Part shown: one piece after another, positions 1 to 64,000 of the stretch
Position numbering within the stretch: the first letter of the stretch is position 1
Layout: each line of letters opens with the position of its first letter
Source: Pseudarthrobacter equi
Lineage (GTDB): Bacteria > Actinomycetota > Actinomycetes > Actinomycetales > Micrococcaceae
Direction: 5' to 3'
Assembly (NCBI RefSeq): GCF_900105535.1
Contig: NZ_LT629779.1
Location: 2,790,001 to 2,854,000, forward strand
Length of the DNA: 64,000 bases
The notes under the pieces: model-generated
Database searches by the model: none
Seen by the model: only the letters and a program-made list of their open reading frames with translations
Told to the model about the DNA's origin: nothing
Position numbers and translations under genes: made by a program

Positions 1-860
1 TCCTGGACCCGGACCGCAAGAAGATGTCCAAGTCCAAGGGCAACGTGGTGGTACCCACGGATGTCCTCAACGAGTACGGCTCGGACGCCGTCCGCTACTG
101 GGCGGCCTCGGCCCGCCTGGGCGCCGACACCGCCTACGAGATCGCCCAGATGAAGATCGGCCGCCGCCTGGCCATCAAGCTCCTGAACGCCTCAAAGTTC
201 GTGCTGAACCTTGGTGCCACGGAGAACTCTGTGGTGTCCGGCGATCTTTCGGTGCTGACCAACAAGCTGGACCGCGCCCTGCTGGCCCAACTGTCCGACG
301 TCGTTGCCCAGGCCACGAAGGCGTTCGATAACTACGACTACGCCCGGGCCCTGCAGCTGACCGAAACGTTCTTCTGGCAGTTCACGGACGACTACGTGGA
401 ACTCATCAAGGACCGTGCCTACGGCGCGGCCGGCGAAGCGGAGCAGGCATCGGTGCTGGCGGCCCTGGCCACCACGCTGGATACGCTGCTGCGCCTGTTC
501 GCGCCGTTCCTGCCGTTTGCCACCGAGGAAGTCTGGGGCTGGTGGCGCACGGGCTCGGTTCACCGCGCCGCCTGGCCGGCCGGCGTCGAGGTGGATGGCG
601 ACACCACCATGCTCGCCACCGTCGGTAACGCCCTGAGTGGTGTCCGCAAGGCAAAGTCCGAGGCAAAGGTGAAGCAGCGGACCGAGGTCCTCTCTGCCAC
701 CATCAGCGCCTCGGAGGCTCTGACCACCCAGCTGAAGGCCGGCCTGTCCGACCTCAAGGCGGCGTCCAACGCCCGGGAGATCACCCTGGTGGTGGGCGAA
801 GGGGAACTGACCGTGAGCGACGTGACCCTGGCTGCCCCTGAGGAGACAGCGGCCGTCTAG
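1..860 (+). CDS. valS: Valine--tRNA ligase, C-terminal part (5' end outside window)
   Basis: This is the last 285 codons of a class I valyl-tRNA synthetase, which charges tRNA-Val in the cytoplasm. The reading frame is open from base 3, so the gene begins upstream of the window. The class I signature KMSKSKGN lies at the very start of the fragment. It is followed by the helical anticodon-binding domain (WQFTDDYVELIKDRAYG, and APFLPFATEEVW, typical of ValS/IleS/LeuS) and a short C-terminal arm rich in Lys, Ala and Glu that fits the tRNA-binding coiled coil. A strong hairpin terminator follows the stop. The gene runs convergently toward the DsbA-like gene. Confidence 0.95.
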   Translation, partial: LDPDRKKMSKSKGNVVVPTDVLNEYGSDAVRYWAASARLGADTAYEIAQMKIGRRLAIKLLNASKFVLNLGATENSVVSGDLSVLTNKLDRALLAQLSDVVAQATKAFDNYDYARALQLTETFFWQFTDDYVELIKDRAYGAAGEAEQASVLAALATTLDTLLRLFAPFLPFATEEVWGWWRTGSVHRAAWPAGVEVDGDTTMLATVGNALSGVRKAKSEAKVKQRTEVLSATISASEALTTQLKAGLSDLKAASNAREITLVVGEGELTVSDVTLAAPEETAAV

Positions 861-891
861 TCCGGTGCACGCCCTGTTTCAGGGCAAAGGG

Positions 892-935
892 GAAGCCCCA
901 TCAGCGTTTTGCCGTTGGTGGGGCTTCGACTTTTT
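892..935 (+). terminator. Rho-independent terminator of valS
   Basis: Perfect 9-bp arms GAAGCCCCA (892-900) and TGGGGCTTC (919-927) are followed by GAC and TTTTT. It lies 32 nt after the valS stop. Confidence 0.8.
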
Positions 936-1127
936 CGGCCATCTCGTGACGAACTTGATGGTCTGGCAGAATCCGGGGATTTCCAGGTCTTCCTACCTCG
1001 TCACTGGTAGCTCGTATCCGGCTTCGCCAAAGGCTGCGTCGAATACATTTCACTGGATCTTTGGTTCCTGCGTCCCCCTTCTTTCGAAGTTGGTAAGAAC
1101 TATTTTGATCCTGTGCGCAGGCATGCA
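936..1127. other. Gene-free spacer of low GC content
   Basis: This stretch lies between two terminators of convergent genes. By eye it is clearly less GC-rich than its surroundings. I see no ORF with a ribosome-binding site, no RNA gene and no repeat in it. Short open frames crossing it also cross the terminators and look like chance. Confidence 0.5.
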
Positions 1128-1175
1128 CAAGGGCCCCGGAAGAACTACATGGGAGTAGTTCTTCCGGGGCCCTTG
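1128..1175 (-). terminator. Long perfect hairpin, terminator of the DsbA-like gene
   Basis: Two perfectly complementary 21-nt arms (1128-1148 and 1155-1175) flank a 6-nt loop. The hairpin is 31 nt downstream of the minus-strand stop at 1207. There is no strong T-run, which is common for actinobacterial terminators. Confidence 0.75.
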
Positions 1176-1206
1176 AAGTCTTCAGCGGCGGCAGCCGCGC
1201 GCCGGC

Positions 1207-1821
1207 TCAGCCGAATTCGGGGCGTTCGGTGCGGCTGCGCTTCAGCTCGAAGAAGTGCGGGTAGGAGGCCATGGCAGTGGTGGCATCCCACAGCTTGCCG
1301 GCCACCTCACCGCGCGGGATGCGCGTGAGGACCGGTCCGAAGAATGCCGTTCCGTTGAAGGCGACCACGGGGGTGCCGACGTCCTGGCCCACGAGGGAGA
1401 TGCCTTCTTGATGGCTGGCCCGGAGCTTGGCATCGTAGGCGTCAGACTCAGCAGCCTCTGCCAGGGAGGCGGGAAGCCCGCACTCGGCCAGGGCCTTGGT
1501 GATCACGACGGTACGGTCCTTCTCGCCGCCCTCGTGGATCAGGGTGCCCATGGCGTCGTAGAGAGCCTTGACGGTGGCGTCGCCGTGTTCCTGCTGGGCC
1601 GCGATAATCACGCGGACCATGCCCCACGCGCTGTCCATGGACTTGCGGTACTCGGGGTCGAGGTCGCGTCCTTCGTTGAGGACTGCCAGGCTCATGACGT
1701 GCCAGACGGTTTCGATGTCGCGGACGGCTTCCACCTCGCCGATCCAGCGCGAAGTGATCCAGGCGAACGGGCACAGCGGATCAAACCAGAAGTCGGCGCG
1801 GTTCTTGGCGGTTTCAGTCAT
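1207..1821 (-). CDS. DsbA-family protein, homologue of mycothiol-dependent nitroreductase Rv2466c
   Basis: The 204-residue thioredoxin-fold protein matches the M. tuberculosis Rv2466c family closely from memory: an early DFWFDPLCP segment, ITSRWI, a helical insert, DVGTP (the cis-Pro loop) and a C-terminal [10 protein letters not shown] block. Rv2466c uses a CPWC active site with mycothiol to reduce nitro compounds. Here the corresponding motif is CPFA (Cys22 in DPLCPFAW), so the resolving cysteine is missing and a two-cysteine mechanism is impossible; a monothiol reaction with mycothiol is possible. Rv2466c sits next to rpiB and nei in M. tuberculosis, and homologues of those lie a few kb away here. 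Function as a nitroreductase is inference. Confidence 0.85.
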
Positions 1822-1894
1822 GGCTAATCCTTCAGGTAGGGGTGGCGGCGCAGGAGGCAGCCACCGCTGACGGGGGTGTTGCGGGCAACGCGGC

Positions 1895-3175
1895 TCAGGC
1901 GGACTTCCGCCGCTTGGTCACGTGCGGGATCATGGTGGGCTCGGCGCCGCGGAGGACGACATCCTCGGTGATGACCACGCTGGCCACGTCTTCCCGGCTG
2001 GGAAGATCGAACATCACCGGAAGCAGGACTTCCTCGAGGATGGCACGCAGGCCGCGGGCGCCGGTGCCGCGTTCCAGGGCTTGGTCGGCGATCGCATCCA
2101 GGGCGCCGTCGTCGAAGACCAGCTCCACGCCGTCAATCTGGAACATCTTCTGGTACTGCTTCACCAGTGCGTTCTTGGGCGTGGACAGGATCTGGATCAG
2201 GGCGTCCCGGTCCAGGTTGGAAACCGTGGTGATGACCGGGAGGCGGCCAATGAACTCGGGGATCAGGCCGAATTTGAGCAGGTCCTCCGGCATCACTTCG
2301 CCGTAGGAGTCCACCTTCTTGCTCGCGTCGTTCAGGGGTGCGCCGAAGCCGATACCCTTGCGGCCGGACCGGGACCCGATGATCTCTTCGAGTCCGGCGA
2401 AGGCACCTGCCACGATGAACAGGACGTTGGTGGTGTCAATCTGGATGAATTCCTGGTGCGGGTGCTTGCGTCCGCCCTGCGGCGGTACCGAGGCAACAGT
2501 GCCTTCGAGGATCTTCAGGAGCGCCTGCTGAACGCCTTCACCGGAAACATCCCGGGTGATCGAAGGGTTTTCGCTCTTCCGCGAGATCTTGTCGATCTCG
2601 TCGATGTAGATGATGCCCTGCTCTGCCTTCTTGACGTCGTAGTCCGCGGCCTGGATGAGCTTCAGGAGGATGTTTTCGACGTCTTCGCCCACATACCCGG
2701 CCTCGGTCAGTGCTGTGGCGTCGGCGACGGCGAACGGCACGTTGAGGCGGCGGGCGAGGGTCTGGGCGAGGTACGTTTTTCCGCAGCCCGTGGGGCCGAT
2801 CAGCAGGATGTTCGATTTGGCGATCTCGACGTCGTCGTGGTGGCCGCCGTCGCCGAGGTTCCCGGACTTCGGCGCGTGGCCGGCCTGGATGCGCTTGTAG
2901 TGGTTGTAGACCGCCACGGCGAGGGACCGTTTGGCCGGTTCCTGGCCAATGACGTATTCCTGCAGGAAGTCGAAGATCTCGCGCGGCTTGGGCAGTTCAA
3001 AGCTGCCAAGGTCGGCGACCTCGGCGAGTTCCTCTTCGATGATTTCGTTGCACAGTTCGATGCACTCATCGCAGATGTAGACACCGGGCCCGGCAATGAG
3101 CTTCCGCACCTGCTTCTGGCTCTTTCCGCAGAAAGAGCACTTCAGCAGATCCGTGCTCTCGCCAATCCGAGCCAT
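1895..3175 (-). CDS. clpX: ATP-dependent Clp protease ATP-binding subunit ClpX
   Basis: ClpX is the AAA+ unfoldase that recognises substrates and feeds them to the ClpP chamber. The 426-residue length is normal. The N-terminal zinc domain has Cys13, Cys16, Cys35 and Cys38. Walker A is GPTGCGKT (residues 127-134), Walker B is IIYIDEID, and the pore-loop and sensor regions ([11 protein letters not shown], then [10 protein letters not shown]) are intact. The ATG start follows a rather weak ribosome-binding site. It lies 176 nt downstream of clpP2 with a strong terminator between them, so clpX probably has its own promoter in 3176-3299. Confidence 0.98.
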
Positions 3176-3252
3176 ATGTGAACCCCTTAGTATCCTGCTG
3201 CCGCGCAGCTTGCACCGTTGCTGGAATCTTCCCCGGACCGTGCGGGCCGGTT

Positions 3253-3278
3253 TGTGACAACTTCCACTCTAGGTCACA
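3253..3278. promoter_or_regulatory. Inverted repeat TGTGAC-N14-GTCACA upstream of clpX
   Basis: Two perfect 6-bp arms 14 bp apart lie 78-103 nt upstream of the clpX ATG, between the clpP2 terminator and clpX. The arms resemble CRP half-sites but the spacing is wrong for CRP (which uses 6 bp). It may be an operator for clpX or chance. Confidence 0.3.
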
Positions 3279-3299
3279 TTGGCTCCCAAGGGTGGAAGG

Positions 3300-3343
3300 A
3301 AAAGGCCGGCGGGGCCAAAATGAACTGGCCCCGCCGGCCTTTT
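3300..3343 (-). terminator. Terminator of the clpP1-clpP2 operon
   Basis: Perfect 18-bp arms (3300-3317 and 3326-3343) with an 8-nt loop, ending in four A/T pairs, start 9 nt after the clpP2 stop. Confidence 0.85.
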
Positions 3344-3351
3344 GGGTACTG

Positions 3352-4011
3352 CTACCTCGTAATTGCCTGAGGTTTGATCTTGCGTGAATCCAGGACCTGG
3401 TCGATCAGGCCGTAGGACTGTGCCTCTGCCGCGGTCAGGATCTTGTCGCGCTCGATGTCGTTGTTGACCTGCTCGGACGTCCGGCCGGAGTGGTGGGCGA
3501 GGGTGTCCTCGAGCCAGGACCGCATGCGCATCACTTCGGCCGCCTGGATCTCGAGGTCCGATGCCTGTCCGCCCTGGCCGCCGGACAGGGCGGGCTGGTG
3601 GATCAGGACGCGGGCGTTGGGCAGTGCCAGGCGCTTGCCCGGGGTACCTGCAGCGAGCAGGACGGCTGCGGCACTGGCGGCCTGGCCCAGGCACACCGTC
3701 TGGATCTCCGGGCGGATGTACTGCATGGTGTCGTAGATGGCAGTCATTGCCGTGAACGAGCCGCCGGGAGAGTTGATGTACAGGGTGATGTCGCGGTCCG
3801 GGTCAGTGGACTCGAGCACCAGCAGCTGGGCCATGATGTCATCGGCCGAGGCGTCGTCCACCTGTACGCCGAGGAAGATGATGCGGTCCTCGAAGAGCTT
3901 GGTGTACGGGTCCTGGCGCTTGAAGCCGTAAGGTGTGCGCTCCTCGAACTGCGGCAGGACGTAGCGGCTGGACGGAAGATTACCGGCAGACCACCCGAAG
4001 TTGTAGTTCAT
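3352..4011 (-). CDS. clpP: ATP-dependent Clp protease proteolytic subunit ClpP2
   Basis: This is the second of two ClpP paralogues, which in actinobacteria form a mixed ClpP1P2 tetradecamer working with ClpX or ClpC. The protein is 219 residues from the ATG at 4011 (MNYNFGW); the frame stays open further upstream but that part overlaps clpP1 and is not ClpP-like. The catalytic triad is Ser113 (GQAASAAA), His138 (LIHQP) and Asp189 (ERDKILTA). The INSPGGS substrate strip is present. It starts 40 nt after clpP1 and is presumably co-transcribed with it. Confidence 0.96.
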
Positions 4012-4051
4012 AATTATTGCTCCTGATCGAAAGGGTTCTGGTAGCCGGGAA

Positions 4052-4699
4052 TTAGTTCTCGGAGGACGACTGGCCGGAGCCGTTGGAGGTTCCGCCGCCG
4101 CCGGAGACGGAGCCCGCGTGCGCGGCGATCTTGTCGAAGAAGCCGTACTCGAGCGCTTCGGCGGCCGTGAACCACTTGTCGCGGTCGTTGTCCTTGAGGA
4201 TGGTCTCAACGGTCTGGCCGGTCTGGTCGGCGGTCAGCTCTGCCATGACCTTCTTCATGTGCAGGATGAGCTCAGCCTGGATCTTGATGTCCGAGGCCGT
4301 GCCGCCGATGCCGCCCGAGGGCTGGTGCATCAGGACGCGGGCGTTGGGGGTCGCGTAGCGCTTGCCCTTGGTGCCGGAGGACAGCAGGAACTGCCCCATG
4401 GAAGCGGCAAGGCCGGTAGCCACGGTGACGACGTCGTTGGGGATGAACTGCATGGTGTCGTAGATGGCCATGCCGGCCGTCACGGATCCGCCGGGAGAGT
4501 TGATGTACAGGTAGATGTCCTTCTCAGGGTTCTCGGCGGAGAGGAGCAGCAGCTGCGAGCAGATGGCGTTGGCGTTGTCGTCACGCACCTCCGACCCGAG
4601 CCAGATGATGCGCTCCTTCAGGAGTCGGTTGTAAATGTAGTTGTCCTGGGCTGCGGGATCGACGGTCGCCATCCGGGGGGCCTCTTGGTGCTGTGACAT
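4052..4699 (-). CDS. clpP: ATP-dependent Clp protease proteolytic subunit ClpP1
   Basis: First gene of the clpP1-clpP2 operon. The 215-residue protein has the catalytic Ser100 (GLAASMGQ), His125 (LMHQP) and Asp174 (NDRDKWFTA), and the [11 protein letters not shown] strip. The C-terminus carries a Gly/Ser-rich low-complexity tail of about 18 residues. The ATG at 4699 follows a good AGAGGT site; a second in-frame ATG nine codons later is also possible, and actinobacterial ClpP1 is known to be processed N-terminally. A ClgR-like box lies about 95 nt upstream. Confidence 0.97.
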
Positions 4700-4794
4700 G
4701 TTTACTTACCTCTCGCTGGTGACGGTGACATCACTGAAAATCACTACTTGGACACTAACCGGTTTCACCGACATTTTGTTCGCGCCCCTGCGGC

Positions 4795-4812
4795 TGTTCG
4801 CTGACGGCGCAC
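4795..4812. promoter_or_regulatory. Candidate ClgR operator upstream of clpP1
   Basis: The core CGC-TGACG-GCG at 4799-4809 matches the ClgR pattern CGC-YNANR-GCG that I recall from Corynebacterium, and the flanking TGTT also fits; one of the three downstream flank positions does not. ClgR activates clpP1P2 in several actinobacteria, and the position (about 95 nt before the ATG) suits an activator. Confidence 0.55.
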
Positions 4813-4850
4813 GATGCCGGCACCCGGCGCCCCGGCGCGGGGTTTCAACG

Positions 4851-4888
4851 CGAACGGCCCCCGGATCAGATGATCCGGGGGCCGTTCG
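4851..4888 (-). terminator. Terminator of tig
   Basis: Perfect 18-bp arms (4851-4868 and 4871-4888) with a 2-nt loop start 18 nt... or so downstream of the trigger-factor stop. No T-run follows. Confidence 0.8.
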
Positions 4889-4906
4889 TCCATGCCTGTG
4901 TGGAGG

Positions 4907-6307
4907 CTATGCCTTGGCGTCAGCCTTCTCGTCCTCGGCAGGAGCCTCGGTGGCCTCGCCCTCTGCGGCGTCAGCCTCGGTGACCTCGGCGTCGGCGGCC
5001 GGAGCTTCCTCTTCGCCGCCGGGGCGGACGAAGTCGCTCAGGTCAACGGTGTTGCCTTCGGAGTCGGTGACCGTGGCCTGGCCCAGCACAACTGCCAGTG
5101 CCTTGCGGCGGCGGACCTCGGAAACCATCATGGGGACCTGGCCGCTCTGATCGATGATCTGGGCGAACTGGTTGGGGTCCATGCCGTACTGGCTGGCCGT
5201 GGTGACGATGTAGTCGATCAGCTCGTTCTGGCTGACGTCGACTTCTTCCTTCTCGGCAATGGCGTCGAGGATGATCTCGTTCTGGAAAGCGCGGGCGGTG
5301 TTCGCGCGCACTTCCTCGCGGTGCTCCTCGGTGTCGTGCTCGCCTTCGCCGTGGCCGTTGCCTTCCTTGAAGTGGGCCTCGAGCTGCTCTTCGACAACGC
5401 TGTCCGGCACGGGAACCTCAACCAGCTCAACGAGCTTGTCCAGGACCTTGTCGCGGGCCTCGACGCCCTGCTCCACAACCTTGGACTCAGCTGCCTGCTT
5501 GGCCAGGTCTTCGCGCAGTTCGGCGAGGGTGTCGAACTCGGAAGCCAGCTGGGCGAAGTCGTCGTTGGCCTCAGGCAGCTCGCGCTCCTTGACGGCCTTG
5601 ACTGCAACCTTTACCTGTGCGGCTTCGCCGGCGTGGTCACCGCCCACCAGGGTGGTGTCGAAGATTGCGTCTTCGTCCACGCTGAGGCCGGTAACGGCCT
5701 CGTCCATGCCCTCAAGCATGGTGCCGGCGCCTACCTGGTAGGACAGGCCTGCAGCGGAGTCAACCTCTTCGCCGTCGATCGTGGCGGTGATGTCGATGGT
5801 GAGGAAGTCGCCGTCGGCGGCCGGGCGGTCAACTGACTTCAGCGTGCCGAAGCGCCCGCGGAGTTCGTCCAGGGCCTTGTCAACGTCTTCGTCAGAGGAC
5901 TCAGCGGCGGCAACCTCAACCTTGATGCCGGCGTAGTCGGGCAGCTCGATCTCGGGACGGACGTCAACCTCGGCAGCGAACTTCAGGCCGCCGTCGGTGG
6001 CGGACGGGTCCGGAACCTCGGTGATCTCAACCTCGGGACGGCTCAGGGGGCGGATGCCTGATTCCTGCACGGCAGCCTGGTACCAGCCGTTGAGGCCATC
6101 GTTGATGGCGGTTTCGAGGACATAGCCGCGGCCGACGCGCTGGTCGATGAGCTTTGCGGGGACCTTGCCCTTACGGAACCCAGGGACCTGGATCTGCGAA
6201 GCTACGGTCTTGTAAGCCGAGTCGATGCTGGGCTTCAGTTCCTCAAAGGGAACCTCAACGTTGAGCTTGACCCGCGTGGGGGTGAGGTTCTCGACAGCGC
6301 TCTTCAC
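4907..6307 (-). CDS. tig: Trigger factor, ribosome-associated chaperone and prolyl isomerase
   Basis: Trigger factor docks at the ribosome exit tunnel and helps nascent chains fold. The 466-residue protein begins at GTG ([15 protein letters not shown]). The N-terminal ribosome-binding domain contains the signature [10 protein letters not shown] (about residues 43-52). A central FKBP-like isomerase domain covers roughly residues 160-245 ([25 protein letters not shown]). The helical C-terminal domain follows, and the last 35 residues are an acidic Ala/Glu-rich tail common in actinobacterial Tig. It is next to the clp genes, as in M. tuberculosis. tRNA-Pro lies upstream on the same strand. Confidence 0.97.
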
Positions 6308-6389
6308 GGTCTAAGTACTCCTGGGATTGTGGGATGGGTCTCTGCGGAACGCAATGTTCCTGCCCGATCCGAGTGGCCGGGCCGCAGAG

Positions 6390-6464
6390 TCGGGGTGACA
6401 GGATTTGAACCTGCGACTTCCTGCTCCCAAAGCAGGCGCTCTAGCCAAGCTGAGCTACACCCCG
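6390..6464 (-). tRNA. tRNA-Pro (anticodon TGG)
   Basis: The 75-nt cloverleaf has acceptor arms CGGGGTG/CACCCCG with discriminator A, D-stem GCTC/GAGC, anticodon stem CCTGC/GCAGG around TTTGGGA, and a T-arm with TTCAAAT. The 3' CCA is not encoded. Confidence 0.95.
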
Positions 6465-6510
6465 TAAGTGCACAGGCAAGTCTACGGTGATACGCGTCGC
6501 GAATGCACAT

Positions 6511-6540
6511 TTGACACGTGGGCCATGGATTAGGTTTAGT
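6511..6540 (+). promoter_or_regulatory. Probable promoter of tRNA-Gly
   Basis: A consensus -35 TTGACA (6511-6516) is followed after 18 bp by TTTAGT (6535-6540) as -10. The start would fall about 50 nt before the mature tRNA. Confidence 0.6.
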
Positions 6541-6594
6541 TGTATCCGGCTTGAACAGCCAGCCCGAAGATTCCGCGAATACGGAGCTTCCTTC

Positions 6595-6665
6595 GGGGAC
6601 GTAGCTTAATGGTAAAGCCTCAGTCTTCCAAACTGATTACGCGGGTTCGATTCCCGTCGTCCCCT
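6595..6665 (+). tRNA. tRNA-Gly (anticodon TCC)
   Basis: The 71-nt cloverleaf has acceptor arms GGGGACG/CGTCCCC, discriminator T, anticodon loop CTTCCAA and a T-arm with TTCGATT. CCA is encoded at 6666-6668. A terminator follows directly. Confidence 0.95.
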
Positions 6666-6674
6666 CCAAACAGC

Positions 6675-6700
6675 AAGGCCCCTCCTCGGAGGGGCCTTTC
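6675..6700 (+). terminator. Terminator of tRNA-Gly
   Basis: Arms AAGGCCCCTCC (6675-6685) and GGAGGGGCCTT (6688-6698) with a 2-nt loop are followed by TTCCTGTTT. Confidence 0.85.
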
Positions 6701-6820
6701 CTGTTTAAGGCTGCCTCCGTGCGCTCGTGGGGCGCTTTGCCGGCCCGGACGGGCCAAAAGCACAGTGCTGCCCGGCGAGTCCGCGCCAAAGTGCCCTGTT
6801 TCGGCCCGGGCGGGCAGCTG

Positions 6821-7774
6821 TTATTCCTGCGGCTGCTGGCAGAACGGGCACCAGTACAGGTTGCGGCCCGCGAGTTCGGCGATCAGCACCAGGGTGCGGC
6901 AGACCCGGCATGGCAGCCCCTGCCGCTTATAGACATAATGGGCGTCCTCGCCGCGCGGAAAGCTGCCGCTCTTGGCCGGAACGTCCCGCCCGGCACGCGC
7001 AGCTTTGGCCGCCGTGGTGCCGTTGACTGCCCAGTACCGCGGCGGCGTGGTGATGATCCTGCCGTCCGCCACGCCATCGGTCATGACGCTGACGACGTCG
7101 CGCCACAGGTTGCGGGCGTCCGGTTCCGTCACATCCGTTCCCGGCATCCAGGGGTCCAGCCGGCGGCGGAACAGGACCTCGGCACGGTAGACGTTGCCCA
7201 CGCCGGCGACGATCTTCTGGTCCATGAGCAGCGCCGCGACGGGAGTCTTGCGGGTGCGGAGGTTCCTGGCGAAGCGGCCCGCGTCACCGCGCAAGTTCCG
7301 GAGCGGATCCGGCCCCAGGCGCGCCAGCACGGCATCGGCTTCGGCGGCAGTGATGGTTTCGCACGTCGTGGCACCCCGCAGGTCGGCCCAGCCATGGCCG
7401 CTGGCCAGCCGGACCCGGACGGCACCAACGGGGGCGGGCGGCCCCGCGTAGGAGGCCCCGGCGTCGCTGCCTGCAGGGGACTCCTTCTCCCCTACCCGGC
7501 GGGGCGCTCCGATGCTGGAAGACCCGGTAAACGTCCGGTCACCGCCAAAGCTCCACGCGCCGTACAGGCCAAGGTGCACGTGCAGCACCAGGGCGTTGTC
7601 GAAATGCAGGAACAGGTGCTTGCCGTGTGCTTCGGCGGCCACCAGGGCGTGGCCGTCCAGCAGGGCCGCTCCCCCGCTGAACCTGCCCTGCGGGCTGGAG
7701 ACAGCGAGGCGCTCTCCCGTGAAAACGTCCCCGAACTGGCGGGCCAGCCGGCGGACGGAGTGGCCTTCCGGCAC
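6821..7774 (-). CDS. nei: Endonuclease VIII-like DNA glycosylase (Fpg/Nei family, Nei2 type)
   Basis: The enzyme excises oxidised bases and nicks the abasic site. The 317-residue protein begins MPEGH at a GTG codon; after Met removal Pro2 would be the Schiff-base nucleophile and Glu3 the acid, as in the Nei branch. The helix-two-turn-helix region contains QKIVAGVGNVYRAE. A C-terminal zinc finger has Cys289, Cys292, Cys309 and Cys312. The GTG overlaps the rpiB stop by one base (TAGTG), so the two are translationally coupled. M. tuberculosis has the same nei-rpiB pair. It could equally be named nei2. Confidence 0.93.
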   Translation of the reverse strand: MPEGHSVRRLARQFGDVFTGERLAVSSPQGRFSGGAALLDGHALVAAEAHGKHLFLHFDNALVLHVHLGLYGAWSFGGDRTFTGSSSIGAPRRVGEKESPAGSDAGASYAGPPAPVGAVRVRLASGHGWADLRGATTCETITAAEADAVLARLGPDPLRNLRGDAGRFARNLRTRKTPVAALLMDQKIVAGVGNVYRAEVLFRRRLDPWMPGTDVTEPDARNLWRDVVSVMTDGVADGRIITTPPRYWAVNGTTAAKAARAGRDVPAKSGSFPRGEDAHYVYKRQGLPCRVCRTLVLIAELAGRNLYWCPFCQQPQE

Positions 7775-8268
7775 TACTCGATGACCTCGCCGGTGGTTTC
7801 GTAAGCCGCGATTTTGCCGATCCGGCGGACGTGGCGTTCGTCGTTGCTGAACGGCTCTGCCAGGAACGCCTCGATCAGCCCGGTGGCTTCCTCCACGGAG
7901 TGCTGGCGGCCGCCGACGGCCACCACGTTGGCGTCGTTGTGTTCACGGGCCAGGGTGGCGGTGGAGAGGTTCCACGCCAGTGCTGCCCGGACGCCTTTGA
8001 CCTTGTTGGCCGCGATTTGCTCGCCATTGCCCGAGCCGCCCAGCACGATGCCCAGGGCGTGGACGCCTGCCTGCTGGTCGGCCACGACGGCGAGGGCTGC
8101 GTTGATGCAGAAGGACGGGTAGTCGTCCTGGGCGTCGTAGGCCTTGGGTCCGTGGTCCACCACGTCGTAGCCCTTGGCAGTGAGGTGGGAGACCAGGTGG
8201 GCGCTGAGCTCCATTCCTGCATGGTCGGTGGCGATGTGGACCCGCGGGAAGGAAGGGGATGAGGTCAC
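7774..8268 (-). CDS. rpiB: Ribose-5-phosphate isomerase B
   Basis: The protein interconverts ribose 5-phosphate and ribulose 5-phosphate in the non-oxidative pentose phosphate pathway. The 164 residues contain the N-terminal ATDHAG phosphate-binding segment and GGSGNGEQIAANK. The Glu in that motif replaces the Cys base of the E. coli type, which is the known actinobacterial variant. It starts at GTG and is followed without a gap by nei. The 8269-8347 interval to the upstream gene shows no clear promoter. Confidence 0.93.
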   Translation of the reverse strand: MTSSPSFPRVHIATDHAGMELSAHLVSHLTAKGYDVVDHGPKAYDAQDDYPSFCINAALAVVADQQAGVHALGIVLGGSGNGEQIAANKVKGVRAALAWNLSTATLAREHNDANVVAVGGRQHSVEEATGLIEAFLAEPFSNDERHVRRIGKIAAYETTGEVIE

Positions 8269-8347
8269 GTTCAGGTTCCGTTCGGTTTGGCGGCACTGGC
8301 GGCCGGCGGGGTGGGCGCCGGCCCGGGAAACAACACGGACAAGAATA

Positions 8348-9367
8348 CTAGGAGCCCGGGGCTTGCCCGCCTGATGACGGGTTTCCGCCCTTCCGGGCCC
8401 TGGCGGCTACCCGGGTGAGGACGTCGGCAAGGCGCGCGGCGGATGCCTGGCTGCCGCCGCTGACGGCAAGGCGGCGGCCGTCGGTTTTGCTGACGACGAC
8501 GGCGGGGCCGCTGCCCACCAGCATGGCGTCGGTGCCGCCGTGGTGCCGGTAGCCCCACCCGCCGTAGTCTGCTGCCTTCAGGTCTGCTGCGCTGGCGGCG
8601 GCGATGGATCCGGCCGGAACATCCATGACCGGCAGGACGCCCGCCAGGAGGACCTTCAGCCCGTATCTGTCCGCCTTCACCCTGGCGAAGAGGAAGCCCG
8701 CTCCCACCACCGCGAGGAGTACCAGGAGGCCACCGAGCCAGGGCAGCGCGATGGCGATGAGCGCGGCGGGGAACAGTGAAGCGATGCCGATCATGACGAA
8801 GACCGAGCTGCGCGCGTGCACCCACAACCGGACGGTGTCCGCCGTGAGGTCGGGGTCGGCTTCACGGGTCAGTGTGCGCTGGAGCGCCCGGTCGTCATCC
8901 ACGGACCAGTGCTGGTCCGCCTTGTAGACCATGGCCAGGGTGACCCCCAGGGAAACCGCCGCCCCGCTTCCCAGCGCCAGGACCGTCGCGTCGACGTGCG
9001 AACTGCGGGCATCGGTCACGCCGGCCTGCCCCACCAGGCCGGCAGCCAGCACGGTGGTGACAAAGAGGCACAGGAACAGTCCGACGCCCATCATGATCCG
9101 GCGCATGATGGCCGGGCGGGACAGGGGAAGTGCCTGCGAGAGGACCAGCCACCCGGTGGCCAGGATCATGGCTGCGCCCCAGCCCACGTAGATGCCGTAC
9201 GGCGCAAAGGCGGCGCCGCCGTCGTCCGTCCACTGGATGGCGAGCGGCTCCGGAAGGTCACGCCGCAGCAGCGACGCGCAGAAGACGAACGCACCGGCCA
9301 GGAGCACGGGGAAGCCGATGGCGAAACGCAGCGCCTTCCGGTCCACCCTGTCCAGAATCTTTCCCAT
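8348..9367 (-). CDS. DUF1648-type integral membrane protein, function unknown
   Basis: The 339-residue protein starts with a basic N-terminus and has about five hydrophobic segments (near residues 15-32, 58-75, 92-112, 130-150 and 190-235). An early LPEPLAIQWTDDGG stretch fits the DUF1648 motif. The last 100 residues are soluble, with a PAVVVSKTDGRRLAVSGG segment that recalls bacterial PH-like membrane proteins. It is divergent from pepN. I cannot assign a function. Confidence 0.75.
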   Translation of the reverse strand: MGKILDRVDRKALRFAIGFPVLLAGAFVFCASLLRRDLPEPLAIQWTDDGGAAFAPYGIYVGWGAAMILATGWLVLSQALPLSRPAIMRRIMMGVGLFLCLFVTTVLAAGLVGQAGVTDARSSHVDATVLALGSGAAVSLGVTLAMVYKADQHWSVDDDRALQRTLTREADPDLTADTVRLWVHARSSVFVMIGIASLFPAALIAIALPWLGGLLVLLAVVGAGFLFARVKADRYGLKVLLAGVLPVMDVPAGSIAAASAADLKAADYGGWGYRHHGGTDAMLVGSGPAVVVSKTDGRRLAVSGGSQASAARLADVLTRVAARARKGGNPSSGGQAPGS

Positions 9368-9534
9368 GGATTAACGCTACCCCCGCCGGCGGGTACTCCC
9401 GGAGGGACCGGAGCGAAAGGTGTGCAGGGGACGTGACCTGCGCAACGTGCCAGGGTCCGGGCAGTGCAAGAATGATCAGAGCCGGAGCCGGCTACCGCCG
9501 GCGCCGCAGCAGCCAACGTCTTCTGGAGGTCTCC

Positions 9535-12096
9535 TTGCCAGGCATGAACCTGACGCGCGATGAAGCCCGCGCCCGCGCCGAACTGATAACTGTCGAGTCC
9601 TACGAGGTGAGCCTGGACCTGACCCGCGGCAGTGAGGTGTTCGGCAGCACCACCACCGTGAAATTCGGGGCCGTTGCCGGGGCTGAGACGTTCATCGACG
9701 CCGTGACGCACACGGTGCACAGCGTGACCCTGAACGGCCAGAGCCTGGACCCCGCCGCTGTGGCCGACGGCGTGCGGATCCAGCTGCCCGGCCTGCAGGA
9801 ACACAATGAGCTGACGGTGGTGGCGGATGCACCGTACATGAACACCGGCGAGGGCCTGCACCGTTTCGTTGACCCCGTGGACAACGAGGTCTACCTGTAC
9901 ACGCAGTTTGAAGTGCCCGATTCCCGCAGGATGTTTGCCGTCTTCGAGCAGCCGGACCTCAAGGCGACGTTTGCCTTCACGGTCACCGCGCCCTCGCACT
10001 GGGACGTCATCTCGAACTCCCCCACGCCAACACCGGCCGAAACTTCTCCCTCCGAAGACGGCGGAGCCCGCTCGGTGTGGACCTTCACACCGACGCCCCG
10101 GCTGTCCTCCTATGTGACAGCCCTGATCGCGGGCCCCTACCAGTCGGTCCGCAGCGAGGTCACAAGTTCCGACGGGCGGGTCATCCCGCTGGGCGTTTTT
10201 GCCCGCAAGTCGCTGATGCAGTACCTGGATGCGGACAACATCTTCGAACTCACGCGGCAGGGCTTCGGCTTCTTCGAAGCACAGTTCGGCTGCCCCTACC
10301 CGTTCGAAAAGTACGACCAGCTGTTTGTGCCCGAGTTCAACGCCGGAGCCATGGAAAACGCCGGCGCCGTGACCATCCTCGAAGGCTACGTGTTCCGCAG
10401 CAAGGTCACCGGCGCCCAGATCGAACGCCGTGCCATCACGGTGCTGCACGAGCTCGCGCACATGTGGTTCGGCGACCTCGTGACCATGCGGTGGTGGAAC
10501 GATTTGTGGCTGAACGAGTCCTTCGCCGAGTACATGTCCCACCTGGCGGCCGTGGAGGCCACGTCCTTCACCAGCGCCTGGACCACTTTCGCCTCGGTGG
10601 AGAAGTCCTGGGCCTACCGCCAGGACCAGCTGCCCACCACCCACCCGATCTTCGCTGAGATCAACGACCTGCAGGACGTCGAGGTGAACTTCGACGGCAT
10701 CACCTACGCCAAGGGCGCCTCGGTCCTGCGGCAGCTGGTGGCCTGGGTGGGTCCGGAACAGTTCATGGCCGGCGTTCGGGAATACTTTGCCAAGCACTCC
10801 TGGGCCAACACCGAGCTGAGCGACCTGCTGGTGGAGCTCGAAAAGGCCAGCGGCCGCGACCTGGACGACTGGGGACGGCAGTGGCTGGAGACCGCCGGAG
10901 TGAACACCCTGGTTCCCGAACTCGACGTGGACTCCGACGGGACGCTGCGCTCCTTTGCCATCCTGCAGTCCGCCGTGCCCGAGTGGCCCACCATCCGCCC
11001 GCACCGGCTGGCTGTGGGGTTCTACAACCTGAATGCCGCCGGCAAGCTTGAACGCGTGCACCGCGAGGAACTGGACGTCGACGGCGAACGCACCGACGTC
11101 CCGGCCCTGGCCGGGCTCAAGCAGCCGGACCTCATCCTGGTCAACGACGACGACCTCGCCTACGCCAAGGTCCGCCTCGACCCGAAGTCCCTGGCCACCG
11201 CGACGGCCCACCTTAAGGACTTCCAGGAAAGCCTGCCGCGGACGCTGGTCTGGAATTCGGCGTGGGACGCAGCCCGGGACGGCGAAACTCCGGCGCGTGC
11301 CTACGTGGAGCTGGTCCTCGCCAACGTGGCCGCAGAAACGGATTCCTCCGTCATCCTGGTGCAGCTGCGCCAGCTGGCCACCACGCTGAACTTCTACGTG
11401 GCCGAGGAACACCGCGAAGCCACCACCGCCGCGGCCGTGGACCGGCTCTGGGACCTGGCGCAGGAAGCTCCCGGCGGATCCGACGCGCAGCTCCAGTTCG
11501 CTAAGTCCTTTGCCCTGCTGGCCGGCAGCACTTCCCAGCTGGACCGGGTGGCCGGGCTCCTGGACGGGTCAGTCGCTTTGGATGGGCTCACCGTGGACCA
11601 GGACCTGCGCTGGGAACTGGTGGCTTCCCTGGTGGCCGGCGGCAGGCTCGGCCGGGACGGAATCGACGCCGAGCTGGAACGGGACAGGACCGCCAGCGGG
11701 CAGAACGCTGCGGCACTTGCCACGGCTGCCATCCCAACGCCCGAGGCCAAAGCCGCCGCCTGGGAGTCGATCGTAGTCAAGGGCGATCTCTCCAATGCGT
11801 TGCAGGGTTCGGCCGTGGCCGGGTTCATGCGGGTGCTGGACCGGTCGCTGCTGGAACCATACGCGGAGAAGTACTTCGCGGCTGTCCCGGGCATCGTGGC
11901 CACCCGCACGCACGCACTTGCCCAGCAGATCGTCGTCGGGCTCTACCCGGCGCTGCTGACCACCCAGGCCACGGTGGACCGCACAGATGGATTCCTGGCG
12001 TCACTCCCGCAGGAGAGCGCTGCGCTGCGCCGGATGATGCTGGAAAACCGCGACGGCGTGGCCCGGGCACTGCGCGCCCGCGCCGCGGACGCCTGA
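9535..12096 (+). CDS. pepN: Aminopeptidase N (M1 family)
   Basis: This cytoplasmic zinc metallopeptidase removes N-terminal residues from peptides. I chose TTG at 9535 because GGAGGT lies 4 nt upstream and the resulting MPGMNLTRDEA start matches actinobacterial PepN; the ATG three codons later is 13 nt from that site. This gives 853 residues. Substrate motif GAMEN is at residues 271-275, the zinc site HELAH at 305-309 with the third ligand Glu328 in NESFAEY. The open frame continues far upstream of 9535 but that part is not PepN-like. The upstream 167 bp is shared with the divergent DUF1648 gene. Confidence 0.96.
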   Translation: MPGMNLTRDEARARAELITVESYEVSLDLTRGSEVFGSTTTVKFGAVAGAETFIDAVTHTVHSVTLNGQSLDPAAVADGVRIQLPGLQEHNELTVVADAPYMNTGEGLHRFVDPVDNEVYLYTQFEVPDSRRMFAVFEQPDLKATFAFTVTAPSHWDVISNSPTPTPAETSPSEDGGARSVWTFTPTPRLSSYVTALIAGPYQSVRSEVTSSDGRVIPLGVFARKSLMQYLDADNIFELTRQGFGFFEAQFGCPYPFEKYDQLFVPEFNAGAMENAGAVTILEGYVFRSKVTGAQIERRAITVLHELAHMWFGDLVTMRWWNDLWLNESFAEYMSHLAAVEATSFTSAWTTFASVEKSWAYRQDQLPTTHPIFAEINDLQDVEVNFDGITYAKGASVLRQLVAWVGPEQFMAGVREYFAKHSWANTELSDLLVELEKASGRDLDDWGRQWLETAGVNTLVPELDVDSDGTLRSFAILQSAVPEWPTIRPHRLAVGFYNLNAAGKLERVHREELDVDGERTDVPALAGLKQPDLILVNDDDLAYAKVRLDPKSLATATAHLKDFQESLPRTLVWNSAWDAARDGETPARAYVELVLANVAAETDSSVILVQLRQLATTLNFYVAEEHREATTAAAVDRLWDLAQEAPGGSDAQLQFAKSFALLAGSTSQLDRVAGLLDGSVALDGLTVDQDLRWELVASLVAGGRLGRDGIDAELERDRTASGQNAAALATAAIPTPEAKAAAWESIVVKGDLSNALQGSAVAGFMRVLDRSLLEPYAEKYFAAVPGIVATRTHALAQQIVVGLYPALLTTQATVDRTDGFLASLPQESAALRRMMLENRDGVARALRARAADA

Positions 12097-12114
12097 CAGG
12101 AAGGGAACGCAGCC

Positions 12115-12588
12115 ATGGGCCTGCACGAACACAAGTACGCCTTGACCGTCCAGTGGACGGGTAACCGCGGCGAGGGGACCTCGTCCTACCGCGGTTACTC
12201 GCGGGACCACGACGTCGCCATTCCGGGCCTTCCGGTCCTGAAAGGCTCGGCAGACCCCACGTTCCACGGTGACCGTGAGCGGTACAACCCGGAGCAGCTG
12301 CTACTGGCCGCCCTGGCGCAGTGCCACATGCTGTCATACCTCCACGTCGCGGTGAAGCACGGCGTGGTGGTCACGGACTACCGGGACGACGCCACCGGGG
12401 AGATGGTGCTGAACCGCGACGGGAGCGGCCAGTTCCAGAGCGTGACCCTGCATCCGCAGGTCACGGTGGCGGACCCGGGACAGGTGGAACTGGCGGCGAC
12501 ACTGCATCATGAGGCGAACCAAGTTTGCTTCATTGCCCGAAGCGTCAATTTCCCGGTGGGCCACGAACCCGTCACAGTGGTGGCTTAG
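12115..12588 (+). CDS. OsmC/Ohr-family protein
   Basis: The 157-residue protein has the two conserved cysteines of the OsmC fold, Cys70 (LAALAQCHML) and Cys138 (NQVCFIARS). Members reduce organic hydroperoxides with dithiols. The NPEQLLLAALAQCH segment is the usual family signature. It starts 19 nt after pepN and is likely in the same transcript. Its stop overlaps the stop of the convergent epimerase gene by 4 bp. Whether it acts on hydroperoxides here is inference. Confidence 0.88.
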   Translation: MGLHEHKYALTVQWTGNRGEGTSSYRGYSRDHDVAIPGLPVLKGSADPTFHGDRERYNPEQLLLAALAQCHMLSYLHVAVKHGVVVTDYRDDATGEMVLNRDGSGQFQSVTLHPQVTVADPGQVELAATLHHEANQVCFIARSVNFPVGHEPVTVVA

Positions 12589-13601
12589 GCCACGTTGCCG
12601 GTGCTGGCCCCCTCTCCCGCGCGGAGCAGGTGGACCAGCCCGGCTTCGGTCTCCGGTGCCAGCCCGGCATTGCGTGGACGGCGCAGGCCCCGGGCACGCT
12701 CATCCCGCAGGACGTCCGCGATGGTTTCCTGCCAGGGGCGCAGCACCAGCCCCGCGTCCCTGGCTGCCTGGTTGCTGCGGGCCATGAACCCGTCGTGGCC
12801 CGGCGGAAGCCACAACGGCAGCGAATCCGGCCCCGACCAGTAGGCGATACCCTGGCCGGCGAGCCACTCCGGCGGGGCATCCAGGATGTGGCCAGTGTGG
12901 CCTGCGGCCTCCCGTGATGCAGCCACGTACGCGGCAAAAGGCACCTGGTCCCCCAAGGCGTTCAGGGCTCCCGTGGTTCCCTGGCCGGCGGCTTTGAGGA
13001 TCCATGCGGCCAGGTCCCGGACGTCGATGACTTGGGTGGGAGCGGTGCCGATGCCGGGGACCACCACAGGCGTGTTGTCCCGGGCGAAGCGGGCCGGCCA
13101 GTAGCCGTAGCGGTCGGATCCGTCGCCCGGGCCGGCGATAAGGCCCGCACGGACAATATGGGCCTTGCCGCCGGCTGCTTCCACGGTGGCCGCTTCAATG
13201 GCTGATTTGGACTCGCCGTAGGTCTCCGGCGTCGATGCCTCCCCGTCGGGCAGCGGCTGCAGCAGTGCCGCGTCCTCCGCGGCGCCGGGCACCGAATGGT
13301 CCGCGTACACCGAACAGCTGGACACCAGCGTCCAGTGTCCAGTGCGTGCCGCGAGGCTCTCCAGCGCATCGCGTGCCAGGGCCGGGTCGCGCGCCACCTC
13401 GATCACGGCATCCCATTCCCCGGCCGCGTCGTCGTAGGCGTTCGCGCCCAGTGAACGGTCGGCCTGCAGCCACACTGCGCCCTCAGGGGGCCGCCCGGAC
13501 GTGCCCCTGGCCAGGCACGTTACGCGCTGGCCTGCGGTTATGGCCTGGCGGGCGATTTCTGCTGACAGGAAGGCGGTTCCGCCCAGGACGAGGATGCGCA
13601 T
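12585..13601 (-). CDS. NAD-dependent epimerase/dehydratase-like protein
   Basis: The 338-residue protein is a Rossmann-fold extended SDR member. The N-terminal nucleotide motif is LVLGGTAFLS (residues 4-13). A Tyr-x3-Lys active pair appears in the segment TPETYGESKSAIEAA. The substrate is unknown; many actinobacterial relatives are labelled simply as reductases. It is convergent with the OsmC gene and divergent from mscS. Confidence 0.8.
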   Translation of the reverse strand: MRILVLGGTAFLSAEIARQAITAGQRVTCLARGTSGRPPEGAVWLQADRSLGANAYDDAAGEWDAVIEVARDPALARDALESLAARTGHWTLVSSCSVYADHSVPGAAEDAALLQPLPDGEASTPETYGESKSAIEAATVEAAGGKAHIVRAGLIAGPGDGSDRYGYWPARFARDNTPVVVPGIGTAPTQVIDVRDLAAWILKAAGQGTTGALNALGDQVPFAAYVAASREAAGHTGHILDAPPEWLAGQGIAYWSGPDSLPLWLPPGHDGFMARSNQAARDAGLVLRPWQETIADVLRDERARGLRRPRNAGLAPETEAGLVHLLRAGEGASTGNVA

Positions 13602-13667
13602 TGCTCCACGCTACGGCGCTAGGGTTGAAGGTGAACAGAGCCAAGTTTCAAGGAGCACTTCCCGCAT

Positions 13668-14354
13668 ATGGTCAGCATGTTGTCAGTCCTTCCGTCCGCC
13701 GCCACCGATCCGGACGGCATCAGCATTACCGGGATTGTGATCAGCCTCGGGGTGGGCGTCGCCGTCTGGCTGGTGGCGACGTTCGTCATTTCGCGTATCA
13801 CCACCCGCGTGGCAGCCGGAAGCAACTTCTTCAAGAAACGCACGTTCAAATGGGTGGCTCCGGCACTGCGGGCGCTGGACCACGAACGGCGCGTGCAGCG
13901 CGCGGAAACCATCGGTTCACTGCTGAACAGCGTGGTGGGCGTCCTGGTTGTGGTCATCACCGGCATGTACGTGCTGCAGAACCTGGACATCAATATTGCG
14001 CCGCTGCTGACCAGCGTGGGCATCCTGGGTGTGGCCATCGGCTTCGGCGCACAGCAGCTGATCCGCGACTTCCTGGCCGGAATCTTCATCACCATTGAAG
14101 ACCAGTTCGGCATCGGCGACGTGATTGAAACCAGTGAGGTAGTGGGAGTGGTGGAATCCATGGGCCTGCGCATCACCCGGGTCCGGTCCGACGACGGCGC
14201 CATCTGGTACCTGCGCAACGGTGAAATCCTCCGGGTGGGCAACCGCTCCCAGGGCCGCTACGTGCCGCTGCATGAAGGCCCCACCGGCACCACCGACCAG
14301 AGCTCCGACCCCGGCGTCGAGAACACGAAGACCGAGCAGAAAGCCGGAGAGTAG
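13668..14354 (+). CDS. Small-conductance mechanosensitive channel (MscS family)
   Basis: The channel opens under membrane tension to release solutes. The 228-residue protein is short for the family. One membrane segment lies at about residues 20-42, a second at 85-105, and the pore helix region IAPLLTSVGILGVAIGFGAQ follows directly, then the conserved RDFLAGIFITIEDQF and GDVIE of the beta domain. The C-terminal alpha/beta part of MscS is truncated and replaced by a charged tail. The start codon ATG at 13668 has AGGAG 12 nt upstream; an ATG three codons later is possible. glbO follows after 2 nt. Confidence 0.92.
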   Translation: MVSMLSVLPSAATDPDGISITGIVISLGVGVAVWLVATFVISRITTRVAAGSNFFKKRTFKWVAPALRALDHERRVQRAETIGSLLNSVVGVLVVVITGMYVLQNLDINIAPLLTSVGILGVAIGFGAQQLIRDFLAGIFITIEDQFGIGDVIETSEVVGVVESMGLRITRVRSDDGAIWYLRNGEILRVGNRSQGRYVPLHEGPTGTTDQSSDPGVENTKTEQKAGE

Positions 14355-14356
14355 CC

Positions 14357-14806
14357 ATGAGCCTCCCCATTGAGCCGCAGCGTCCACAGCTGATGCAGAA
14401 CGATCCCTTCAGCCAGCCGGCCTACACCGACAGCTTCTACGACGCAGTGGGCGGCCATGACACCTTCGTCAAGCTGATCGATGTGTTTTACGACGGCGTG
14501 GCAACCGACCCGCTGTTGCGCCCCATGTACCCGGAAGAGGACCTCGGGCCGGCCAAGCGGCGCTTCCTCATGTTCCTGGAGCAGTACTGGGGCGGCCCCA
14601 CCACCTACGGTGAGGAACGGGGCCATCCACGGCTCCGGATGCGGCACATGCCGTTCAGCGTGACGCCCGAGGCCAAGGACCGGTGGCTGTTCCACATGCG
14701 TACGGCAGTGGACGCGCTGGAGCTGCCGCCACTCTACGAGGGCACGCTGTGGGAGTACATGGAACGCGCGGCGCTGTCCATGATCAACAGTCCGTCAGGC
14801 GCGTAA
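14357..14806 (+). CDS. glbO: Group II truncated haemoglobin (trHbO)
   Basis: A small haem protein that binds O2. In the 149 residues the four signature positions of M. tuberculosis trHbO are all present with one constant offset of 22: Tyr45 (B10), Tyr58 (CD1), proximal His97 (MRHMPF) and Trp110 (G8). There is an N-terminal extension of about 20 residues. The ATG starts 2 nt after the mscS stop, so the two are one operon. In M. tuberculosis glbO also lies in the pepN neighbourhood. Confidence 0.95.
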   Translation: MSLPIEPQRPQLMQNDPFSQPAYTDSFYDAVGGHDTFVKLIDVFYDGVATDPLLRPMYPEEDLGPAKRRFLMFLEQYWGGPTTYGEERGHPRLRMRHMPFSVTPEAKDRWLFHMRTAVDALELPPLYEGTLWEYMERAALSMINSPSGA

Positions 14807-14810
14807 CGGG

Positions 14811-15470
14811 CTAGAGGAGTCCGCTGCCGGTCCGCGCCAGGACATGGCCGCGGCTGCCGGAAAGGCGGAACCAGCGGCCGGCCCGGTAAAGCTTCTGTTC
14901 GCCATCGGCGAGGAAGCCCAGGGCAAGGGCGGCAAATGCAGCACCGGCCGGCAAGCCGGTGGCGTCCAGTTCCCTGCCCCATACCGTTGCGCGTGCGTTG
15001 TTCACCATCAGCGCTCCGGGATTGTTGGGCACTGCGCCGGCCACCTCACCGATGCCGGCCTCCGCGGCGGACTTAAGATCAGCGTCCGGAACCGAACCCA
15101 GCAGCTCCCAGCCGCCCCGCGGGGCGCCCACGCCCGTCCACGATTCGGTGACGGTGGTGGGCGGAACCGGCAATTCGACGTCGTCCCCCCCTGCCCGGGC
15201 CAGCCGGTCCAGGACCGCTGCCAGCGGCACCGTGACGTCGGTTTCCGACGGCGCGGCAAGCTCCATGGTGCGCAGGCCAAGGATGGTGGGGGTGGCTTCG
15301 CCCAGGATCCGCGGCCGCAGCACGCAGACGTAGGCTGCCAGCACGGAGCCCGCCGCCTGCAGCCGGATGGCGCCGTCGTCAACCGCTTTGGCGCGGGTGG
15401 CAAACGTCTTCAGGTCGGCAAGATCCCGCGGGTCGGCGAAGCGGAAGGACGAAGTAAGAAGATCAGACAC
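14811..15470 (-). CDS. Conserved hypothetical protein
   Basis: The protein is 219 residues from the GTG at 15470 (VSDLLTSSFRF). The frame stays open for another 800 bases upstream but there it only mirrors tesB on the other strand, so the start is a judgement. No signal peptide or membrane segment is seen. It is alpha/beta in character with many Ala, Gly and Leu and a C-terminal KLYRAGRWFRLSG segment. I do not recognise the family. It is divergent from tesB with 63 bp between the starts, and convergent with glbO with only 4 bp between stops. Confidence 0.65.
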   Translation of the reverse strand: MSDLLTSSFRFADPRDLADLKTFATRAKAVDDGAIRLQAAGSVLAAYVCVLRPRILGEATPTILGLRTMELAAPSETDVTVPLAAVLDRLARAGGDDVELPVPPTTVTESWTGVGAPRGGWELLGSVPDADLKSAAEAGIGEVAGAVPNNPGALMVNNARATVWGRELDATGLPAGAAFAALALGFLADGEQKLYRAGRWFRLSGSRGHVLARTGSGLL

Positions 15471-15533
15471 ACCAAGAACACTACCGGCTGCGCCTTGTTT
15501 GAGCGGTGCCGGGGGTCCGTCTAGAGTCAGACC

Positions 15534-16514
15534 ATGACTGAAGCCGAAGCCGGAATCCTGGCTCTTCCCGGCGGTGACCCCACGTCGTCGCTCATCAACC
15601 TCCTGGACCTTGGCGAGCTGGAAGGCGCGCGGACGGACGAGGATATTTTCCTTGGTCCGTCCCAGCAGCAGCCGCACCACCGGGTGTTCGGCGGCCAGGT
15701 GCTGGCACAGTCGCTTGTTGCGGCCACGAGGACGGTGCAGGAGGACCGCGCTGTCCACTCCATGCACGGGTACTTCCTCCGGCCCGGTGACGCCAACAAG
15801 CCCATCACCTTCGGTGTCCAGCGGCTCCGTGACGGCCGGTCGTTCTCCGCCCGGCGGGTCCACGCCTACCAGGAAGGCACGCCCATCCTGTCGATGATCG
15901 CCTCCTTCCAGACTGAGGATGAAGGCATCGAGCACGAGTCCGCGATGCCGGCCGGGATCCCCGACCCCGAGTCCCTCCCCACCACGGCAGACCTGCTGGG
16001 GAAGTTCGACCACCCGGTGGCGCGGCACTGGGCCTATGAGCGGCCGTTCGACATCCGGCACGTCAATCCCCCGTTGTATGTTTCGGCGACGGGCGAGAAA
16101 GAGGCCACGAACGCCGTCTGGATGAAGACCTTCGGCCCCATGCCGGACAACCCGAACCTGCACCGCGCTGCCCTCGCCTACGCCAGTGATTACACCCTCC
16201 TGGAGTCCATCCTGCGGCGCCACGGCCTCAGCTGGATCACGCCGGGCATGAACGTGGCCAGCCTGGACCACGCGATGTGGTGGCACCGCCCGGCGCGCGT
16301 GGACGAGTGGCTGCTGTACGTCCAGGAGTCACCGAGTGCGCAGTCGGCCCGGGGCCTGGCAACGGGAAAGATCTTCAACCGGGCCGGTCAGCACGTTGCC
16401 TCCGTGGCCCAGGAGGGCATGGTCCGCGTACCCTCGGACCTGAAAAGCAAGGTAGCAGGGGCCGTCCAGTCCAAGGTGCTGGAGCACCAGCTCCGCAAGG
16501 CCGGCCGGGCGTAG
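15534..16514 (+). CDS. tesB: Acyl-CoA thioesterase II
   Basis: The enzyme hydrolyses acyl-CoA to free fatty acid and CoA. The 326 residues form the double hot-dog typical of TesB. The first half contains HRVFGGQVLAQSL and HSMHGYFLRPGD; the second half has YASDYTLLES (catalytic Asp), SLDHAMWWHR, and VAQEGMVR with the catalytic Gln near the C-terminus. It is monocistronic and ends at a bidirectional terminator shared with ettA. Confidence 0.95.
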   Translation: MTEAEAGILALPGGDPTSSLINLLDLGELEGARTDEDIFLGPSQQQPHHRVFGGQVLAQSLVAATRTVQEDRAVHSMHGYFLRPGDANKPITFGVQRLRDGRSFSARRVHAYQEGTPILSMIASFQTEDEGIEHESAMPAGIPDPESLPTTADLLGKFDHPVARHWAYERPFDIRHVNPPLYVSATGEKEATNAVWMKTFGPMPDNPNLHRAALAYASDYTLLESILRRHGLSWITPGMNVASLDHAMWWHRPARVDEWLLYVQESPSAQSARGLATGKIFNRAGQHVASVAQEGMVRVPSDLKSKVAGAVQSKVLEHQLRKAGRA

Positions 16515-16568
16515 GGCTCCGGCCGGCGCGTTCCTGCTGGCCCGCTGGCGGGGCTTCACCACACAGCA

Positions 16569-16610
16569 AAGGCCGGCGCGGGTGGACTTTTGTCCACCCG
16601 CGCCGGCCTT
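16569..16610. terminator. Bidirectional terminator between tesB and ettA
   Basis: Perfect 19-bp arms (16569-16587 and 16592-16610) with a TTTT loop lie between the two convergent stops. Confidence 0.85.
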
Positions 16611-16643
16611 CCTGTTCCCGGAGCCGCGGCCCCGGCGAGTGAC

Positions 16644-18326
<1,683 letters not shown>

Positions 18327-18387
18327 GGTTCCAAATCTAGTGGGTTGGCGGGCATATCTCACATTTGCGTTGACTGGGCCTCCGGCC

Positions 18388-18921
18388 TCATGACCCCACG
18401 AAGCACTTGCCGCTCGCGAGAACGGGGAGGACCGTCACAGTGACGGACCCTTCGCGGACCTGGCCGATCACGCAATCCTTTCCCTGCAGCACGGCGGCTT
18501 CGATGGCATCTGCTTCCAGCCCCGTTGGTGTCCGGCTTTGCGATACCTGAAGCGCTGCCGGGGCGACACCGGCCGCTGTGAGCACCTCTGTGACCTGGGC
18601 AGTTGCGGGTTTTGGCGTGCCCGCGGCCAACCCGGTGAGGGTCTCGGTAACCGTGCGTTTCATCGCTTCGGTGGCGGCTTTGTCCGCGTCGGATGTGGTG
18701 GCCAGCGCCTGCCCGCTTGGCGTAGCCTCCGCTGCCGGAGAGGCGGAAGTCGGGGTGCTTGCCTGCTGTTCAGGGGCCGGCTGGCTCTGCGCCTGCTGGT
18801 CCATAGCCGGATTGTCCACGCCCGGCCCGGCCGGCGAAGGGCCACTGACGCACCCGGACAAAAGAAGCACCAAAGCTACTCCCGTTATGGCGGTGAGACG
18901 GGAGGTTACAGTGTGCCGCAT
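18388..18921 (-). CDS. Putative lipoprotein (DUF6993-like), function unknown
   Basis: The start ATG at 18921 gives 177 residues with a basic N-terminus, a hydrophobic stretch and the lipobox LLLSGC (Cys near residue 25), so the protein should be exported and lipidated. A disordered segment rich in Pro, Ala, Gln and Ser follows to about residue 85. The C-terminal 90 residues form a compact domain with two cysteines (KDCVIGQ and GKCFVGS), probably a disulphide. This resembles a small actinobacterial family I remember as DUF6993; that label is uncertain. Confidence 0.75.
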   Translation of the reverse strand: MRHTVTSRLTAITGVALVLLLSGCVSGPSPAGPGVDNPAMDQQAQSQPAPEQQASTPTSASPAAEATPSGQALATTSDADKAATEAMKRTVTETLTGLAAGTPKPATAQVTEVLTAAGVAPAALQVSQSRTPTGLEADAIEAAVLQGKDCVIGQVREGSVTVTVLPVLASGKCFVGS

Positions 18922-19072
18922 GGTGTCATTCTGCCATGTGCCGGGCTGCCGCCCGGTCGCGGCATCACCGGGCAGTCCGGAAGGCATACGGCGTTGGGCC
19001 CGCCTCCCGGGAGAATGGCACGGCCCGCCGTATCCGTTTGTGGGCTCCGTTTGAGCGCCGGCGGCGTGTGGC

Positions 19073-19116
19073 GGGCGGACGGAATGCGGCCGGGGGGTGC
19101 CGCGTTCCGTCCGCCC
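19073..19116 (-). terminator. Probable terminator of the ssb paralogue
   Basis: Arms of 18 nt (19073-19090 and 19099-19116) pair with one G-U and an 8-nt loop, 32 nt after the minus-strand stop. Confidence 0.6.
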
Positions 19117-19148
19117 GGGACTGGCAGGACGGTGAACTCTGATGGGCC

Positions 19149-19703
19149 CTAGACTTCGGCGAGTTCCCCCGTTTCGAGATCGAGGGAAGCGAGTTCGCCG
19201 TTGCTGTCCTCGATGACGACGGCTGGTTGGGCGTCGTCGTCGGGATGGTCGAAGTCGTGGTCTTCTGCCTCGTCCTGGGCCAGGCCCAAGGCTGACTGGG
19301 GGTCGTCGGGAACGGCGGGTGGCTCCACCAGGGACAGCGAGGGCCTGGACGACGTGCGGGTGAAGTTTGCCGAGCCGAGCGAAAGGTCATGGCCCACAGC
19401 ATCGGCGTAGATGACTGTGGAATGGAAGACGCGGCCGTCCTTCTCCCAGGTGCTGAGCCGCAGTTTTCCGACGACGATGACCGGCTGGCCCTTCCTGATG
19501 CTGCATCCAATGGTCCCCGCCAGTTGGCGGTACCCGTGGACGGTGAACCAGTTGGTGTGTTCATCCACCCATGCCTGGGCGGACTCGTCGAAGCGGCGTG
19601 AGGTAACCCCTACGCGGAAGGATGCCTTCGCGGTGCCGCGCCCGGTGGTGGAGCTCGTTACATCCGTGGCCACGAAGCCCCGGATGGTCATTAGGTCTTT
19701 CAT
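19149..19703 (-). CDS. Single-stranded DNA-binding protein paralogue (SsbB-like)
   Basis: The 184-residue protein has one OB fold in residues 1-115 (MTIRGFVATDV, ASFRVGVTSRRFD, WFTVHGYRQLA, KGQPVIVVGKL). The C-terminal 70 residues are acidic and disordered but do not end in the DDDIPF-like tip through which housekeeping SSB recruits partners; the end is ETGELAEV. M. tuberculosis has a comparable second SSB (Rv2478c) next to ettA, and here ettA is one gene away. It is therefore probably the accessory paralogue, and the main ssb (with rpsF and rpsR) lies elsewhere. Confidence 0.88.
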   Translation of the reverse strand: MKDLMTIRGFVATDVTSSTTGRGTAKASFRVGVTSRRFDESAQAWVDEHTNWFTVHGYRQLAGTIGCSIRKGQPVIVVGKLRLSTWEKDGRVFHSTVIYADAVGHDLSLGSANFTRTSSRPSLSLVEPPAVPDDPQSALGLAQDEAEDHDFDHPDDDAQPAVVIEDSNGELASLDLETGELAEV

Positions 19704-19910
19704 CTTTCACGTCCTGTCTCAATGGTGGTGCCCGTGCAGGCAGTACCAGCATTGCGCCGCCGGGCAGCCGGCAGGAGGGGCAGGTTGGGCTATGTGCATA
19801 AGGTACCGGCGCAGGCGGATGTGGAGGGGGAGTCACCTGCAGATGACGGCACCGGCACCCCGGGCAGGGTAAACTTTTTGAGGCACTGGCCGAGAGGCCG
19901 GAGACCGGAT

Positions 19911-19983
19911 GCCTCAGTAGCTCAGGGGATAGAGCAGCGGCCTTCTAATCCGCCGGTCGGGGGTTCGATTCCCTCCTGGGGCA
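19911..19983 (+). tRNA. tRNA-Arg (anticodon TCT)
   Basis: The 73-nt cloverleaf has acceptor arms GCCTCAG/CTGGGGC, D-stem GCTC/GAGC, anticodon loop CTTCTAA and T-arm with TTCGATT. The discriminator is A at 19983; the following bases are CCG, so CCA is not encoded. A terminator follows. The 207 bp upstream to ssb hold no other gene that I can support. Confidence 0.95.
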
Positions 19984-19989
19984 CCGAAA

Positions 19990-20025
19990 AGAGGTCCTGG
20001 CCTGCGCATGCAGGCCAGGACCTCT
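19990..20025 (+). terminator. Terminator of tRNA-Arg
   Basis: Perfect 16-bp arms (19990-20005 and 20010-20025) with a 4-nt loop, followed by GTTGCTT. Confidence 0.85.
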
Positions 20026-20127
20026 GTTGCTTAAGCGGCCGCGGGAATCCGGCCAGGTTACTGCGTCAGCGTGAGGGCCGGGCCCGACGCTCGAGCGGGA
20101 TCGTCAAGGCCCCTGACCTGCCCGCGG

Positions 20128-21357
20128 CTAGCCCTGCAGCAAGTGCGGCGCGTCCACCAGCGAGCGCAGGACGCTTCCGGCCGCGCCCAGGAGCGCGCCC
20201 TCCTCACCCACGGCCGAGGTGACAACATGGTCGGGAGCCAGCTTGCCTGGCGCATACGTGGAGAGGCTGCGCAGAAGCGGAGCCCGCAGCCACTGGTCAA
20301 GGACGGCAAAGTGGCCGCCGAGCACCACCGAACCGATGTCCACCACCCGCGCAGTTGAGGCGAGGGCAATGCCCAAGTACTTGCCGGCACGTTCGACGGC
20401 GGATATGGCCCGGGTGTCCCCCGCGGCGAGCGCTGCAAGGAGGCTGCGCATGGCTGCGGAGCGGCTTTCGCCGGTGGTTTCAACGCCCGCGGCAGCGAAG
20501 ATGGCATCCTGGCCGGCAATTGTTTCCAGGCAGCCCGTCCCTCCGCACGAGCAGAGGCTTCCTGCAGGGTCCACCACCACGTGTCCCAGTTCGCCGGCGT
20601 GCCCTTCGGGCCCGGTGAAAAGCTCACCGGCCAGGACCAGGCCGCCACCAACGCCCACCTCCCCGGAGACGAACAGGAAGTCCGCATCAGTGCCGGGCCT
20701 GTGCCGGAGTTCCGCCAGGGCCGCAGCATTTGCTTCGTTGAACAGGGCGACGGCCAGCGGCGCTTCCGGAAGCAACGCACCAAGGTCAAGGTCGACGCCG
20801 GTCCACCCCAGGTTGGGGGCGGTCAGGACTCCCGTCCCTCCGGGTCGCACCAGCCCGGGAACGGCGAGGCCGCCGCCGAGGATTTCTACGCCGCGCTCCC
20901 CCGCGTCACCGCGCGCTTTGGCCGCCAGGACGGCGAGCGCCTCCAGGACGGGTTCAGGCTGGCTTCCGCGGTTGTCGCGTTCCCGGACTTCCAGGAACAG
21001 GACCGTCCCGGAAAGGTCCATCACGCCGGCAGCTATGTAGTCGACGTTGACCTCCATACCCATCACGGCCCGCTTGGTGTTCAGGTCCAGGCCCACCCCG
21101 GGACGGCCACGCTCCCCCCGTGCATTGAGTCCGACCTCGCGCACCAGGCCTGCGTCGAGGAGGTCCGTCACCATGCTTGAGACGGACGCCTTGGTCAGGC
21201 CGGTGGCACCAGCAACCTGGGCCCTGGTGGGAAACGCTCCCCGGGGCGCACCGGCGATGGCCCCGAGAACCAGGGAGAGGTTGCTCCTGCGCACGTCCCC
21301 CATGCTCCCCGGAACCACTGGCCCGTGGGGCGTCGACGCCGGTACCGGCAACCTCAT
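20128..21357 (-). CDS. xylR: ROK-family transcriptional regulator, probable xylose repressor
   Basis: I chose ATG 21357 (MRLPVPAS), giving 409 residues; upstream codons in the same frame cross the xylA promoter. The N-terminal winged helix covers about residues 20-85 (TRAQVAGATGLTKASVSSMVTDLL). The ROK sugar-kinase-like domain follows, with the zinc motif CSCGGTGCLE and a GGGLAVPGLV segment. Divergent placement 142 bp from xylA is the classic arrangement of XylR, which releases its operator when xylose binds. The ligand is inferred from context only. Confidence 0.88.
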   Translation of the reverse strand: MRLPVPASTPHGPVVPGSMGDVRRSNLSLVLGAIAGAPRGAFPTRAQVAGATGLTKASVSSMVTDLLDAGLVREVGLNARGERGRPGVGLDLNTKRAVMGMEVNVDYIAAGVMDLSGTVLFLEVRERDNRGSQPEPVLEALAVLAAKARGDAGERGVEILGGGLAVPGLVRPGGTGVLTAPNLGWTGVDLDLGALLPEAPLAVALFNEANAAALAELRHRPGTDADFLFVSGEVGVGGGLVLAGELFTGPEGHAGELGHVVVDPAGSLCSCGGTGCLETIAGQDAIFAAAGVETTGESRSAAMRSLLAALAAGDTRAISAVERAGKYLGIALASTARVVDIGSVVLGGHFAVLDQWLRAPLLRSLSTYAPGKLAPDHVVTSAVGEEGALLGAAGSVLRSLVDAPHLLQG

Positions 21358-21394
21358 GGCACTCCTCGCTGCGGATCCCGCCAAAAAACCTGTA

Positions 21395-21412
21395 GGTCCG
21401 CACCGCCGGACC
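21395..21412. promoter_or_regulatory. Inverted repeat GGTCCG-N6-CGGACC in the xylR-xylA gap
   Basis: A perfect 6-bp inverted repeat lies 38 nt upstream of the xylR ATG and about 90 nt upstream of xylA. It may be an operator or part of the xylR leader. I cannot name the binding protein. Confidence 0.35.
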
Positions 21413-21440
21413 CTTGACCACAGCCTACGTCCCCACATAA

Positions 21441-21457
21441 AGTTCAGGCAATAAACT
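21441..21457. promoter_or_regulatory. Candidate XylR operator in front of xylA
   Basis: AGTT-N9-AACT (21441-21457), embedded in an AT-rich TTTAGTTTATT-like sequence read on the minus strand, resembles ROK/XylR operators with AGTT/AACT ends. It is 43 nt before the xylA start. Confidence 0.45.
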
Positions 21458-21499
21458 AAACATCCGCACCTCGCGGACCATCGATCGCAAGGACGCATC

Positions 21500-22687
21500 A
21501 TGACTCTCTCCCCCACCCCTGCTGACAAGTTCACCTTTGGCCTTTGGACGGTGGGCTGGACCGGAGCCGATCCCTTCGGTGTGGCCACCCGCGCGGCCCT
21601 TGACCCAGTGGAGGCCGTGCACAAGCTGGCGGACCTCGGCGCCTATGGCATCACCTTCCACGACAACGACCTGGTCCCCTTCGACGCTCCAGCCTCCGAG
21701 CGCGAACTGATCCTCAAGAACTTCCGCGCGGCACTCGCCGACACCGGGCTCAACGTGCCGATGGTCACCACCAACCTGTTCAGCCACCCGGTATTCAAGG
21801 ACGGCGGCTTCACCTCCAACGACCGTTCCGTGCGCCGGTTCGCCCTGTCCAAGGTCCTCCGCAACATTGACCTCGCGGCAGAGCTCGGCGCAGAGACTTT
21901 CGTCATGTGGGGTGGCCGCGAAGGCAGCGAATACGACGGCTCCAAGGACCTCGCCGCCGCACTGGACCGCATGAAGGAAGGCGTTGACACGGCCGCCGGC
22001 TACATCAAGGACAAGGGCTACAACCTGCGCATCGCGCTCGAGCCCAAGCCCAACGAACCCCGCGGAGATATCTTCCTGCCCACCGTCGGTCACGGCCTGG
22101 CCTTCATCGCCCAGCTCGAACACGGCGACATCGTTGGCCTGAACCCCGAGACCGGCCACGAGCAGATGGCGGGCCTGAACTTCACCCACGGCATTGCCCA
22201 GGCGCTCTGGGCCGGCAAGCTCTTCCACATCGACCTCAACGGCCAGCGCGGCATCAAATACGACCAGGACCTCGTCTTCGGCCACGGCGACCTCACCAGC
22301 GCCTTCTTCACGGTGGACCTGCTGGAGAACGGCTTCCCGGGCGGCGGCCCCAAGTACGACGGCCCGCGCCACTTCGACTACAAGCCGTCGCGCACGGACG
22401 GCTACGACGGCGTCTGGGAATCCGCCAAGGCCAACATGGCGATGTACCTCCTGCTCAAGGAACGGGCGCTGGCCTTCCGCGCGGACCCGCTGGTGCAGGA
22501 AGCCCTCAAGGCATCGGGCGTCTTCGAACTCGGCGAACCCACCCTCAACGCCGGAGAAACCACCGCAGACCTGCTCGCCGACGCCGCCGCATTCGAAGAC
22601 TTCGACGCCGACAAGGCAGCAGAGCGTTCGTTCGCGTTCGTCCGGCTCAACCAGCTTGCCATCGAGCACCTCCTCAACGCCCGCTGA
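21500..22687 (+). CDS. xylA: Xylose isomerase
   Basis: XylA converts D-xylose to D-xylulose, the first step of bacterial xylose use. The 395-residue length is that of the class I actinobacterial enzyme (as in Streptomyces and Arthrobacter). Motifs seen: [12 protein letters not shown] with the catalytic His, [27 protein letters not shown] with a metal-binding Glu, and [15 protein letters not shown] precedes the ATG at a suitable distance. xylB follows after 2 nt, forming an operon. Confidence 0.98.
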
Positions 22688-22689
22688 CC

Positions 22690-24108
22690 ATGGCACTGGT
22701 CGCGGGAATCGACAGTTCCACCCAGTCCTGCAAGGTAGTAATCCGCGATGCCGGCACCGGCGTTTTGGTCCGGCAGGGCCGCGCGCCACACCCCGAGGGC
22801 ACCGAGGTCCACCCTGTCCACTGGTGGGACGCCCTCCAGGCGGCGATCGCCCAGGCGGGTGGCCTTGACGACGTCGCCGCCGTCTCCGTCGCCGGGCAAC
22901 AGCACGGCATGGTCTGCCTTGACGCCGGCGGCGCGGTGATCCGCCCTGCCCTGCTGTGGAACGACACACGGAGCGCCGGTGCCGCCGCGCAGCTCATCGA
23001 CATGGCGGGCGACGGCGATGCTGCCGCCGGCGCCCGCTTTTGGGCACAGGCCACAGGGACAGTCCCGGTAGCGTCGCTGACGCTGACCAAGCTGCACTGG
23101 CTCCGGGAAAACGAACCGGAAAACGCAGCCAGGGTTGCCGCCGTCTGCCTCCCGCACGACTGGCTGACCTGGCGCCTGGCCGGGTACGGACCGGGAAGCG
23201 GCGCGGTTGGGCTTGATGCGCTGGTGACGGACCGCTCGGACGCTTCAGGGACTGGATACTTCTCGACGGCGGAGGGAAAGTACCTGCCCGACCTCGTGGC
23301 CGCATCGCTTGGCCACACCCCGACACTGCCGCTGGTCCTTGGCCCGCTGGAGGCAGCAGGCAGGACACCGGCCGGCAGCCTGCTCGCAGCGGGCGCGGGT
23401 GACAACGCTGCAGCGGCACTGGGTGCTGGTGCGGGGCTGGGCGACGTTGTGATGTCCCTGGGCACGTCCGGCACCGTCTTCGCGGTTTCGGAGACACCGG
23501 CGGCTGATGCAACCGGACTGGTGGCCGGGTTTGCGGATGCGGCGGGGCACTACCTGCCCCTCATCTGCACGCTGAATGCCACGCGCGTATTCGATGCAAC
23601 AGCAGCGCTACTGGGAGTGGACCTGGCCGAATTCAACCGGCTGGCCCTGTCAGCGCAGCCCGGCGCGGGCGGCCTGACCCTGGTGCCGTACTTCGACGGG
23701 GAACGCACCCCCAACCTGCCGGATGCCACCGGTTCCCTGCACGGCATCACACGGGCAAACTACACCCCGGCGAACGTGGCGCGCGCCGCCGTCGAAGGCG
23801 TGGTGTGCTCCCTGGCGGACGGGCTGGCCGCGCTCCTGGAACAGGGCGTGGAGGCAAGGCGCATCGTGCTGGTGGGCGGCGGCGCACAGTCGGCGGCCGT
23901 CCAGGATGCCGCGGCCCGGCTGCTGGGGGCGGCCGTCGCCATTCCGCGGCCGGGAGAATACGTGGCCGACGGCGCTGCCCGCCAGGCCGCCGCAGCACTC
24001 ACCGGCGCTTTCCCCGCCTGGGCGTCAGACGCCGTCGTGCTTCCCCGGGGAACGGACGACGCCGGTGTGCTGGCGGCATACCGCCGGTTCGCCTCGCTGT
24101 ACGCCTGA
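22690..24108 (+). CDS. xylB: Xylulokinase
   Basis: XylB phosphorylates D-xylulose to xylulose 5-phosphate, which enters the pentose phosphate pathway (rpiB and gnd are in this window). The 472-residue FGGY kinase has [12 protein letters not shown] at residues 7-18, [11 protein letters not shown] with the substrate loop, the ATPase motif [11 protein letters not shown], and [19 protein letters not shown] near the C-terminus. No xylose transporter is adjacent. A long hairpin ends the operon. Confidence 0.97.
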
Positions 24109-24115
24109 CGTAGGC

Positions 24116-24161
24116 ATACACAGAAGACCCGGACCGCAGGCGGTCCGGGTCTTCTGTGTAT
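24116..24161. terminator. Bidirectional terminator after xylB
   Basis: Two perfectly complementary 21-nt arms (24116-24136 and 24141-24161) with a 4-nt loop begin 8 nt after the xylB stop and also serve the convergent cassette ending at 24224. Confidence 0.85.
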
Positions 24162-24223
24162 GGAGCGCGGGCCGCTGCCTGTCACTTTCGAAAGCGCGGC
24201 AGCAGCCCGCGGCCTGGACCAGG

Positions 24224-25063
24224 TCAGGCGTACGGCAGGACAAGCTCCGCGTAGCGTTCCTTGACCGTGGACAGCACGGTGTTGCCGTCGGTGTCCCAGA
24301 TCTCCTGGTTGAAGATTTCGACTTCGATGTCGCCGGTGTAGCCGGCATCCCGCACCCAGGTGCCGATGGTGGCGAAGTCCACGACGCCATCGCCCATGTA
24401 TCCGCGGGAGAGCAGCGGATCAGCGGCAATGGGCATGTTGAAATCGCACACCTGGTAGGAAGCGATGCGGTTTTCCCGCCCGGCCCGCTCGATCTGCGCC
24501 TTCAGCTCCGGATCCCACCAGACATGGAACGTATCCACGGCGACGCCCACCGTCGCGGCATCGAAGGGCGCCGCAAGGTCCAGCGCCTGGCCAAGGGTGG
24601 AGATGAGTGCGCGGTCCGCGGCGTACATCGGGTGCAGCGGTTCCAGCACCAGCCGGACGCCGTTTTCCGCGGCGAACGGAACAAGGTCCGCCAACCGGTC
24701 CGCCACACGCTGCCGTGCCGCCACGACGTCCTTCTCCCCCGGCGCCAGGCCGCCTACCACCAGGAACAGTTCCCTGGTGTCCAGTGCCACGGCCTCGAGG
24801 ATTGCTGCGCGGTTGTCAGCGAGCGCAGCCGCCTGCCCCTCGGCGTCGGCAGCGGTCAGGAAACCGCCGCGGCACAGCGAGGAGACCCGCAGTCCCGCGT
24901 CCTTGATCAGGCGGGCAGCCTTGTCCAGGCCGGCCTCCTCCACGCGGTCCCGCCACGGGCCGATGGAGGGAATGCCGGCGTTGACGCATCCCTCGACCAC
25001 CTGGGCAAGTGTCCATTTCTTGGTGGTGGCGCTGTTGATGGCCAACCTTGAGAAGTCGCTCAC
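24224..25063 (-). CDS. Sugar phosphate isomerase/epimerase (TIM barrel), substrate unknown
   Basis: The 279-residue protein belongs to the AP-endonuclease-2-like TIM-barrel superfamily. Likely metal ligands are Glu in LVLEPLHP, Asp and His in VAVDTFHVWWDP, and Glu in IEVEIFNQE near the C-terminus. It begins at GTG, overlapping the stop of the DUF993 gene by 4 bases (GTGA), so it is the third gene of a coupled operon. Relatives epimerise or dehydrate keto-sugars and sugar acids. The exact reaction cannot be read from sequence. Confidence 0.82.
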   Translation of the reverse strand: MSDFSRLAINSATTKKWTLAQVVEGCVNAGIPSIGPWRDRVEEAGLDKAARLIKDAGLRVSSLCRGGFLTAADAEGQAAALADNRAAILEAVALDTRELFLVVGGLAPGEKDVVAARQRVADRLADLVPFAAENGVRLVLEPLHPMYAADRALISTLGQALDLAAPFDAATVGVAVDTFHVWWDPELKAQIERAGRENRIASYQVCDFNMPIAADPLLSRGYMGDGVVDFATIGTWVRDAGYTGDIEVEIFNQEIWDTDGNTVLSTVKERYAELVLPYA

Positions 25064-26274
25064 ACGCCCACCCCGTTGATCCGCAGGTAGTCGGACATCC
25101 GGAAAGCGGCGAGGGCGGGATCCTTCAGCAGGCCCGCCTGGTCGGCGAGTTCGAAGGTCTTGGCCAGGTGGCAGACGGAGCGGCCGGAGTGCAGGCCGCC
25201 CACCATCTGGAAGCCCGGCTGCTTGCCGTTGAGCCAGGACATGAACGCAATGCCGGTCTTGTAGTAGAACGTGGGGGCGCTGAAGATGTGCTTGCCTAGT
25301 TCGCGGGTGGAGTCCAGGATCTCGCGGGCCTTGGCGGCGTTGCCGGCGTCGTAGTTCTGCAGGGCTACCGAGGCGGCCGGGTAGATGGCTGCGAAGATGC
25401 CGAGCAGCGCGTCCGAGTGGTGCGTGCCGTCTCCGTCGATGAGTTCGGGGTAGTTGAAGTCATCGCCGGTGTAGAGGCGGACGCCCGCGGGCAGGGCTGC
25501 GCGCAGGGCCACCTCGTGGCTTGCATCGAGCAGCGAGACCTTGACGCCGTCAACCTTGTCCGCGTTGTCCTTGATGAGGCCCAGGAAGGTCTCGGTGGCG
25601 GCAGCGACGTCGTCGGAGCCCCAGTAGCCGGCAAGCGCGGGATCGAACATGGTGCCCAGCCAGTGCAGGATGACCGGCTGGTCAACTTCCTGCAGCAGCG
25701 TGGAGTACACGCTCAGGTAGTCCTCCGGACCCGTGGCTACCTTGGCCAGGGCACGGGAGGCCATCAGGATGACCTTCGGCCCGGCTTCGCTGATGACGGC
25801 AATCTGTTCGCGGTAAGCCTCGAGGACAGCCTTGAGGCCGGCTTCGCCCGCGGGCAGGGAGTCGATGTCCAGCTGGTCGGTGCCTGCGCCGCAGGACACG
25901 AGGTCACGGACGGACTTGCCGGCGGTGGCTGCGCTGTTCGCTGCAACCACGGACGCCGCCTCGACGCCGGTGCGCTTGATGAGTTGCTGGGTGGCTGCCC
26001 AGTCGAGGCCCATGCCCCGCTGTGCGGTGTCCATTGCATCGGCGACGCCCAGACCGTAGGACCACAGTTCGTGGCGGTAGGCCATCGTGGCATCCCAGTC
26101 CAGGCGTGCCGGGGCACCGGGGGTGTTGTCGGCAAGGACCTCGGGGATGACGTGGGCTGCGGCGTACGCCCGCCGCGCTGTCAGAGGGGCGGAGGGGCGG
26201 GCCCAGGTGGTGCCGCCCTGCAGGCGGTATTCCCGCGTGCCGCCGTCGTGGGAGGGAAGGATGAGGGACGTCAT
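25060..26274 (-). CDS. DUF993 / dihydrodipicolinate-synthase-like aldolase family protein
   Basis: The 404-residue protein starts MTSLILPSHDGG at ATG 26274, which overlaps the stop of the oxidoreductase gene by one base (TAATG). The frame remains open upstream but only inside that gene. Class I aldolase features are visible: VILHWLGTMFDPALAGYWG in the middle and DKVDGVKVSLLD, where the Lys could form the Schiff base as in the GIKE motif of DHDPS. A long N-terminal extension of about 90 residues and a C-terminal helical part distinguish it from DHDPS. Likely an aldolase acting on a keto-sugar acid; the substrate is unknown. Confidence 0.75.
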   Translation of the reverse strand: MTSLILPSHDGGTREYRLQGGTTWARPSAPLTARRAYAAAHVIPEVLADNTPGAPARLDWDATMAYRHELWSYGLGVADAMDTAQRGMGLDWAATQQLIKRTGVEAASVVAANSAATAGKSVRDLVSCGAGTDQLDIDSLPAGEAGLKAVLEAYREQIAVISEAGPKVILMASRALAKVATGPEDYLSVYSTLLQEVDQPVILHWLGTMFDPALAGYWGSDDVAAATETFLGLIKDNADKVDGVKVSLLDASHEVALRAALPAGVRLYTGDDFNYPELIDGDGTHHSDALLGIFAAIYPAASVALQNYDAGNAAKAREILDSTRELGKHIFSAPTFYYKTGIAFMSWLNGKQPGFQMVGGLHSGRSVCHLAKTFELADQAGLLKDPALAAFRMSDYLRINGVGV

Positions 26275-27443
26275 TAGAGCGTGATCTCCGGGATGTCGAT
26301 GGTGCGGCGTTCGTCGTTGGACTGCAGGCCGAGCTCTGCAAGCTGGACACCCCGGGCGGCGGAAAGCAGGCCGAAGCGGTGTTCGCGGCCGGCGACGACG
26401 TCGCGGAGGAATTCCTCCCACTGCAGCTTGAAGCCGTTGTCGAGTTCGGCGTTGGCGGGAACTTCCTGCCACTGGTCGCGGAAGGATTCAGTGACGGGCA
26501 GGTCCGGGTTCCACACGGGCTTGGGGGTGTGCGCGCGCTGCTGGGCCACGCACTTGTTGAGGCCTGCGACGGCAGAACCGTGGGTGCCGTCGATCTGGAA
26601 TTCCACCAGCTCGTCGCGGTAGACGCGGACGGCCCAGGACGAGTTGATCTGGCCCACGACTGCGTCTCCCGCGGGGGTCTCAAGCTCGAAGATGCCGTAG
26701 GAGGCGTCGTCGGCCGTTGCCTTGTATTCCTTGCCGGCCTCGTCCCAGCGGGCGGGGATGTGCGTAGCGGTCTTGGCGCTGACGCTCTTGACTTTGCCGA
26801 TGATGCCCTCGAGGACGTAGTTCCAGTGGCAGAACATGTCCGTGGTCATTCCGCCGCCGTCTTCCTTGCGGTAGTTCCAGGACGGGCGCTGGGCGGCCTG
26901 TACGTCGCCTTCGAACACCCAGTAGCCGAACTCGCCGCGGATGGAGAGAATACGGCCAAAGAAGCCTTCGTCCACCAGGCGGCGGAGCTTGACCAGGCCG
27001 GGGAGGTACAGCTTGTCGTGGACGACGCCTGCGGTGACGCCGGCTTCCTTGCCAATGCGGGCCAGCTCGATGGCCTCTTCCAGGGTTTCCGCGGTGGGCT
27101 TCTCGGTGAAGATGTGCTTGCCGGCCAGCATGGCCTTCTTCAGGGTGGCAGCACGCAGGCTGGTCATTGAGGCGTCGAAGATGACGTCAACGGTGGGATC
27201 GTTGATGACCGATTCCAGGTCCGTGGTCCATTCGGCAACCTTGTGCTTCTCCGCCAGTTCGCGGATCTTTGCCTCGTTGCGCCCCACCAGGATGGGCTCA
27301 ACCTGCACGCGGGTGCCGTCTTCCAGGGTGAAGCCGCCGGCGTCACGGATCGGCAGGATGGAACGCAGCAGGTGCTGGCGGTATCCCATGCGGCCGGTGA
27401 TGCCGTTCATGGCGATGCGGATCGTCTTTGTTTCGAAGCCCAT
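26274..27443 (-). CDS. Gfo/Idh/MocA-family sugar dehydrogenase, substrate unknown
   Basis: First gene of the minus-strand sugar cassette. The ATG at 27443 (MGFETKTIRIAMNG) follows GGAGGACAC; the upstream in-frame ATG lacks a site. In the 389 residues, an N-terminal Rossmann fold carries NGITGRMGYRQH instead of the plain GxGxxG, and the conserved EKPTAETLEEA holds the catalytic Lys. The C-terminal beta-sheet domain follows. Members oxidise sugars or inositols with NAD(P). Two LacI-type palindromes lie in its promoter region. Confidence 0.88.
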   Translation of the reverse strand: MGFETKTIRIAMNGITGRMGYRQHLLRSILPIRDAGGFTLEDGTRVQVEPILVGRNEAKIRELAEKHKVAEWTTDLESVINDPTVDVIFDASMTSLRAATLKKAMLAGKHIFTEKPTAETLEEAIELARIGKEAGVTAGVVHDKLYLPGLVKLRRLVDEGFFGRILSIRGEFGYWVFEGDVQAAQRPSWNYRKEDGGGMTTDMFCHWNYVLEGIIGKVKSVSAKTATHIPARWDEAGKEYKATADDASYGIFELETPAGDAVVGQINSSWAVRVYRDELVEFQIDGTHGSAVAGLNKCVAQQRAHTPKPVWNPDLPVTESFRDQWQEVPANAELDNGFKLQWEEFLRDVVAGREHRFGLLSAARGVQLAELGLQSNDERRTIDIPEITL

Positions 27444-27485
27444 GTGTCCTCCACGGTGAGTGAGCAAGTTTTACTCAAGCCTGAT

Positions 27486-27503
27486 TGGGAAAGCGCATTC
27501 CCA
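27486..27503. promoter_or_regulatory. LacI-type operator O1
   Basis: TGGGAAAGCGCATTCCCA is an 18-bp palindrome except for one A/T pair at its inner part, with the central CG step usual for LacI-family sites. It lies downstream of the proposed -10 of the dehydrogenase operon, so binding would block transcription. Confidence 0.65.
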
Positions 27504-27511
27504 CTGAATCC

Positions 27512-27541
27512 ATCATGCACCGCTCCCGCCGGAGTTGGCAA
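27512..27541 (-). promoter_or_regulatory. Possible promoter of the sugar cassette
   Basis: On the minus strand TTGCCA (27541-27536) is followed after 18 bp by CATGAT (27517-27512). The -35 overlaps operator O2 and the region just downstream holds operator O1. Confidence 0.4.
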
Positions 27542-27550
27542 GCGCTTTCC
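27537..27550. promoter_or_regulatory. LacI-type operator O2
   Basis: GGCAAGCGCTTTCC is palindromic apart from one position and shares the AAGCGC core with O1. It lies about 48 bp (centre to centre) from O1 and 63-76 bp before the lacI start. Confidence 0.6.
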
Positions 27551-27612
27551 GGAAGAACTTTCAACTGCCATAATGTGGTGACCGTTATCTTCCCCGACGT
27601 CCAGGAGCTGCT

Positions 27613-28701
27613 GTGGCTGCTAGTACCCTCACCGAGGTGGCCCGGCTCGCCGGGGTGTCTCCCGCCACCGCCTCCCGCGTCCTCAACGGCTCCGCGCGCA
27701 AGCCCGGCAAGGACATCGCCGAGCGGGTCCGCCAGGCGGCAGATTCTTTGGGCTACATTCCCAACGCGCAGGCACAGGGACTGGCGAAGTCGAGTTCCGG
27801 CCTGATCGGCCTGATTGTCCACGACATCGCGGACCCCTACTTCGCGGCAATTGCCAGGGGCGTCCAGGAGGCTGCCCGCGAACAGCGCCGGATGGTGCTG
27901 CTGGCCACCACGGGCGGGGCGCCCGGGGAAGAAAAGGAAGCAGTTGCCGCCTTCGCTGCCCGGCGCGCCGACTCGATCGTGATCGCCGGCTCGCGCTCGT
28001 CGCGGGCTGAGGACGGGGACGAAAACGCGGAACTGGCCGCGGAGCTGGACCGCTACTGCCGCAACGGAGGGCAGGTTGCTGTGGTGGGACACCCTGTCGT
28101 GGGCGCCGCAGCCCCGGAGGGCTACCACGTGGTGTCGGTCCCCAACCAGGAACTTGCCGCAGACCTTGCCGTGGAACTGGCCGCGGGGTGGGACGGCGAC
28201 TTCGTCATCATCGGCGGCCCGGAAGGGCTCTTCACCTCCGATGACCGGATCCGCGGCTTCCAGGAAGGGCTCAGCCGGGCCGGCCGCGGCCCCGCCGAGG
28301 TACTGCGGAACTCCTTCAACCGGTCCGGAGGATACGAGGCCGGCCTCAAGCTGGCGGCACGGATCAAGGCCGGCGGAACCGGCGGGAGCGGCCGGCCGGC
28401 CGGCAACGGGCTGGGTATTTTCGCTGTCAATGACGTCATGGCCATCGGTGCGGCCGCCGCCTTGCGCGCAGAAGGGCTACGCATCCCGCGCGACGCACGG
28501 ATCGCAGGCTTCGATGACATCGAGACCCTGCGCGATTTCAGGCCTGCGCTTTCCACGGTCAGCCTGCCGCTGGAGGAGATTGGGCGGCTCGCCACCAGGG
28601 CCACTGCACCACCAACGGCCGACGGCGACGACCAGGATTCCGCACCGCTTCCGGTGACCGGCAGAGTCATGCTGCGCCGCAGCACGGAGGCCACGGACTG
28701 A
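27613..28701 (+). CDS. LacI-family transcriptional regulator of the sugar cassette
   Basis: The 362-residue protein starts at GTG 27613 with CAGGAG upstream. The HTH (TLTEVARLAGVSPATASRV) covers residues 5-23 and the hinge helix follows (GLAKSSS). The periplasmic-binding-protein-like domain contains GLIVHDIADPYFAAIARGV and FAVNDVMAIGAA. A glycine-rich insert (AGGTGGSGRPAGNG) is seen near residue 260. It is divergent from the dehydrogenase operon and overlaps the esterase start by one base (TGATG). The two palindromes in the gap are its likely operators. Confidence 0.92.
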   Translation: MAASTLTEVARLAGVSPATASRVLNGSARKPGKDIAERVRQAADSLGYIPNAQAQGLAKSSSGLIGLIVHDIADPYFAAIARGVQEAAREQRRMVLLATTGGAPGEEKEAVAAFAARRADSIVIAGSRSSRAEDGDENAELAAELDRYCRNGGQVAVVGHPVVGAAAPEGYHVVSVPNQELAADLAVELAAGWDGDFVIIGGPEGLFTSDDRIRGFQEGLSRAGRGPAEVLRNSFNRSGGYEAGLKLAARIKAGGTGGSGRPAGNGLGIFAVNDVMAIGAAAALRAEGLRIPRDARIAGFDDIETLRDFRPALSTVSLPLEEIGRLATRATAPPTADGDDQDSAPLPVTGRVMLRRSTEATD

Positions 28702-29477
28702 TGGCGCCGAACGGCCTGACCTCAGTTCCCGCCCGTTGCTCCGGTGGCGGGTTGCGGCCCGCCGTCCTGGTCCTGCCCGGCGGCGGCTATGCGCGCCAGG
28801 CCGACCATGAGGCCGAACCCGTGGCCGAATGGCTCGCCTCGCTGGGTATTCACGCCTTTGTCCTGCGCTACCGGGTAGCCCCACACCGGCACCCCGCTCC
28901 CCTGCGGGATGCCAAGGAAGCCTTGCTGTACATACGCGGCGGCGCCCATGGCCTGGCGGTGGATCCCGAACGGGTCGGGGTGCTGGGATTCTCGGCGGGC
29001 GGCCACCTCGCTGCCACACTGTCCACGGCGGTTTCCACGGGAGACCCGGCCCTCGATGTGCCCGGCTCCGTCCCCGACCTGGCAGTGCTGTGCTACCCCG
29101 TGGTCTCGTTGACCCGGGACGTGCACCAGGGGTCGGTCGACAACCTCGTGGGCGACGCACCGTCCCCGGCCCTGCTCTCGGCCCTTTCCGCGGACCGTCA
29201 GGTGACCTCCCAGACCCCGCCGGCTTTCCTGTGGCACACGGCCGACGATGAAGCCGTGCCCGTCAGCCACAGCCTGGGCTACGCGCAGGCGCTTTTCGAC
29301 GCCGGCGTGCCCGCGGAACTCCATGTCTTCCCGCATGGCCGGCACGGCATCGGCCTGGCAGCCGGAGCACCGGGCGCCGAGGAGTGGCCTGCACTGTGCG
29401 CGGCGTGGCTGGAGCGCGCCGGCTGGACGTTCGCCGGCCAGTCAGCCGCCCCCGAACCTGCAACAGCGGCGCCCTGA
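28701..29477 (+). CDS. Alpha/beta hydrolase, probable acetyl esterase
   Basis: The 258-residue protein has the oxyanion segment LPGGGYARQADHE, the nucleophile elbow GFSAGG, an acid in HTADDEAVPV and His in FPHGRHGIGLA, so the triad is complete. Relatives deacetylate xylo-oligosaccharides and other sugar esters (BD-FAE/COG0657 type). No signal peptide is seen, so it would act inside the cell. It is translationally coupled to lacI, which suggests its substrate is connected with the cassette's sugar. Confidence 0.82.
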   Translation: MAPNGLTSVPARCSGGGLRPAVLVLPGGGYARQADHEAEPVAEWLASLGIHAFVLRYRVAPHRHPAPLRDAKEALLYIRGGAHGLAVDPERVGVLGFSAGGHLAATLSTAVSTGDPALDVPGSVPDLAVLCYPVVSLTRDVHQGSVDNLVGDAPSPALLSALSADRQVTSQTPPAFLWHTADDEAVPVSHSLGYAQALFDAGVPAELHVFPHGRHGIGLAAGAPGAEEWPALCAAWLERAGWTFAGQSAAPEPATAAP

Positions 29478-29540
29478 CCGGTTACCGGGGATGTGGAGGT
29501 GATGGCTGCGGTGGTCCGGCGCGCTGGCTAAGGTTGCCTC

Positions 29541-30254
29541 ATGGAAAGCCCAGCAACTTCCAACCCCGAGGTGCTCGCTGCAATCCGGTCTGAGCTGCGG
29601 GAACATGCCGATCCCGCGCGTGCAGCGGGCGCCCAGGCGTACATGAGGTCAAGCCTTCCCTCGCTGGGAGTCCGGGTGCCGGAAGTTCGCCGGATCGCGA
29701 AGGACGCGGCTGCCGCGGCGCCGTTCCGGTCCGGGGAGGAACTGCGTGCCACCGTCCTCGATCTGTGGCGCCACTCCGAGGTGCGCGAGGAGCGGTACGC
29801 CGCCATTGATTTGACCGCGAACAGGATGGTTTCCCGGGACCTGCACATGCTGCCGGTCTACGAGGAAATCATCCGTACCGGCGCCTGGTGGGACTTCGTG
29901 GACGGCGTTTCGGGGCGTATCTGCGGCCTCCTTCAGGCCCACCGTGAGGAAATGACTGCAGTGCTGCGCGCCTGGAGCACCGATGAAAACTTCTGGTTCA
30001 GGCGGGCCTCCATCATCGCCCAGCTGAAGGCCAAGGCCGCCACGGACACCACCTTGCTGGCCGCGGTCATCGAACCAAACCTGGGAGACGGAGAATTTTT
30101 CGTCCGGAAAGCCATCGGATGGGCACTGCGGGAGTACGCCAAAACCTCACCGGACTGGGTGGCGGCCTTCGTGGCTAAGCACTCGGCCGTTATCAGCCCC
30201 CTGTCGCGGCGGGAAGCGCTGCGACGGCTCAACGGCCGGGCTGCGGGCCGCTAG
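29541..30254 (+). CDS. AlkD-like DNA alkylation repair protein
   Basis: The 237-residue all-helical protein fits the HEAT-repeat DNA glycosylase family that removes alkylated purines. Residues expected in the active site are present: GAWWDFVDGVS (aromatic and Asp) and FWFRRASIIAQL (Arg). The C-terminal FFVRKAIGWALREYAK is the most conserved family block. It ends with a 4-bp overlap (CTAG) with the stop of the convergent membrane protein gene. Confidence 0.9.
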   Translation: MESPATSNPEVLAAIRSELREHADPARAAGAQAYMRSSLPSLGVRVPEVRRIAKDAAAAAPFRSGEELRATVLDLWRHSEVREERYAAIDLTANRMVSRDLHMLPVYEEIIRTGAWWDFVDGVSGRICGLLQAHREEMTAVLRAWSTDENFWFRRASIIAQLKAKAATDTTLLAAVIEPNLGDGEFFVRKAIGWALREYAKTSPDWVAAFVAKHSAVISPLSRREALRRLNGRAAGR

Positions 30255-31807
30255 ATCACCGGACGTTCAACAACCAGGTCACCGGACTTGCGGAACAGCC
30301 GTTTCGTCGAGGGATCCCAGAAGATCAGGTAGAGGCCGAACAGCAGGCCTGTGACGGCGGCCGCGACCCGGGCCAGGGTCAGCGCGAAGCCCAGGTCATC
30401 GGCCTGGAGGTACGGGAAGACTTCAAGCTGGTCCGAGATGGCGTAGATCATGAAGAAAGACACCACAAAGTAGAGAGCCTTAACCTGCCAGTCGTTGCGG
30501 ATGCCGGTGACGGCGAAGAGCGGAATGAGCCACACCACGTACCAGGACTGGATGATGGGGGCCAGCAGTACGATGGCAGCGAATCCGAGCGTAAGCCGCC
30601 GCATCAGCCGGTCGTAGTCGCCCCGCAGGATCAGCCAGGCCACGATGCCCACCGCGAGGAGCTTTCCGGCGTCGAACACCCACCCTGCGAAGACACTGCC
30701 GTCCAGGCCAAACGAATTGGCCAGCGAGGCCACGATCATCCCGATCAGGCCCACCGGGGCGTACCAGATGGCAATGCTGCCGGGGGCCGAGAGCCCGTTG
30801 ATCCATCCGAACCCGAATCCGTTCACCAGGCCCATCAGAACCAGGAGGCCCAGGCTGATGCCGGCCGTCAGCGCCCAGAACGAAAACTTGCGGAGCCAGC
30901 CGGCATTCTGCCCGGCCCAGAGCAGCCCGATGAAGGGAAGGAAGACAATCGTGATGGGCTTGACCGCGATGGACAGCGTTACCAGGACAATGCCGCGAAC
31001 CACCCGATGGGTGGCGCAGTAGTACAGGCCGGCGAGGGCCAGGCCGATCATGAGGGAATCATTGTGGACGCTGGCGATGAAGTTGGTCAGGAACAGCGGG
31101 TTCGCCGCCGTCAGCCAGAGCGCCCGGTGCGGGTTGACGCCGTGCAGTTCGGCCAGCTTAGGCACGTAGATGACGCACAGCACCACCCCTGCCACCGCCA
31201 CCAGCCGGAACAGCATCACGCTGGCTTCGGGCTGGACATTGGTGGACCAGACCACGAACTGCTCGATCCACAGGAACAGCTGGCCGTAGGGAACCGGCGC
31301 TTCGGTCCACATTTTGTCGGCGCCCAGCTGGAAGTAGTTGGACAGGGAGGAGATGCCGTTCTCGTAGGGGTTGAACCCCTCGACCATGAGGCGGCCCTGG
31401 CCGATGTAGGCATAAACGTCCCGGCTGAACAGCGGGACGCAGACCACCATCGGCAGGCCCCATGCCAGGATCGCCTTGAGCGTGGCGCTGCGCGCCTGGG
31501 GTCCCCACACGTGGACTTTCTGGCCCAGCCGCAGCCAGGCCCGCACCAGAAGCATGCCGCCCACTGCCAGCAGGATGATGGACAGTGCTACCCCGGCTGC
31601 CTCGGCGCGCATCCAGATGAACAGCGGCATCCTGCGCAGTTCGGAAACGGGCGCCAGCCAGCCGACCCCCAGGGATCCAGCCAGCATAAACATGGAGCCA
31701 ACGAAGCCTGCAAGGATCGGGGACCGGGGATCGTCCATCTCGGCACCGCCGCTGACGGCCGGGGCGGCGGCAGCCATTCCGCCCGCCGCGGGCAAAGGCG
31801 CCGTCAT
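30251..31807 (-). CDS. Polyprenol-phosphomannose-dependent mannosyltransferase-like membrane protein (MptB-like, GT-C)
   Basis: The 518-residue protein has about 12-13 membrane segments and a GT-C style signature near the first large loop: SRDVYAYIGQGRLMVEGFNP, with the conserved Asp and a Tyr pair. This block is characteristic of the actinobacterial MptA/MptB alpha-1,6-mannosyltransferases that use polyprenol-phosphate-mannose outside the membrane to build lipomannan-like polymers. I chose ATG 31807 (MTAPLPAAGG); an internal ATG at MDDPRSPIL is possible. The product in this organism is inference. Confidence 0.82.
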   Translation of the reverse strand: MTAPLPAAGGMAAAAPAVSGGAEMDDPRSPILAGFVGSMFMLAGSLGVGWLAPVSELRRMPLFIWMRAEAAGVALSIILLAVGGMLLVRAWLRLGQKVHVWGPQARSATLKAILAWGLPMVVCVPLFSRDVYAYIGQGRLMVEGFNPYENGISSLSNYFQLGADKMWTEAPVPYGQLFLWIEQFVVWSTNVQPEASVMLFRLVAVAGVVLCVIYVPKLAELHGVNPHRALWLTAANPLFLTNFIASVHNDSLMIGLALAGLYYCATHRVVRGIVLVTLSIAVKPITIVFLPFIGLLWAGQNAGWLRKFSFWALTAGISLGLLVLMGLVNGFGFGWINGLSAPGSIAIWYAPVGLIGMIVASLANSFGLDGSVFAGWVFDAGKLLAVGIVAWLILRGDYDRLMRRLTLGFAAIVLLAPIIQSWYVVWLIPLFAVTGIRNDWQVKALYFVVSFFMIYAISDQLEVFPYLQADDLGFALTLARVAAAVTGLLFGLYLIFWDPSTKRLFRKSGDLVVERPVI

Positions 31808-31962
31808 ATCAGGGTTGTCCAATCTTTGTGCGTTTTCGCAGGCCACGCCCGTCGGCCGAAGGGCCTGTCCGGGGCGCGTTTCCACGCAGCGGGGAGACCC
31901 GCCACGTATTCGAAATCCTAGCACCGGCCGGTTGGCAGGAGGTGTAACGGTAGGCTGGTCCG

Positions 31963-32583
31963 GTGCCTATATCAAACGAAAGAATCGTCTGGATTGACTG
32001 CGAAATGACCGGTCTGGACATCAAGAACGACGCCCTGATCGAGGTAGCCGCGCTGGTCACCGACTCCGAGTTGAACATCCTCGGCGAGGGGGTCGACGTC
32101 GTCATCAAACCGGATGACGCCGCCGTCGCGCAGATGAACGACTTCGTCCGGGACATGCACACCAAATCCGGACTCCTCAAGGAGCTCCCGGCGGGCAAGA
32201 CGATGGCCGAGGCAGAAACGGCAGTGATGGAGTACATCGCCGAATGGGTGCCGGAGCCGCGGAAGGCGCCACTGGGCGGCAACTCGGTGGGAACAGACCG
32301 GGTCTTCCTGTCCAGGGACATGCCCGCCATCGTGGAGCACCTGCACTACCGGGTGATCGACGTCAGCACCATCAAGGAGCTGTCCCGCCGCTGGTTCGCG
32401 CGTGCGTACTTCCAGTCCCCGGCCAAGAAGGGCGGCCACCGCGCCCTGGGTGACATCCGGGACTCCATCGATGAACTCCGCTACTACCGGGACGCAGTCT
32501 TCGTACCGGCGCCCGGGCCGGACAGTGCAACGGCGCAGAAGATCGCCCGGCGGATCACCAGCCCGGAAACCGGCCTTCCCTAA
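31963..32583 (+). CDS. orn: Oligoribonuclease
   Basis: Orn degrades the short RNAs (2-5 nt, including pGpG) left by other nucleases and is essential in several bacteria. The 206 residues carry the DEDDh residues: Asp12 and Glu14 (WIDCEMTGL), Asp in VGTDRVF, His and Asp in KGGHRALGDIRDS. The start is GTG; an AGGAGG lies 20 nt upstream, further than ideal. A hairpin follows its stop. Confidence 0.95.
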   Translation: MPISNERIVWIDCEMTGLDIKNDALIEVAALVTDSELNILGEGVDVVIKPDDAAVAQMNDFVRDMHTKSGLLKELPAGKTMAEAETAVMEYIAEWVPEPRKAPLGGNSVGTDRVFLSRDMPAIVEHLHYRVIDVSTIKELSRRWFARAYFQSPAKKGGHRALGDIRDSIDELRYYRDAVFVPAPGPDSATAQKIARRITSPETGLP

Positions 32584-32598
32584 AAGTAATCTGCGCCA

Positions 32599-32634
32599 CA
32601 CTTTCAGGATTTTTCGCTGAAAACGCCGAAAGTG
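32599..32634 (+). terminator. Hairpin after orn
   Basis: Arms CACTTTC (32599-32605) and GAAAGTG (32628-32634) enclose a second small hairpin TTTTC-GCT-GAAAA. It lies 16 nt after the stop. The lack of a T-run makes the terminator role uncertain. Confidence 0.45.
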
Positions 32635-32716
32635 GACAAAGTACCCCCAAAGAGCAGGTAAGCTATTTGAGTTGCCTTTCCAGAGGCCGGGAAGCCGGTC
32701 ACATTGTGGGGCACAT

Positions 32717-32790
32717 GGTGGGCTTAGCTCAGTTGGCAGAGCGCCTGGTTGTGGTCCAGGAGGTCGCGGGTTCAACCCCCGTAGCTCACC
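32717..32790 (+). tRNA. tRNA-His (anticodon GTG)
   Basis: The 74-nt gene includes the encoded extra 5' G (32717) that pairs with C at the discriminator position. Acceptor GTGGGCT/AGCTCAC, anticodon loop TTGTGGT in stem CCTGG/CCAGG, T-loop TTCAACC. CCA is not encoded. Confidence 0.96.
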
Positions 32791-32816
32791 CTCACCGGAC
32801 GGTATTGCAGCCGTTC

Positions 32817-32860
32817 AAAGGAGGCCGCATCGGATTATTCCGGTGCGGCCTCCTTTCTTT
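32817..32860 (+). terminator. Terminator of tRNA-His
   Basis: Perfect 13-bp arms (32817-32829 and 32844-32856) are followed by CTTTTTC. It stands 67 nt before def. Confidence 0.85.
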
Positions 32861-32926
32861 TTCACCACCTCTTTTGCATCACCGCCCTGCGCCCGCTGCG
32901 GGGCCGCAAGCCGAAGGACAGCGAAG

Positions 32927-33499
32927 ATGACCGTTCTGCCCATCACCATCTGGGGCGAACCCGTGCTGCACCGCCGGGCTTCCGAAGTGGAAGTTTTCGA
33001 CGACGAACTGCGCACCCTGATTGCGGACATGTTTGAGACCAACGATGCCGCCAACGGAGTGGGGCTGGCAGCACCGCAGGTAGGCGTGGGCAAGAGGATC
33101 TTCGTCTACAAGTACGCGAACGAGGACGACGCTCCCGCCAGCGGCGTGTTGGTCAACCCGGTGCTCACGCTCTCAAAGATCTCCGGAGCCGCTCCCGACC
33201 CCGATGAGGAAGAGGAAGGGTGCCTCTCCTTTCCCGGCGACCAGTATCCGCTCAAGCGCGCCGAGTGGGCACGGGTGGAAGGTCTTGACGGCAACGGCGA
33301 GCCCGTGAAGTTCGAGGCCACCGGATGGTTTGCCAGGGTCATCCAGCATGAATACGACCACCTGGACGGCAAACTGTACGTCAACCGCCTGATGGACAGG
33401 TATGCCCGCAAGGCCAAGAAGACGGCAAAGAAGAACGGTTGGGGCGTTCCCGGCCTGACCTGGCTGCCCGGCGTGGACCCGGACCCGTTCGGGCACTGA
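32927..33499 (+). CDS. def: Peptide deformylase
   Basis: Def removes the formyl group from nascent proteins. The real start is ATG 32927 ([15 protein letters not shown]), because the upstream open frame runs through tRNA-His. The 190 residues contain all three motifs: [15 protein letters not shown] (metal Cys) and HEYDHLDG (metal His pair and catalytic Glu). The C-terminal basic tail ([15 protein letters not shown]) is common in actinobacterial Def. Confidence 0.97.
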
Positions 33500-33516
33500 C
33501 TAACCGGTGACCTGGC

Positions 33517-34314
33517 TCAGGTTGCCCTGATGGTCTGCTGGCCGGGGCACGATCCCAGGACCCGCTTCATCGCGTCCTTCTCAGCCTCCGTCACCCACAG
33601 CCCGTACGCCGCCTTCACGGACACCTGCCGGGCTACGTAGTGGCACCTGATGGACTTGTTCTTCGGAAGCCAGGTGGCGGCGTCGCCCGCGCCCTTTTGC
33701 TGGTTGCTCGGGCCGTCTGCAGCGATCAGGTTCAGGGGATCATTCGCCAGGTTCTGCCGCTGGCGCGGCGTCAGTGCCTGGGCGCCCTTCTGCCAGGCGT
33801 CCGAGAGGGCCACCACGTGATCGATCTGGACGGCGGCGCTGCTGTCCTGGCCGCGGCGGAACTCGATGGGCTTGCCCGTATAGGGCTCCTGGAAGTGCCC
33901 TGCGGAGATGCGGCATTTCGAGCCCTCCGCAAAGACAACGCCGGCCAGGTCCCGGCGAAGGATGTCATTACGCGTGTCGCAGCCGTTGCGGTCAACGTCG
34001 AGCCAGGCCTGCCCGAAAGCCTCGCGGGTGTAGTTGTCCTTGCCTGCCCGGCCCTTGACGGGGAGGGCTTCCAACGCATCCGCGGCTGGGCCCTGGGGCA
34101 CCTCATGGACCGCTGCCACCGGCTTCATCCACGCAGCATCAAATACGGGAGCCGCTGTGGGGCCGTCCGCTGCGGGTGCGGCAATGTCGAATTGCCCCGC
34201 GGTAAAGAACCAGCCCAGTAGCCCCAGGGCGGCGACACCGCCCACTATCAACAGTGCCCAGGCCTGCCGGGAACGGCGCCGCGCCCGCCGGTAGGCGGAC
34301 CAGCTGACGGTCAC
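33517..34314 (-). CDS. Membrane-anchored or secreted HNH endonuclease (DUF1524-like)
   Basis: The 265-residue protein begins at GTG with a basic segment (YRRARRRSRQ) and one hydrophobic helix at about residues 18-38, so it is exported and either anchored or cleaved. The outer part has four cysteines (NGCDTRND, SKCRISAG, IRCHYVA, GSCPGQ) that could form disulphides. The HNH site is QIDHVVALSDAW, then NDPLNLIAADGPSNQQKGAGD. Relatives are extracellular nucleases of actinobacteria. No cognate immunity or toxin neighbours are seen. Confidence 0.85.
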   Translation of the reverse strand: MTVSWSAYRRARRRSRQAWALLIVGGVAALGLLGWFFTAGQFDIAAPAADGPTAAPVFDAAWMKPVAAVHEVPQGPAADALEALPVKGRAGKDNYTREAFGQAWLDVDRNGCDTRNDILRRDLAGVVFAEGSKCRISAGHFQEPYTGKPIEFRRGQDSSAAVQIDHVVALSDAWQKGAQALTPRQRQNLANDPLNLIAADGPSNQQKGAGDAATWLPKNKSIRCHYVARQVSVKAAYGLWVTEAEKDAMKRVLGSCPGQQTIRAT

Positions 34315-34428
34315 TGGACTGCAGTTCGGGGGCGGGAGTGGAGCACCCCATGAGCCTAGGTCACAGGAGACCGCCGCCCTTGGATATCCACAGTGTGCAG
34401 GACGAGTGAGGGTTTAGCGGCGTGACCG

Positions 34429-34638
34429 CTACAATTCCCGTGACACCCTCTGGAGGTCTTCCTCGGCAACCGCCAGCAGGCTTTCAAGCTGCTGCACCCG
34501 TTCCGCGGTGACGTCACCCGAGGCATGAGCGGCCTTGGCGCCGTCCAGCAACCTGAGCGCTTCCTTGTGATTGGCCTTGGCTACGTCAAATGCGTGTTCC
34601 AGCGTGGTTTCGTGCTCAAGTGTCTGATCGTTTTCCAT
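34429..34638 (-). CDS. Small helical hypothetical protein
   Basis: From ATG 34638 (MENDQTLEHETT) the protein has 69 residues, acidic and almost entirely helical, with heptad-like Leu/Val spacing in AERVQQLESLLAVAEEDLQRVSREL. It could be a coiled coil. It has no signal or membrane segment. It follows gapB on the same strand after a 76-bp gap with a hairpin. I do not recognise the family. Confidence 0.55.
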   Translation of the reverse strand: MENDQTLEHETTLEHAFDVAKANHKEALRLLDGAKAAHASGDVTAERVQQLESLLAVAEEDLQRVSREL

Positions 34639-34656
34639 TCCCCAAGTGTGGGCCCC

Positions 34657-34690
34657 ATTCCCGGCTGATTCCAGAGAACCAGCCGGGAAT
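34657..34690 (-). terminator. Hairpin after gapB
   Basis: Arms ATTCCCGGCTG (34657-34667) and CAGCCGGGAAT (34680-34690) with a 12-nt loop lie between the gapB stop and the small gene. No T-run. Confidence 0.55.
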
Positions 34691-34713
34691 TCACCCAAAA
34701 GAAACAGGAAAGA

Positions 34714-36192
34714 TCAGACGGCGATGGCCGCCAGGGCCTTGGCGCTCTCCTTGGCCGGGAAGGACGGCGGGTTTACTCCGGCCATTTCTTCCATGACCCG
34801 GACCACCTGGCAGCTGTAGCCGAATTCGTTGTCGTACCAGACGTAGACCACCAGGTTCTTGCTGGTGGAAACGGTGGCGAGGCCGTCAACGATGCCGGCG
34901 CGGCGTGAACCGACGAAGTCGGTGGAGACGACTTCAGGGGAATCGATGTAGTCGATCTGCTTGCGCAGTTCCGAGTGCAGCGACATCTCGCGGAGGTAGT
35001 TGTTGACCTCATCCTTCGTGGTCCCGTTCTCCAGGGTCAGGTTCAGGATGGCCAGCGATACGTCCGGGGTGGGGACGCGGATGGAGCTGCCGGTGAGCTT
35101 GCCGAGCAGCTCGGGCAGGGCCTTGGCAACTGCCTTCGCGGCCCCGGTTTCGGTGATGACCATATTCAGGGCGGCGGACCGGCCCCGGCGGTCGCCCTTG
35201 TGGAAGTTGTCGATCAGGTTCTGGTCGTTGGTGAACGAGTGGACCGTCTCAACGTGGCCGTGGATCACGCCGAACTTGTCGTTCAGGGCCTTCAGCACCG
35301 GGGTGATGGCGTTCGTGGTGCAGGACGCCGCAGAGACGATCGCGTCCGTGTCCTCGATGGTGCCGTGGTTGATGCCGTGGACGATGTTCTTCAGCTCGCC
35401 CTTGCCCGGTGCGGTGAGCAGGACGCGGGCGGCGCCTTTGCTCTGCAGGTGCTGGGACAGTCCCTCGGCGTCGCGCCAGCGGCCGGTGTTGTCCACCACC
35501 AGGGCGTTGTTGATGCCGTAGGCGGTGTAGTCGATGGTGGCGGGATCGTTCGAGTAGATGACCTGGATCCGGACGCCGTTGGCCGTGATGGTGTTGGATT
35601 CATCGTCCACGCGGATGGTGCCCTCGAAGGAGCCGTGCACGGAGTCGCGGCGCAGCAGGCTGGCGCGCTTCAGCAGGTCGTTGTCGGAGCCGCGGCGGAC
35701 CACGATGGCCCGGAGGCGCAGGCCGTGGCCGCCTCCGGCTTTTTCGACCAGCAGGCGGGCGAGGAGCCGGCCGATGCGTCCGAACCCATAGAGGACGACG
35801 TCGGTGCTGGTGCGGTCGTCGCCGCCCCGCTTGCCCACGACGTCGGCCAGCTCTGCGCGGAGGAACTCTTCAAGGGTGGCGCCGTTGCCCTCTTCCTTGA
35901 ACTTCTGGTTGAGCCGGGCGATGTCGATGGCCGCGGCGCCGAGCTCCAGCCCGGCAAGGGTGTTCAGCAGGGGTGCGGTCTCCTCCAGGAGGAGTTCGTC
36001 CTTGCTCATCCGGCGGGCGAAACGGTGTGCCTTGAGGATGTTCATGGTGGACTTGTTGATCAGGCTCCGGCCATGGATGCTCGTGACCACGTTGTTTTCG
36101 CGGTACAGCCGGCCGATCACCGGAATCATGGCCTCGGCGAGGGCCTCGCGGCCCATCCACGTATCAAGACAAGAATCTGACGTCTGGCTCAC
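34714..36192 (-). CDS. gapB: Glyceraldehyde-3-phosphate dehydrogenase, long form (GapB type)
   Basis: The protein is 492 residues, about 150 longer than ordinary GAPDH. The first 130 residues are a separate helical domain (REALAEAMIPVIGRLYRENN, then SKDELLLEETAPLL). The Rossmann motif LYGFGRIGR begins at about residue 134, the catalytic SCTTNA has Cys291, and the C-terminal VWYDNEFGYSCQVVRVME is intact. Corynebacterium glutamicum GapB is of this size and works in the gluconeogenic direction, preferring NADP; I infer the same role here. The usual glycolytic gap-pgk-tpi cluster is not in this window. Confidence 0.93.
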   Translation of the reverse strand: MSQTSDSCLDTWMGREALAEAMIPVIGRLYRENNVVTSIHGRSLINKSTMNILKAHRFARRMSKDELLLEETAPLLNTLAGLELGAAAIDIARLNQKFKEEGNGATLEEFLRAELADVVGKRGGDDRTSTDVVLYGFGRIGRLLARLLVEKAGGGHGLRLRAIVVRRGSDNDLLKRASLLRRDSVHGSFEGTIRVDDESNTITANGVRIQVIYSNDPATIDYTAYGINNALVVDNTGRWRDAEGLSQHLQSKGAARVLLTAPGKGELKNIVHGINHGTIEDTDAIVSAASCTTNAITPVLKALNDKFGVIHGHVETVHSFTNDQNLIDNFHKGDRRGRSAALNMVITETGAAKAVAKALPELLGKLTGSSIRVPTPDVSLAILNLTLENGTTKDEVNNYLREMSLHSELRKQIDYIDSPEVVSTDFVGSRRAGIVDGLATVSTSKNLVVYVWYDNEFGYSCQVVRVMEEMAGVNPPSFPAKESAKALAAIAV

Positions 36193-36431
36193 AGAAATAC
36201 CTTCCTCGGTTCAGCCGCATACGTCCTCGTGTGCGGTTGTAGGCCACCTGATGATGTCCAGGGGCATCCACGCCTGCGGGGTTCGGCCCCCAGGCGCCTG
36301 GATCGTGTGCAAAGAAAAACCGCCGGATGCGAACGCAATTCCAGCGGAAGAACTTCTACGTCCAGAATCCATTCTAATTTGGCACGGCCCGGGGAACAGA
36401 CCCGCCGGGCGTGAAATCACTCACACGGCGT

Positions 36432-36974
36432 TCAGTTATGAAGTGCGGCGTAGAGGTTGAGGCTGCAGGAGAAGAGCACCCAGGAGAAGTAGGGCAGCAC
36501 CAGCAGCCCGGCCACGCCGTTCACCGGGCCAAACCGCAGGATCAGGAACACGAGGCAGCCGGCCAGCCCGGTGAGGACCACCAGCGCAGCCCAAAGCGCC
36601 GCCGGGCCCAGCAGAGGGTAAAGGCCGAAGTAGCTCAGCGGCCAAGCGGCATTGAGCACCAGCTGGAGCAGGTAACCGGCCATGGTGCCGCCCGTGAGCG
36701 CCCCCTTCCGCCAGACCAGCCAGGCGGCAACGGCGATACTGCCGTACAGCAGGAGCCACATGGAGCGGAACATCCACTGCGGCGGCATCCAGGGTGCCTG
36801 CACGGAAGCCGCGAACCAGCCGTGCATGTTCAGCAGGATCGGAACCGTGGCCAATGCCCAGGCCGTGACGGAGAGGGCAAGGAAAGCCATCAGGCCCAGG
36901 ACCTGCGTGGGCAGGTTACGGGTCTGGGGTCCGGCGGGCGGGCCGGCCGGCTGCGGATCGGTATTTACGGGCAC
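36432..36974 (-). CDS. TspO/MBR family membrane protein
   Basis: The 180-residue protein starts at GTG and has five hydrophobic helices after a 20-residue Pro-rich start. Family motifs are visible: WFAASVQAPWMPPQWMFR, NAAWPLSYFG and LPYFSWVLFSCSLN. TspO proteins bind tetrapyrroles and sterols and are linked to stress responses. The 239 bp upstream to gapB contain no gene I can support. Confidence 0.85.
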   Translation of the reverse strand: MPVNTDPQPAGPPAGPQTRNLPTQVLGLMAFLALSVTAWALATVPILLNMHGWFAASVQAPWMPPQWMFRSMWLLLYGSIAVAAWLVWRKGALTGGTMAGYLLQLVLNAAWPLSYFGLYPLLGPAALWAALVVLTGLAGCLVFLILRFGPVNGVAGLLVLPYFSWVLFSCSLNLYAALHN

Positions 36975-37017
36975 GGTTCAGGATCCCCAACACATCTTCC
37001 AAGGTCAAACCGGTTGT

Positions 37018-37411
37018 GCGGATGGGACAGCCGGTACGCCGGGTTCTGTTCCCCCGTGCCGTTGCCGTCACGGGGGCGACGGCCATCCATCTACGGATAC
37101 CGTTGCCGGCACCCTCTAGCGGCCTACCCGGACACTCGGGCGGGCAGCCCTCAAACGTGCCCTGTCTGGCCTTGCTCCGGGTGGGGTTTACCTAGCCTCC
37201 CCGGTCACCCGGGAAGCTGGTGGTCTCTTACACCACCGTTTCACCCTTACCTGCCGCTTTCCGAAAACGAAAAAAGCAGGCGGTCTATTCTCTGTGGCAC
37301 TTGCCTGCGGGTTACCCCGAGTGGGCGTTACCCACCACCCTGCCCTGTGGAGCCCGGACGTTCCTCGAGCCACTTTCGTGACGCGCGGCCGCCTGGCTGT
37401 CCCATCCGCTT
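37018..37411 (-). ncRNA. rnpB: RNase P RNA (type A)
   Basis: RnpB is the catalytic RNA that trims the 5' ends of tRNAs. Read on the minus strand the ends form a perfect 15-bp P1 helix (37395-37409 with 37018-37032). Universally conserved blocks appear in order: GAGGAACGTCCGGGCTCC, then ACAGAGAATAGACCGCC, then GGTAAGGGTGAAACGG, and CCGGG near the 3' end. Exact ends are estimated. Confidence 0.95.
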
Positions 37412-37460
37412 CCAGTCTACCGGCGCCGGCGGCTGCTGTTGCCGCCGGTAGGATCGGACG

Positions 37461-38225
37461 GTGCTGATCCTGCTCCCCCCTTCAGAAGGCAAGACCCCCG
37501 CGGTCAAAGGTGCCGCCGTCGATTGGTCGTCTTTGGGCTTTCCGGACCTCAACCCTGCGCGGGCGAAGGTACTGGAGGCACTGGGAACCATCAGCGCCCA
37601 CGAGGACGCCCTCGACCTCCTGGGCGTGGGCGCATCACTGCGTGACGACGTCGTACGCAATACGCGGCTGCACGCCGAACCGGCGGCCCCTGCGCACCGC
37701 ATCTACTCGGGCGTCCTTTACGACGCCCTGGGTTACCGGACCTTGACGACGGCCCAGCGGCGCAAGGCTGATGAGTCGGTGCTGGTGGTATCGGCATTGT
37801 GGGGCGCCATCCGCTTCGGCGACTCCGTGCCCGCCTACCGGCTGTCCATGGGGACGGCGCTGCCCGACGTCGGACGCCTCGCCACGTTCTGGAAGCCACA
37901 GCTTTCCGAGGCCCTCGCCTCCGTCGTGGGGGACCAGCTGCTGGTGGACTGCCGGTCCAGCACCTACGCGGCTGCGTGGGCTCCCCCGGCAGGACAGACG
38001 GTGTCCGTGAATGTCTTCACCGAAGCCGGCGGCGTGCGGAAAGTCGTCAGCCACTTCGCCAAGCACACCCGCGGCGAGCTGGCCCGGCACCTGCTCTCGC
38101 GCCGCGGCAAAGCGCCCTCAACGCCCGCCGGCCTCCTGAAGGCCGCACGGGAGCGCTGGACTGCGGAGCTCGTTCCCGGGACTGCGCGGAAACCGCATGC
38201 GCTGAACATCGTCCTGCCGGGCTAA
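37461..38225 (+). CDS. yaaA: YaaA/DUF328 peroxide-stress protein
   Basis: YaaA lowers free intracellular iron during peroxide stress in E. coli and binds DNA. The 254-residue protein begins at GTG with the family signature LILLPPSEGKTP. Other conserved parts are SALWGAIRFGDSVPAYRLSM and VDCRSSTYAAAW, then VVSHFAKHTRG. It is divergent from rnpB, 49 bp from its 5' end, so their promoters must overlap or be adjacent. Confidence 0.92.
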   Translation: MLILLPPSEGKTPAVKGAAVDWSSLGFPDLNPARAKVLEALGTISAHEDALDLLGVGASLRDDVVRNTRLHAEPAAPAHRIYSGVLYDALGYRTLTTAQRRKADESVLVVSALWGAIRFGDSVPAYRLSMGTALPDVGRLATFWKPQLSEALASVVGDQLLVDCRSSTYAAAWAPPAGQTVSVNVFTEAGGVRKVVSHFAKHTRGELARHLLSRRGKAPSTPAGLLKAARERWTAELVPGTARKPHALNIVLPG

Positions 38226-38300
38226 GGCTCCCCTGCCCAACGGTCAGTGCCACGGGCCGGTTTGGCCGGGCAGGACGATGCCAGCTGCTGCGTGCCTGGG

Positions 38301-39038
38301 TCAGGCCCACTCCTCCGAGCGGACCAGGATGGCACCTGAGTCTGGGCAGAAAACGATGTCGTCACCGGAAGCGGCGGTGATCTCCGCGAGGTCGCCGGGG
38401 CTGAGCTTCATGCCCGAAGCCTCCGAGATGCCGTGGAAGAGCCGGGCAGCGCCCACACCGCGTTTGGCCAGGGTCTTCTCATAGATGGCCAGCATCCCGG
38501 CGTCCAGTCCGGCGGCGAACTCATTGCGCCTGCCCCGCACGTCTGCAGCTTCCGCGTCGACTGCGGCGAGCTCCTTGTCCAGTTCCGCGCGGATGCTGCC
38601 GAAGGAGCCCTGGATATCGTCCACGATCTGCTGCTGTGCAGACTGCCGCTCACGGAGTGTGTCCAGGCGTTCCAGGACTTCCAACTCCACGTCCTCGAGG
38701 TCCGAACGCCTTCTGTTGAGTGAAGCGATGTCCTTCTGGAGAGCCACCAGGTCCTTGGACAGGCCCGTTCCGCTGTTGAGGCGCGCCTCATCCCGCTCAA
38801 TGCGGGTGGCCACCTGTTCAACGTCCGCCTCAGCCCGCTTCAACTCGGCTTCGGCGTCGTGCACTGCCACTTTTGCGGCACCGAGTTCGCCGCTGGCCAC
38901 GGAAAGGGCAGCCTCAAGGTCTTTGATCCGGGGATCGTTTTCCAGCGAGCGGCGGCGGCTGGCCAGGGCTTTGAGCTTTGCATCCAGGCCTTGCAGGTCG
39001 AGCAACTTGATCTGTTCCGCCGGTGCTGCCTTCGCCAC
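38301..39038 (-). CDS. Coiled-coil protein of the zinc-ribbon (CdsZ/YbeD-like C4) family, ribbon degenerate
   Basis: From GTG 39038, preceded by GGAGG, the protein has 245 residues. Residues 10-170 are a long antiparallel coiled coil (DLQGLDAKLKALASRRRSLEND, LVALQKDIASLNRRR). Homologues end in a C4 zinc ribbon with two CxxC pairs. Here only one Cys remains (DDIVFCPDSGAILVR), so metal binding is lost. In actinobacteria this gene usually precedes a nif3-like gene, as it does here (nif3 ends 124 bp upstream). The function is not established in this organism. Confidence 0.85.
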   Translation of the reverse strand: MAKAAPAEQIKLLDLQGLDAKLKALASRRRSLENDPRIKDLEAALSVASGELGAAKVAVHDAEAELKRAEADVEQVATRIERDEARLNSGTGLSKDLVALQKDIASLNRRRSDLEDVELEVLERLDTLRERQSAQQQIVDDIQGSFGSIRAELDKELAAVDAEAADVRGRRNEFAAGLDAGMLAIYEKTLAKRGVGAARLFHGISEASGMKLSPGDLAEITAASGDDIVFCPDSGAILVRSEEWA

Positions 39039-39162
39039 TGTTACCTCCGCTTGATCCCTCCGGCCGCGGCCGGGCACCGTACCGGCGCTTCCTCGACTCT
39101 AGCGCCTGGCCCGCGTCCCTGCCTCGCCGGGCCGCACCGGGCCGCACCGGGTGCGCGGCGGG

Positions 39163-40086
39163 TCAGCCCGGCGTAAGGATGAAGTCCCAGGGATCGCTGT
39201 TGGTGGCACTCACCTGGATTTCGACGTCGTGCCCCTGGTCGGCGAGGACGTTGCCCAGGGCTGCCGCGGCGGCCGGCAGCCAGAGCCATTCGCTGGCGAA
39301 GTGGGACACGTCGACGAGGTAGGGGCGTCCGTTCAGCGCCGCTTCCCGCGCCTCCGAAGCCGGGTGGTGCCGAAGGTCGGCCGTGACGTAGACGTCGGCG
39401 TTACTGGCCCGCACTTCGTTGAACAGCGAGTCGCCCGCGCCGCCGCACACAGCGATCCGCCGGACCAGGCCGTCTTTGTCACCGGAGACGCGCACTCCCC
39501 CGGCTACGGACGGCAGGATACCGAAGACCCTGGCCGCGAAATCGCCCAGGGTCATGGCGTCCTCGAGGTCCCCGACCCGTCCAATTCCCTCCTCGGGCAG
39601 TCCGTTGGCCGCCAGCGTCAGCGGGGCAACGTCCTGGAGGCCCAGCGCGTCGGCCAGCACATCAGACACACCCCCGACGGCGGAATCACCGTTCGTGTGG
39701 ACCGTCAGCAGGGCGGTTCCGGACTCGATCAGCCGGTGGACCGCCCGGCCTTTGGGAGTCGTGGCCGCGACGGACGTGACGCCTTTAAGAAGCAGCGGAT
39801 GATGGGTGATCAGGAGTTCTGCACCCCATTCGACGGCTTCCTCGATCACCTCCAGCGTGGGATCGACGGCGAACATCACCTTGGTGACCAGCGCTGCAGG
39901 GTGGCCCGCCACCAGGCCCACCCTGTCCCAGCCTTCCGCCAGGGATTCAGGCCACAGTTCCTCCACCGCGAGCAGCAGGTCGCCGAGGGTGGGAGCCCCG
40001 TCCGGCTCGTCGCCGGCCTGCCCGGCGAAGGGGGCGTCGCCGTCGTGCTCGTCCGGACCGGTAACGTCGGTGTCCACAGGTTCCAT
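39163..40086 (-). CDS. Nif3-like dinuclear metal centre protein (NIF3/DUF34, GTP cyclohydrolase-1-type-2 fold)
   Basis: The 307-residue protein starts at ATG 40086 (MEPVDTDVTG); the first 30 residues are acidic and disordered. The metal-site motifs are LLITHHPLLLKG, TVHTNGDSAVGG (normally TNxD) and DVSHFASE near the C-terminus. The VAVCGGAGDSLFNEV segment is typical. The biochemical role of the family is debated. Confidence 0.9.
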   Translation of the reverse strand: MEPVDTDVTGPDEHDGDAPFAGQAGDEPDGAPTLGDLLLAVEELWPESLAEGWDRVGLVAGHPAALVTKVMFAVDPTLEVIEEAVEWGAELLITHHPLLLKGVTSVAATTPKGRAVHRLIESGTALLTVHTNGDSAVGGVSDVLADALGLQDVAPLTLAANGLPEEGIGRVGDLEDAMTLGDFAARVFGILPSVAGGVRVSGDKDGLVRRIAVCGGAGDSLFNEVRASNADVYVTADLRHHPASEAREAALNGRPYLVDVSHFASEWLWLPAAAAALGNVLADQGHDVEIQVSATNSDPWDFILTPG

Positions 40087-40187
40087 AGTCTTAGTTTTAC
40101 CCCATCGCCCGGCGGGCGATGGCATGCCGCCGGTGTGACGCGGGACGCGCGGGGAATCATCCGGCGCTGCCAACCATTGAAGAGGTC

Positions 40188-40712
40188 ATGAAAACTTTTG
40201 TTCTTGGCGGAGGCTGCTTCTGGTGCCTCGACGCCGTCTACCAGAAAACAAAGGGTGTCACGGCAGTGGTGTCCGGCTACACGGGCGGCCACGATCCGTA
40301 CCCTGACTACTACTCCGTCTGCAGCGGCACCACCGGTCACGCCGAAGTGGTGGCCGTGACCTTCGACGAGGAGATCATCCCGGCCGAGGTCATCCTGGAT
40401 ATGTTCTTCGCCCTGCACGACCCCACCACGCTGAACCGCCAAGGCTATGACGTGGGGACCCAGTACCGCTCCTCGATGTTCTACGAAACCACCGAGGAGA
40501 AGATCCTGTTCGAAGAAGCCATCGACCGGAACCAGGCCCTGTGGAGCCACCCGATCGTGACTGAGGTCAGCCGCCTCCCCCGGTTCCATGTTGCCGAGGA
40601 GTTCCACCAGGACTACTACGGAAAACATCCCGAGCAGGGCTACTGCCAGGTCATCATCAACCCGAAGCTCGCCAAGGCCAGGAAATATTACTCTGCATGG
40701 CTTAACGCTTAG
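40188..40712 (+). CDS. msrA: Peptide-methionine (S)-S-oxide reductase MsrA
   Basis: MsrA repairs oxidised Met. The real start is ATG 40188 after AGAGG, giving 175 residues. The catalytic Cys10 lies in GGGCFWC, followed by the family residues GYTGGHDPYPDYYSVCSGTT and GHAEVV. A recycling cysteine is Cys in GYCQVI near the end. It is divergent from the nif3-like gene with 101 bp between starts. Confidence 0.96.
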   Translation: MKTFVLGGGCFWCLDAVYQKTKGVTAVVSGYTGGHDPYPDYYSVCSGTTGHAEVVAVTFDEEIIPAEVILDMFFALHDPTTLNRQGYDVGTQYRSSMFYETTEEKILFEEAIDRNQALWSHPIVTEVSRLPRFHVAEEFHQDYYGKHPEQGYCQVIINPKLAKARKYYSAWLNA

Positions 40713-40776
40713 CCAGCATTACGCGGCCTCGTTAGGCTGACCTCAGTATTCACCCCTCAGAGATAGGCGTATCTAC

Positions 40777-41712
40777 ATGGCACGGATTTATGACGACGTA
40801 ACGCAGCTGGTAGGCCGCACCCCCCTGGTCAGGCTGAACCGGCTCAGCGAGGGGCTGGGTGCCACCGTTGCCGTAAAGCTTGAGTTCTACAACCCGGCCA
40901 ACAGCGTGAAGGACCGCATCGGCGTGGCCATCATCGACGCTGCGGAAAAGTCAGGTGCGCTGAAACCGGGCGGCACCATCGTCGAAGGCACCTCCGGCAA
41001 CACCGGGATCGCCCTGGCCATGGTGGGTGCAGCCCGCGGCTACAAGGTCATCCTCACCATGCCCGAAACGATGTCCACGGAACGCCGTGTGATGCTCCGC
41101 GCCTTCGGTGCCGAAATCGTTTTGACGCCTGGCTCCGAGGGCATGCGCGGTGCGGTGGAAAAGGCCCAGGAAATCGTGGCCAACACCGAAAACTCCATCT
41201 GGGCACAGCAGTTCGCCAACGAGGCCAACCCCCAGATCCACCGCGACACCACTGCCGAAGAAATCTGGGCCGACACCGACGGCGACGTGGACATCTTCGT
41301 CTCCGGCATCGGCACCGGCGGTACCATCACCGGCGTGGGCCAGGTCCTCAAGGAGCGCAAGCCCGGCGTCCAGATCGTGGCAGTCGAGCCCAAGGACTCC
41401 CCCATCCTCAACGGCGGCGCTCCGGGCCCGCACAAGATCCAGGGCCTGGGTGCCAACTTCATTCCCGAACTGCTGGACACCAACGTTTACGACGAGGTGC
41501 TGGACGCGACGCTTGAGGATTCCGTCCGTGTTGCCCGCGAACTGGGCGTCAAGGAAGGCATCCTGGGCGGCATCTCGTCCGGTGCAATCGTCTGGGGCGC
41601 CCTGGAGTTGGCTAAGCGCCCGGAAAACGCCGGCAAGCTGATTGTTGCCATCGTCTGCGATTTCGGTGAGCGTTACATCTCCACCGTCCTCTATGACGAC
41701 ATCCGCGGCTGA
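40777..41712 (+). CDS. cysK: Cysteine synthase A (O-acetylserine sulfhydrylase)
   Basis: CysK makes cysteine from O-acetylserine and sulphide with PLP. In the 311 residues the PLP Lys45 is in NSVKDR, the phosphate-binding loop is [10 protein letters not shown], and GTGGT and GISSGA are present. cysE follows after 39 nt, the common serine-to-cysteine pair in actinobacteria. No strong ribosome-binding site is seen near the ATG. Confidence 0.97.
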
Positions 41713-41751
41713 TCAGACCGCCCTCCGCCCGTTTCCTGTAGAAAGAAGTTT

Positions 41752-42336
41752 GTGGGCTTTTTTGCACGACTAAAGGAAGACCTCGACGCCGCCAGGTCGC
41801 ATGACCCGGCGTCGAGGGGTTCCGTCGAGAACTTTTTCGCCTATTCCGGCCTGCACGCCATATGGATCCACCGGCTGACACACCGCCTGTGGCAGAACCC
41901 GGCGCTGCGTTTTCCTGCCCGGCTCATTTCGCAGCTGGGCCGGTTCACCACCGGAATCGAGATCCACCCCGGCGCCACCATCGGCCGCCGGTTCTTTATC
42001 GATCACGGCATGGGCGTGGTCATCGGCGAAACCGCCGAGATCGGCGAGGACGTCATGATCTACCATGGCGTCACGCTGGGCGGCCGCTCACTGGCCCGGA
42101 TCAAGCGGCACCCAACCATTGGTGACCGCGTGACCATTGGCGCCGGCGCGAAAATCCTCGGCCCCATCACCATCGGCCGGGACAGCGCTGTGGGCGCCAA
42201 CGCCGTGGTGGTCAAGGACGCACCGCCGGAGTCGATCGTTACCGGCGTCCCTGCCAAATGGCGGCACCGTGACGCGCAGCGGGAGACCAAACCCGCCGTC
42301 GACCCCGCCGAGTACGACATCGAATACCGCATCTGA
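41752..42336 (+). CDS. cysE: Serine O-acetyltransferase
   Basis: CysE makes O-acetylserine for CysK. The 194-residue protein starts at GTG. It has the N-terminal helical segment ([15 protein letters not shown]) and the C-terminal left-handed beta-helix with hexapeptide repeats: [43 protein letters not shown]. The His in [12 protein letters not shown] is the likely base. The short C-terminal tail ends Arg-Ile; an Ile end normally inserts into CysK, so complex formation is plausible. Confidence 0.95.
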
Positions 42337-42385
42337 CGCCCGGCCGGGCGCGCACAGTGAAGCTGGACGCACCACGGCCGGCGGC

Positions 42386-42435
42386 ACGCAAAAGGCGGGC
42401 AGTTCCAGGATTCTCCTGGAACTGCCCGCCTTTTG
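42386..42435. terminator. Bidirectional terminator between cysE and gnd
   Basis: Perfect 25-bp arms (42386-42410 and 42414-42435, extending to 42438) around a TTC loop, with AAAA/TTTT near the ends, form the longest perfect hairpin in the window. Confidence 0.85.
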
Positions 42436-42452
42436 CGTTGTGTCAGCGGATG

Positions 42453-43889
42453 CTAGTGGGTGTCCACCGCTTCGATCTCGGACTTGTCTTCGCCCCAGAG
42501 CGTGTGGAAGGTGCCCTCGGCGTCCACGCGGCCGTAGGTATGGGCGCCGAACAGGTCGCGCTGGCCCTGGATGAGGGCGGCAGCGACGCGCTTGCGGCGC
42601 AGGCCGTCGTAGTAGGCCAGCGAGGACGAGAACACGGGCACCGGGATGCCGAGCTGCACAGCGGTGGCCACGACGCGGCGCCAGGCCGGCAGTGCGTCCG
42701 CGATGGCCTTGGTGAAGGCCGGTGCAAACAGCAGGTTGGCGGGCTTCTCGTCGGCGGCGTAGGCCTTGGTGATGTCCTTGAGGAGTTCCGCGCGGATGAT
42801 GCAGCCGGCACGCCAGAGCGAGGCGATTTCGTCCAGTTTCAGGTCCCAGCCGTATTCCTTGGCCGCGGACGTCAGCATGTCCAGGCCCTGGGCGTAGGAA
42901 ACGAGCTTGGAAGCGTAGAGCGCCTGGCGGACGTCTTCGACGAACGTCTCCGGGATTTCGACCGAAACCTCGTTGCCGGCCAGCATCTCTTGGCCGAGCT
43001 TGCGCTGGGCCGCCTGCGAGGACAGTGCACGGGCGAAGACGGATTCGGCGATGCCGGACACCGGCGAGCCCAGTTCCAGTGCGGAGATAACTGTCCAGCG
43101 GCCGGTACCCTTCTGGCCGGCAGCATCCACCACGACGTCGACGAAGGGCTTGCCGGTCTTGGCGTCCACGTGTCCCAAAACCTCAGCCGAGATTTCGATC
43201 AGGAAGGAGGACAGGTCGCCCTTGTTCCACTCCGTGAAGATCTTGGACTGTTCGGCGGGCTCGATGCCTGCGCCGGAGCGGAGCAGGTCGAAGGCCTCGC
43301 CGATAACCTGCATGTCGGCATACTCAATGCCGTTGTGGACCATCTTGACGAAGTGGCCGGCGCCGTCGGTGCCAACCCAGGCGCAGCAGGGCTCGCCGTC
43401 AACCTTGGCAGAGATCTTCTCGAGCAGGGGGCCGAGGGCCATGTAGGACTCCTTGGAACCGCCGGGCATGATGGACGGGCCGTTCAGCGCGCCTTCCTCG
43501 CCGCCGGACACGCCGACGCCCACGAAGTGCAGGTCCTTCTTGGCCAGGGCCGCTTCACGCCGGCGGGTGTCCTCATAGTGCGAGTTGCCCGCGTCAATGA
43601 TGATGTCGCCCGCTTCGAGAAGCGGCTCAAGCTGCTCGATGACCGAGTCGACCGGCTTGCCGGCCTTGACCATGATCAGCACCCGGCGGGGCTTCTCCAG
43701 CGAATCGACGAGCTCCTGCAGGGTCTCGGTGCGGACGAAGTCGCCTTCGGTACCGTACTTTTCCAGCAGGGTGTCCGTCTTTTCCACGGACCGGTTGTGC
43801 AGGGCCACGGTGAAGCCGTTGCGGGCCAGGTTGCGGGCCAGGTTGGCGCCCATCACCGCGAGGCCGGTGACACCGATGTGTGCAGACAT
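42453..43889 (-). CDS. gnd: 6-phosphogluconate dehydrogenase (decarboxylating)
   Basis: Gnd oxidises 6-phosphogluconate to ribulose 5-phosphate with NADP. The 478-residue protein starts at ATG 43889 after GGAG; a TTG one codon earlier is less likely. The nucleotide motif GLAVMGANLARNLARNG, the substrate motif GVSGGEEGALNGPSIMPGG, catalytic Lys in HFVKMVHNGIEY and the C-terminal block are present. A GntR-type regulator is divergent with 204 bp between starts. Confidence 0.97.
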   Translation of the reverse strand: MSAHIGVTGLAVMGANLARNLARNGFTVALHNRSVEKTDTLLEKYGTEGDFVRTETLQELVDSLEKPRRVLIMVKAGKPVDSVIEQLEPLLEAGDIIIDAGNSHYEDTRRREAALAKKDLHFVGVGVSGGEEGALNGPSIMPGGSKESYMALGPLLEKISAKVDGEPCCAWVGTDGAGHFVKMVHNGIEYADMQVIGEAFDLLRSGAGIEPAEQSKIFTEWNKGDLSSFLIEISAEVLGHVDAKTGKPFVDVVVDAAGQKGTGRWTVISALELGSPVSGIAESVFARALSSQAAQRKLGQEMLAGNEVSVEIPETFVEDVRQALYASKLVSYAQGLDMLTSAAKEYGWDLKLDEIASLWRAGCIIRAELLKDITKAYAADEKPANLLFAPAFTKAIADALPAWRRVVATAVQLGIPVPVFSSSLAYYDGLRRKRVAAALIQGQRDLFGAHTYGRVDAEGTFHTLWGEDKSEIEAVDTH

Positions 43890-43971
43890 CAAAACTCCAA
43901 TTCATTGCGTACGACGGAAAGTGCGGCGGGCCTGCCCCGGGCGGGGTGGCACTGCGCTGATCAAGCTGTCG

Positions 43972-43990
43972 GAATAAAGCATATATATTC
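43972..43990. promoter_or_regulatory. Candidate operator in the gnd-gntR gap
   Basis: GAATA-N9-TATTC is an inverted repeat in a markedly AT-rich patch containing TATATAT, in the gap between two divergent genes. It could be a regulator site and/or the -10 region of both promoters. Confidence 0.35.
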
Positions 43991-44093
43991 TTCGGGTCAC
44001 AGGAAAGTAACGCCCATCCAGTGGACCAGACCGGGCCTGCTGCGGTCCATCCCCGGAGCATGGCCGGGCGATGCTGAGCACTAGGCTTACAGC

Positions 44094-44819
44094 ATGACAA
44101 GCAGCCTGCACCACCGTGCCATCGAGAATCTTGGCACCCGCATCATCTCGGGTGAGCTGCCCGCAGGCCACCTCATGCTCGCAGAACAGCTCGAAGTCGA
44201 GCTGAAGGTTTCCCGCTCGGTGATCCGGGAAGCTGTCCGGGTGCTGCAGTCCCTGGGACTGGTGGAGACCACCAAACGGGTGGGCATCCGTGTCCTGCCC
44301 GCCAGCCGGTGGAATCCGTTCGATCCGCAGGTCATCCGCTGGCGGCTGGCAAGCAACGCCCGCGGCGCCCAGCTGCGGTCCCTCGCAGAACTCCGCGCGG
44401 CCGTTGAGCCTGTAGCGGCCGAGCTGGCGGCCCAGAACGCTCCCGCGCCGCTGCGCCTGGAATTGGTTGACATTGCCTACGCAATGCGCGACGCCGGCAA
44501 CAAGGGTGAGGTGCCCCGCTTCCTTGAGCTCGACATCCACTTCCATTCGCTGCTGCTTTCCGGCTCCGGCAACGAGATGTTCGCGAACCTGATGGGCCAG
44601 GTGGCCGAGACGCTGACGGGACGCACGGTCCACGGCCTCATGCCCGACCATCCGCACGAGGCCGCCCTGCAGTGGCACGTGGATGTTGCCGAAGCAATCT
44701 CTCGGGGCGACGCAGCCGCTGCCCGCGAGGCATCCGACCACATCATGCGCAGGACGATGTCGCAGATGTCCGATTCCTGGACAGAACAGCCTCGGGTTTT
44801 CATCCCGGTAAAGCGCTGA
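44094..44819 (+). CDS. GntR-family (FadR-like) transcriptional regulator, probably of gluconate metabolism
   Basis: The 241-residue protein has an N-terminal winged helix (IISGELPAGHLMLAEQLEVELKVSRSVIREAVRVLQ, residues 18-52) and a helical C-terminal FCD domain with metal ligands: Asp and His in LDIHFHSLLL, His in MPDHPHE and His in QWHVDV. Being divergent from gnd, it likely controls gnd and gluconate genes elsewhere. The ligand is inferred. Confidence 0.88.
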   Translation: MTSSLHHRAIENLGTRIISGELPAGHLMLAEQLEVELKVSRSVIREAVRVLQSLGLVETTKRVGIRVLPASRWNPFDPQVIRWRLASNARGAQLRSLAELRAAVEPVAAELAAQNAPAPLRLELVDIAYAMRDAGNKGEVPRFLELDIHFHSLLLSGSGNEMFANLMGQVAETLTGRTVHGLMPDHPHEAALQWHVDVAEAISRGDAAAAREASDHIMRRTMSQMSDSWTEQPRVFIPVKR

Positions 44820-44870
44820 GCCGCACGGGCGGCCTCCGGTTAGCGCTTTCTCCGCTTTCCCGGCGACACA

Positions 44871-44899
44871 CATTCCGGAATGACTTCTTGTTTCCGGAA
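44871..44899. repeat. Two TTCCGGAA boxes in the convergent gap after gntR
   Basis: The first copy sits in the perfect 12-bp palindrome CATTCCGGAATG (44871-44882). The second TTCCGGAA (44892-44899) is exactly 19 bp further. They are followed by an AT-rich TGTATATTC and a CACCGCG/CGCGGTG hairpin (44928-44956). The gap (44820-45003) lies between two convergent gene ends, so no gene start explains these elements. Confidence 0.4.
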
Positions 44900-45003
44900 C
44901 TTCACTGTATATTCATTTCAGGCCCTTCACCGCGGCATCCCCCAATAGTCGCGGTGGAGGGTTTTCCACTGCCCTGAAGCCCCGCGCTGCCTGTTCTGGC
45001 ACC

Positions 45004-45294
45004 TTAAGCGGCGTCCGCCACGGCGTCCCGCAGCCGCCACCCTCCGCCCAGCCCGTCGCGCTCAAGCAGCATGGTGGTCAGCGCTGAGCCTGCGTTGCTT
45101 CCCAGGCGTACCTGGACCTGGAGGACCTCTACGTCCACCCTGCTCCGGCCCTTGGGCATCCGGCGGTTGGTCTCCCACCAGTTGACCCGTTCAAACCACC
45201 TGACCGGTTCGGCGCCCACCAGCCACTCCCGGCCCCGGCAAACCACAGATGCAGGTATTCCATCGCCGCCGTCGCGGACTATCACGTGTTCCAT
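45004..45294 (-). CDS. Small conserved hypothetical protein (DUF6504-like)
   Basis: From ATG 45294 (MEHVIVRDGGDG) the protein has 96 residues. The frame is open upstream but there it runs through the tRNA-Val terminator and the tRNA itself. The core SVVCRGREWLVGAEPVRWFERVNWWE and the VDVEVLQVQVRLG strand suggest a small beta-rich domain like the family I remember as DUF6504. That assignment is from memory. The function is unknown. Confidence 0.65.
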   Translation of the reverse strand: MEHVIVRDGGDGIPASVVCRGREWLVGAEPVRWFERVNWWETNRRMPKGRSRVDVEVLQVQVRLGSNAGSALTTMLLERDGLGGGWRLRDAVADAA

Positions 45295-45370
45295 GCCCTG
45301 TACGTTATGGCGAGGGTCTGACACCGCACTCCGGGTGGACCACGCCGGCACTGGGCCAGGAAAGGGAAAG

Positions 45371-45413
45371 AAAAAACCCGCCTCGCGTGCTTCAAAAGCA
45401 TGCGAGGCGGGTT
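45371..45413 (-). terminator. Terminator of tRNA-Val
   Basis: Arms of 18 nt (45375-45392 and 45396-45413) pair with one G-U; on the minus strand they are followed by six T (45376-45371). Confidence 0.85.
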
Positions 45414-45418
45414 GTTGG

Positions 45419-45491
45419 TGGGTCCTACCGGGATCGAACCGATGACATCCACGGTGTAAACGTGGCGCTCTACCAGCTGAGCTAAAGACCC
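45419..45491 (-). tRNA. tRNA-Val (anticodon TAC)
   Basis: The 73-nt cloverleaf has acceptor GGGTCTT/AGGACCC, D-stem GCTC/GAGC, anticodon loop TTTACAC in stem CCACG/CGTGG and a T-arm with TTCGATC. The discriminator A and the bases after it read ACCA, so CCA is encoded (45418-45416). Confidence 0.95.
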
Positions 45492-45606
45492 TTGCCAATT
45501 GGATTGCTTTCGATAAGCCGCAAACCAACGAACATAGACTCTACCCGACAAAGGCGGCTAAACGCGAATCGGGATCTGGGCCCCACCTTCCGGGTATTCC
45601 GGCCGG

Positions 45607-46527
45607 TCAGAGCGGCGGGAGCCGTTCCGCCAACCACATCAATGATTCGCTCACGCCAGCCTCAAGCTTGATGGTGGCTTTGTCGTCCCCGCGGGTCTCA
45701 CCGCGGTTGATGATCACCACAGGCTTGCCGTCCTTGGCTGCATGGCGGACAAAACGCAGGCCGCTCATGACAGTCAGGGATGAACCGGCAACCAGCAGGG
45801 ACGCTGCCTCATCCACCATCGCATAGGACCGTTCCACACGGTCCTTGGGCACGTTCTCGCCGAAGTACACGAAGTCAGGTTTCAATGTCCCGCCGCACGC
45901 CGGGCAGACCGCCACGACGAAACTGCTGATCAGATCCAGGTCCTCCACCGTGGCGTCCGCGTCAGGGGCCATCTCCACAAGGCCTGATTCCTCGGCCTGC
46001 TCCAGGAAACCCGGATTGAGTTCACCCAGCATGCCGGCCAGGAGCCCGCGGGAGTAGGTACGGCCGCAATCGAGGCAGACAACCTGGTCATACCTGCCGT
46101 GGAGGTCCACCACATTGGTGCTTCCCGCGTCCTCATGGAGTCGGTCGACATTCTGGGTGATGAGGCCCGTCAGGTATCCCCGGCGCTCGAGCTCTGCTGC
46201 TGCGAGGTGTCCATGGTTGGGGTCGGCATGGCGGAGGTGGGACCAGCCGATGTGGTTCCGCGCCCAGTACCGCTGCCTGTTGGCCGGGTCCCTGACGAAC
46301 TCCTGGTACGTCATGGGCGACCGTGGCGGGGACCCCGGACCGCGGTAGTCCGGAATACCGGAATCAGTGCTCAGGCCCGCCCCCGTGAGCAGCGCGAACG
46401 GCGCTCCCGACAGGAGGTCGCGGATCAGGCCCAGGGCCTCAAGTTCCCGTCCGGATGGGTGCGCCGGCTCGACGCGCGGCATGCTGGCGAACCCGGTGAG
46501 TCCGACCCCATGCCGCGGCTTCTCCAC
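45607..46527 (-). CDS. Sir2-family NAD-dependent protein deacylase
   Basis: Sirtuins remove acyl groups from Lys with NAD. The 306-residue protein starts at GTG. NAD motif GAGLSTDSGIPDYRG is complete, TQNVDRLH binds NAD, LHG holds the catalytic His, and the zinc ribbon has CLDCG and CPACGG. GSSLTV and INRGET complete the Rossmann part. A 55-residue segment around LNPGFLEQAEESGLVEM between the two Cys pairs is longer than in CobB. It starts 5 nt after the peroxiredoxin stop, so it belongs to that operon. Confidence 0.94.
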   Translation of the reverse strand: MEKPRHGVGLTGFASMPRVEPAHPSGRELEALGLIRDLLSGAPFALLTGAGLSTDSGIPDYRGPGSPPRSPMTYQEFVRDPANRQRYWARNHIGWSHLRHADPNHGHLAAAELERRGYLTGLITQNVDRLHEDAGSTNVVDLHGRYDQVVCLDCGRTYSRGLLAGMLGELNPGFLEQAEESGLVEMAPDADATVEDLDLISSFVVAVCPACGGTLKPDFVYFGENVPKDRVERSYAMVDEAASLLVAGSSLTVMSGLRFVRHAAKDGKPVVIINRGETRGDDKATIKLEAGVSESLMWLAERLPPL

Positions 46528-46532
46528 CGCCG

Positions 46533-47024
46533 TCAGGCCTGTTCCAGCCCGGCCAGTGCTTTTCGGTAGGCAGAGAAGTCACGTGCCTCGCCGCGGGGGT
46601 TGACCACCGTGTACCGGATGACGCCGCCGGCGTCGATGATGAACGTGCCACGCTTGGCCATGCCGCTGTCTTCGTCGAAGACACCGTAGGTGCGGGCGAC
46701 GCCGCCGTGGGGCCAGAAGTCTGCCAGCAGGTCGAAGCTGTAGCCTTCCTGGCCGGCGTAGGCCCGGAGGCTGAACTTGCTGTCGACAGAGACGGCCAGG
46801 ACGGCGGCATTCGAGTCTTCAAACGAGGCGAGGTTATCCCGGATCTCGCAGAGTTCGCCGGTGCAGATGCCGGAAAAGGCGAACGGGTAGAAGACCAGGA
46901 CAACGTTTTGGCCGCGGAACGACGACAGCCGGACCGGTTCGCCAAACTGGTTGGAAAGTTCAAAGTCCGGCGCTGGATCGCCAACCGCCAGCAGGGATGC
47001 CGCAGCAGCAAGCGCCTGCGTCAC
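46533..47024 (-). CDS. ahpE: AhpE-like peroxiredoxin
   Basis: The protein reduces hydroperoxides and peroxynitrite through Cys54 in PFAFSGICTGELCEIRD. I chose GTG 47024, 163 residues, because AGGAAG lies upstream and this start overlaps the DUF3052 stop by four bases (GTGA); an ATG 12 codons earlier is possible. A second Cys59 close by is the candidate resolving residue, whereas M. tuberculosis AhpE (Rv2238c) has a single-Cys mechanism with mycothiol/mycoredoxin. The order DUF3052-ahpE is the same as Rv2239c-Rv2238c. Confidence 0.93.
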   Translation of the reverse strand: MTQALAAAASLLAVGDPAPDFELSNQFGEPVRLSSFRGQNVVLVFYPFAFSGICTGELCEIRDNLASFEDSNAAVLAVSVDSKFSLRAYAGQEGYSFDLLADFWPHGGVARTYGVFDEDSGMAKRGTFIIDAGGVIRYTVVNPRGEARDFSAYRKALAGLEQA

Positions 47025-47440
47025 TTGTTCTTCCTGCTGACCAGCCTTGTTGCGCTCCAATCCTTGGAGACACCGGCCGACGTGGTGACGTGCAGGCCGG
47101 CGGTGGGTGCTGCTTCCTGGATGTCGGCAGGCGAGACGTATCCGTCCCGGCCTGACTTCGGCGTCAGGATCCAGACCACGCCGCTTTCGCTGAGGGTGGT
47201 CAGCGAGTCCATCAGGCTGTCGACAAGGTCGCCGTCACCGTCACGCCACCAGAAGATGACGGCGTCCGCCACTTCATGGTCATCCTCGTCGAGCATGTCT
47301 GCGCCGGTGAGGTCCTCGATGTCGTCACGCAAGTCGAAGTCGACGTCGTCGTCGTAACCGAACTCCTGAATCAGATCCCCAGTTTTGAAACCCAATTTTT
47401 CCGCCACATTTACCGAAGTGGCGGCGTCGGCCTCGCTCAC
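47021..47440 (-). CDS. DUF3052 protein
   Basis: The 139-residue acidic protein starts at GTG 47440 with GGAGGAAC upstream. Family features are the VAEKLGFKTGDLIQEFGYDDDVD start, AVIFWWRDGDGDLVDSLMD, and LTPKSGRDGYVSPADIQEAA. M. tuberculosis Rv2239c is of this family and lies next to ahpE. The function is unknown. It leads the DUF3052-ahpE-sir2 operon, with a palindrome just upstream. Confidence 0.92.
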   Translation of the reverse strand: MSEADAATSVNVAEKLGFKTGDLIQEFGYDDDVDFDLRDDIEDLTGADMLDEDDHEVADAVIFWWRDGDGDLVDSLMDSLTTLSESGVVWILTPKSGRDGYVSPADIQEAAPTAGLHVTTSAGVSKDWSATRLVSRKNK

Positions 47441-47461
47441 GTGTTCCTCCAATACGTTTCA

Positions 47462-47476
47462 TATGCAGTCTGCATA
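47462..47476. promoter_or_regulatory. 15-bp palindrome upstream of the DUF3052-ahpE operon
   Basis: TATGCAG-T-CTGCATA is a perfect palindrome 22-36 nt upstream of the GTG start. It probably overlaps the transcription start or -10 and could be an operator for an unknown regulator of this peroxide-related operon. Confidence 0.45.
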
Positions 47477-47860
47477 GTGATTTCCATTACTCCCAAGCCA
47501 ACACCCTTTGTGCCTGCGCTTCAAGCTGGCATACCCGGAATTGCGCATATTCTGCGTCACACCGGGGGTTCCTGCCTGCGTCGCAGCGGCCCTTCGTCAC
47601 ACAACCAGTATGACGGCGAAATACAACTGTCGTGCCCAACCCACGGCTACGCATCGGCTTGCCCCGACGGTTAGAGTGGCTGATGACGACTATGCCTGCA
47701 GGACAACAACCTTGTAACTCCGTGCAGACGTAGGAGCTCTAGGAACCCTGCCCGGCACACATGACCGGGCTGATGTAACCGATACGTCGCACACGGCGTA
47801 CGTTTGCCGGGCAGTCACCCTGCCTGGCCTGAGTGCGCCGATCTATGCGCGCAAAGAGAG
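47477..47860. other. Divergent promoter region of DUF3052 and aceE
   Basis: About 385 bp without a gene separate two divergent transcripts. I see no ORF with a ribosome-binding site, tRNA or riboswitch. AceE is usually strongly expressed, so long upstream control is plausible, but I found no convincing -35/-10 pair. Confidence 0.4.
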
Positions 47861-47867
47861 GTTGGAC

Positions 47868-50609
47868 GTGGCTGCAGGAGAAGATACCTCCCATATCCTC
47901 AGCGGGTTGACTGACCAGCTGCCTGATCGTGATCCGGAAGAGACTGCGGAGTGGGTTGAGTCCCTGGATGCGCTGATCCGGGAACAGGGTACCGAGCGTG
48001 CCCAGTACATTATGCGGAGCCTGCTGCAGCGTGCGGGCGCGCAGAGTGTCGGGGTGCCGATGGTGACCACCACCGATTACGTGAACACGATCCCCGTGGA
48101 CCAGGAAGCACCGTTCCCGGGCAACGAAGAATACGAGCGCCGGTACCGGGCGTACATGCGGTGGAACGCCGCGGTCATGGTGCACCGGGCGCAGCGGCCC
48201 GAGATCGGGGTGGGCGGGCATATCTCCACCTACGCCGGTGCCGCGACCCTGTACGAGGTCGGCTTCAACCACTTCTTCCGCGGCAAGGACGCCCCCGGCG
48301 GCGGGGACCAGGTCTTCTTCCAGGGCCACGCCTCCCCCGGCATGTACGCCCGCGCGTTCATGGAAGGCCGCCTCACGGAGGAGGACCTGGACGGGTTCCG
48401 GCAGGAAAAGTCCCGGCAGGGCCACGCCCTGTCCTCCTACCCGCACCCGCGCCTGATGCCGGACTTCTGGGAATTCCCCACCGTGTCCATGGGCATCGGC
48501 CCGATGAACGCGATCTACCAGGCCCAGTCCAACCGATACCTGCACAACCGCGGCCTGAAAGACACCTCCGACCAGCAGGTCTGGGCGTTCCTGGGCGACG
48601 GCGAAATGGACGAGCCCGAGTCCCGCGGCCTGCTCCAGCTCGCCGCGAACGAGAACCTGGACAACCTGAACTTCGTGATCAACTGCAACCTCCAGCGCCT
48701 CGACGGGCCGGTCCGGGGCAACGGGAAGATCATGCAGGAACTCGAAGCGTTCTTCCGCGGCGCGGGCTGGAACGTGATCAAGGTCGTCTGGGGCCGGGAA
48801 TGGGATGACCTCCTCACCCAGGACACCAACGGGTCCCTGGTGAAGATCATGAACGAAACCCCCGACGGGGACTACCAGACCTACAAGGCCGAATCCGGCG
48901 GGTTTGTCCGCGAACACTTCTTCGGCAAGGACCCCGCCACCAAAGACATGGTCGCGGACCTCACCGATGACCAGATCTGGAACCTAAAACGCGGCGGCCA
49001 CGACTACCGCAAGGTCTACGCAGCCTACAAAGCCGCCACCGAATTCAAGGGCAAACCCACCGTCATCCTCGCCAAAACCGTCAAGGGCTACGGACTCGGA
49101 CCGCACTTCGAGGGCCGCAACGCGACCCACCAGATGAAGAAGCTGACCCTTGATGACTTGAAGAAGTTCCGCGACCACCTGCGGATCCCGGTCACCGACG
49201 AGCAGCTCGAGCAGGACACGTACCGCCCGCCGTACTACCACCCGGGCACGGACGCTCCGGAAATCAAGTACATGATGGAGCGCCGCGCAGCCCTCGGCGG
49301 GTCGGTGCCGGAGCGCCGCTCCAAGCACGCCGAGATCGTCCTGCCCGAGGCGAAGACCTACGAGGTAGCCAAGCGCGGATCGGGGAAGCAGCAGGCCGCC
49401 ACCACCATGGCGTTCGTCAGGCTCCTGAAGGACCTGATGCGGGATAAGAACTTCGGCAAGCACATCGCCCCGATCATCCCGGATGAGGCCCGTACGTTCG
49501 GTATGGATGCGTTCTTCCCGACGGCGAAGATCTACAACCCCAAGGGCCAAAACTACCTCTCCGTGGACCGCGACCTCGTCCTGGCCTACAAGGAATCCCC
49601 CGCCGGCCAGCTCATCCACCCCGGCATCAACGAAGCCGGCGCCGTGGCAGCCTTCACCGCCGCCGGCACCGCCTACGCCACCCACGGCGTACCGCTGATC
49701 CCGGTCTACGTGTTCTACTCCATGTTCGGCTTCCAGCGCACCGGCGACGCCTTCTGGGCAGCAGCGGACCAAATGACCCGGGGCTTCATCATCGGCGCCA
49801 CCGCAGGACGGACCACCCTCACCGGCGAAGGCCTCCAGCACGCCGACGGACACTCCCCCCTGCTGGCATCGACGAACCCGGCAGTGGTCACCTACGACCC
49901 CGCCTACGGCTACGAAATGGGCCACATCATCCGCGACGGCCTCGAACGCATGTACGGGCCGGACTCGGATGACCGGAACCTGATGTACTACCTCACGGTC
50001 TACAACGAGCCGATTGTCCAGCCGGCAGAACCTGCCGAGCTCGACGTCGAAGGCGTGATCAAGGGCATCTACCTGCTCGCCCCGGCAAAGATCGACGGTC
50101 CGCGGACCCAGATCCTGGCCTCCGGCGTGTCAGTGCCCTGGGCCATCGAAGCCCAGCGCATCCTGGCCGAAGACTGGTCCGTCTCCGCCGACGTCTGGTC
50201 CGTCACCTCCTGGAACGAACTCCGACGCGACGGACTCGCCGCCGAAGAAGAAGCCTTCCTCAACCCCGAACAACCCGCCCGGGTCCCGTTCGTCACCCAG
50301 CAGCTCGAAGGCGCCACCGGCCCCGTCGTCGCCGTCTCCGACTACATGAAAGCCGTCCCCGACCAGATCCGCCAATTCGTCCCCAACGAATACGCCACCC
50401 TCGGCGCCGACGGCTTCGGCTTCTCCGACACCCGCGCAGCAGCCCGCCGCTTCTTCAAAAACGACACCCACTCCATCGTGGTGCGTGCCCTGGAGATGCT
50501 GGCACGCCGCGGCGAAGTGGATGCCGGCGCCCCGGTCAAGGCGATCGAGAAGTACAAGCTGCTCAACGTCAATGCCGGCACCACCGGCAACACCGGAGGC
50601 GAGGCCTGA
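47868..50609 (+). CDS. aceE: Pyruvate dehydrogenase E1 component (homodimeric)
   Basis: AceE decarboxylates pyruvate with thiamine diphosphate and passes the acetyl group to E2. The 913-residue single-chain form is that of E. coli and actinobacteria. I chose GTG 47868 because AGAGAGG lies 6 nt upstream; TTG 47862 is too close. ThDP motif [10 protein letters not shown] with [12 protein letters not shown] is near residue 245; the transketolase-like second domain starts at about residue 500. The lpd and E2 genes are not adjacent, as in M. tuberculosis. A terminator follows. Confidence 0.97.
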
Positions 50610-50698
50610 CCATTCCCTAGGGAATTCGACCCGGTTTTGCAGACTTCGGCGGTGCTGAAGTCCGCATAACTGACCACGAACTCCTTCCGGCAGCAGCA

Positions 50699-50739
50699 AC
50701 GACGGCGGCCCCCGCACCTGGCGCGGGGGCCGCCGTCGT
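50699..50739 (+). terminator. Terminator of aceE
   Basis: Perfect 17-bp arms (50699-50715 and 50723-50739) with a 7-nt loop, 90 nt after the aceE stop. Confidence 0.75.
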
Positions 50740-50780
50740 CCGTTTCCGGGCACTGGCCGCTGTGACGCAGGGCAAAGCGT

Positions 50781-50798
50781 GTTGTAGCCTTCGCACAA
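50781..50798. promoter_or_regulatory. Candidate FasR box upstream of fasR
   Basis: GTTGTAGCCTTCGCACAA shares 15 of 18 positions with the site before fabD and keeps TTGT-N9-ACAA. It lies 37 nt before the chosen fasR start. TAGCCT inside it also fits a -10, with GTGACG 17 bp upstream as a -35. Confidence 0.5.
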
Positions 50799-50834
50799 AT
50801 GGAGCTTGCCGGTTGCTGGCCGTATGCTCGGAGG

Positions 50835-52079
50835 ATGCCAGCACCATCCACGCAGCCTGCGAAGCGTAAACCGCCCCAGCCGAAGGTCACTCCGGAGAAG
50901 TCCGAGACCCTGAAGAAGCTGCGGGCCAACGTGGGCCAGCTCTCCACCACCACCATGCGGCAACTGGAACAGTCGCTGCCCTGGTACAGCCGGCTGAGCG
51001 CCGATGAAAGGTCGGCGCTGGGCATGGTGGCCCAGAACGGCATCGCGGCGTTCGTCACCTGGTATGAGCGTCCCAGCTCCCCCTCCTGGATCCTGACTGA
51101 CGTTTTCGGCACCGCTCCCACCGAGCTGACGCGATCCATCAGCCTGCAAAAGGCGCTGCAGCTCATCCGCATCGTCGTGGAAGTGGTCGAAGACCAGGTG
51201 CCGGTGATCGCGCCCGAGGCGGACCAGCCTTCGCTGCGGGAGGCGGTGCTGCGGTATTCGCGGGAAGTGGCTTTCGCCGCAGCCGATGTCTATGCCCGCG
51301 CAGCCGAATCCCGGGGTTCCTGGGACACGCGGCTTGAAGCGCTCATTGTTGATGCCATCCTGCGGGGTGAAAACACGGATGCGCTGCGCTCCCGGATCGC
51401 AGCGCTCGGCTGGAAGGCGCAGGAGCGTTTCACCGTGATGGTAGGCAATTCCCCGTCCGAGCCCAGCGCCAGCTACGTCAGTGAACTGCGGCGGATGGCG
51501 GGCCGGTATGCCGAAGATGCGCTGGTGGGAATCCAGGGCGACCGGCTGATCCTCATCCTCGGCGGCGTCCAGGACCGCGAAACCGCTTATGTGAAGCTCA
51601 GCGAAATGTTCGCCCCGGGGCCAGTGGTGTACGGTCCGGAAGCCAGTTCGCTGCTGGAGGCCAGCGGCTCGGCGCAGTCAGCCTTTGCAGGCCTGACGGC
51701 GGCACGCGCCTGGCCCTCGGCGCCGCGTCCCGTGGCCGCTGACGACCTCCTTCCCGAGCGCGTCATCTCGGGTGACGATGCGGCCCGCCGCTCCCTCGTC
51801 AAAAACATCTACCGGCCCCTTCTGGCCGCTTCAAACGGCCTGGTGGAGACGCTGGGCACGTACCTTGAACTGGGTCATTCGCTGGAGGCCACAGCACGGG
51901 AACTTTTCGTCCACGCCAACACGGTGCGGTACCGGCTGAAGCGGGTTTGCGACGTCACCGGGTGGGATCCGCTCCTGCCGCGCGAAGCATTCGTCCTGCA
52001 GGCGGCCCTCGTTGTGGGGCGCCTTTCCGGCCCGCCCAAGTCCGCCACGGAGCGGCAACCGTCCCGGAATCAGACCTGA
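50835..52079 (+). CDS. fasR: PucR/CdaR-type transcriptional activator of fatty-acid synthesis (FasR-like)
   Basis: The 414-residue protein has a conserved N-terminal helical part (LPWYSRLSADERSALGMVAQNGIAAFVTWY), a middle GGDEF-like domain, and a C-terminal HTH of the PucR type (TYLELGHSLEATARELFVHANTVRYRLKRV). Streptomyces FasR and M. tuberculosis Rv2242 are of this type and sit directly upstream of fabD, where FasR activates the fab operon. The ATG at 50835 has GGAGG directly before it, too close; another start at 50799 has no site, so the true start is uncertain and may be leaderless. Confidence 0.9.
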   Translation: MPAPSTQPAKRKPPQPKVTPEKSETLKKLRANVGQLSTTTMRQLEQSLPWYSRLSADERSALGMVAQNGIAAFVTWYERPSSPSWILTDVFGTAPTELTRSISLQKALQLIRIVVEVVEDQVPVIAPEADQPSLREAVLRYSREVAFAAADVYARAAESRGSWDTRLEALIVDAILRGENTDALRSRIAALGWKAQERFTVMVGNSPSEPSASYVSELRRMAGRYAEDALVGIQGDRLILILGGVQDRETAYVKLSEMFAPGPVVYGPEASSLLEASGSAQSAFAGLTAARAWPSAPRPVAADDLLPERVISGDDAARRSLVKNIYRPLLAASNGLVETLGTYLELGHSLEATARELFVHANTVRYRLKRVCDVTGWDPLLPREAFVLQAALVVGRLSGPPKSATERQPSRNQT

Positions 52080-52082
52080 GGC

Positions 52083-52101
52083 GTTGTAGACTTCCTACAA
52101 C
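52083..52101. promoter_or_regulatory. Candidate FasR operator in front of fabD
   Basis: GTTGTAG-N5-CTACAAC is a perfect 7-bp inverted repeat directly after the fasR stop and 67 nt before fabD. The same sequence pattern occurs before fasR. Confidence 0.6.
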
Positions 52102-52167
52102 CTGACCCCGTGAGGTTGGTGCGGACAAACACCGCTGGACCACACAGTAATTTGGAAAGCTGGTTAC

Positions 52168-53097
52168 GTGCTTGCAATAGTCTGCCCTGGACAGGGCTCA
52201 CAGACCCCGGGTTTCCTTGCCCCCTGGCTGGAACTGCCCCAGGTGGCAGGCCAGCTGGCCGCCCTCAGCGAGATCGCCGGGATCGACCTGGCGGCCCACG
52301 GGACCACCTCGGACGAGGAAACCATCAAGGACACTGCCGTTGCGCAGCCCCTGATCGTCGCCGCCGGACTCATCGCAGCTTCCTCGCTTTTCGACGTTGA
52401 ACTCAGCTCCCTGCCGGTGGTCCTCGCAGGCCACTCCGTCGGCGAAATCACCGCCTCGGTCCTGGCCGGCGTCCTCACCCAGGACGAAGCCATGACGTTC
52501 GTCCGCGAACGCGCGAACAGCATGGCGGCCGCCGCAGCCGTTACTCCCACCGGCATGAGCGCCGTTGTTGGTGGCGATCCCGCGGAAGTCCTGGCAGCCA
52601 TTGAGGCTGCCGGCGCCACGCCCGCCAACGTCAACGGGGCCGGCCAGACCGTAGCCGCCGGCACCTTCGAACAGCTCAAGGCCCTGGCGGATAACCCGCC
52701 GGCCAAGGCGCGGGTCATCCCGCTCAAGGTTGCCGGTGCCTTCCACACGAGGCACATGTCCCCCGCCGTCAGCGCCCTGCAGGCCATTGCGCCGCAGCTG
52801 AAGCCGCAGGCGCCGACCGTGCCGCTGCTGTCCAACTACGACGGCGGCGAAGTCACCGACGGTACTGCCGCCGTCGAAAGCCTGATCGCCCAGGTGTCAC
52901 GGCCGGTGCGCTGGGACCTCTGCATGGAATCCCTGGTCAAGCGAGGCGTCACCGGAGTCATCGAACTGGCCCCGGCAGGCACCCTGGCCGGGCTGGCCAA
53001 GCGCGGCATGCCCGGCGTCAAGACCGTCGCGGTCAAGACTCCCGATGACCTCTCCGCCGCGCTGGCACTCTTCGCTGAACTGGAGGGCGGCGCATGA
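52168..53097 (+). CDS. fabD: Malonyl-CoA:ACP transacylase
   Basis: FabD moves malonyl from CoA to ACP. The 309-residue protein starts at GTG. The motif PGQGSQ is at residues 7-12, the nucleophile Ser90 in AGHSVGE, and the catalytic His in GAFHTRHM. fabH starts inside its stop (ATGA). Confidence 0.97.
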   Translation: MLAIVCPGQGSQTPGFLAPWLELPQVAGQLAALSEIAGIDLAAHGTTSDEETIKDTAVAQPLIVAAGLIAASSLFDVELSSLPVVLAGHSVGEITASVLAGVLTQDEAMTFVRERANSMAAAAAVTPTGMSAVVGGDPAEVLAAIEAAGATPANVNGAGQTVAAGTFEQLKALADNPPAKARVIPLKVAGAFHTRHMSPAVSALQAIAPQLKPQAPTVPLLSNYDGGEVTDGTAAVESLIAQVSRPVRWDLCMESLVKRGVTGVIELAPAGTLAGLAKRGMPGVKTVAVKTPDDLSAALALFAELEGGA

Positions 53098-54155
53098 GCG
53101 TTCCCACCCTGAAGCAGGCTCCCCTGCAGGAGCACACCCGCATCCTGGGTCTGGGCGCCTACCGCCCCGATGTCATTGTCACCAACGACGACGTCTGCCA
53201 GTGGATCGACTCGTCGGATGAGTGGATCCGCCAGCGCACGGGCATCGTGACCCGGCACCGCGCCGCAGCCGGCGTCAGCGTCATCGACATGGCCGAGGGC
53301 GCTGCCCGCGAAGCCCTGGCGAAGGCAGGCGTCGAAGCCACGGACCTCGGCGCCGTCATCGTGTCCACCGTGACGCACCCCTATGCGACCCCGTCTGCGG
53401 CCGCGAGCCTGGCTGACCGGCTCGGGGCAACGCCTGCACCCGCCTTCGACATCTCCGCAGCCTGCGCCGGGTACTGCTACGGCATCGCCCAGGCCGACGC
53501 GCTCGTCCGCTCCGGGGCCGCGAAGTACGTCCTGGTGGTCGGCGCCGAGAAGCTCTCCGATGTTATCGACAACCGCGAACGCACCATTTCCTTCCTCCTC
53601 GGCGACGGCGCCGGCGCTGTGGTGATCGGGCCGTCCGACACGCCCGGCATCGCCCCCTCCGTCTGGGGCTCGGATGGCAGCAAGTGGGATGCCATTGGCA
53701 TGACCCGTTCCTTGCTTGATGTCCGGGACCTGGGCATGGCCGCCCGCCAGTCCGATTCCACCGGCGACCTTGCCCTGCTGGAAGAAGCGCAGGAGCTCTA
53801 CCCCACCCTCCGGCAGGACGGCCAGACCGTTTTCCGGTGGGCTGTGTGGGAAATGGCCAAAGTCGCCCAGCAGGCGCTGGACGCTGCCGGCGTGGAGGCC
53901 GAAGACCTGGTGGCCTTCATTCCCCACCAGGCGAACATGCGCATCATCGATGAGATGGTCAAGAAGCTGAAGCTGCCCGAGACGGTTACAGTTGCACGGG
54001 ACATTGCCGACGCCGGCAACACGTCCGCGGCTTCCATTCCGCTGGCAACCCACCGCCTGCTGCAGGAAAACCCGGAGCTTAGCGGCGGGCTGGCCCTGCA
54101 GATCGGCTTCGGCGCGGGCCTGGTTTTCGGCGCACAGGTTATTGTCCTTCCCTAG
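53094..54155 (+). CDS. fabH: Beta-ketoacyl-ACP synthase III
   Basis: FabH condenses acyl-CoA with malonyl-ACP and so starts chain synthesis; in actinobacteria it favours branched primers. The 353 residues carry catalytic Cys124 (SAACAGYCYG), His in IPHQANMRI and Asn in AGNTSAAS. There is an N-terminal extension of about 12 residues. It overlaps fabD by four bases. Confidence 0.97.
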   Translation: MSVPTLKQAPLQEHTRILGLGAYRPDVIVTNDDVCQWIDSSDEWIRQRTGIVTRHRAAAGVSVIDMAEGAAREALAKAGVEATDLGAVIVSTVTHPYATPSAAASLADRLGATPAPAFDISAACAGYCYGIAQADALVRSGAAKYVLVVGAEKLSDVIDNRERTISFLLGDGAGAVVIGPSDTPGIAPSVWGSDGSKWDAIGMTRSLLDVRDLGMAARQSDSTGDLALLEEAQELYPTLRQDGQTVFRWAVWEMAKVAQQALDAAGVEAEDLVAFIPHQANMRIIDEMVKKLKLPETVTVARDIADAGNTSAASIPLATHRLLQENPELSGGLALQIGFGAGLVFGAQVIVLP

Positions 54156-54238
54156 CATCGTCCCATCAAAGGGGCCGCATCCGCGGCCTGATCCATTTCC
54201 GGCAGCCCCTGCCGGCAATACAAGAAAAGGAGCCATCA

Positions 54239-54484
54239 ATGGCTAGCAACGAAGAGATCCTGGCCGGCCTGGCTGAAATCGTCAACGAGGAAACCGGCCT
54301 GGCCCCCGAGGCCGTGGAGCTGGACAAGTCCTTCACCGAGGACCTGGACATCGACTCCATCTCGATGATGACCATCGTGGTCAACGCCGAAGAGAAGTTC
54401 GGCGTCCGTATTCCGGACGAAGAGGTCAAGAACCTCAAGACCGTTGGCGACGCCGTCAGCTTCATCGCCGGCGCACAGGCCTAG
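54239..54484 (+). CDS. acpP: Acyl carrier protein
   Basis: The 81-residue acidic protein carries the growing chain on 4'-phosphopantetheine at Ser40 (DLDIDSISMM). AAGGAG precedes the ATG. It stands 83 nt after fabH. Confidence 0.97.
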   Translation: MASNEEILAGLAEIVNEETGLAPEAVELDKSFTEDLDIDSISMMTIVVNAEEKFGVRIPDEEVKNLKTVGDAVSFIAGAQA

Positions 54485-54673
54485 TTACAGCTTCCGCCGC
54501 TCCTGCGGCGTGGCCAGGGCTGCCGGTCCGGATGACCGGGCCGGCAGCCCGCCGTATTTCCAGCCACTTTTTGCTTTACCTGGCGCCGGCCTCCACACCG
54601 GCCGCGCCGGCCATCAAGATGCGGGACCCTCCGGCAGACGGAGACGGTTTCCCACCGACGAAAGAGTGATCCC

Positions 54674-55909
54674 ATGACACGCAAAGTAGTCATCACCGGA
54701 CTGGGTGCCACCACACCCATCGGCGGCGATGTACCCACAATGTGGAAGAACGCGCTCAAGGGGGTCTCCGGTGCCCGCACCCTGGAGGACGACTGGGTGG
54801 CCAAGTATGAACTTCCCGTGCACTTCGCGGCACGCTGCAGCACCCCCGCCCTCGACGTCCTTTCGCGTGTCGAGGCAAAGCGCATGGACCCCTCCACCCA
54901 GTTCGGCGTGATCGCGGCCCGCGAGGCGTGGGCCGACTCAGGCATCACCGAGATCGACCAGGACCGGCTGGCCGTGGCATTCGCCACCGGCATCGGCGGC
55001 GTCTGGACCCTGCTGGACGCCTGGGACACGCTGAAGGAAAAGGGCCCCCGCCGGGTCCTGCCAATGACCGTTCCCATGCTCATGCCCAACGGAGTTGCCG
55101 CGGCCGTCAGCCTCGACCTTGGTGCACGGGCCGGCGCCCACACCCCCGTCTCCGCCTGCGCCTCCGGCACCGAGGCCATGCACCTGGGCCTGGAACTGAT
55201 CCGCTCCGGCAAGGCTGACGTAGTCATGTGCGGCGGCGCCGAGGCAGCCATCCACCCCATGCCCCTGGCCGCTTTCGCGTCCATGCAGGCCCTGTCCCGC
55301 AGGAACGACGACCCGCAGCGGGCGTCCCGTCCTTACGACATCGACCGCGACGGCTTCGTCATGGGCGAAGGCGCCGGTGCCCTGGTCCTTGAAGCAGAGG
55401 AACATGCCCTCGCCCGCGGTGCCCGCATTTACGGTGAACTGGCCGGCACATCCGTTACGGCTGACGCGTACCACATCACTGCTCCGGACCCTCAGGGCCT
55501 GGGTGCCACCCGCGCACTGAAGGCTGCCATGTTCGACGGCCGGATCCAGGCCGAGGACGTTGTGCACGTCAATGCACACGCCACGTCCACGCCCGTTGGC
55601 GACAAGCCCGAATACACCGCCCTGCGCGCCGCCCTCGGTTCCCAGCTTGAGAGTGTGGCCGTCTCCGCAACCAAGTCGCAGATGGGGCACCTGCTCGGCG
55701 CCTCAGGCGCCGTGGAGGCTGTGCTGACGGTCCTGGCCGTCTACGAGCGCAAGGCCCCGGTAACGATCAACCTGGAAAACCAGGACCCCGAGATCCCGCT
55801 CGACGTCGTGACGTCCGCACGGGACCTTCCCGCCGGCAACATCGTGGCACTCAGCAACTCGTTCGGCTTCGGTGGCCACAACGCCGTCGTTGCCGTCCGC
55901 AGCGTCTAG
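54674..55909 (+). CDS. fabF: Beta-ketoacyl-ACP synthase II
   Basis: FabF elongates acyl-ACP. The 411 residues have catalytic Cys162 (SACASGTEAM), His in NAHATSTPVGD and His in SFGFGGHNA. The 189 nt between acpP and fabF hold no visible promoter or hairpin, so it is probably in the same operon. It is the KasA position of M. tuberculosis. Confidence 0.97.
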   Translation: MTRKVVITGLGATTPIGGDVPTMWKNALKGVSGARTLEDDWVAKYELPVHFAARCSTPALDVLSRVEAKRMDPSTQFGVIAAREAWADSGITEIDQDRLAVAFATGIGGVWTLLDAWDTLKEKGPRRVLPMTVPMLMPNGVAAAVSLDLGARAGAHTPVSACASGTEAMHLGLELIRSGKADVVMCGGAEAAIHPMPLAAFASMQALSRRNDDPQRASRPYDIDRDGFVMGEGAGALVLEAEEHALARGARIYGELAGTSVTADAYHITAPDPQGLGATRALKAAMFDGRIQAEDVVHVNAHATSTPVGDKPEYTALRAALGSQLESVAVSATKSQMGHLLGASGAVEAVLTVLAVYERKAPVTINLENQDPEIPLDVVTSARDLPAGNIVALSNSFGFGGHNAVVAVRSV

Positions 55910-55952
55910 GACTTTCGGCCGCCGGCTTTCCGGGCCGGCACTGGCGCACAAT

Positions 55953-55990
55953 GGAGGAGGCCCCGCCATCAGGCGGGGCCTCCTCCTTTT
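55953..55990 (+). terminator. Terminator of the fab operon
   Basis: Perfect 15-bp arms (55953-55967 and 55972-55986) with an ATCA loop and TTTT. Confidence 0.9.
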
Positions 55991-56032
55991 GCTATGGAGC
56001 CTTGCGGTACTGCAAGGGGGGAACGACGGCGG

Positions 56033-56536
56033 TCAGCCCACCTGGTGGAGCCAGCGCACAGGTGCGCCCTCGGCCGCGTGCCGGAACGGTTCCAGTTCCT
56101 CGTCCCACGCCTCGCCCAACGCGAGCGACAGCTCGTGGTAGACAGCGGACGGATCGCCGGCGCCCGATTCATAGGCATAACGGATCCGGTCCTCGGAGAC
56201 CATGATGTTTCCGTGCACGTCCGTGACGGCATGGAATATGCCCAGTTCGGGAGTGTGGGACCAGCGGCCGCCGTCAACGCCCTGACTGGGTTCCTCAGTG
56301 ACTTCATAGCGCAGGTGGGCCCACCCGCGAAGGGACGACGCCAGTTTGGACCCGGTGCCGGGAGTTCCGGCCCAGGACAGCTCGGCCCGGAACATTCCGG
56401 GCGCGGCGGGCTGAGGGGTCCACTCAAGATCCGTGCGCTTGTCCACAACGGATCCAATGGCCCACTCGACATGAGGGCACAGGGCCGTAGGGGCCGAGTG
56501 AACGAACAGCACACCGCGGGTCATTGCAACAGACAT
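56033..56536 (-). CDS. DUF3145 protein
   Basis: The 167-residue protein from ATG 56536 (MSVAMTRGVLFVHS) is preceded by GGAGG. It follows the family pattern with VHSAPTALCPHVEWAIG and RYEVTEEPSQGVDGGRW. Its neighbours do not reveal a role; the function is unknown. The 244 bp upstream to xerC are gene-free. Confidence 0.9.
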   Translation of the reverse strand: MSVAMTRGVLFVHSAPTALCPHVEWAIGSVVDKRTDLEWTPQPAAPGMFRAELSWAGTPGTGSKLASSLRGWAHLRYEVTEEPSQGVDGGRWSHTPELGIFHAVTDVHGNIMVSEDRIRYAYESGAGDPSAVYHELSLALGEAWDEELEPFRHAAEGAPVRWLHQVG

Positions 56537-56780
56537 TCCATCCTCCATAGCTCTAGGTACGTCTTCCCCAACGACCTGTGCCTGGATGGAACTCCTGCGC
56601 CTTGTGCTGCGGCGGCTGTGTCCTGCCTGGTTATTCAGCTGTATCAGATTAAACAGTGTCCGGACTCGATGTGCCGCCTGAAGCCTGAGAGCTTCAAGAG
56701 GCACTTGAAAGTTGCCGGACGTGACTCTTATTGTGCCGTACCCCGCCTGGTTACGCCAGTGCGATGCGCCTCACGTCGGC

Positions 56781-57719
56781 TCAGGCCCTCGGGTGGGCCT
56801 GTTGGTAGCTTTTCCGCAGCCGGTCCACGGACACGTGGGTGTAGATCTGGGTGGTTGCAAGGCTGCTGTGGCCCAGGATTTCCTGGACGGCACGCAGGTC
56901 CGCGCCGCCGTCCAGAAGGTGGGTGGCCGCCGAGTGCCGCAGGGCGTGCGGACCCGAGGCGGAGGTGTCCCCCATGGCTTCGAAGAGGCCGTGGACCACG
57001 GAGCGGACTTGGCGCTGGTCCACCCGGCCGCCCCGGAGCCCGAGGAACAACGCCGGCCCGCTGGTGTCCTTTGCCATCAGCGGCCGACCCCGGCGCAGCC
57101 AGTCGTCGACAGCCAGGGCAGCCGGTACACCATAGGGAACGGTGCGCTCCTTGTTGCCCTTGCCGATCACCCGAAGTGTCCTGCGGTCCGGATCCAGGTC
57201 GTCCACGTCCAGGCCGGCCAACTCACCCACACGGACGCCTGTGGCGTAGAGCAGTTCGACGATGGCCCGGTTCCGCACTGCCATAGGATCACCATCGGCA
57301 GCGCGCGCCTCAAGATCCTTCAACAGCCGCTCGAGCTGCGACGCCTGCAGGACCCCCGGGAGCGACCGCTCACGCTTGGGTGCTTTGAGCCGGAGGGCAG
57401 GATCGGCGTCGAGGTGCTCTTCCCGCAGGGCCCAGGCGGTGAAGGCCCGGATTGTGGCGGAGCGCCGCGCCAGTGTGGCCCGGGCCGCCCCGGACTGGCT
57501 CTGGGCGCCCAGCCACCGGCGGAGGGTTCCCAGTTCGAGGTCCTGGAGCTCCGTGGCCCCCTCGGAAGCAGCGAAAGCCAGGAGGCTTTCAAGGTCGCCA
57601 AGGTATGCGCGCCGGGTGTGGGGGGATACTGCCCGTTCGCCGGAAAGGTACGCGGCAAACCCTTCCATGGCCTGCAGGAGTGTCGGGGGCAGCCCGGGGG
57701 GCCGTTCAGCATGTTCCAC
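56781..57719 (-). CDS. xerC: Tyrosine recombinase XerC
   Basis: XerC resolves chromosome dimers at dif with XerD. The 312-residue protein starts at GTG. The N-terminal SAM-like domain (FAAYLSGERAVSPHTRRAYLGDLESLL) is followed by the catalytic domain with Arg (LYATGVRVGELAGL), Lys (GKGNKER), HALRHSAATHLL (His/Arg), HSSLATTQIYTHV (His and Tyr). The location next to dprA and comM is the usual one, so this is not a phage integrase. Confidence 0.95.
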   Translation of the reverse strand: MEHAERPPGLPPTLLQAMEGFAAYLSGERAVSPHTRRAYLGDLESLLAFAASEGATELQDLELGTLRRWLGAQSQSGAARATLARRSATIRAFTAWALREEHLDADPALRLKAPKRERSLPGVLQASQLERLLKDLEARAADGDPMAVRNRAIVELLYATGVRVGELAGLDVDDLDPDRRTLRVIGKGNKERTVPYGVPAALAVDDWLRRGRPLMAKDTSGPALFLGLRGGRVDQRQVRSVVHGLFEAMGDTSASGPHALRHSAATHLLDGGADLRAVQEILGHSSLATTQIYTHVSVDRLRKSYQQAHPRA

Positions 57720-57852
57720 CCTCCTACTTTCTCAGGTGCCGCCCCCGCAATGCGGCCGGACACGGCCCACCGGCGATCCTGCAGTCCGGCAATCAGGCGA
57801 TCCGGTGGCGCGACTGCTGGCCCGATGTTGGCCGGCGCCGGGTTGTTGTCAG

Positions 57853-59061
57853 TCAGTCGGTGGCTTTGCCCCGCTTCCAACCGCCCCGTTCCGAAACTGC
57901 CAGCCCCAGGAGTCCCAGGCGGCCCAGCCCGGCCCGGACAGAGTCCTGGCCCAGGCCGGCGACTGCCGCCAGCTTCTCCACCGATGTGGTGGAGCGAAGG
58001 GGCAGTGCGTCCAGGAGGATCAGGTCCTCAAGCGTCAGCCCGTCCTGGACCTGCGCAGCAACCTGCCGCTGGTCCGGGAGGGCAGTCCCGCTGGGTGCGG
58101 CAAGCTCGGCGACCTCGGCGGCGTCGGTCACGCAGACCGCTCCCCCATCGCGGAGGAGCCTGTGGCAGCCGGCCGAGTTGGCGCTGTGCACCGAACCGGG
58201 AACCGCGCCGACGGCGCGGCATAGGGTTTCCGCGTGGTGCGCGGTGTTGAGCGCCCCGGACCGCCACCTTGCCTCAACCACCACGGTGACGGCTGACAGC
58301 GCCGCAATCAGGCGGTTCCGCTGCAGGAACCTGTACCGGGTTGGCGCCGAACCCGGAGGCACTTCGGCGAGCACAGCTCCCCGGTTGCAGACAGCCCGGA
58401 GGAGGTCCTCGTTTCCTGAAGGGTAGAAGCGGTCCACCCCACCGGCCATGACGGCGATGGTTGGAACGGCTCCCGAGCCGCCGGCAAGTGCGGCCCGGTG
58501 GGCGTGTGCATCGATGCCATATGCCCCGCCGGAGACCACTGTCATCCCCCGCTGCGCCAGGGAGTACGCAAGATCACCGGTAACCGAGGCCCCGTAGCTT
58601 GTACTGTCACGGGACCCCACCAAGGCGATACTGCTTTCCAGGGCGGGAAGGGGCTGTTCGTGGCCCCGCCACCAGAGGCAGATGGGCTCCTGGATGCCGA
58701 GATCGGCAAGCTGTGCAGGCCAGAGCTCGTCCGAAGGGACGATCAGGCGGCCGCCGAGCCGGGCCATGGTAGCCAGGTCCCGCTCGGGTGCGAGATCCGG
58801 GATCCGCGGTTGCCACCGTTTCAGGGCCGCGGCCAAACCTGACCAGCTTGCGGACGGGCCGTTGTCCGCCAGCAGGACTGAAATTTCCTGTTCGAGCCCC
58901 GGCCCCGCGGCCACCTGGCCCGTGGCAATCCGAAGCCCATCCACTGCTCCTGCCACCTGGACCAAGGCAAGGCCTGCGGCGTCCTGCGGTTCCATCAGAC
59001 GCGAGAGCGCAGCACGGGCGAGGCGTTCCGGGGTCATGGTTGTTTCAGTGGCGCCGGTCAT
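57853..59061 (-). CDS. dprA: DNA-processing protein DprA
   Basis: DprA loads RecA on incoming single-stranded DNA during transformation, and is conserved in bacteria without known competence. In the 402 residues the Rossmann fold contains LVGSRDSTSYG, SGGAYGIDAHAHRAAL and RNRLIAALS. The C-terminal winged helix (LTLEDLILLDALP) is present. The ATG overlaps the stop of comM (ATGA). Confidence 0.94.
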   Translation of the reverse strand: MTGATETTMTPERLARAALSRLMEPQDAAGLALVQVAGAVDGLRIATGQVAAGPGLEQEISVLLADNGPSASWSGLAAALKRWQPRIPDLAPERDLATMARLGGRLIVPSDELWPAQLADLGIQEPICLWWRGHEQPLPALESSIALVGSRDSTSYGASVTGDLAYSLAQRGMTVVSGGAYGIDAHAHRAALAGGSGAVPTIAVMAGGVDRFYPSGNEDLLRAVCNRGAVLAEVPPGSAPTRYRFLQRNRLIAALSAVTVVVEARWRSGALNTAHHAETLCRAVGAVPGSVHSANSAGCHRLLRDGGAVCVTDAAEVAELAAPSGTALPDQRQVAAQVQDGLTLEDLILLDALPLRSTTSVEKLAAVAGLGQDSVRAGLGRLGLLGLAVSERGGWKRGKATD

Positions 59062-60602
59062 GCCGCGGCCGCCGTTGCCTGCCGCAGGCCTAGTGCCTGC
59101 CCCACGTCGTTTACATCCGGAGCATCCCGCAGGCCAAGGTCGGCCAGCGTCCAGGCCAACCGAAGGACGCGGTCGTATCCCCGTGCCGTCAGTATTCCGC
59201 GTTCCAGCGAGTGATCCAGAATCCGGGTAACACCGGGAGGCAACCGCAGTTCGCCGCGGAGGACCCGGCCGGACACCTGGGAGTTCGTCTCCAGCCCGAG
59301 GGGACCAAGTCGCTGTACCTGGCGTTGGCGTGCGTCCCTGACCCGACGGGCCACTGATGCGGTGTCTTCCTCGGCGCCGGCCTGCCCGAAGTCAGCCAGC
59401 GAAACCCGCTCAACCTGCAGCTGGATGTCTACCCGGTCCAGCAGGGGCCCGGACATCCTGGCAAGGTACCGGCGCCGCATCATGGGCGTGCAGGTGCAGT
59501 CCAGTCCTTTGCCTGAAGCCTTGCCGCAGGGGCATGGATTGGCTGCCAGCACCAGCTGGAACCGTGCCGGGTAGGCTGCTGTCCCGGCTGACCGGTGAAT
59601 CACCAGCTCGCCGCTTTCCAGCGGCTGCCGCAGCGCATCGAGCACCCTGCGTTCATACTCGGGCGCCTCGTCGAGGAACAGCACACCGCGGTGGGCGCGG
59701 GATGCAGCCCCGGGCCGCGGCAGTCCGGAGCCGCCGCCAATAATGGCCGCGGCGGTAGCTGTGTGGTGCGGGTTCTCAAAGGGCGGCCGCCGTAGCAGCT
59801 GGACCTGTGACGAGGGCAGTCCGCAAAGGGAATGGATGGCCGTCACCTCCATGGATTCGCGGTCCGCAAGGTCCGGCAGGATCCCCGGCAGCCGCTCCGC
59901 CAGCATGGTCTTCCCGGCTCCGGGCGGCCCGGTGAGCAGCAGGTGGTGGGCGCCCGCCGCCGCCACCTCCAACGCTTTGCGGGCCTCTCCCTGCCCGGAC
60001 ACATCTGCCATGTCCGGGCAGGGGGCCGCTTCCCCCGACGCTCCTGCGTCGTCCTCGGCGTCGTCGGGCTCGAAGTCCAGGGCAAGCTCCTGGGGGTCGG
60101 CACCGAAATCGAGGGCGAGCCGTGCCAGGGTCCGGTATCCGCTGACGTTGGCTCCGGGCACCAGAGAGGCTTCGGCGAGGTTTGCCTGCGCCACCACAAC
60201 ATCGGGGTACCCGGCCTGCACAGCCGCCATGACCGCGGGGAGTATGCCGCGGACAGGCCGGAGCCTGCCGTCAAGGCCAAGTTCGGCGATGAAGACGGAA
60301 CGTCCTGTGGGCCGGATGTCATTGGCTGCCCGGAGCACCGCCATGGTCACGGCGAGGTCAAAGCCGGAACCGCGCTTGGGCAATGAAGCAGGGATCAGGT
60401 TGGCGGTGATCTTGCGGCGGCTGAGGGGTATCCCTGAGTTCTTTGCCGCGGAGCGTATGCGCTCCCTGGCTTCGTTCAGCGCCGCATCCGGAAGTCCCAG
60501 AATCACGAACGCCGGAAGGCTTTGGCCAATATCGGCTTCGACCTCAACCATGTAGCCGTTCAGGCCCACGAGCGCCACCGAATAGGTGCGTCCGAGCGCC
60601 AT
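59058..60602 (-). CDS. comM: YifB/ComM-family Mg-chelatase-like AAA+ protein
   Basis: The 514-residue protein has an N-terminal Lon-like domain (FVILGLPDAALNEARERIRSA), the AAA+ Walker A GPPGAGKT, Walker B GVLFLDEAPEYE, and a C-terminal Mg-chelatase-like part with ANPCPCGKA and Cys pair. In Vibrio ComM aids branch migration in transformation. It starts directly after the yraN stop (TGAATG). Confidence 0.93.
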   Translation of the reverse strand: MALGRTYSVALVGLNGYMVEVEADIGQSLPAFVILGLPDAALNEARERIRSAAKNSGIPLSRRKITANLIPASLPKRGSGFDLAVTMAVLRAANDIRPTGRSVFIAELGLDGRLRPVRGILPAVMAAVQAGYPDVVVAQANLAEASLVPGANVSGYRTLARLALDFGADPQELALDFEPDDAEDDAGASGEAAPCPDMADVSGQGEARKALEVAAAGAHHLLLTGPPGAGKTMLAERLPGILPDLADRESMEVTAIHSLCGLPSSQVQLLRRPPFENPHHTATAAAIIGGGSGLPRPGAASRAHRGVLFLDEAPEYERRVLDALRQPLESGELVIHRSAGTAAYPARFQLVLAANPCPCGKASGKGLDCTCTPMMRRRYLARMSGPLLDRVDIQLQVERVSLADFGQAGAEEDTASVARRVRDARQRQVQRLGPLGLETNSQVSGRVLRGELRLPPGVTRILDHSLERGILTARGYDRVLRLAWTLADLGLRDAPDVNDVGQALGLRQATAAAA

Positions 60603-60959
60603 TCAGCCCACCCCCTTGAGGTGCTCCACTACGGGGTTGCCGCCGCCGTCGTCCACCACGGCGATGACGTCCACGCGGCGCAGCGGCATCCTCAGCTCAC
60701 GGTCCCTGCACCAGGCCGCGCCGAGCCGGTGCAGCCGGGCAAGCTTGTCCGGTCCCACCGCCTCGAACGGGTGGCCGTAGTCAAGGGACCGGCGCGTCTT
60801 CACCTCAGCGATGACCAGCGCGTCCCCGTCCAGCGCGACCACGTCAATTTCGCCTTCGCTGCAGCGCCAGTTGCGCTCCACTATCAGCATGCCGAGGGTC
60901 TCGAGATAGCCGACGGCGAGGTCTTCGCCATGCCGGCCGAGCAAATCTTTGGCTTTCAT
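60603..60959 (-). CDS. YraN/UPF0102 endonuclease-like protein
   Basis: The 118-residue protein has the restriction-like core: GRHGEDLAVGYLE, the Asp/Glu of EGEIDVVALDGDALV and FVEVKTR-like IAEVKTRRSLDYG. Members are probable Holliday-junction or DNA-repair nucleases; the function is not settled. First gene of the yraN-comM-dprA-xerC run. A hairpin hides its ribosome-binding site. Confidence 0.92.
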   Translation of the reverse strand: MKAKDLLGRHGEDLAVGYLETLGMLIVERNWRCSEGEIDVVALDGDALVIAEVKTRRSLDYGHPFEAVGPDKLARLHRLGAAWCRDRELRMPLRRVDVIAVVDDGGGNPVVEHLKGVG

Positions 60960-60964
60960 TTCTA

Positions 60965-61001
60965 CCTCCGCAACCAGCCTGCGGGCGTGAGGTTGCGGAG
61001 G
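60965..61001 (-). promoter_or_regulatory. Hairpin that sequesters the yraN ribosome-binding site
   Basis: Perfect 11-bp arms CCTCCGCAACC (60965-60975) and GGTTGCGGAGG (60991-61001) enclose a 15-nt loop. Read on the minus strand the 3' arm ends in GGAGG, the Shine-Dalgarno sequence 5 nt before the yraN ATG. The loop can also form a GCC/GGC mini-stem. Confidence 0.55.
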
Positions 61002-61068
61002 ACAGGGAGCTCATCCCCTATGTGCATGTCGGTGGTGGTGTGGAGGGATAGTCCACGTGGAGGGCCAT

Positions 61069-61089
61069 GCGCCGCGGACCCCGCGGCGC
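61069..61089 (-). terminator. Hairpin after the DUF2469 gene
   Basis: Perfect 9-bp arms GCGCCGCGG (61069-61077) and CCGCGGCGC (61081-61089) with a 3-nt loop, 18 nt after the stop. Confidence 0.6.
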
Positions 61090-61107
61090 TATTGGAGCCG
61101 GCGTACC

Positions 61108-61434
61108 CTAGTTGCCCAGGTCTACGTCTTTCGGCAGTGCCAGTTCCTCGTTCCGCGGAAGTTCTTCCACGTTAACGTCCTTGAAGGTGAGGACGCGGAC
61201 GCTCTTGACGAAGCGTGCAGACCGGTACACATCCCAGACCCATGCATCAGAGAGGGTCAGGTCGAAGTAGACCTCGCCATCGGCGCTGCGGGCCTGCAGG
61301 TCCACGTGGTTGGCCAGGTAGAAGCGCCGTTCGGTCTCGACTACGTAGCTGAACAGTCCGACAACGTCGCGGTATTCACGGTAGAGCTGCAGCTCCATGT
61401 CGGTTTCATAGTTTTCAAGGTCCTCGGCACTCAT
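61108..61434 (-). CDS. DUF2469 protein
   Basis: The 108-residue acidic protein starts at ATG 61434 (MSAEDLENYE). It matches the actinobacterial family (Rv2901c) beside rnhB: ELQLYREYRDVVGLFSYVVETERRFYL, then SDAWVWDVYR and VKSVRVLTFKDVNVEEL. Function unknown. Confidence 0.93.
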   Translation of the reverse strand: MSAEDLENYETDMELQLYREYRDVVGLFSYVVETERRFYLANHVDLQARSADGEVYFDLTLSDAWVWDVYRSARFVKSVRVLTFKDVNVEELPRNEELALPKDVDLGN

Positions 61435-61512
61435 GCTTCCATCTTGCACCATGTCCGACAGTGCCGGAGCCGCAACGACCCGGAGCAGGCGCAGAGGAGG
61501 CCAGGAAAGGGG

Positions 61513-62295
61513 TCAGTCCCCGCCCGGCATCTCGCCGGCGCCCTGGAGTTCCCCGCCCAGGAGGCGCCAGCTCACCCGGTGGTAGGGAGTGGGTCCGGCG
61601 GCACGAAGCACATCGCGGTGCAGCACCGTGGCGTAGCCTTTGTTGATGTCCCAGCCAAAGTCGGGATACTCGGCGTGAAGTTCACGCATGGTCCGGTCCC
61701 GCTCAACCTTGGCGATGACGCTGGCCGCGGCCACGCTCAGGCACTGCATGTCCGCTTTGATCTTGGTGTGCACCGGAGCGTCGCATGCTGCCTCCGGCAC
61801 CTCCTGGTCGAAGAGCGACAGCTGCTCTGCCGGGGAAAGCCAGTTGTGGCTTCCGTCCAGCAGCACCATGTCCGGAATGACCCCGGCGGACAGGATGTCC
61901 TGCCAGGCCCGCGTTCCGGCCAGCCGCAAGGCAGCAATGATTCCCAGGGCGTCAATCTCGTGGGCCGAGGCATGCCCCACCGCGGAGGCCACGCTCCAGC
62001 GGCGTACCAAAGGCTCCAGCCGCTCGCGCTCGGGGGCGCTGAGGAGCTTGCTGTCGCGTACCCCTGCCAGGGGCTTCTGGCGTTCAAGGTCGACGACGGC
62101 GATCCCCACGCTCACGGGACCGGCCAGTGCGCCGCGGCCCACCTCGTCTACCCCGGCAAGAAGCCGCACGCCCTGCGCCTTGAAGGTCCGCTCATGGCGC
62201 AGCGTGGGTGCTTTGCCGCGGCCCGTGACCTTTGACGATCCGGACCTTGGCTTGGCGGGCGCTTTGGCCGTCCCGGCGGCTACTGCCTGGGTCAT
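61513..62295 (-). CDS. rnhB: Ribonuclease HII
   Basis: RnhB cuts RNA-DNA hybrids and single ribonucleotides in DNA. The 260-residue protein has a basic N-terminal extension of about 40 residues. The active site is GVDEVGRG (Asp, Glu), LLDGSHN (Asp), and KVERDRTM (Asp). lepB ends 2 nt before its start. Confidence 0.95.
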
Positions 62296-62297
62296 GG

Positions 62298-63170
62298 TCA
62301 GGGCGCCGCGGGGACGTCGCGGAACACTTCGGGGTAGTTCCCCAGGGTGGTGATGCGGTTGAGCGGCCAGGCGATCACCGCTGCTTTGCCTTCAAGGTCG
62401 CTGAGGTCGATGAAGCCGCCATCGGACTCCATGTGGGAGCGGGAGTCGGCGGAGTGGTTCCGGTTATCGCCCATCACCCATACCTTGCCTTCCGGGACCG
62501 TGACGTCGAAGTTGCGGACCTGCGGGACTTCTGCCGGGTTGATGTAGGCCTCATCGACCGCGGTGCCGTTAATGGTCAGCTTACCGCCGGCGTCGCAGCA
62601 GACCACGTGGTCGCCCGGCAGCCCGATGACCCGTTTGACGAGGTGCTGGTCGGTGTTGTCGGGGAGCAGGCCGACAAAGGTCAAGCCGTCCTGGACCCAG
62701 GTGAACGGCCCCTTCGCCTCGGGTGCCGCCGGCGGGAGCCAGCCCTTGGTATCGCGGAAGACGACGACGTCTCCCCGGCTGAGGGCGAAGGGTTCCGGCA
62801 CCAGGAGGTTAACGAAAATCCGGTCGTCAATGTCCAGGGTGTTCACCATGGACTCGGAGGGGATGAAGAACGCGCGGAACAGGAAGGTCTTGATGAGGAA
62901 GGACAGTACGACGGCGATCACCACCACTGTGGCTACTTCCTTGAGCCAGGCAAACAGCGGGCTGCCCGAGTCCTTGCCTGACGGCTTGCCCGCGGCCTTG
63001 GCAGCCGAGCGGCTGGGAGCCTGGGCGGGCTCTGCGTTGCCGTGCGCGGCTTCGGTCCCGGCGTCAGGCGCGGGATCCGGAGCCGCGGCTGGTTCGGGTG
63101 ACTGCCCGGCGGGCTCGTCCGCGGCTCCATCGCGCCGCGGTTCGGGTGTCCGCGCGTGGTTCTCGGGCAT
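62298..63170 (-). CDS. lepB: Signal peptidase I (first of tandem pair)
   Basis: The 290-residue protein has a long cytoplasmic N-terminal region of about 75 residues rich in Pro, Ala and Glu, one membrane helix ([20 protein letters not shown]), then the catalytic domain with Ser in [10 protein letters not shown] and Lys in [26 protein letters not shown] follows the Lys box, and [11 protein letters not shown] is present. It starts directly after the stop of the second peptidase gene (TAG then ATG), so both form an operon behind rplS. Confidence 0.95.
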
Positions 63171-63848
63171 CTACTGTCCGTTCTCTGGGGTTGGTGCAGC
63201 CGCAGCCGGCCTTGGTACTGGAGCAAATCTATCAAGCGGCCAGACGATCTGGACGGGCCGGCCGATGACACGGTCCAGCGGAACCATGCCGCCACCGGGG
63301 GCCCCCAGCAGGCTTCGCGAGTCGGCGGACACGGACCGGTGGTCGCCCATCAGCCAGAGCCGGCCTGCCGGGACCACTGAATTGAATTTCTGGGTGCTGG
63401 GCACGTCTCCCGGGAAGACGTAGGGTTCGTCCACGGGGTGGCCGTTGACGGTGACTTTGCCGGCCGCATCGCAGCACACCACGGAATCCCCGGGCAGTCC
63501 GATGACCCGCTTGACGTACGTGGTGTCGCTCCCTGTCAGCCCCAGCCACCGGGTGGCCGCGGCCGCGGCGTCCGCCAACGGCCCCTTGCCGCTGTTGAGC
63601 GGGGCAAACGTGCCGCGTCCGTCGAAGACCACCACGTCCCCGCGCCGGATGGGTTCGGCCGTGAAGTCGGTCCGGGACACCAGGATCCGGTCCCCGCCTT
63701 CCAGCAGGGGCTCCATCGATTCCGAAGGGATGAAGTAGATGTCCAGCCACAGCGAGCGGACCAGGCCGCTGATGACGACCGCGAGGAAAAGTGCAAGGAA
63801 CGCAAAACGCCAGCCCGGTTTCCTGGGCTGGCGTTTTGTCTGGTCCAT
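63171..63848 (-). CDS. lepB: Signal peptidase I (second of tandem pair)
   Basis: The 225-residue protein starts at ATG 63848 (MDQTKRQPRK). A short basic N-terminus leads to one membrane helix (FAFLALFLAVVISGLVRSLWL, residues about 15-35), then Ser44 in IPSESMEPLL and Lys in [22 protein letters not shown] is the box E motif. It is the minimal version beside its longer neighbour. The gene lies 85 bp after the rplS end. Confidence 0.94.
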   Translation of the reverse strand: MDQTKRQPRKPGWRFAFLALFLAVVISGLVRSLWLDIYFIPSESMEPLLEGGDRILVSRTDFTAEPIRRGDVVVFDGRGTFAPLNSGKGPLADAAAAATRWLGLTGSDTTYVKRVIGLPGDSVVCCDAAGKVTVNGHPVDEPYVFPGDVPSTQKFNSVVPAGRLWLMGDHRSVSADSRSLLGAPGGGMVPLDRVIGRPVQIVWPLDRFAPVPRPAAAAPTPENGQ

Positions 63849-63933
63849 AAGTCCGTATCCTGGGCGCTGGTGCTGATGGCTCCGGCGCTGGCCGGATACG
63901 GCTGCGGCCCAGCCTTCGTAGGTCCGGAAGGAC

Positions 63934-64000
63934 TTACTTGGCAGAGGAGAAGTCGCGCTTTTCCTTGATCTTTGCAGCCTTACCGCGCAGTGCACGCATG
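63934..64000 (-). CDS. rplS: 50S ribosomal protein L19, C-terminal end (partial)
   Basis: The last 22 codons, MRALRGKAAKIKEKRDFSSAK in outline, match the conserved C-terminus of L19 (LRGKAAKIKEKR). The rest lies beyond the window. rplS before lepB and rnhB is the normal actinobacterial order. Confidence 0.88.
   Translation of the reverse strand, partial: MRALRGKAAKIKEKRDFSSAK

Follow-up and report, generated by a model that had tools for sequence, protein, structure and literature searches.

Gene organization of the locus

Three genes follow one another on the minus strand of the 64 000-nucleotide stretch of Pseudarthrobacter equi DNA analysed here (the window): gfo (26274..27443; stop TAA), for a 389 amino-acid Gfo/Idh/MocA dehydrogenase with Pfam GFO_IDH_MocA domains; a DUF993 gene (25060..26274; start ATG, stop TGA), for a 404 amino-acid protein of family PF06187 with a DHDPS/NAL-like predicted fold, predicted to be a Schiff-base lyase; and a gene for a 279 amino-acid xylose-isomerase-like TIM barrel (24224..25063; start GTG; Pfam AP_endonuc_2), of isomerase or epimerase type. 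The first two overlap by 1 base, inside TAATG, and the last two by 4 bases, inside GTGA. Divergent from gfo, on the plus strand, a LacI-family repressor gene (lacI, 27613..28701; 362 amino acids; stop TGA; Pfam LacI and Peripla_BP_3) overlaps by 1 base an alpha/beta-hydrolase esterase gene (28701..29477, plus strand; start ATG; Pfam BD-FAE/Abhydrolase_3). The original prediction, made from the letters alone, had given the same coordinates and overlaps, which we reproduced in the sequence; its family assignments were upheld by Pfam, and on the gene list there is indeed no transporter gene within the unit. The NCBIfam equivalog cut-offs were reached by none of Gfo, DUF993 and the TIM barrel. The esterase, which resembles PaeX and AxeA1, also falls below them; its gene is present in 10 of the 80 closest genome loci and is likely an accessory part of the unit.

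Next to the cassette, on the opposite strand and convergent with it, are xylA (21500-22687) and xylB (22690-24108), both above their NCBIfam cut-offs. A ROK-family gene divergent from xylA, recognized among the window ORFs with Pfam, is likely the regulator of this pair. The adjacency of xylA-xylB to which the original prediction had drawn attention is real here, but it is not conserved, xylA being found in 11 of the 80 loci, and the neighbourhood says little on the substrate. Since, moreover, the pair has its own likely regulator gene, the argument that xylose must be the substrate by proximity was rejected.

Conservation of the cassette

The genome loci compared were the best 80 of 590 confirmed stretches, ranked by DUF993. 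Counts of cassette genes and of glycerate kinase genes in the loci rest on tblastn; automatic ORF calling by third-position GC, which picks antisense frames in some loci, was used for orientation and naming of neighbour clusters only. A search for conserved neighbourhoods had been suggested with the original prediction, on the understanding that dispersal of the three genes among relatives would speak against it. They were found together: in 75 of the 80 loci DUF993 is flanked immediately upstream by gfo and immediately downstream by the isomerase-like gene, in the same order and on the same strand, a linkage far beyond chance. The genome loci are spread across Actinomycetota, with a Paenibacillus and a Thermosporothrix record in addition, and the cassette also recurs in Pseudomonadota. 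Of the 80 loci, 51 have a similar LacI gene in divergent orientation and 10 have one upstream in the same orientation; in the other 19 none was found. Within the genus sample, gfo (E ≤ 1e-100) adjoins DUF993 in 45 of 61 genomes, neither gene is found in 15, and one genome (G030) has only a broken DUF993; the full-length Gfo copies are 94-100% identical.

Twelve more distant plasmid loci were hand-picked among 60 records listed out of 147 that matched. The isomerase-like gene adjoins DUF993 in 10 of them and gfo in 4; in six, Gfo is missing and an SDR gene takes its place, surrounded by CoA-thioester genes. These last loci are left unexplained by a plain sugar-acid route.

Candidate operators and a distant glycerate kinase gene

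The gap between lacI and gfo holds two operator-like palindromes, O1 (GGAAAGCGCATTCC, 27488..27501), conserved in relatives, and O2 (GGCAAGCGCTTTCC, 27537..27550). Their distance is 48-50 bp in all 30 genus loci read, and the repressor-operon gap thus shows in 30 out of 30 cases the conserved palindromes looked for in a LacI regulon. Elsewhere in the genome (4.46 Mb) the exact 14-mer of O2 recurs once, 25 bases ahead of the start codon ATG of glxK, which codes for a glycerate kinase and lies about 2.2 Mb from the cassette. It is these paired palindromes, and the O2 copy before glxK, that are new here. The pattern GGAAAGCGCTTKCC likewise occurs at exactly two genome places, the lacI-gfo gap and upstream of glxK (backward control, 0), and a stringent operator-plus-glxK pattern was found in 17 of 61 genomes of the genus, against 0 of 61 for the backward control. 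Of the three glycerate kinase genes in the genome, only glxK is preceded by an exact site. Degenerate motifs of the GGAAAGCGCTTTCC type, with 1 mismatch, occur at 23 genome places versus 6 for the backward control, and sites of this type are generic for LacI-family repressors.

When up to 2 mismatches were accepted in a site beginning 38-40 bases before the ATG, which 5 of 1,200 shuffled sequences also offered, the glxK operator was present in 38 of 45 DUF993-bearing and in 1 of 15 DUF993-free genomes (60 genus genomes read). The presence of LacI was tested in 20 of the 61 genomes: the sole DUF993-free genome with the operator (G013) is alone among those 15 in retaining a LacI ortholog, and the other 14, without ortholog, are all without the operator. 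The seven DUF993-bearing genomes in which it is absent are G060, G005 and one five-genome clade. In G060 the usual glxK is without operator, and the isomerase-like gene is immediately followed by another glycerate kinase gene; in G005 and the clade, LacI and the cassette operators are kept. The association is clade-structured: of five pairs independent of one another, two show the operator changing in the same direction, none in the opposite direction and three no difference, so that a sign test cannot reach significance. Among the 92 loci, 12 (8 genome loci of 80 and 4 plasmid loci of 12) also have a glycerate kinase gene in or near the cassette itself, for about 1.2 expected from the density in this genome; in 7 it immediately follows the isomerase-like gene, and on plasmid pAO1 it immediately follows DUF993.

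We infer from these sequence patterns that LacI would bind O1, O2 and the glxK site, one repressor likely switching both the cassette and glxK. A shared repressor points to a little-known route that would lead from an unphosphorylated sugar or sugar acid to glycerate. The unit of the original prediction is probably not closed, because one of its two palindromes also precedes glxK and, more weakly, because a similar site precedes a transporter gene (see the last section). This regulon link narrows the substrate question to a short assay list.

The DUF993 protein and its partners

DUF993 scores 596 bits against PF06187 (gathering cut-off 24), the only Pfam family reported at E ≤ 0.001, with no match to PF00701. 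Its predicted fold is a (beta/alpha)8 barrel of the DHDPS/NAL type. Compared with members of that superfamily (DapA, KDG aldolase, N-acetylneuraminate lyase), it is about 100 residues longer and shares 12-20% identity among the matches listed. K245, invariant in 42 sequences, is set on the strand-6 lysine of DHDPS by a profile search whose weak alignment (E 0.076) is not significant alone; this search took the place of hhalign, which gave no meaningful alignment of DUF993 with one DHDPS relative. H204 is also invariant and, from its strand position, seems to stand in place of the catalytic tyrosine of DHDPS; the reaction of DUF993 may therefore differ from that of DHDPS. DUF993 may form a Schiff base on Lys245 and cleave a keto acid by a retro-aldol reaction. 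The family is large, with at least 7,997 candidates scored in a protein search, all of them relatives, and has a solved structure: in Sinorhizobium meliloti, SMc04132 is a DUF993 protein (4dnh), SMc04130 is the TIM barrel (3ju2, 3qc0), and for SMc04133 the entry reads putative oxidoreductase, no function being assigned to them in the records consulted. In the open-access literature we found no paper naming DUF993 or giving its function, and the family identifiers yielded nothing related; the regulon link now supplies a testable product, glycerate.

Gfo carries an EKP motif at residue 114 and a GGG..D..H motif from residue 196, and its best PDB match is 3oqb (E 1.1e-137). It scores 78.5 bits against levoglucosan dehydrogenase (NF052479, cut-off 650), 61.4 bits against inositol 2-dehydrogenase IolG (TIGR04380, cut-off 355) and 23 against the NCBIfam model of Gfo6-type xylose dehydrogenase (cut-off 350). 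The TIM barrel scores 19.1 bits against hydroxypyruvate isomerase (TIGR03234, cut-off 353); among characterised proteins, the closest to it in fold is IolI and not hydroxypyruvate isomerase.

A possible pathway and its alternatives

The three-enzyme cassette that had been predicted, devoid of kinase and linked to LacI, is borne out, and its enzyme classes fit oxidation, isomerisation and aldol-type cleavage. The proposal that it breaks down a sugar or sugar acid without a kinase agrees with these classes, and there is no kinase in the cassette, but the unit probably extends to glxK. In the scheme that we favour, LacI would control the cassette and glxK; Gfo would oxidise a sugar or sugar acid, making a keto group; DUF993 would, in the simplest case, split a 2-keto-aldonate into hydroxypyruvate and glyceraldehyde or glycolaldehyde; and the TIM barrel would move the carbonyl before or after cleavage, e.g. 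from hydroxypyruvate to tartronate semialdehyde. The C3 fragments would reach glycerate via reductases or aldehyde dehydrogenases encoded elsewhere, glycerate would become phosphoglycerate, where the carbon enters metabolism, and the esterase may strip acetyl groups off the substrate. We put the chances at about even that a LacI-run cassette together with glxK serves to oxidise, isomerise and cleave an unphosphorylated sugar or sugar acid, the carbon entering as phosphoglycerate. A bolder version is possible, if rather doubtful: DUF993 would represent a new class of Schiff-base lyases in the DHDPS superfamily, with His for Tyr, cleaving non-deoxy keto sugar acids to hydroxypyruvate or glyceraldehyde units, and would form with Gfo and the isomerase a widespread, undescribed glycerate-producing pathway, whose LacI would also act in trans on the genes of a glycerate kinase and of an MHS-type transporter. 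If the aldolase reading is true, a textbook superfamily would gain an extra reaction type, and sugar breakdown a further kinase-free start.

The original prediction knew of no described pathway with this combination; as regards a part of the cassette, this is open to doubt. The sugar cluster of plasmid pAO1 of Paenarthrobacter nicotinovorans has a gfo-DUF993 pair, adjacent and in the same order (Gfo 95% and DUF993 96% identical), and, like the likely regulon here, a glycerate kinase gene, there in the same gene run. Unlike the window, the pAO1 stretch has no TIM-barrel or LacI match, and it has a GMC oxidoreductase, an aldehyde dehydrogenase whose annotation reads ‘D-xylose catabolic process’ and an ABC transporter, which the cassette here lacks. 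This cluster appears to have been published as an oxidative xylose catabolism pathway, so part of the cassette pathway may already be in print. One could suppose a pAO1-type oxidative route for D-xylose, in which Gfo is a D-xylose dehydrogenase, as homology and the title of a paper would suggest, and the glycerate kinase serves to recycle glycolaldehyde through glyoxylate and glycerate after cleavage of a pentonate. The pAO1 genes, and the presence of xylA-xylB beside the cassette here, speak for such a route; yet the latter pair is near the cassette in few loci and has its likely regulator, no dehydratase is annotated in the pAO1 stretch examined or among the cassette genes, Gfo is far below the Gfo6-type cut-off, and the TIM barrel would have no obvious role. 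We consider this route unlikely.

Still less probable is a variant of the non-phosphorylative Entner-Doudoroff pathway, where a dehydratase encoded elsewhere would give a 2-keto-3-deoxy acid, cleaved by DUF993 into pyruvate and glyceraldehyde, the latter going to glycerate and 2-phosphoglycerate. KDG aldolases belong to the DHDPS/NAL fold family, which DUF993 shares by prediction, and the glycerate kinase that such a pathway calls for is in the likely regulon, by a candidate operator shared at sequence level. A cluster of neighbour genes of enolase-superfamily-like type is moreover represented in 7 of the 80 loci, including Nocardiopsis and Micromonospora (the member in L054 is Pfam-confirmed), and an ‘enolase’ gene precedes gfo in Chelatococcus. 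However, there is no sugar-acid dehydratase among the cassette genes, and the TIM barrel is again left without an obvious role.

Catabolism of a cyclitol or anhydrosugar, in which Gfo would oxidise a hydroxyl on the ring, a TIM barrel similar to IolI or LgdB would isomerise or eliminate, and DUF993 would open or cut the keto ring, seems to us improbable to a marginally greater degree. The levoglucosan pathway LgdA-LgdB1-LgdB2-LgdC, in the parts of its description available to us, also uses Gfo/Idh/MocA enzymes together with TIM barrels of family PF01261 on a sugar that is not phosphorylated, with a LacI gene in the cluster of Bacillus smithii; its endpoint, by contrast, is glucose, and those parts name neither DUF993 nor any DHDPS-like enzyme. 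The myo-inositol enzymes IolG and IolI are of the same superfamilies as Gfo and the TIM barrel, and we know of no counterpart of DUF993 in that route. Against both substrates stand the levoglucosan dehydrogenase and IolG scores, and glycerate would be no obvious product. Finally, the glxK palindrome might belong to another LacI-family repressor, the kinase having no tie to the cassette, as the generic motif and the six genomes with cassette and LacI but no glxK site would allow; this is very unlikely given the DUF993-free genomes, where site and LacI come and go together, the confinement of the exact 14-mer to the lacI-gfo gap and glxK, and the glycerate kinase genes adjoining the cassette in distant taxa.

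A transporter gene as a lead

Under the favoured scheme of a LacI regulon reaching beyond the cassette, an MHS-type MFS gene (C1:440245-441639) with a one-mismatch operator upstream is a further candidate. Matches to it (E ≤ 1e-150) occur in 31 of the 61 genus genomes, all DUF993-bearing; absences are less sure, because 27 of up to 55 candidates were scored in a genome. An operator within 2 mismatches precedes the gene in 21 of the 31 genomes and not in 10 (6 of 620 shuffles had one). In the window's genome this site overlaps the stop codon of the preceding gene, LysR-like by eye. On sequence grounds, the transporter may be taken as a lead only for membership in the LacI regulon. In a five-genome clade, a gene 61% identical lies beside a LacI gene with two operator-like sites, and relatives are found near the cassette in L014 (97% identical to the gene of that clade), L037 (77%) and L019 (36%).

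Conservation of the cassette

The cassette is real and conserved, and for the most part it has no assigned function. The coupled junctions and every coordinate of the original prediction are present in the window sequence, and Pfam agrees with the family that had been named for each gene. xylA and xylB pass NCBIfam equivalog cut-offs; none of the three minus-strand enzymes, i.e. the Gfo/Idh/MocA dehydrogenase (gfo), the DUF993 protein and the isomerase-like TIM barrel, reaches one. Among solved structures, Gfo is closest to 3oqb, DUF993 to 4dnh (SMc04132 of Sinorhizobium meliloti) and the TIM barrel to 7vpf and 3ju2/3qc0 (SMc04130); these relatives carry names such as oxidoreductase, uncharacterized protein or putative sugar isomerase. 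SMc04132 and SMc04133 appear in a table of PMC12542648, which gives no function for them there.

A contig scan with DUF993 gave 590 confirmed stretches, the best 80 of which were kept as genome loci, and the cassette genes were located in them by tblastn with the window proteins. In 75 of these best 80, DUF993 is immediately flanked by gfo on its 5′ side and by the isomerase-like gene on its 3′ side. The exceptions are two loci at contig ends (L032, L052), one with only a partial and displaced gfo match (L063) and two where neither neighbour was matched (L044, L077). Of the same best 80 of 590, 51 have a similar LacI gene in divergent orientation and 10 have one upstream on the same strand; none was found in the remaining 19. 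The esterase is near the cassette in 10 of these 80 and xylA in 11. Twelve plasmid loci were also hand-picked from the 60 records listed among 147 matches: DUF993 identity in the picked loci is mostly 41-52%, the isomerase-like gene was matched in 10 (not in L082 and L092) and gfo in four (L082, L084, L085, L090).

Among 61 genomes of the genus, DUF993 occurs in 46 and gfo in 45, the two adjoining in all 45; 15 genomes are without either gene, and G030 has a broken DUF993 only. Full-length gfo of this sample is 94-100% identical to that of the window, and LacI 67-79% in the genomes compared.

Putative operators and a candidate regulon

Two near-perfect palindromes, at 27488-27501 and 27537-27550, lie in the lacI-gfo gap. 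Two such sites, with at most one mismatch each and spaced 48, 49 or 50 bp, are present in all 30 genus loci that were read, these being the 30 best-scoring DUF993 places, the window's own included. In many more distant relatives the same gap holds one GGAAAGCGCATTCC, GGAAAGCGCTTTCC or AGAAAGCGCTTGCT.

The pattern GGAAAGCGCTTKCC is found at two places in the genome of the window, the lacI-gfo gap and C1:567559-567572. The latter is 25 bases upstream of the ATG of glxK (PF02595 match at C1:567604-568710), one of three glycerate kinase genes in the genome. Exact matches to the looser GGMAWGCGCWTKCC number four, of which two lie in the gap, one is the glxK site and one is at C1:4003206. Allowing one mismatch raises the count to 23, versus six for the pattern read backward. 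The site at C1:4003206-4003219 (L127 8206-8219) fits the degenerate operator without mismatch and precedes an open frame of 64 codons; no sugar gene was recognised in its vicinity. One-mismatch sites were also seen at C1:440164-440177, upstream of an MHS-type MFS gene with close relatives in 31 of the 61 genus genomes, all DUF993-bearing, and at C1:2459406-2459419, at the 5′ end of what appears by eye to be a transketolase-transaldolase-pgi-zwf run.

All 61 genus genomes carry this glxK, which is 84-98% identical in those other than the window's. The operator-plus-glxK-start pattern is found in 17 of them, all with DUF993, and its backward-read control in none. Upstream DNA was read in 60 genomes, G052 being excluded because its glxK match starts after residue 1. 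With up to two mismatches allowed, a site starting 38-40 bases before the ATG is present in 38 of 45 DUF993-bearing genomes (broken copies of G002 and G030 included) versus one of 15 DUF993-free ones, and in five of 1,200 shuffled sequences. LacI orthologs (E <= 1e-60) were sought in 20 genomes, including the 15 DUF993-free ones, and were found in G000 (the genome of the window), G012, G005, G060 and G030. Among the DUF993-free genomes, G013 alone carries LacI and is the one with the glxK site; thus, in these genomes, the site tracks the repressor and not the enzymes.

Seven DUF993-bearing genomes are without the glxK site. In G060, a glycerate kinase gene (64% identical) lies within the cassette, directly 3′ of the isomerase-like gene. 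Five others (G012, G022, G043, G045, G053) form one clade with the DUF993-free G051, and these five and G005 have kept LacI and the cassette operators despite the missing site. The Fisher value for the association, 8.6e-8, overstates the case given the glxK tree, which offers five independent pairs with a contrast in DUF993: the site differs in the same way in two, in the opposite way in none and not at all in three. Since only two of the five pairs differ in the site, a sign test has no power. Judged from these sequence comparisons, the new result is a likely regulon link between the cassette LacI and glycerate kinase, which would indicate where the pathway ends better than the names of its enzymes can.

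Glycerate kinase beside the cassette and known systems

A glycerate kinase gene is found in 12 of 92 loci (eight of the best 80 of 590 genome stretches and four of the 12 picked plasmid loci), where about 1.2 would be expected from three genes per 4.46 Mb, a density taken from one genome and applied to loci that are not independent. It is directly 3′ of the isomerase-like gene in seven loci (L033, L039, L042, L045, L046, L085, L090), directly 3′ of DUF993 on plasmid pAO1 (L082), beside LacI in L013 and about 3 to 5 kb off in L025, L026 and L091.

The pAO1 pair resembles that of the window (gfo 95% and DUF993 96% identical) and lies with glycerate kinase, aldehyde dehydrogenase, GMC oxidoreductase and ABC transporter genes. 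We take the oxidative xylose pathway reported for pAO1 in 2013 to concern this gfo-DUF993 cluster. The 2013 paper is cited in PMC6305408 and PMC12472514. In two papers dealing with the same strain (PMC6214936, PMC10494377), the main text has no word starting with xylo-. The nearest characterised route combining Gfo and PF01261 proteins is that of levoglucosan (PMC10066097, PMC7676230), and the term 'dihydrodipicolinate' is absent from the main text of PMC10066097. Two genus genomes have second, pAO1-like gfo-DUF993-glycerate kinase copies (G039:C2:67208-70689 and G040:C1:108668-112149), with no room for a TIM barrel in between and another cassette copy in each genome.

Other gene neighbourhoods

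In four loci (L015, L016, L018, L024), genes for an extracellular binding protein and for a Gfo-DUF6807 fusion protein lie nearby (members in L018 assigned by Pfam). NMT1/SsuA-type ABC genes are common to six loci of Mycolicibacterium, the Rhodococcus group and Nocardia (L019, L020, L021, L025, L026, L028; members identified from L020 and L028). At six plasmid loci (L086, L087, L088, L089, L091, L093), from rhizobia, Sagittula and Burkholderiales, DUF993 and the TIM barrel occur without Gfo and are accompanied by genes for CoA-transferase, acyl-CoA dehydrogenase or enoyl-CoA hydratase and for an SDR whose annotation reads 3-ketoacyl-ACP reductase. The variety of these neighbourhoods points to a common intermediate, reached from several substrates, on which DUF993 and the TIM barrel may act; this would not in itself fix the substrate.

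The Gfo-DUF6807 fusion gene lies beside the cassette at L015 12145-14172, L018 12186-14291 and L231 6123-8249, the last, in G012, with a one-mismatch operator-like site upstream. The TIM-barrel gene of L091 (Sinorhizobium, 11163-11991) matches in two pieces and is without annotation in the record, and on a Streptomyces plasmid (L092 10007-11194) the DUF993 gene is directly 5′ of a type I polyketide synthase gene.
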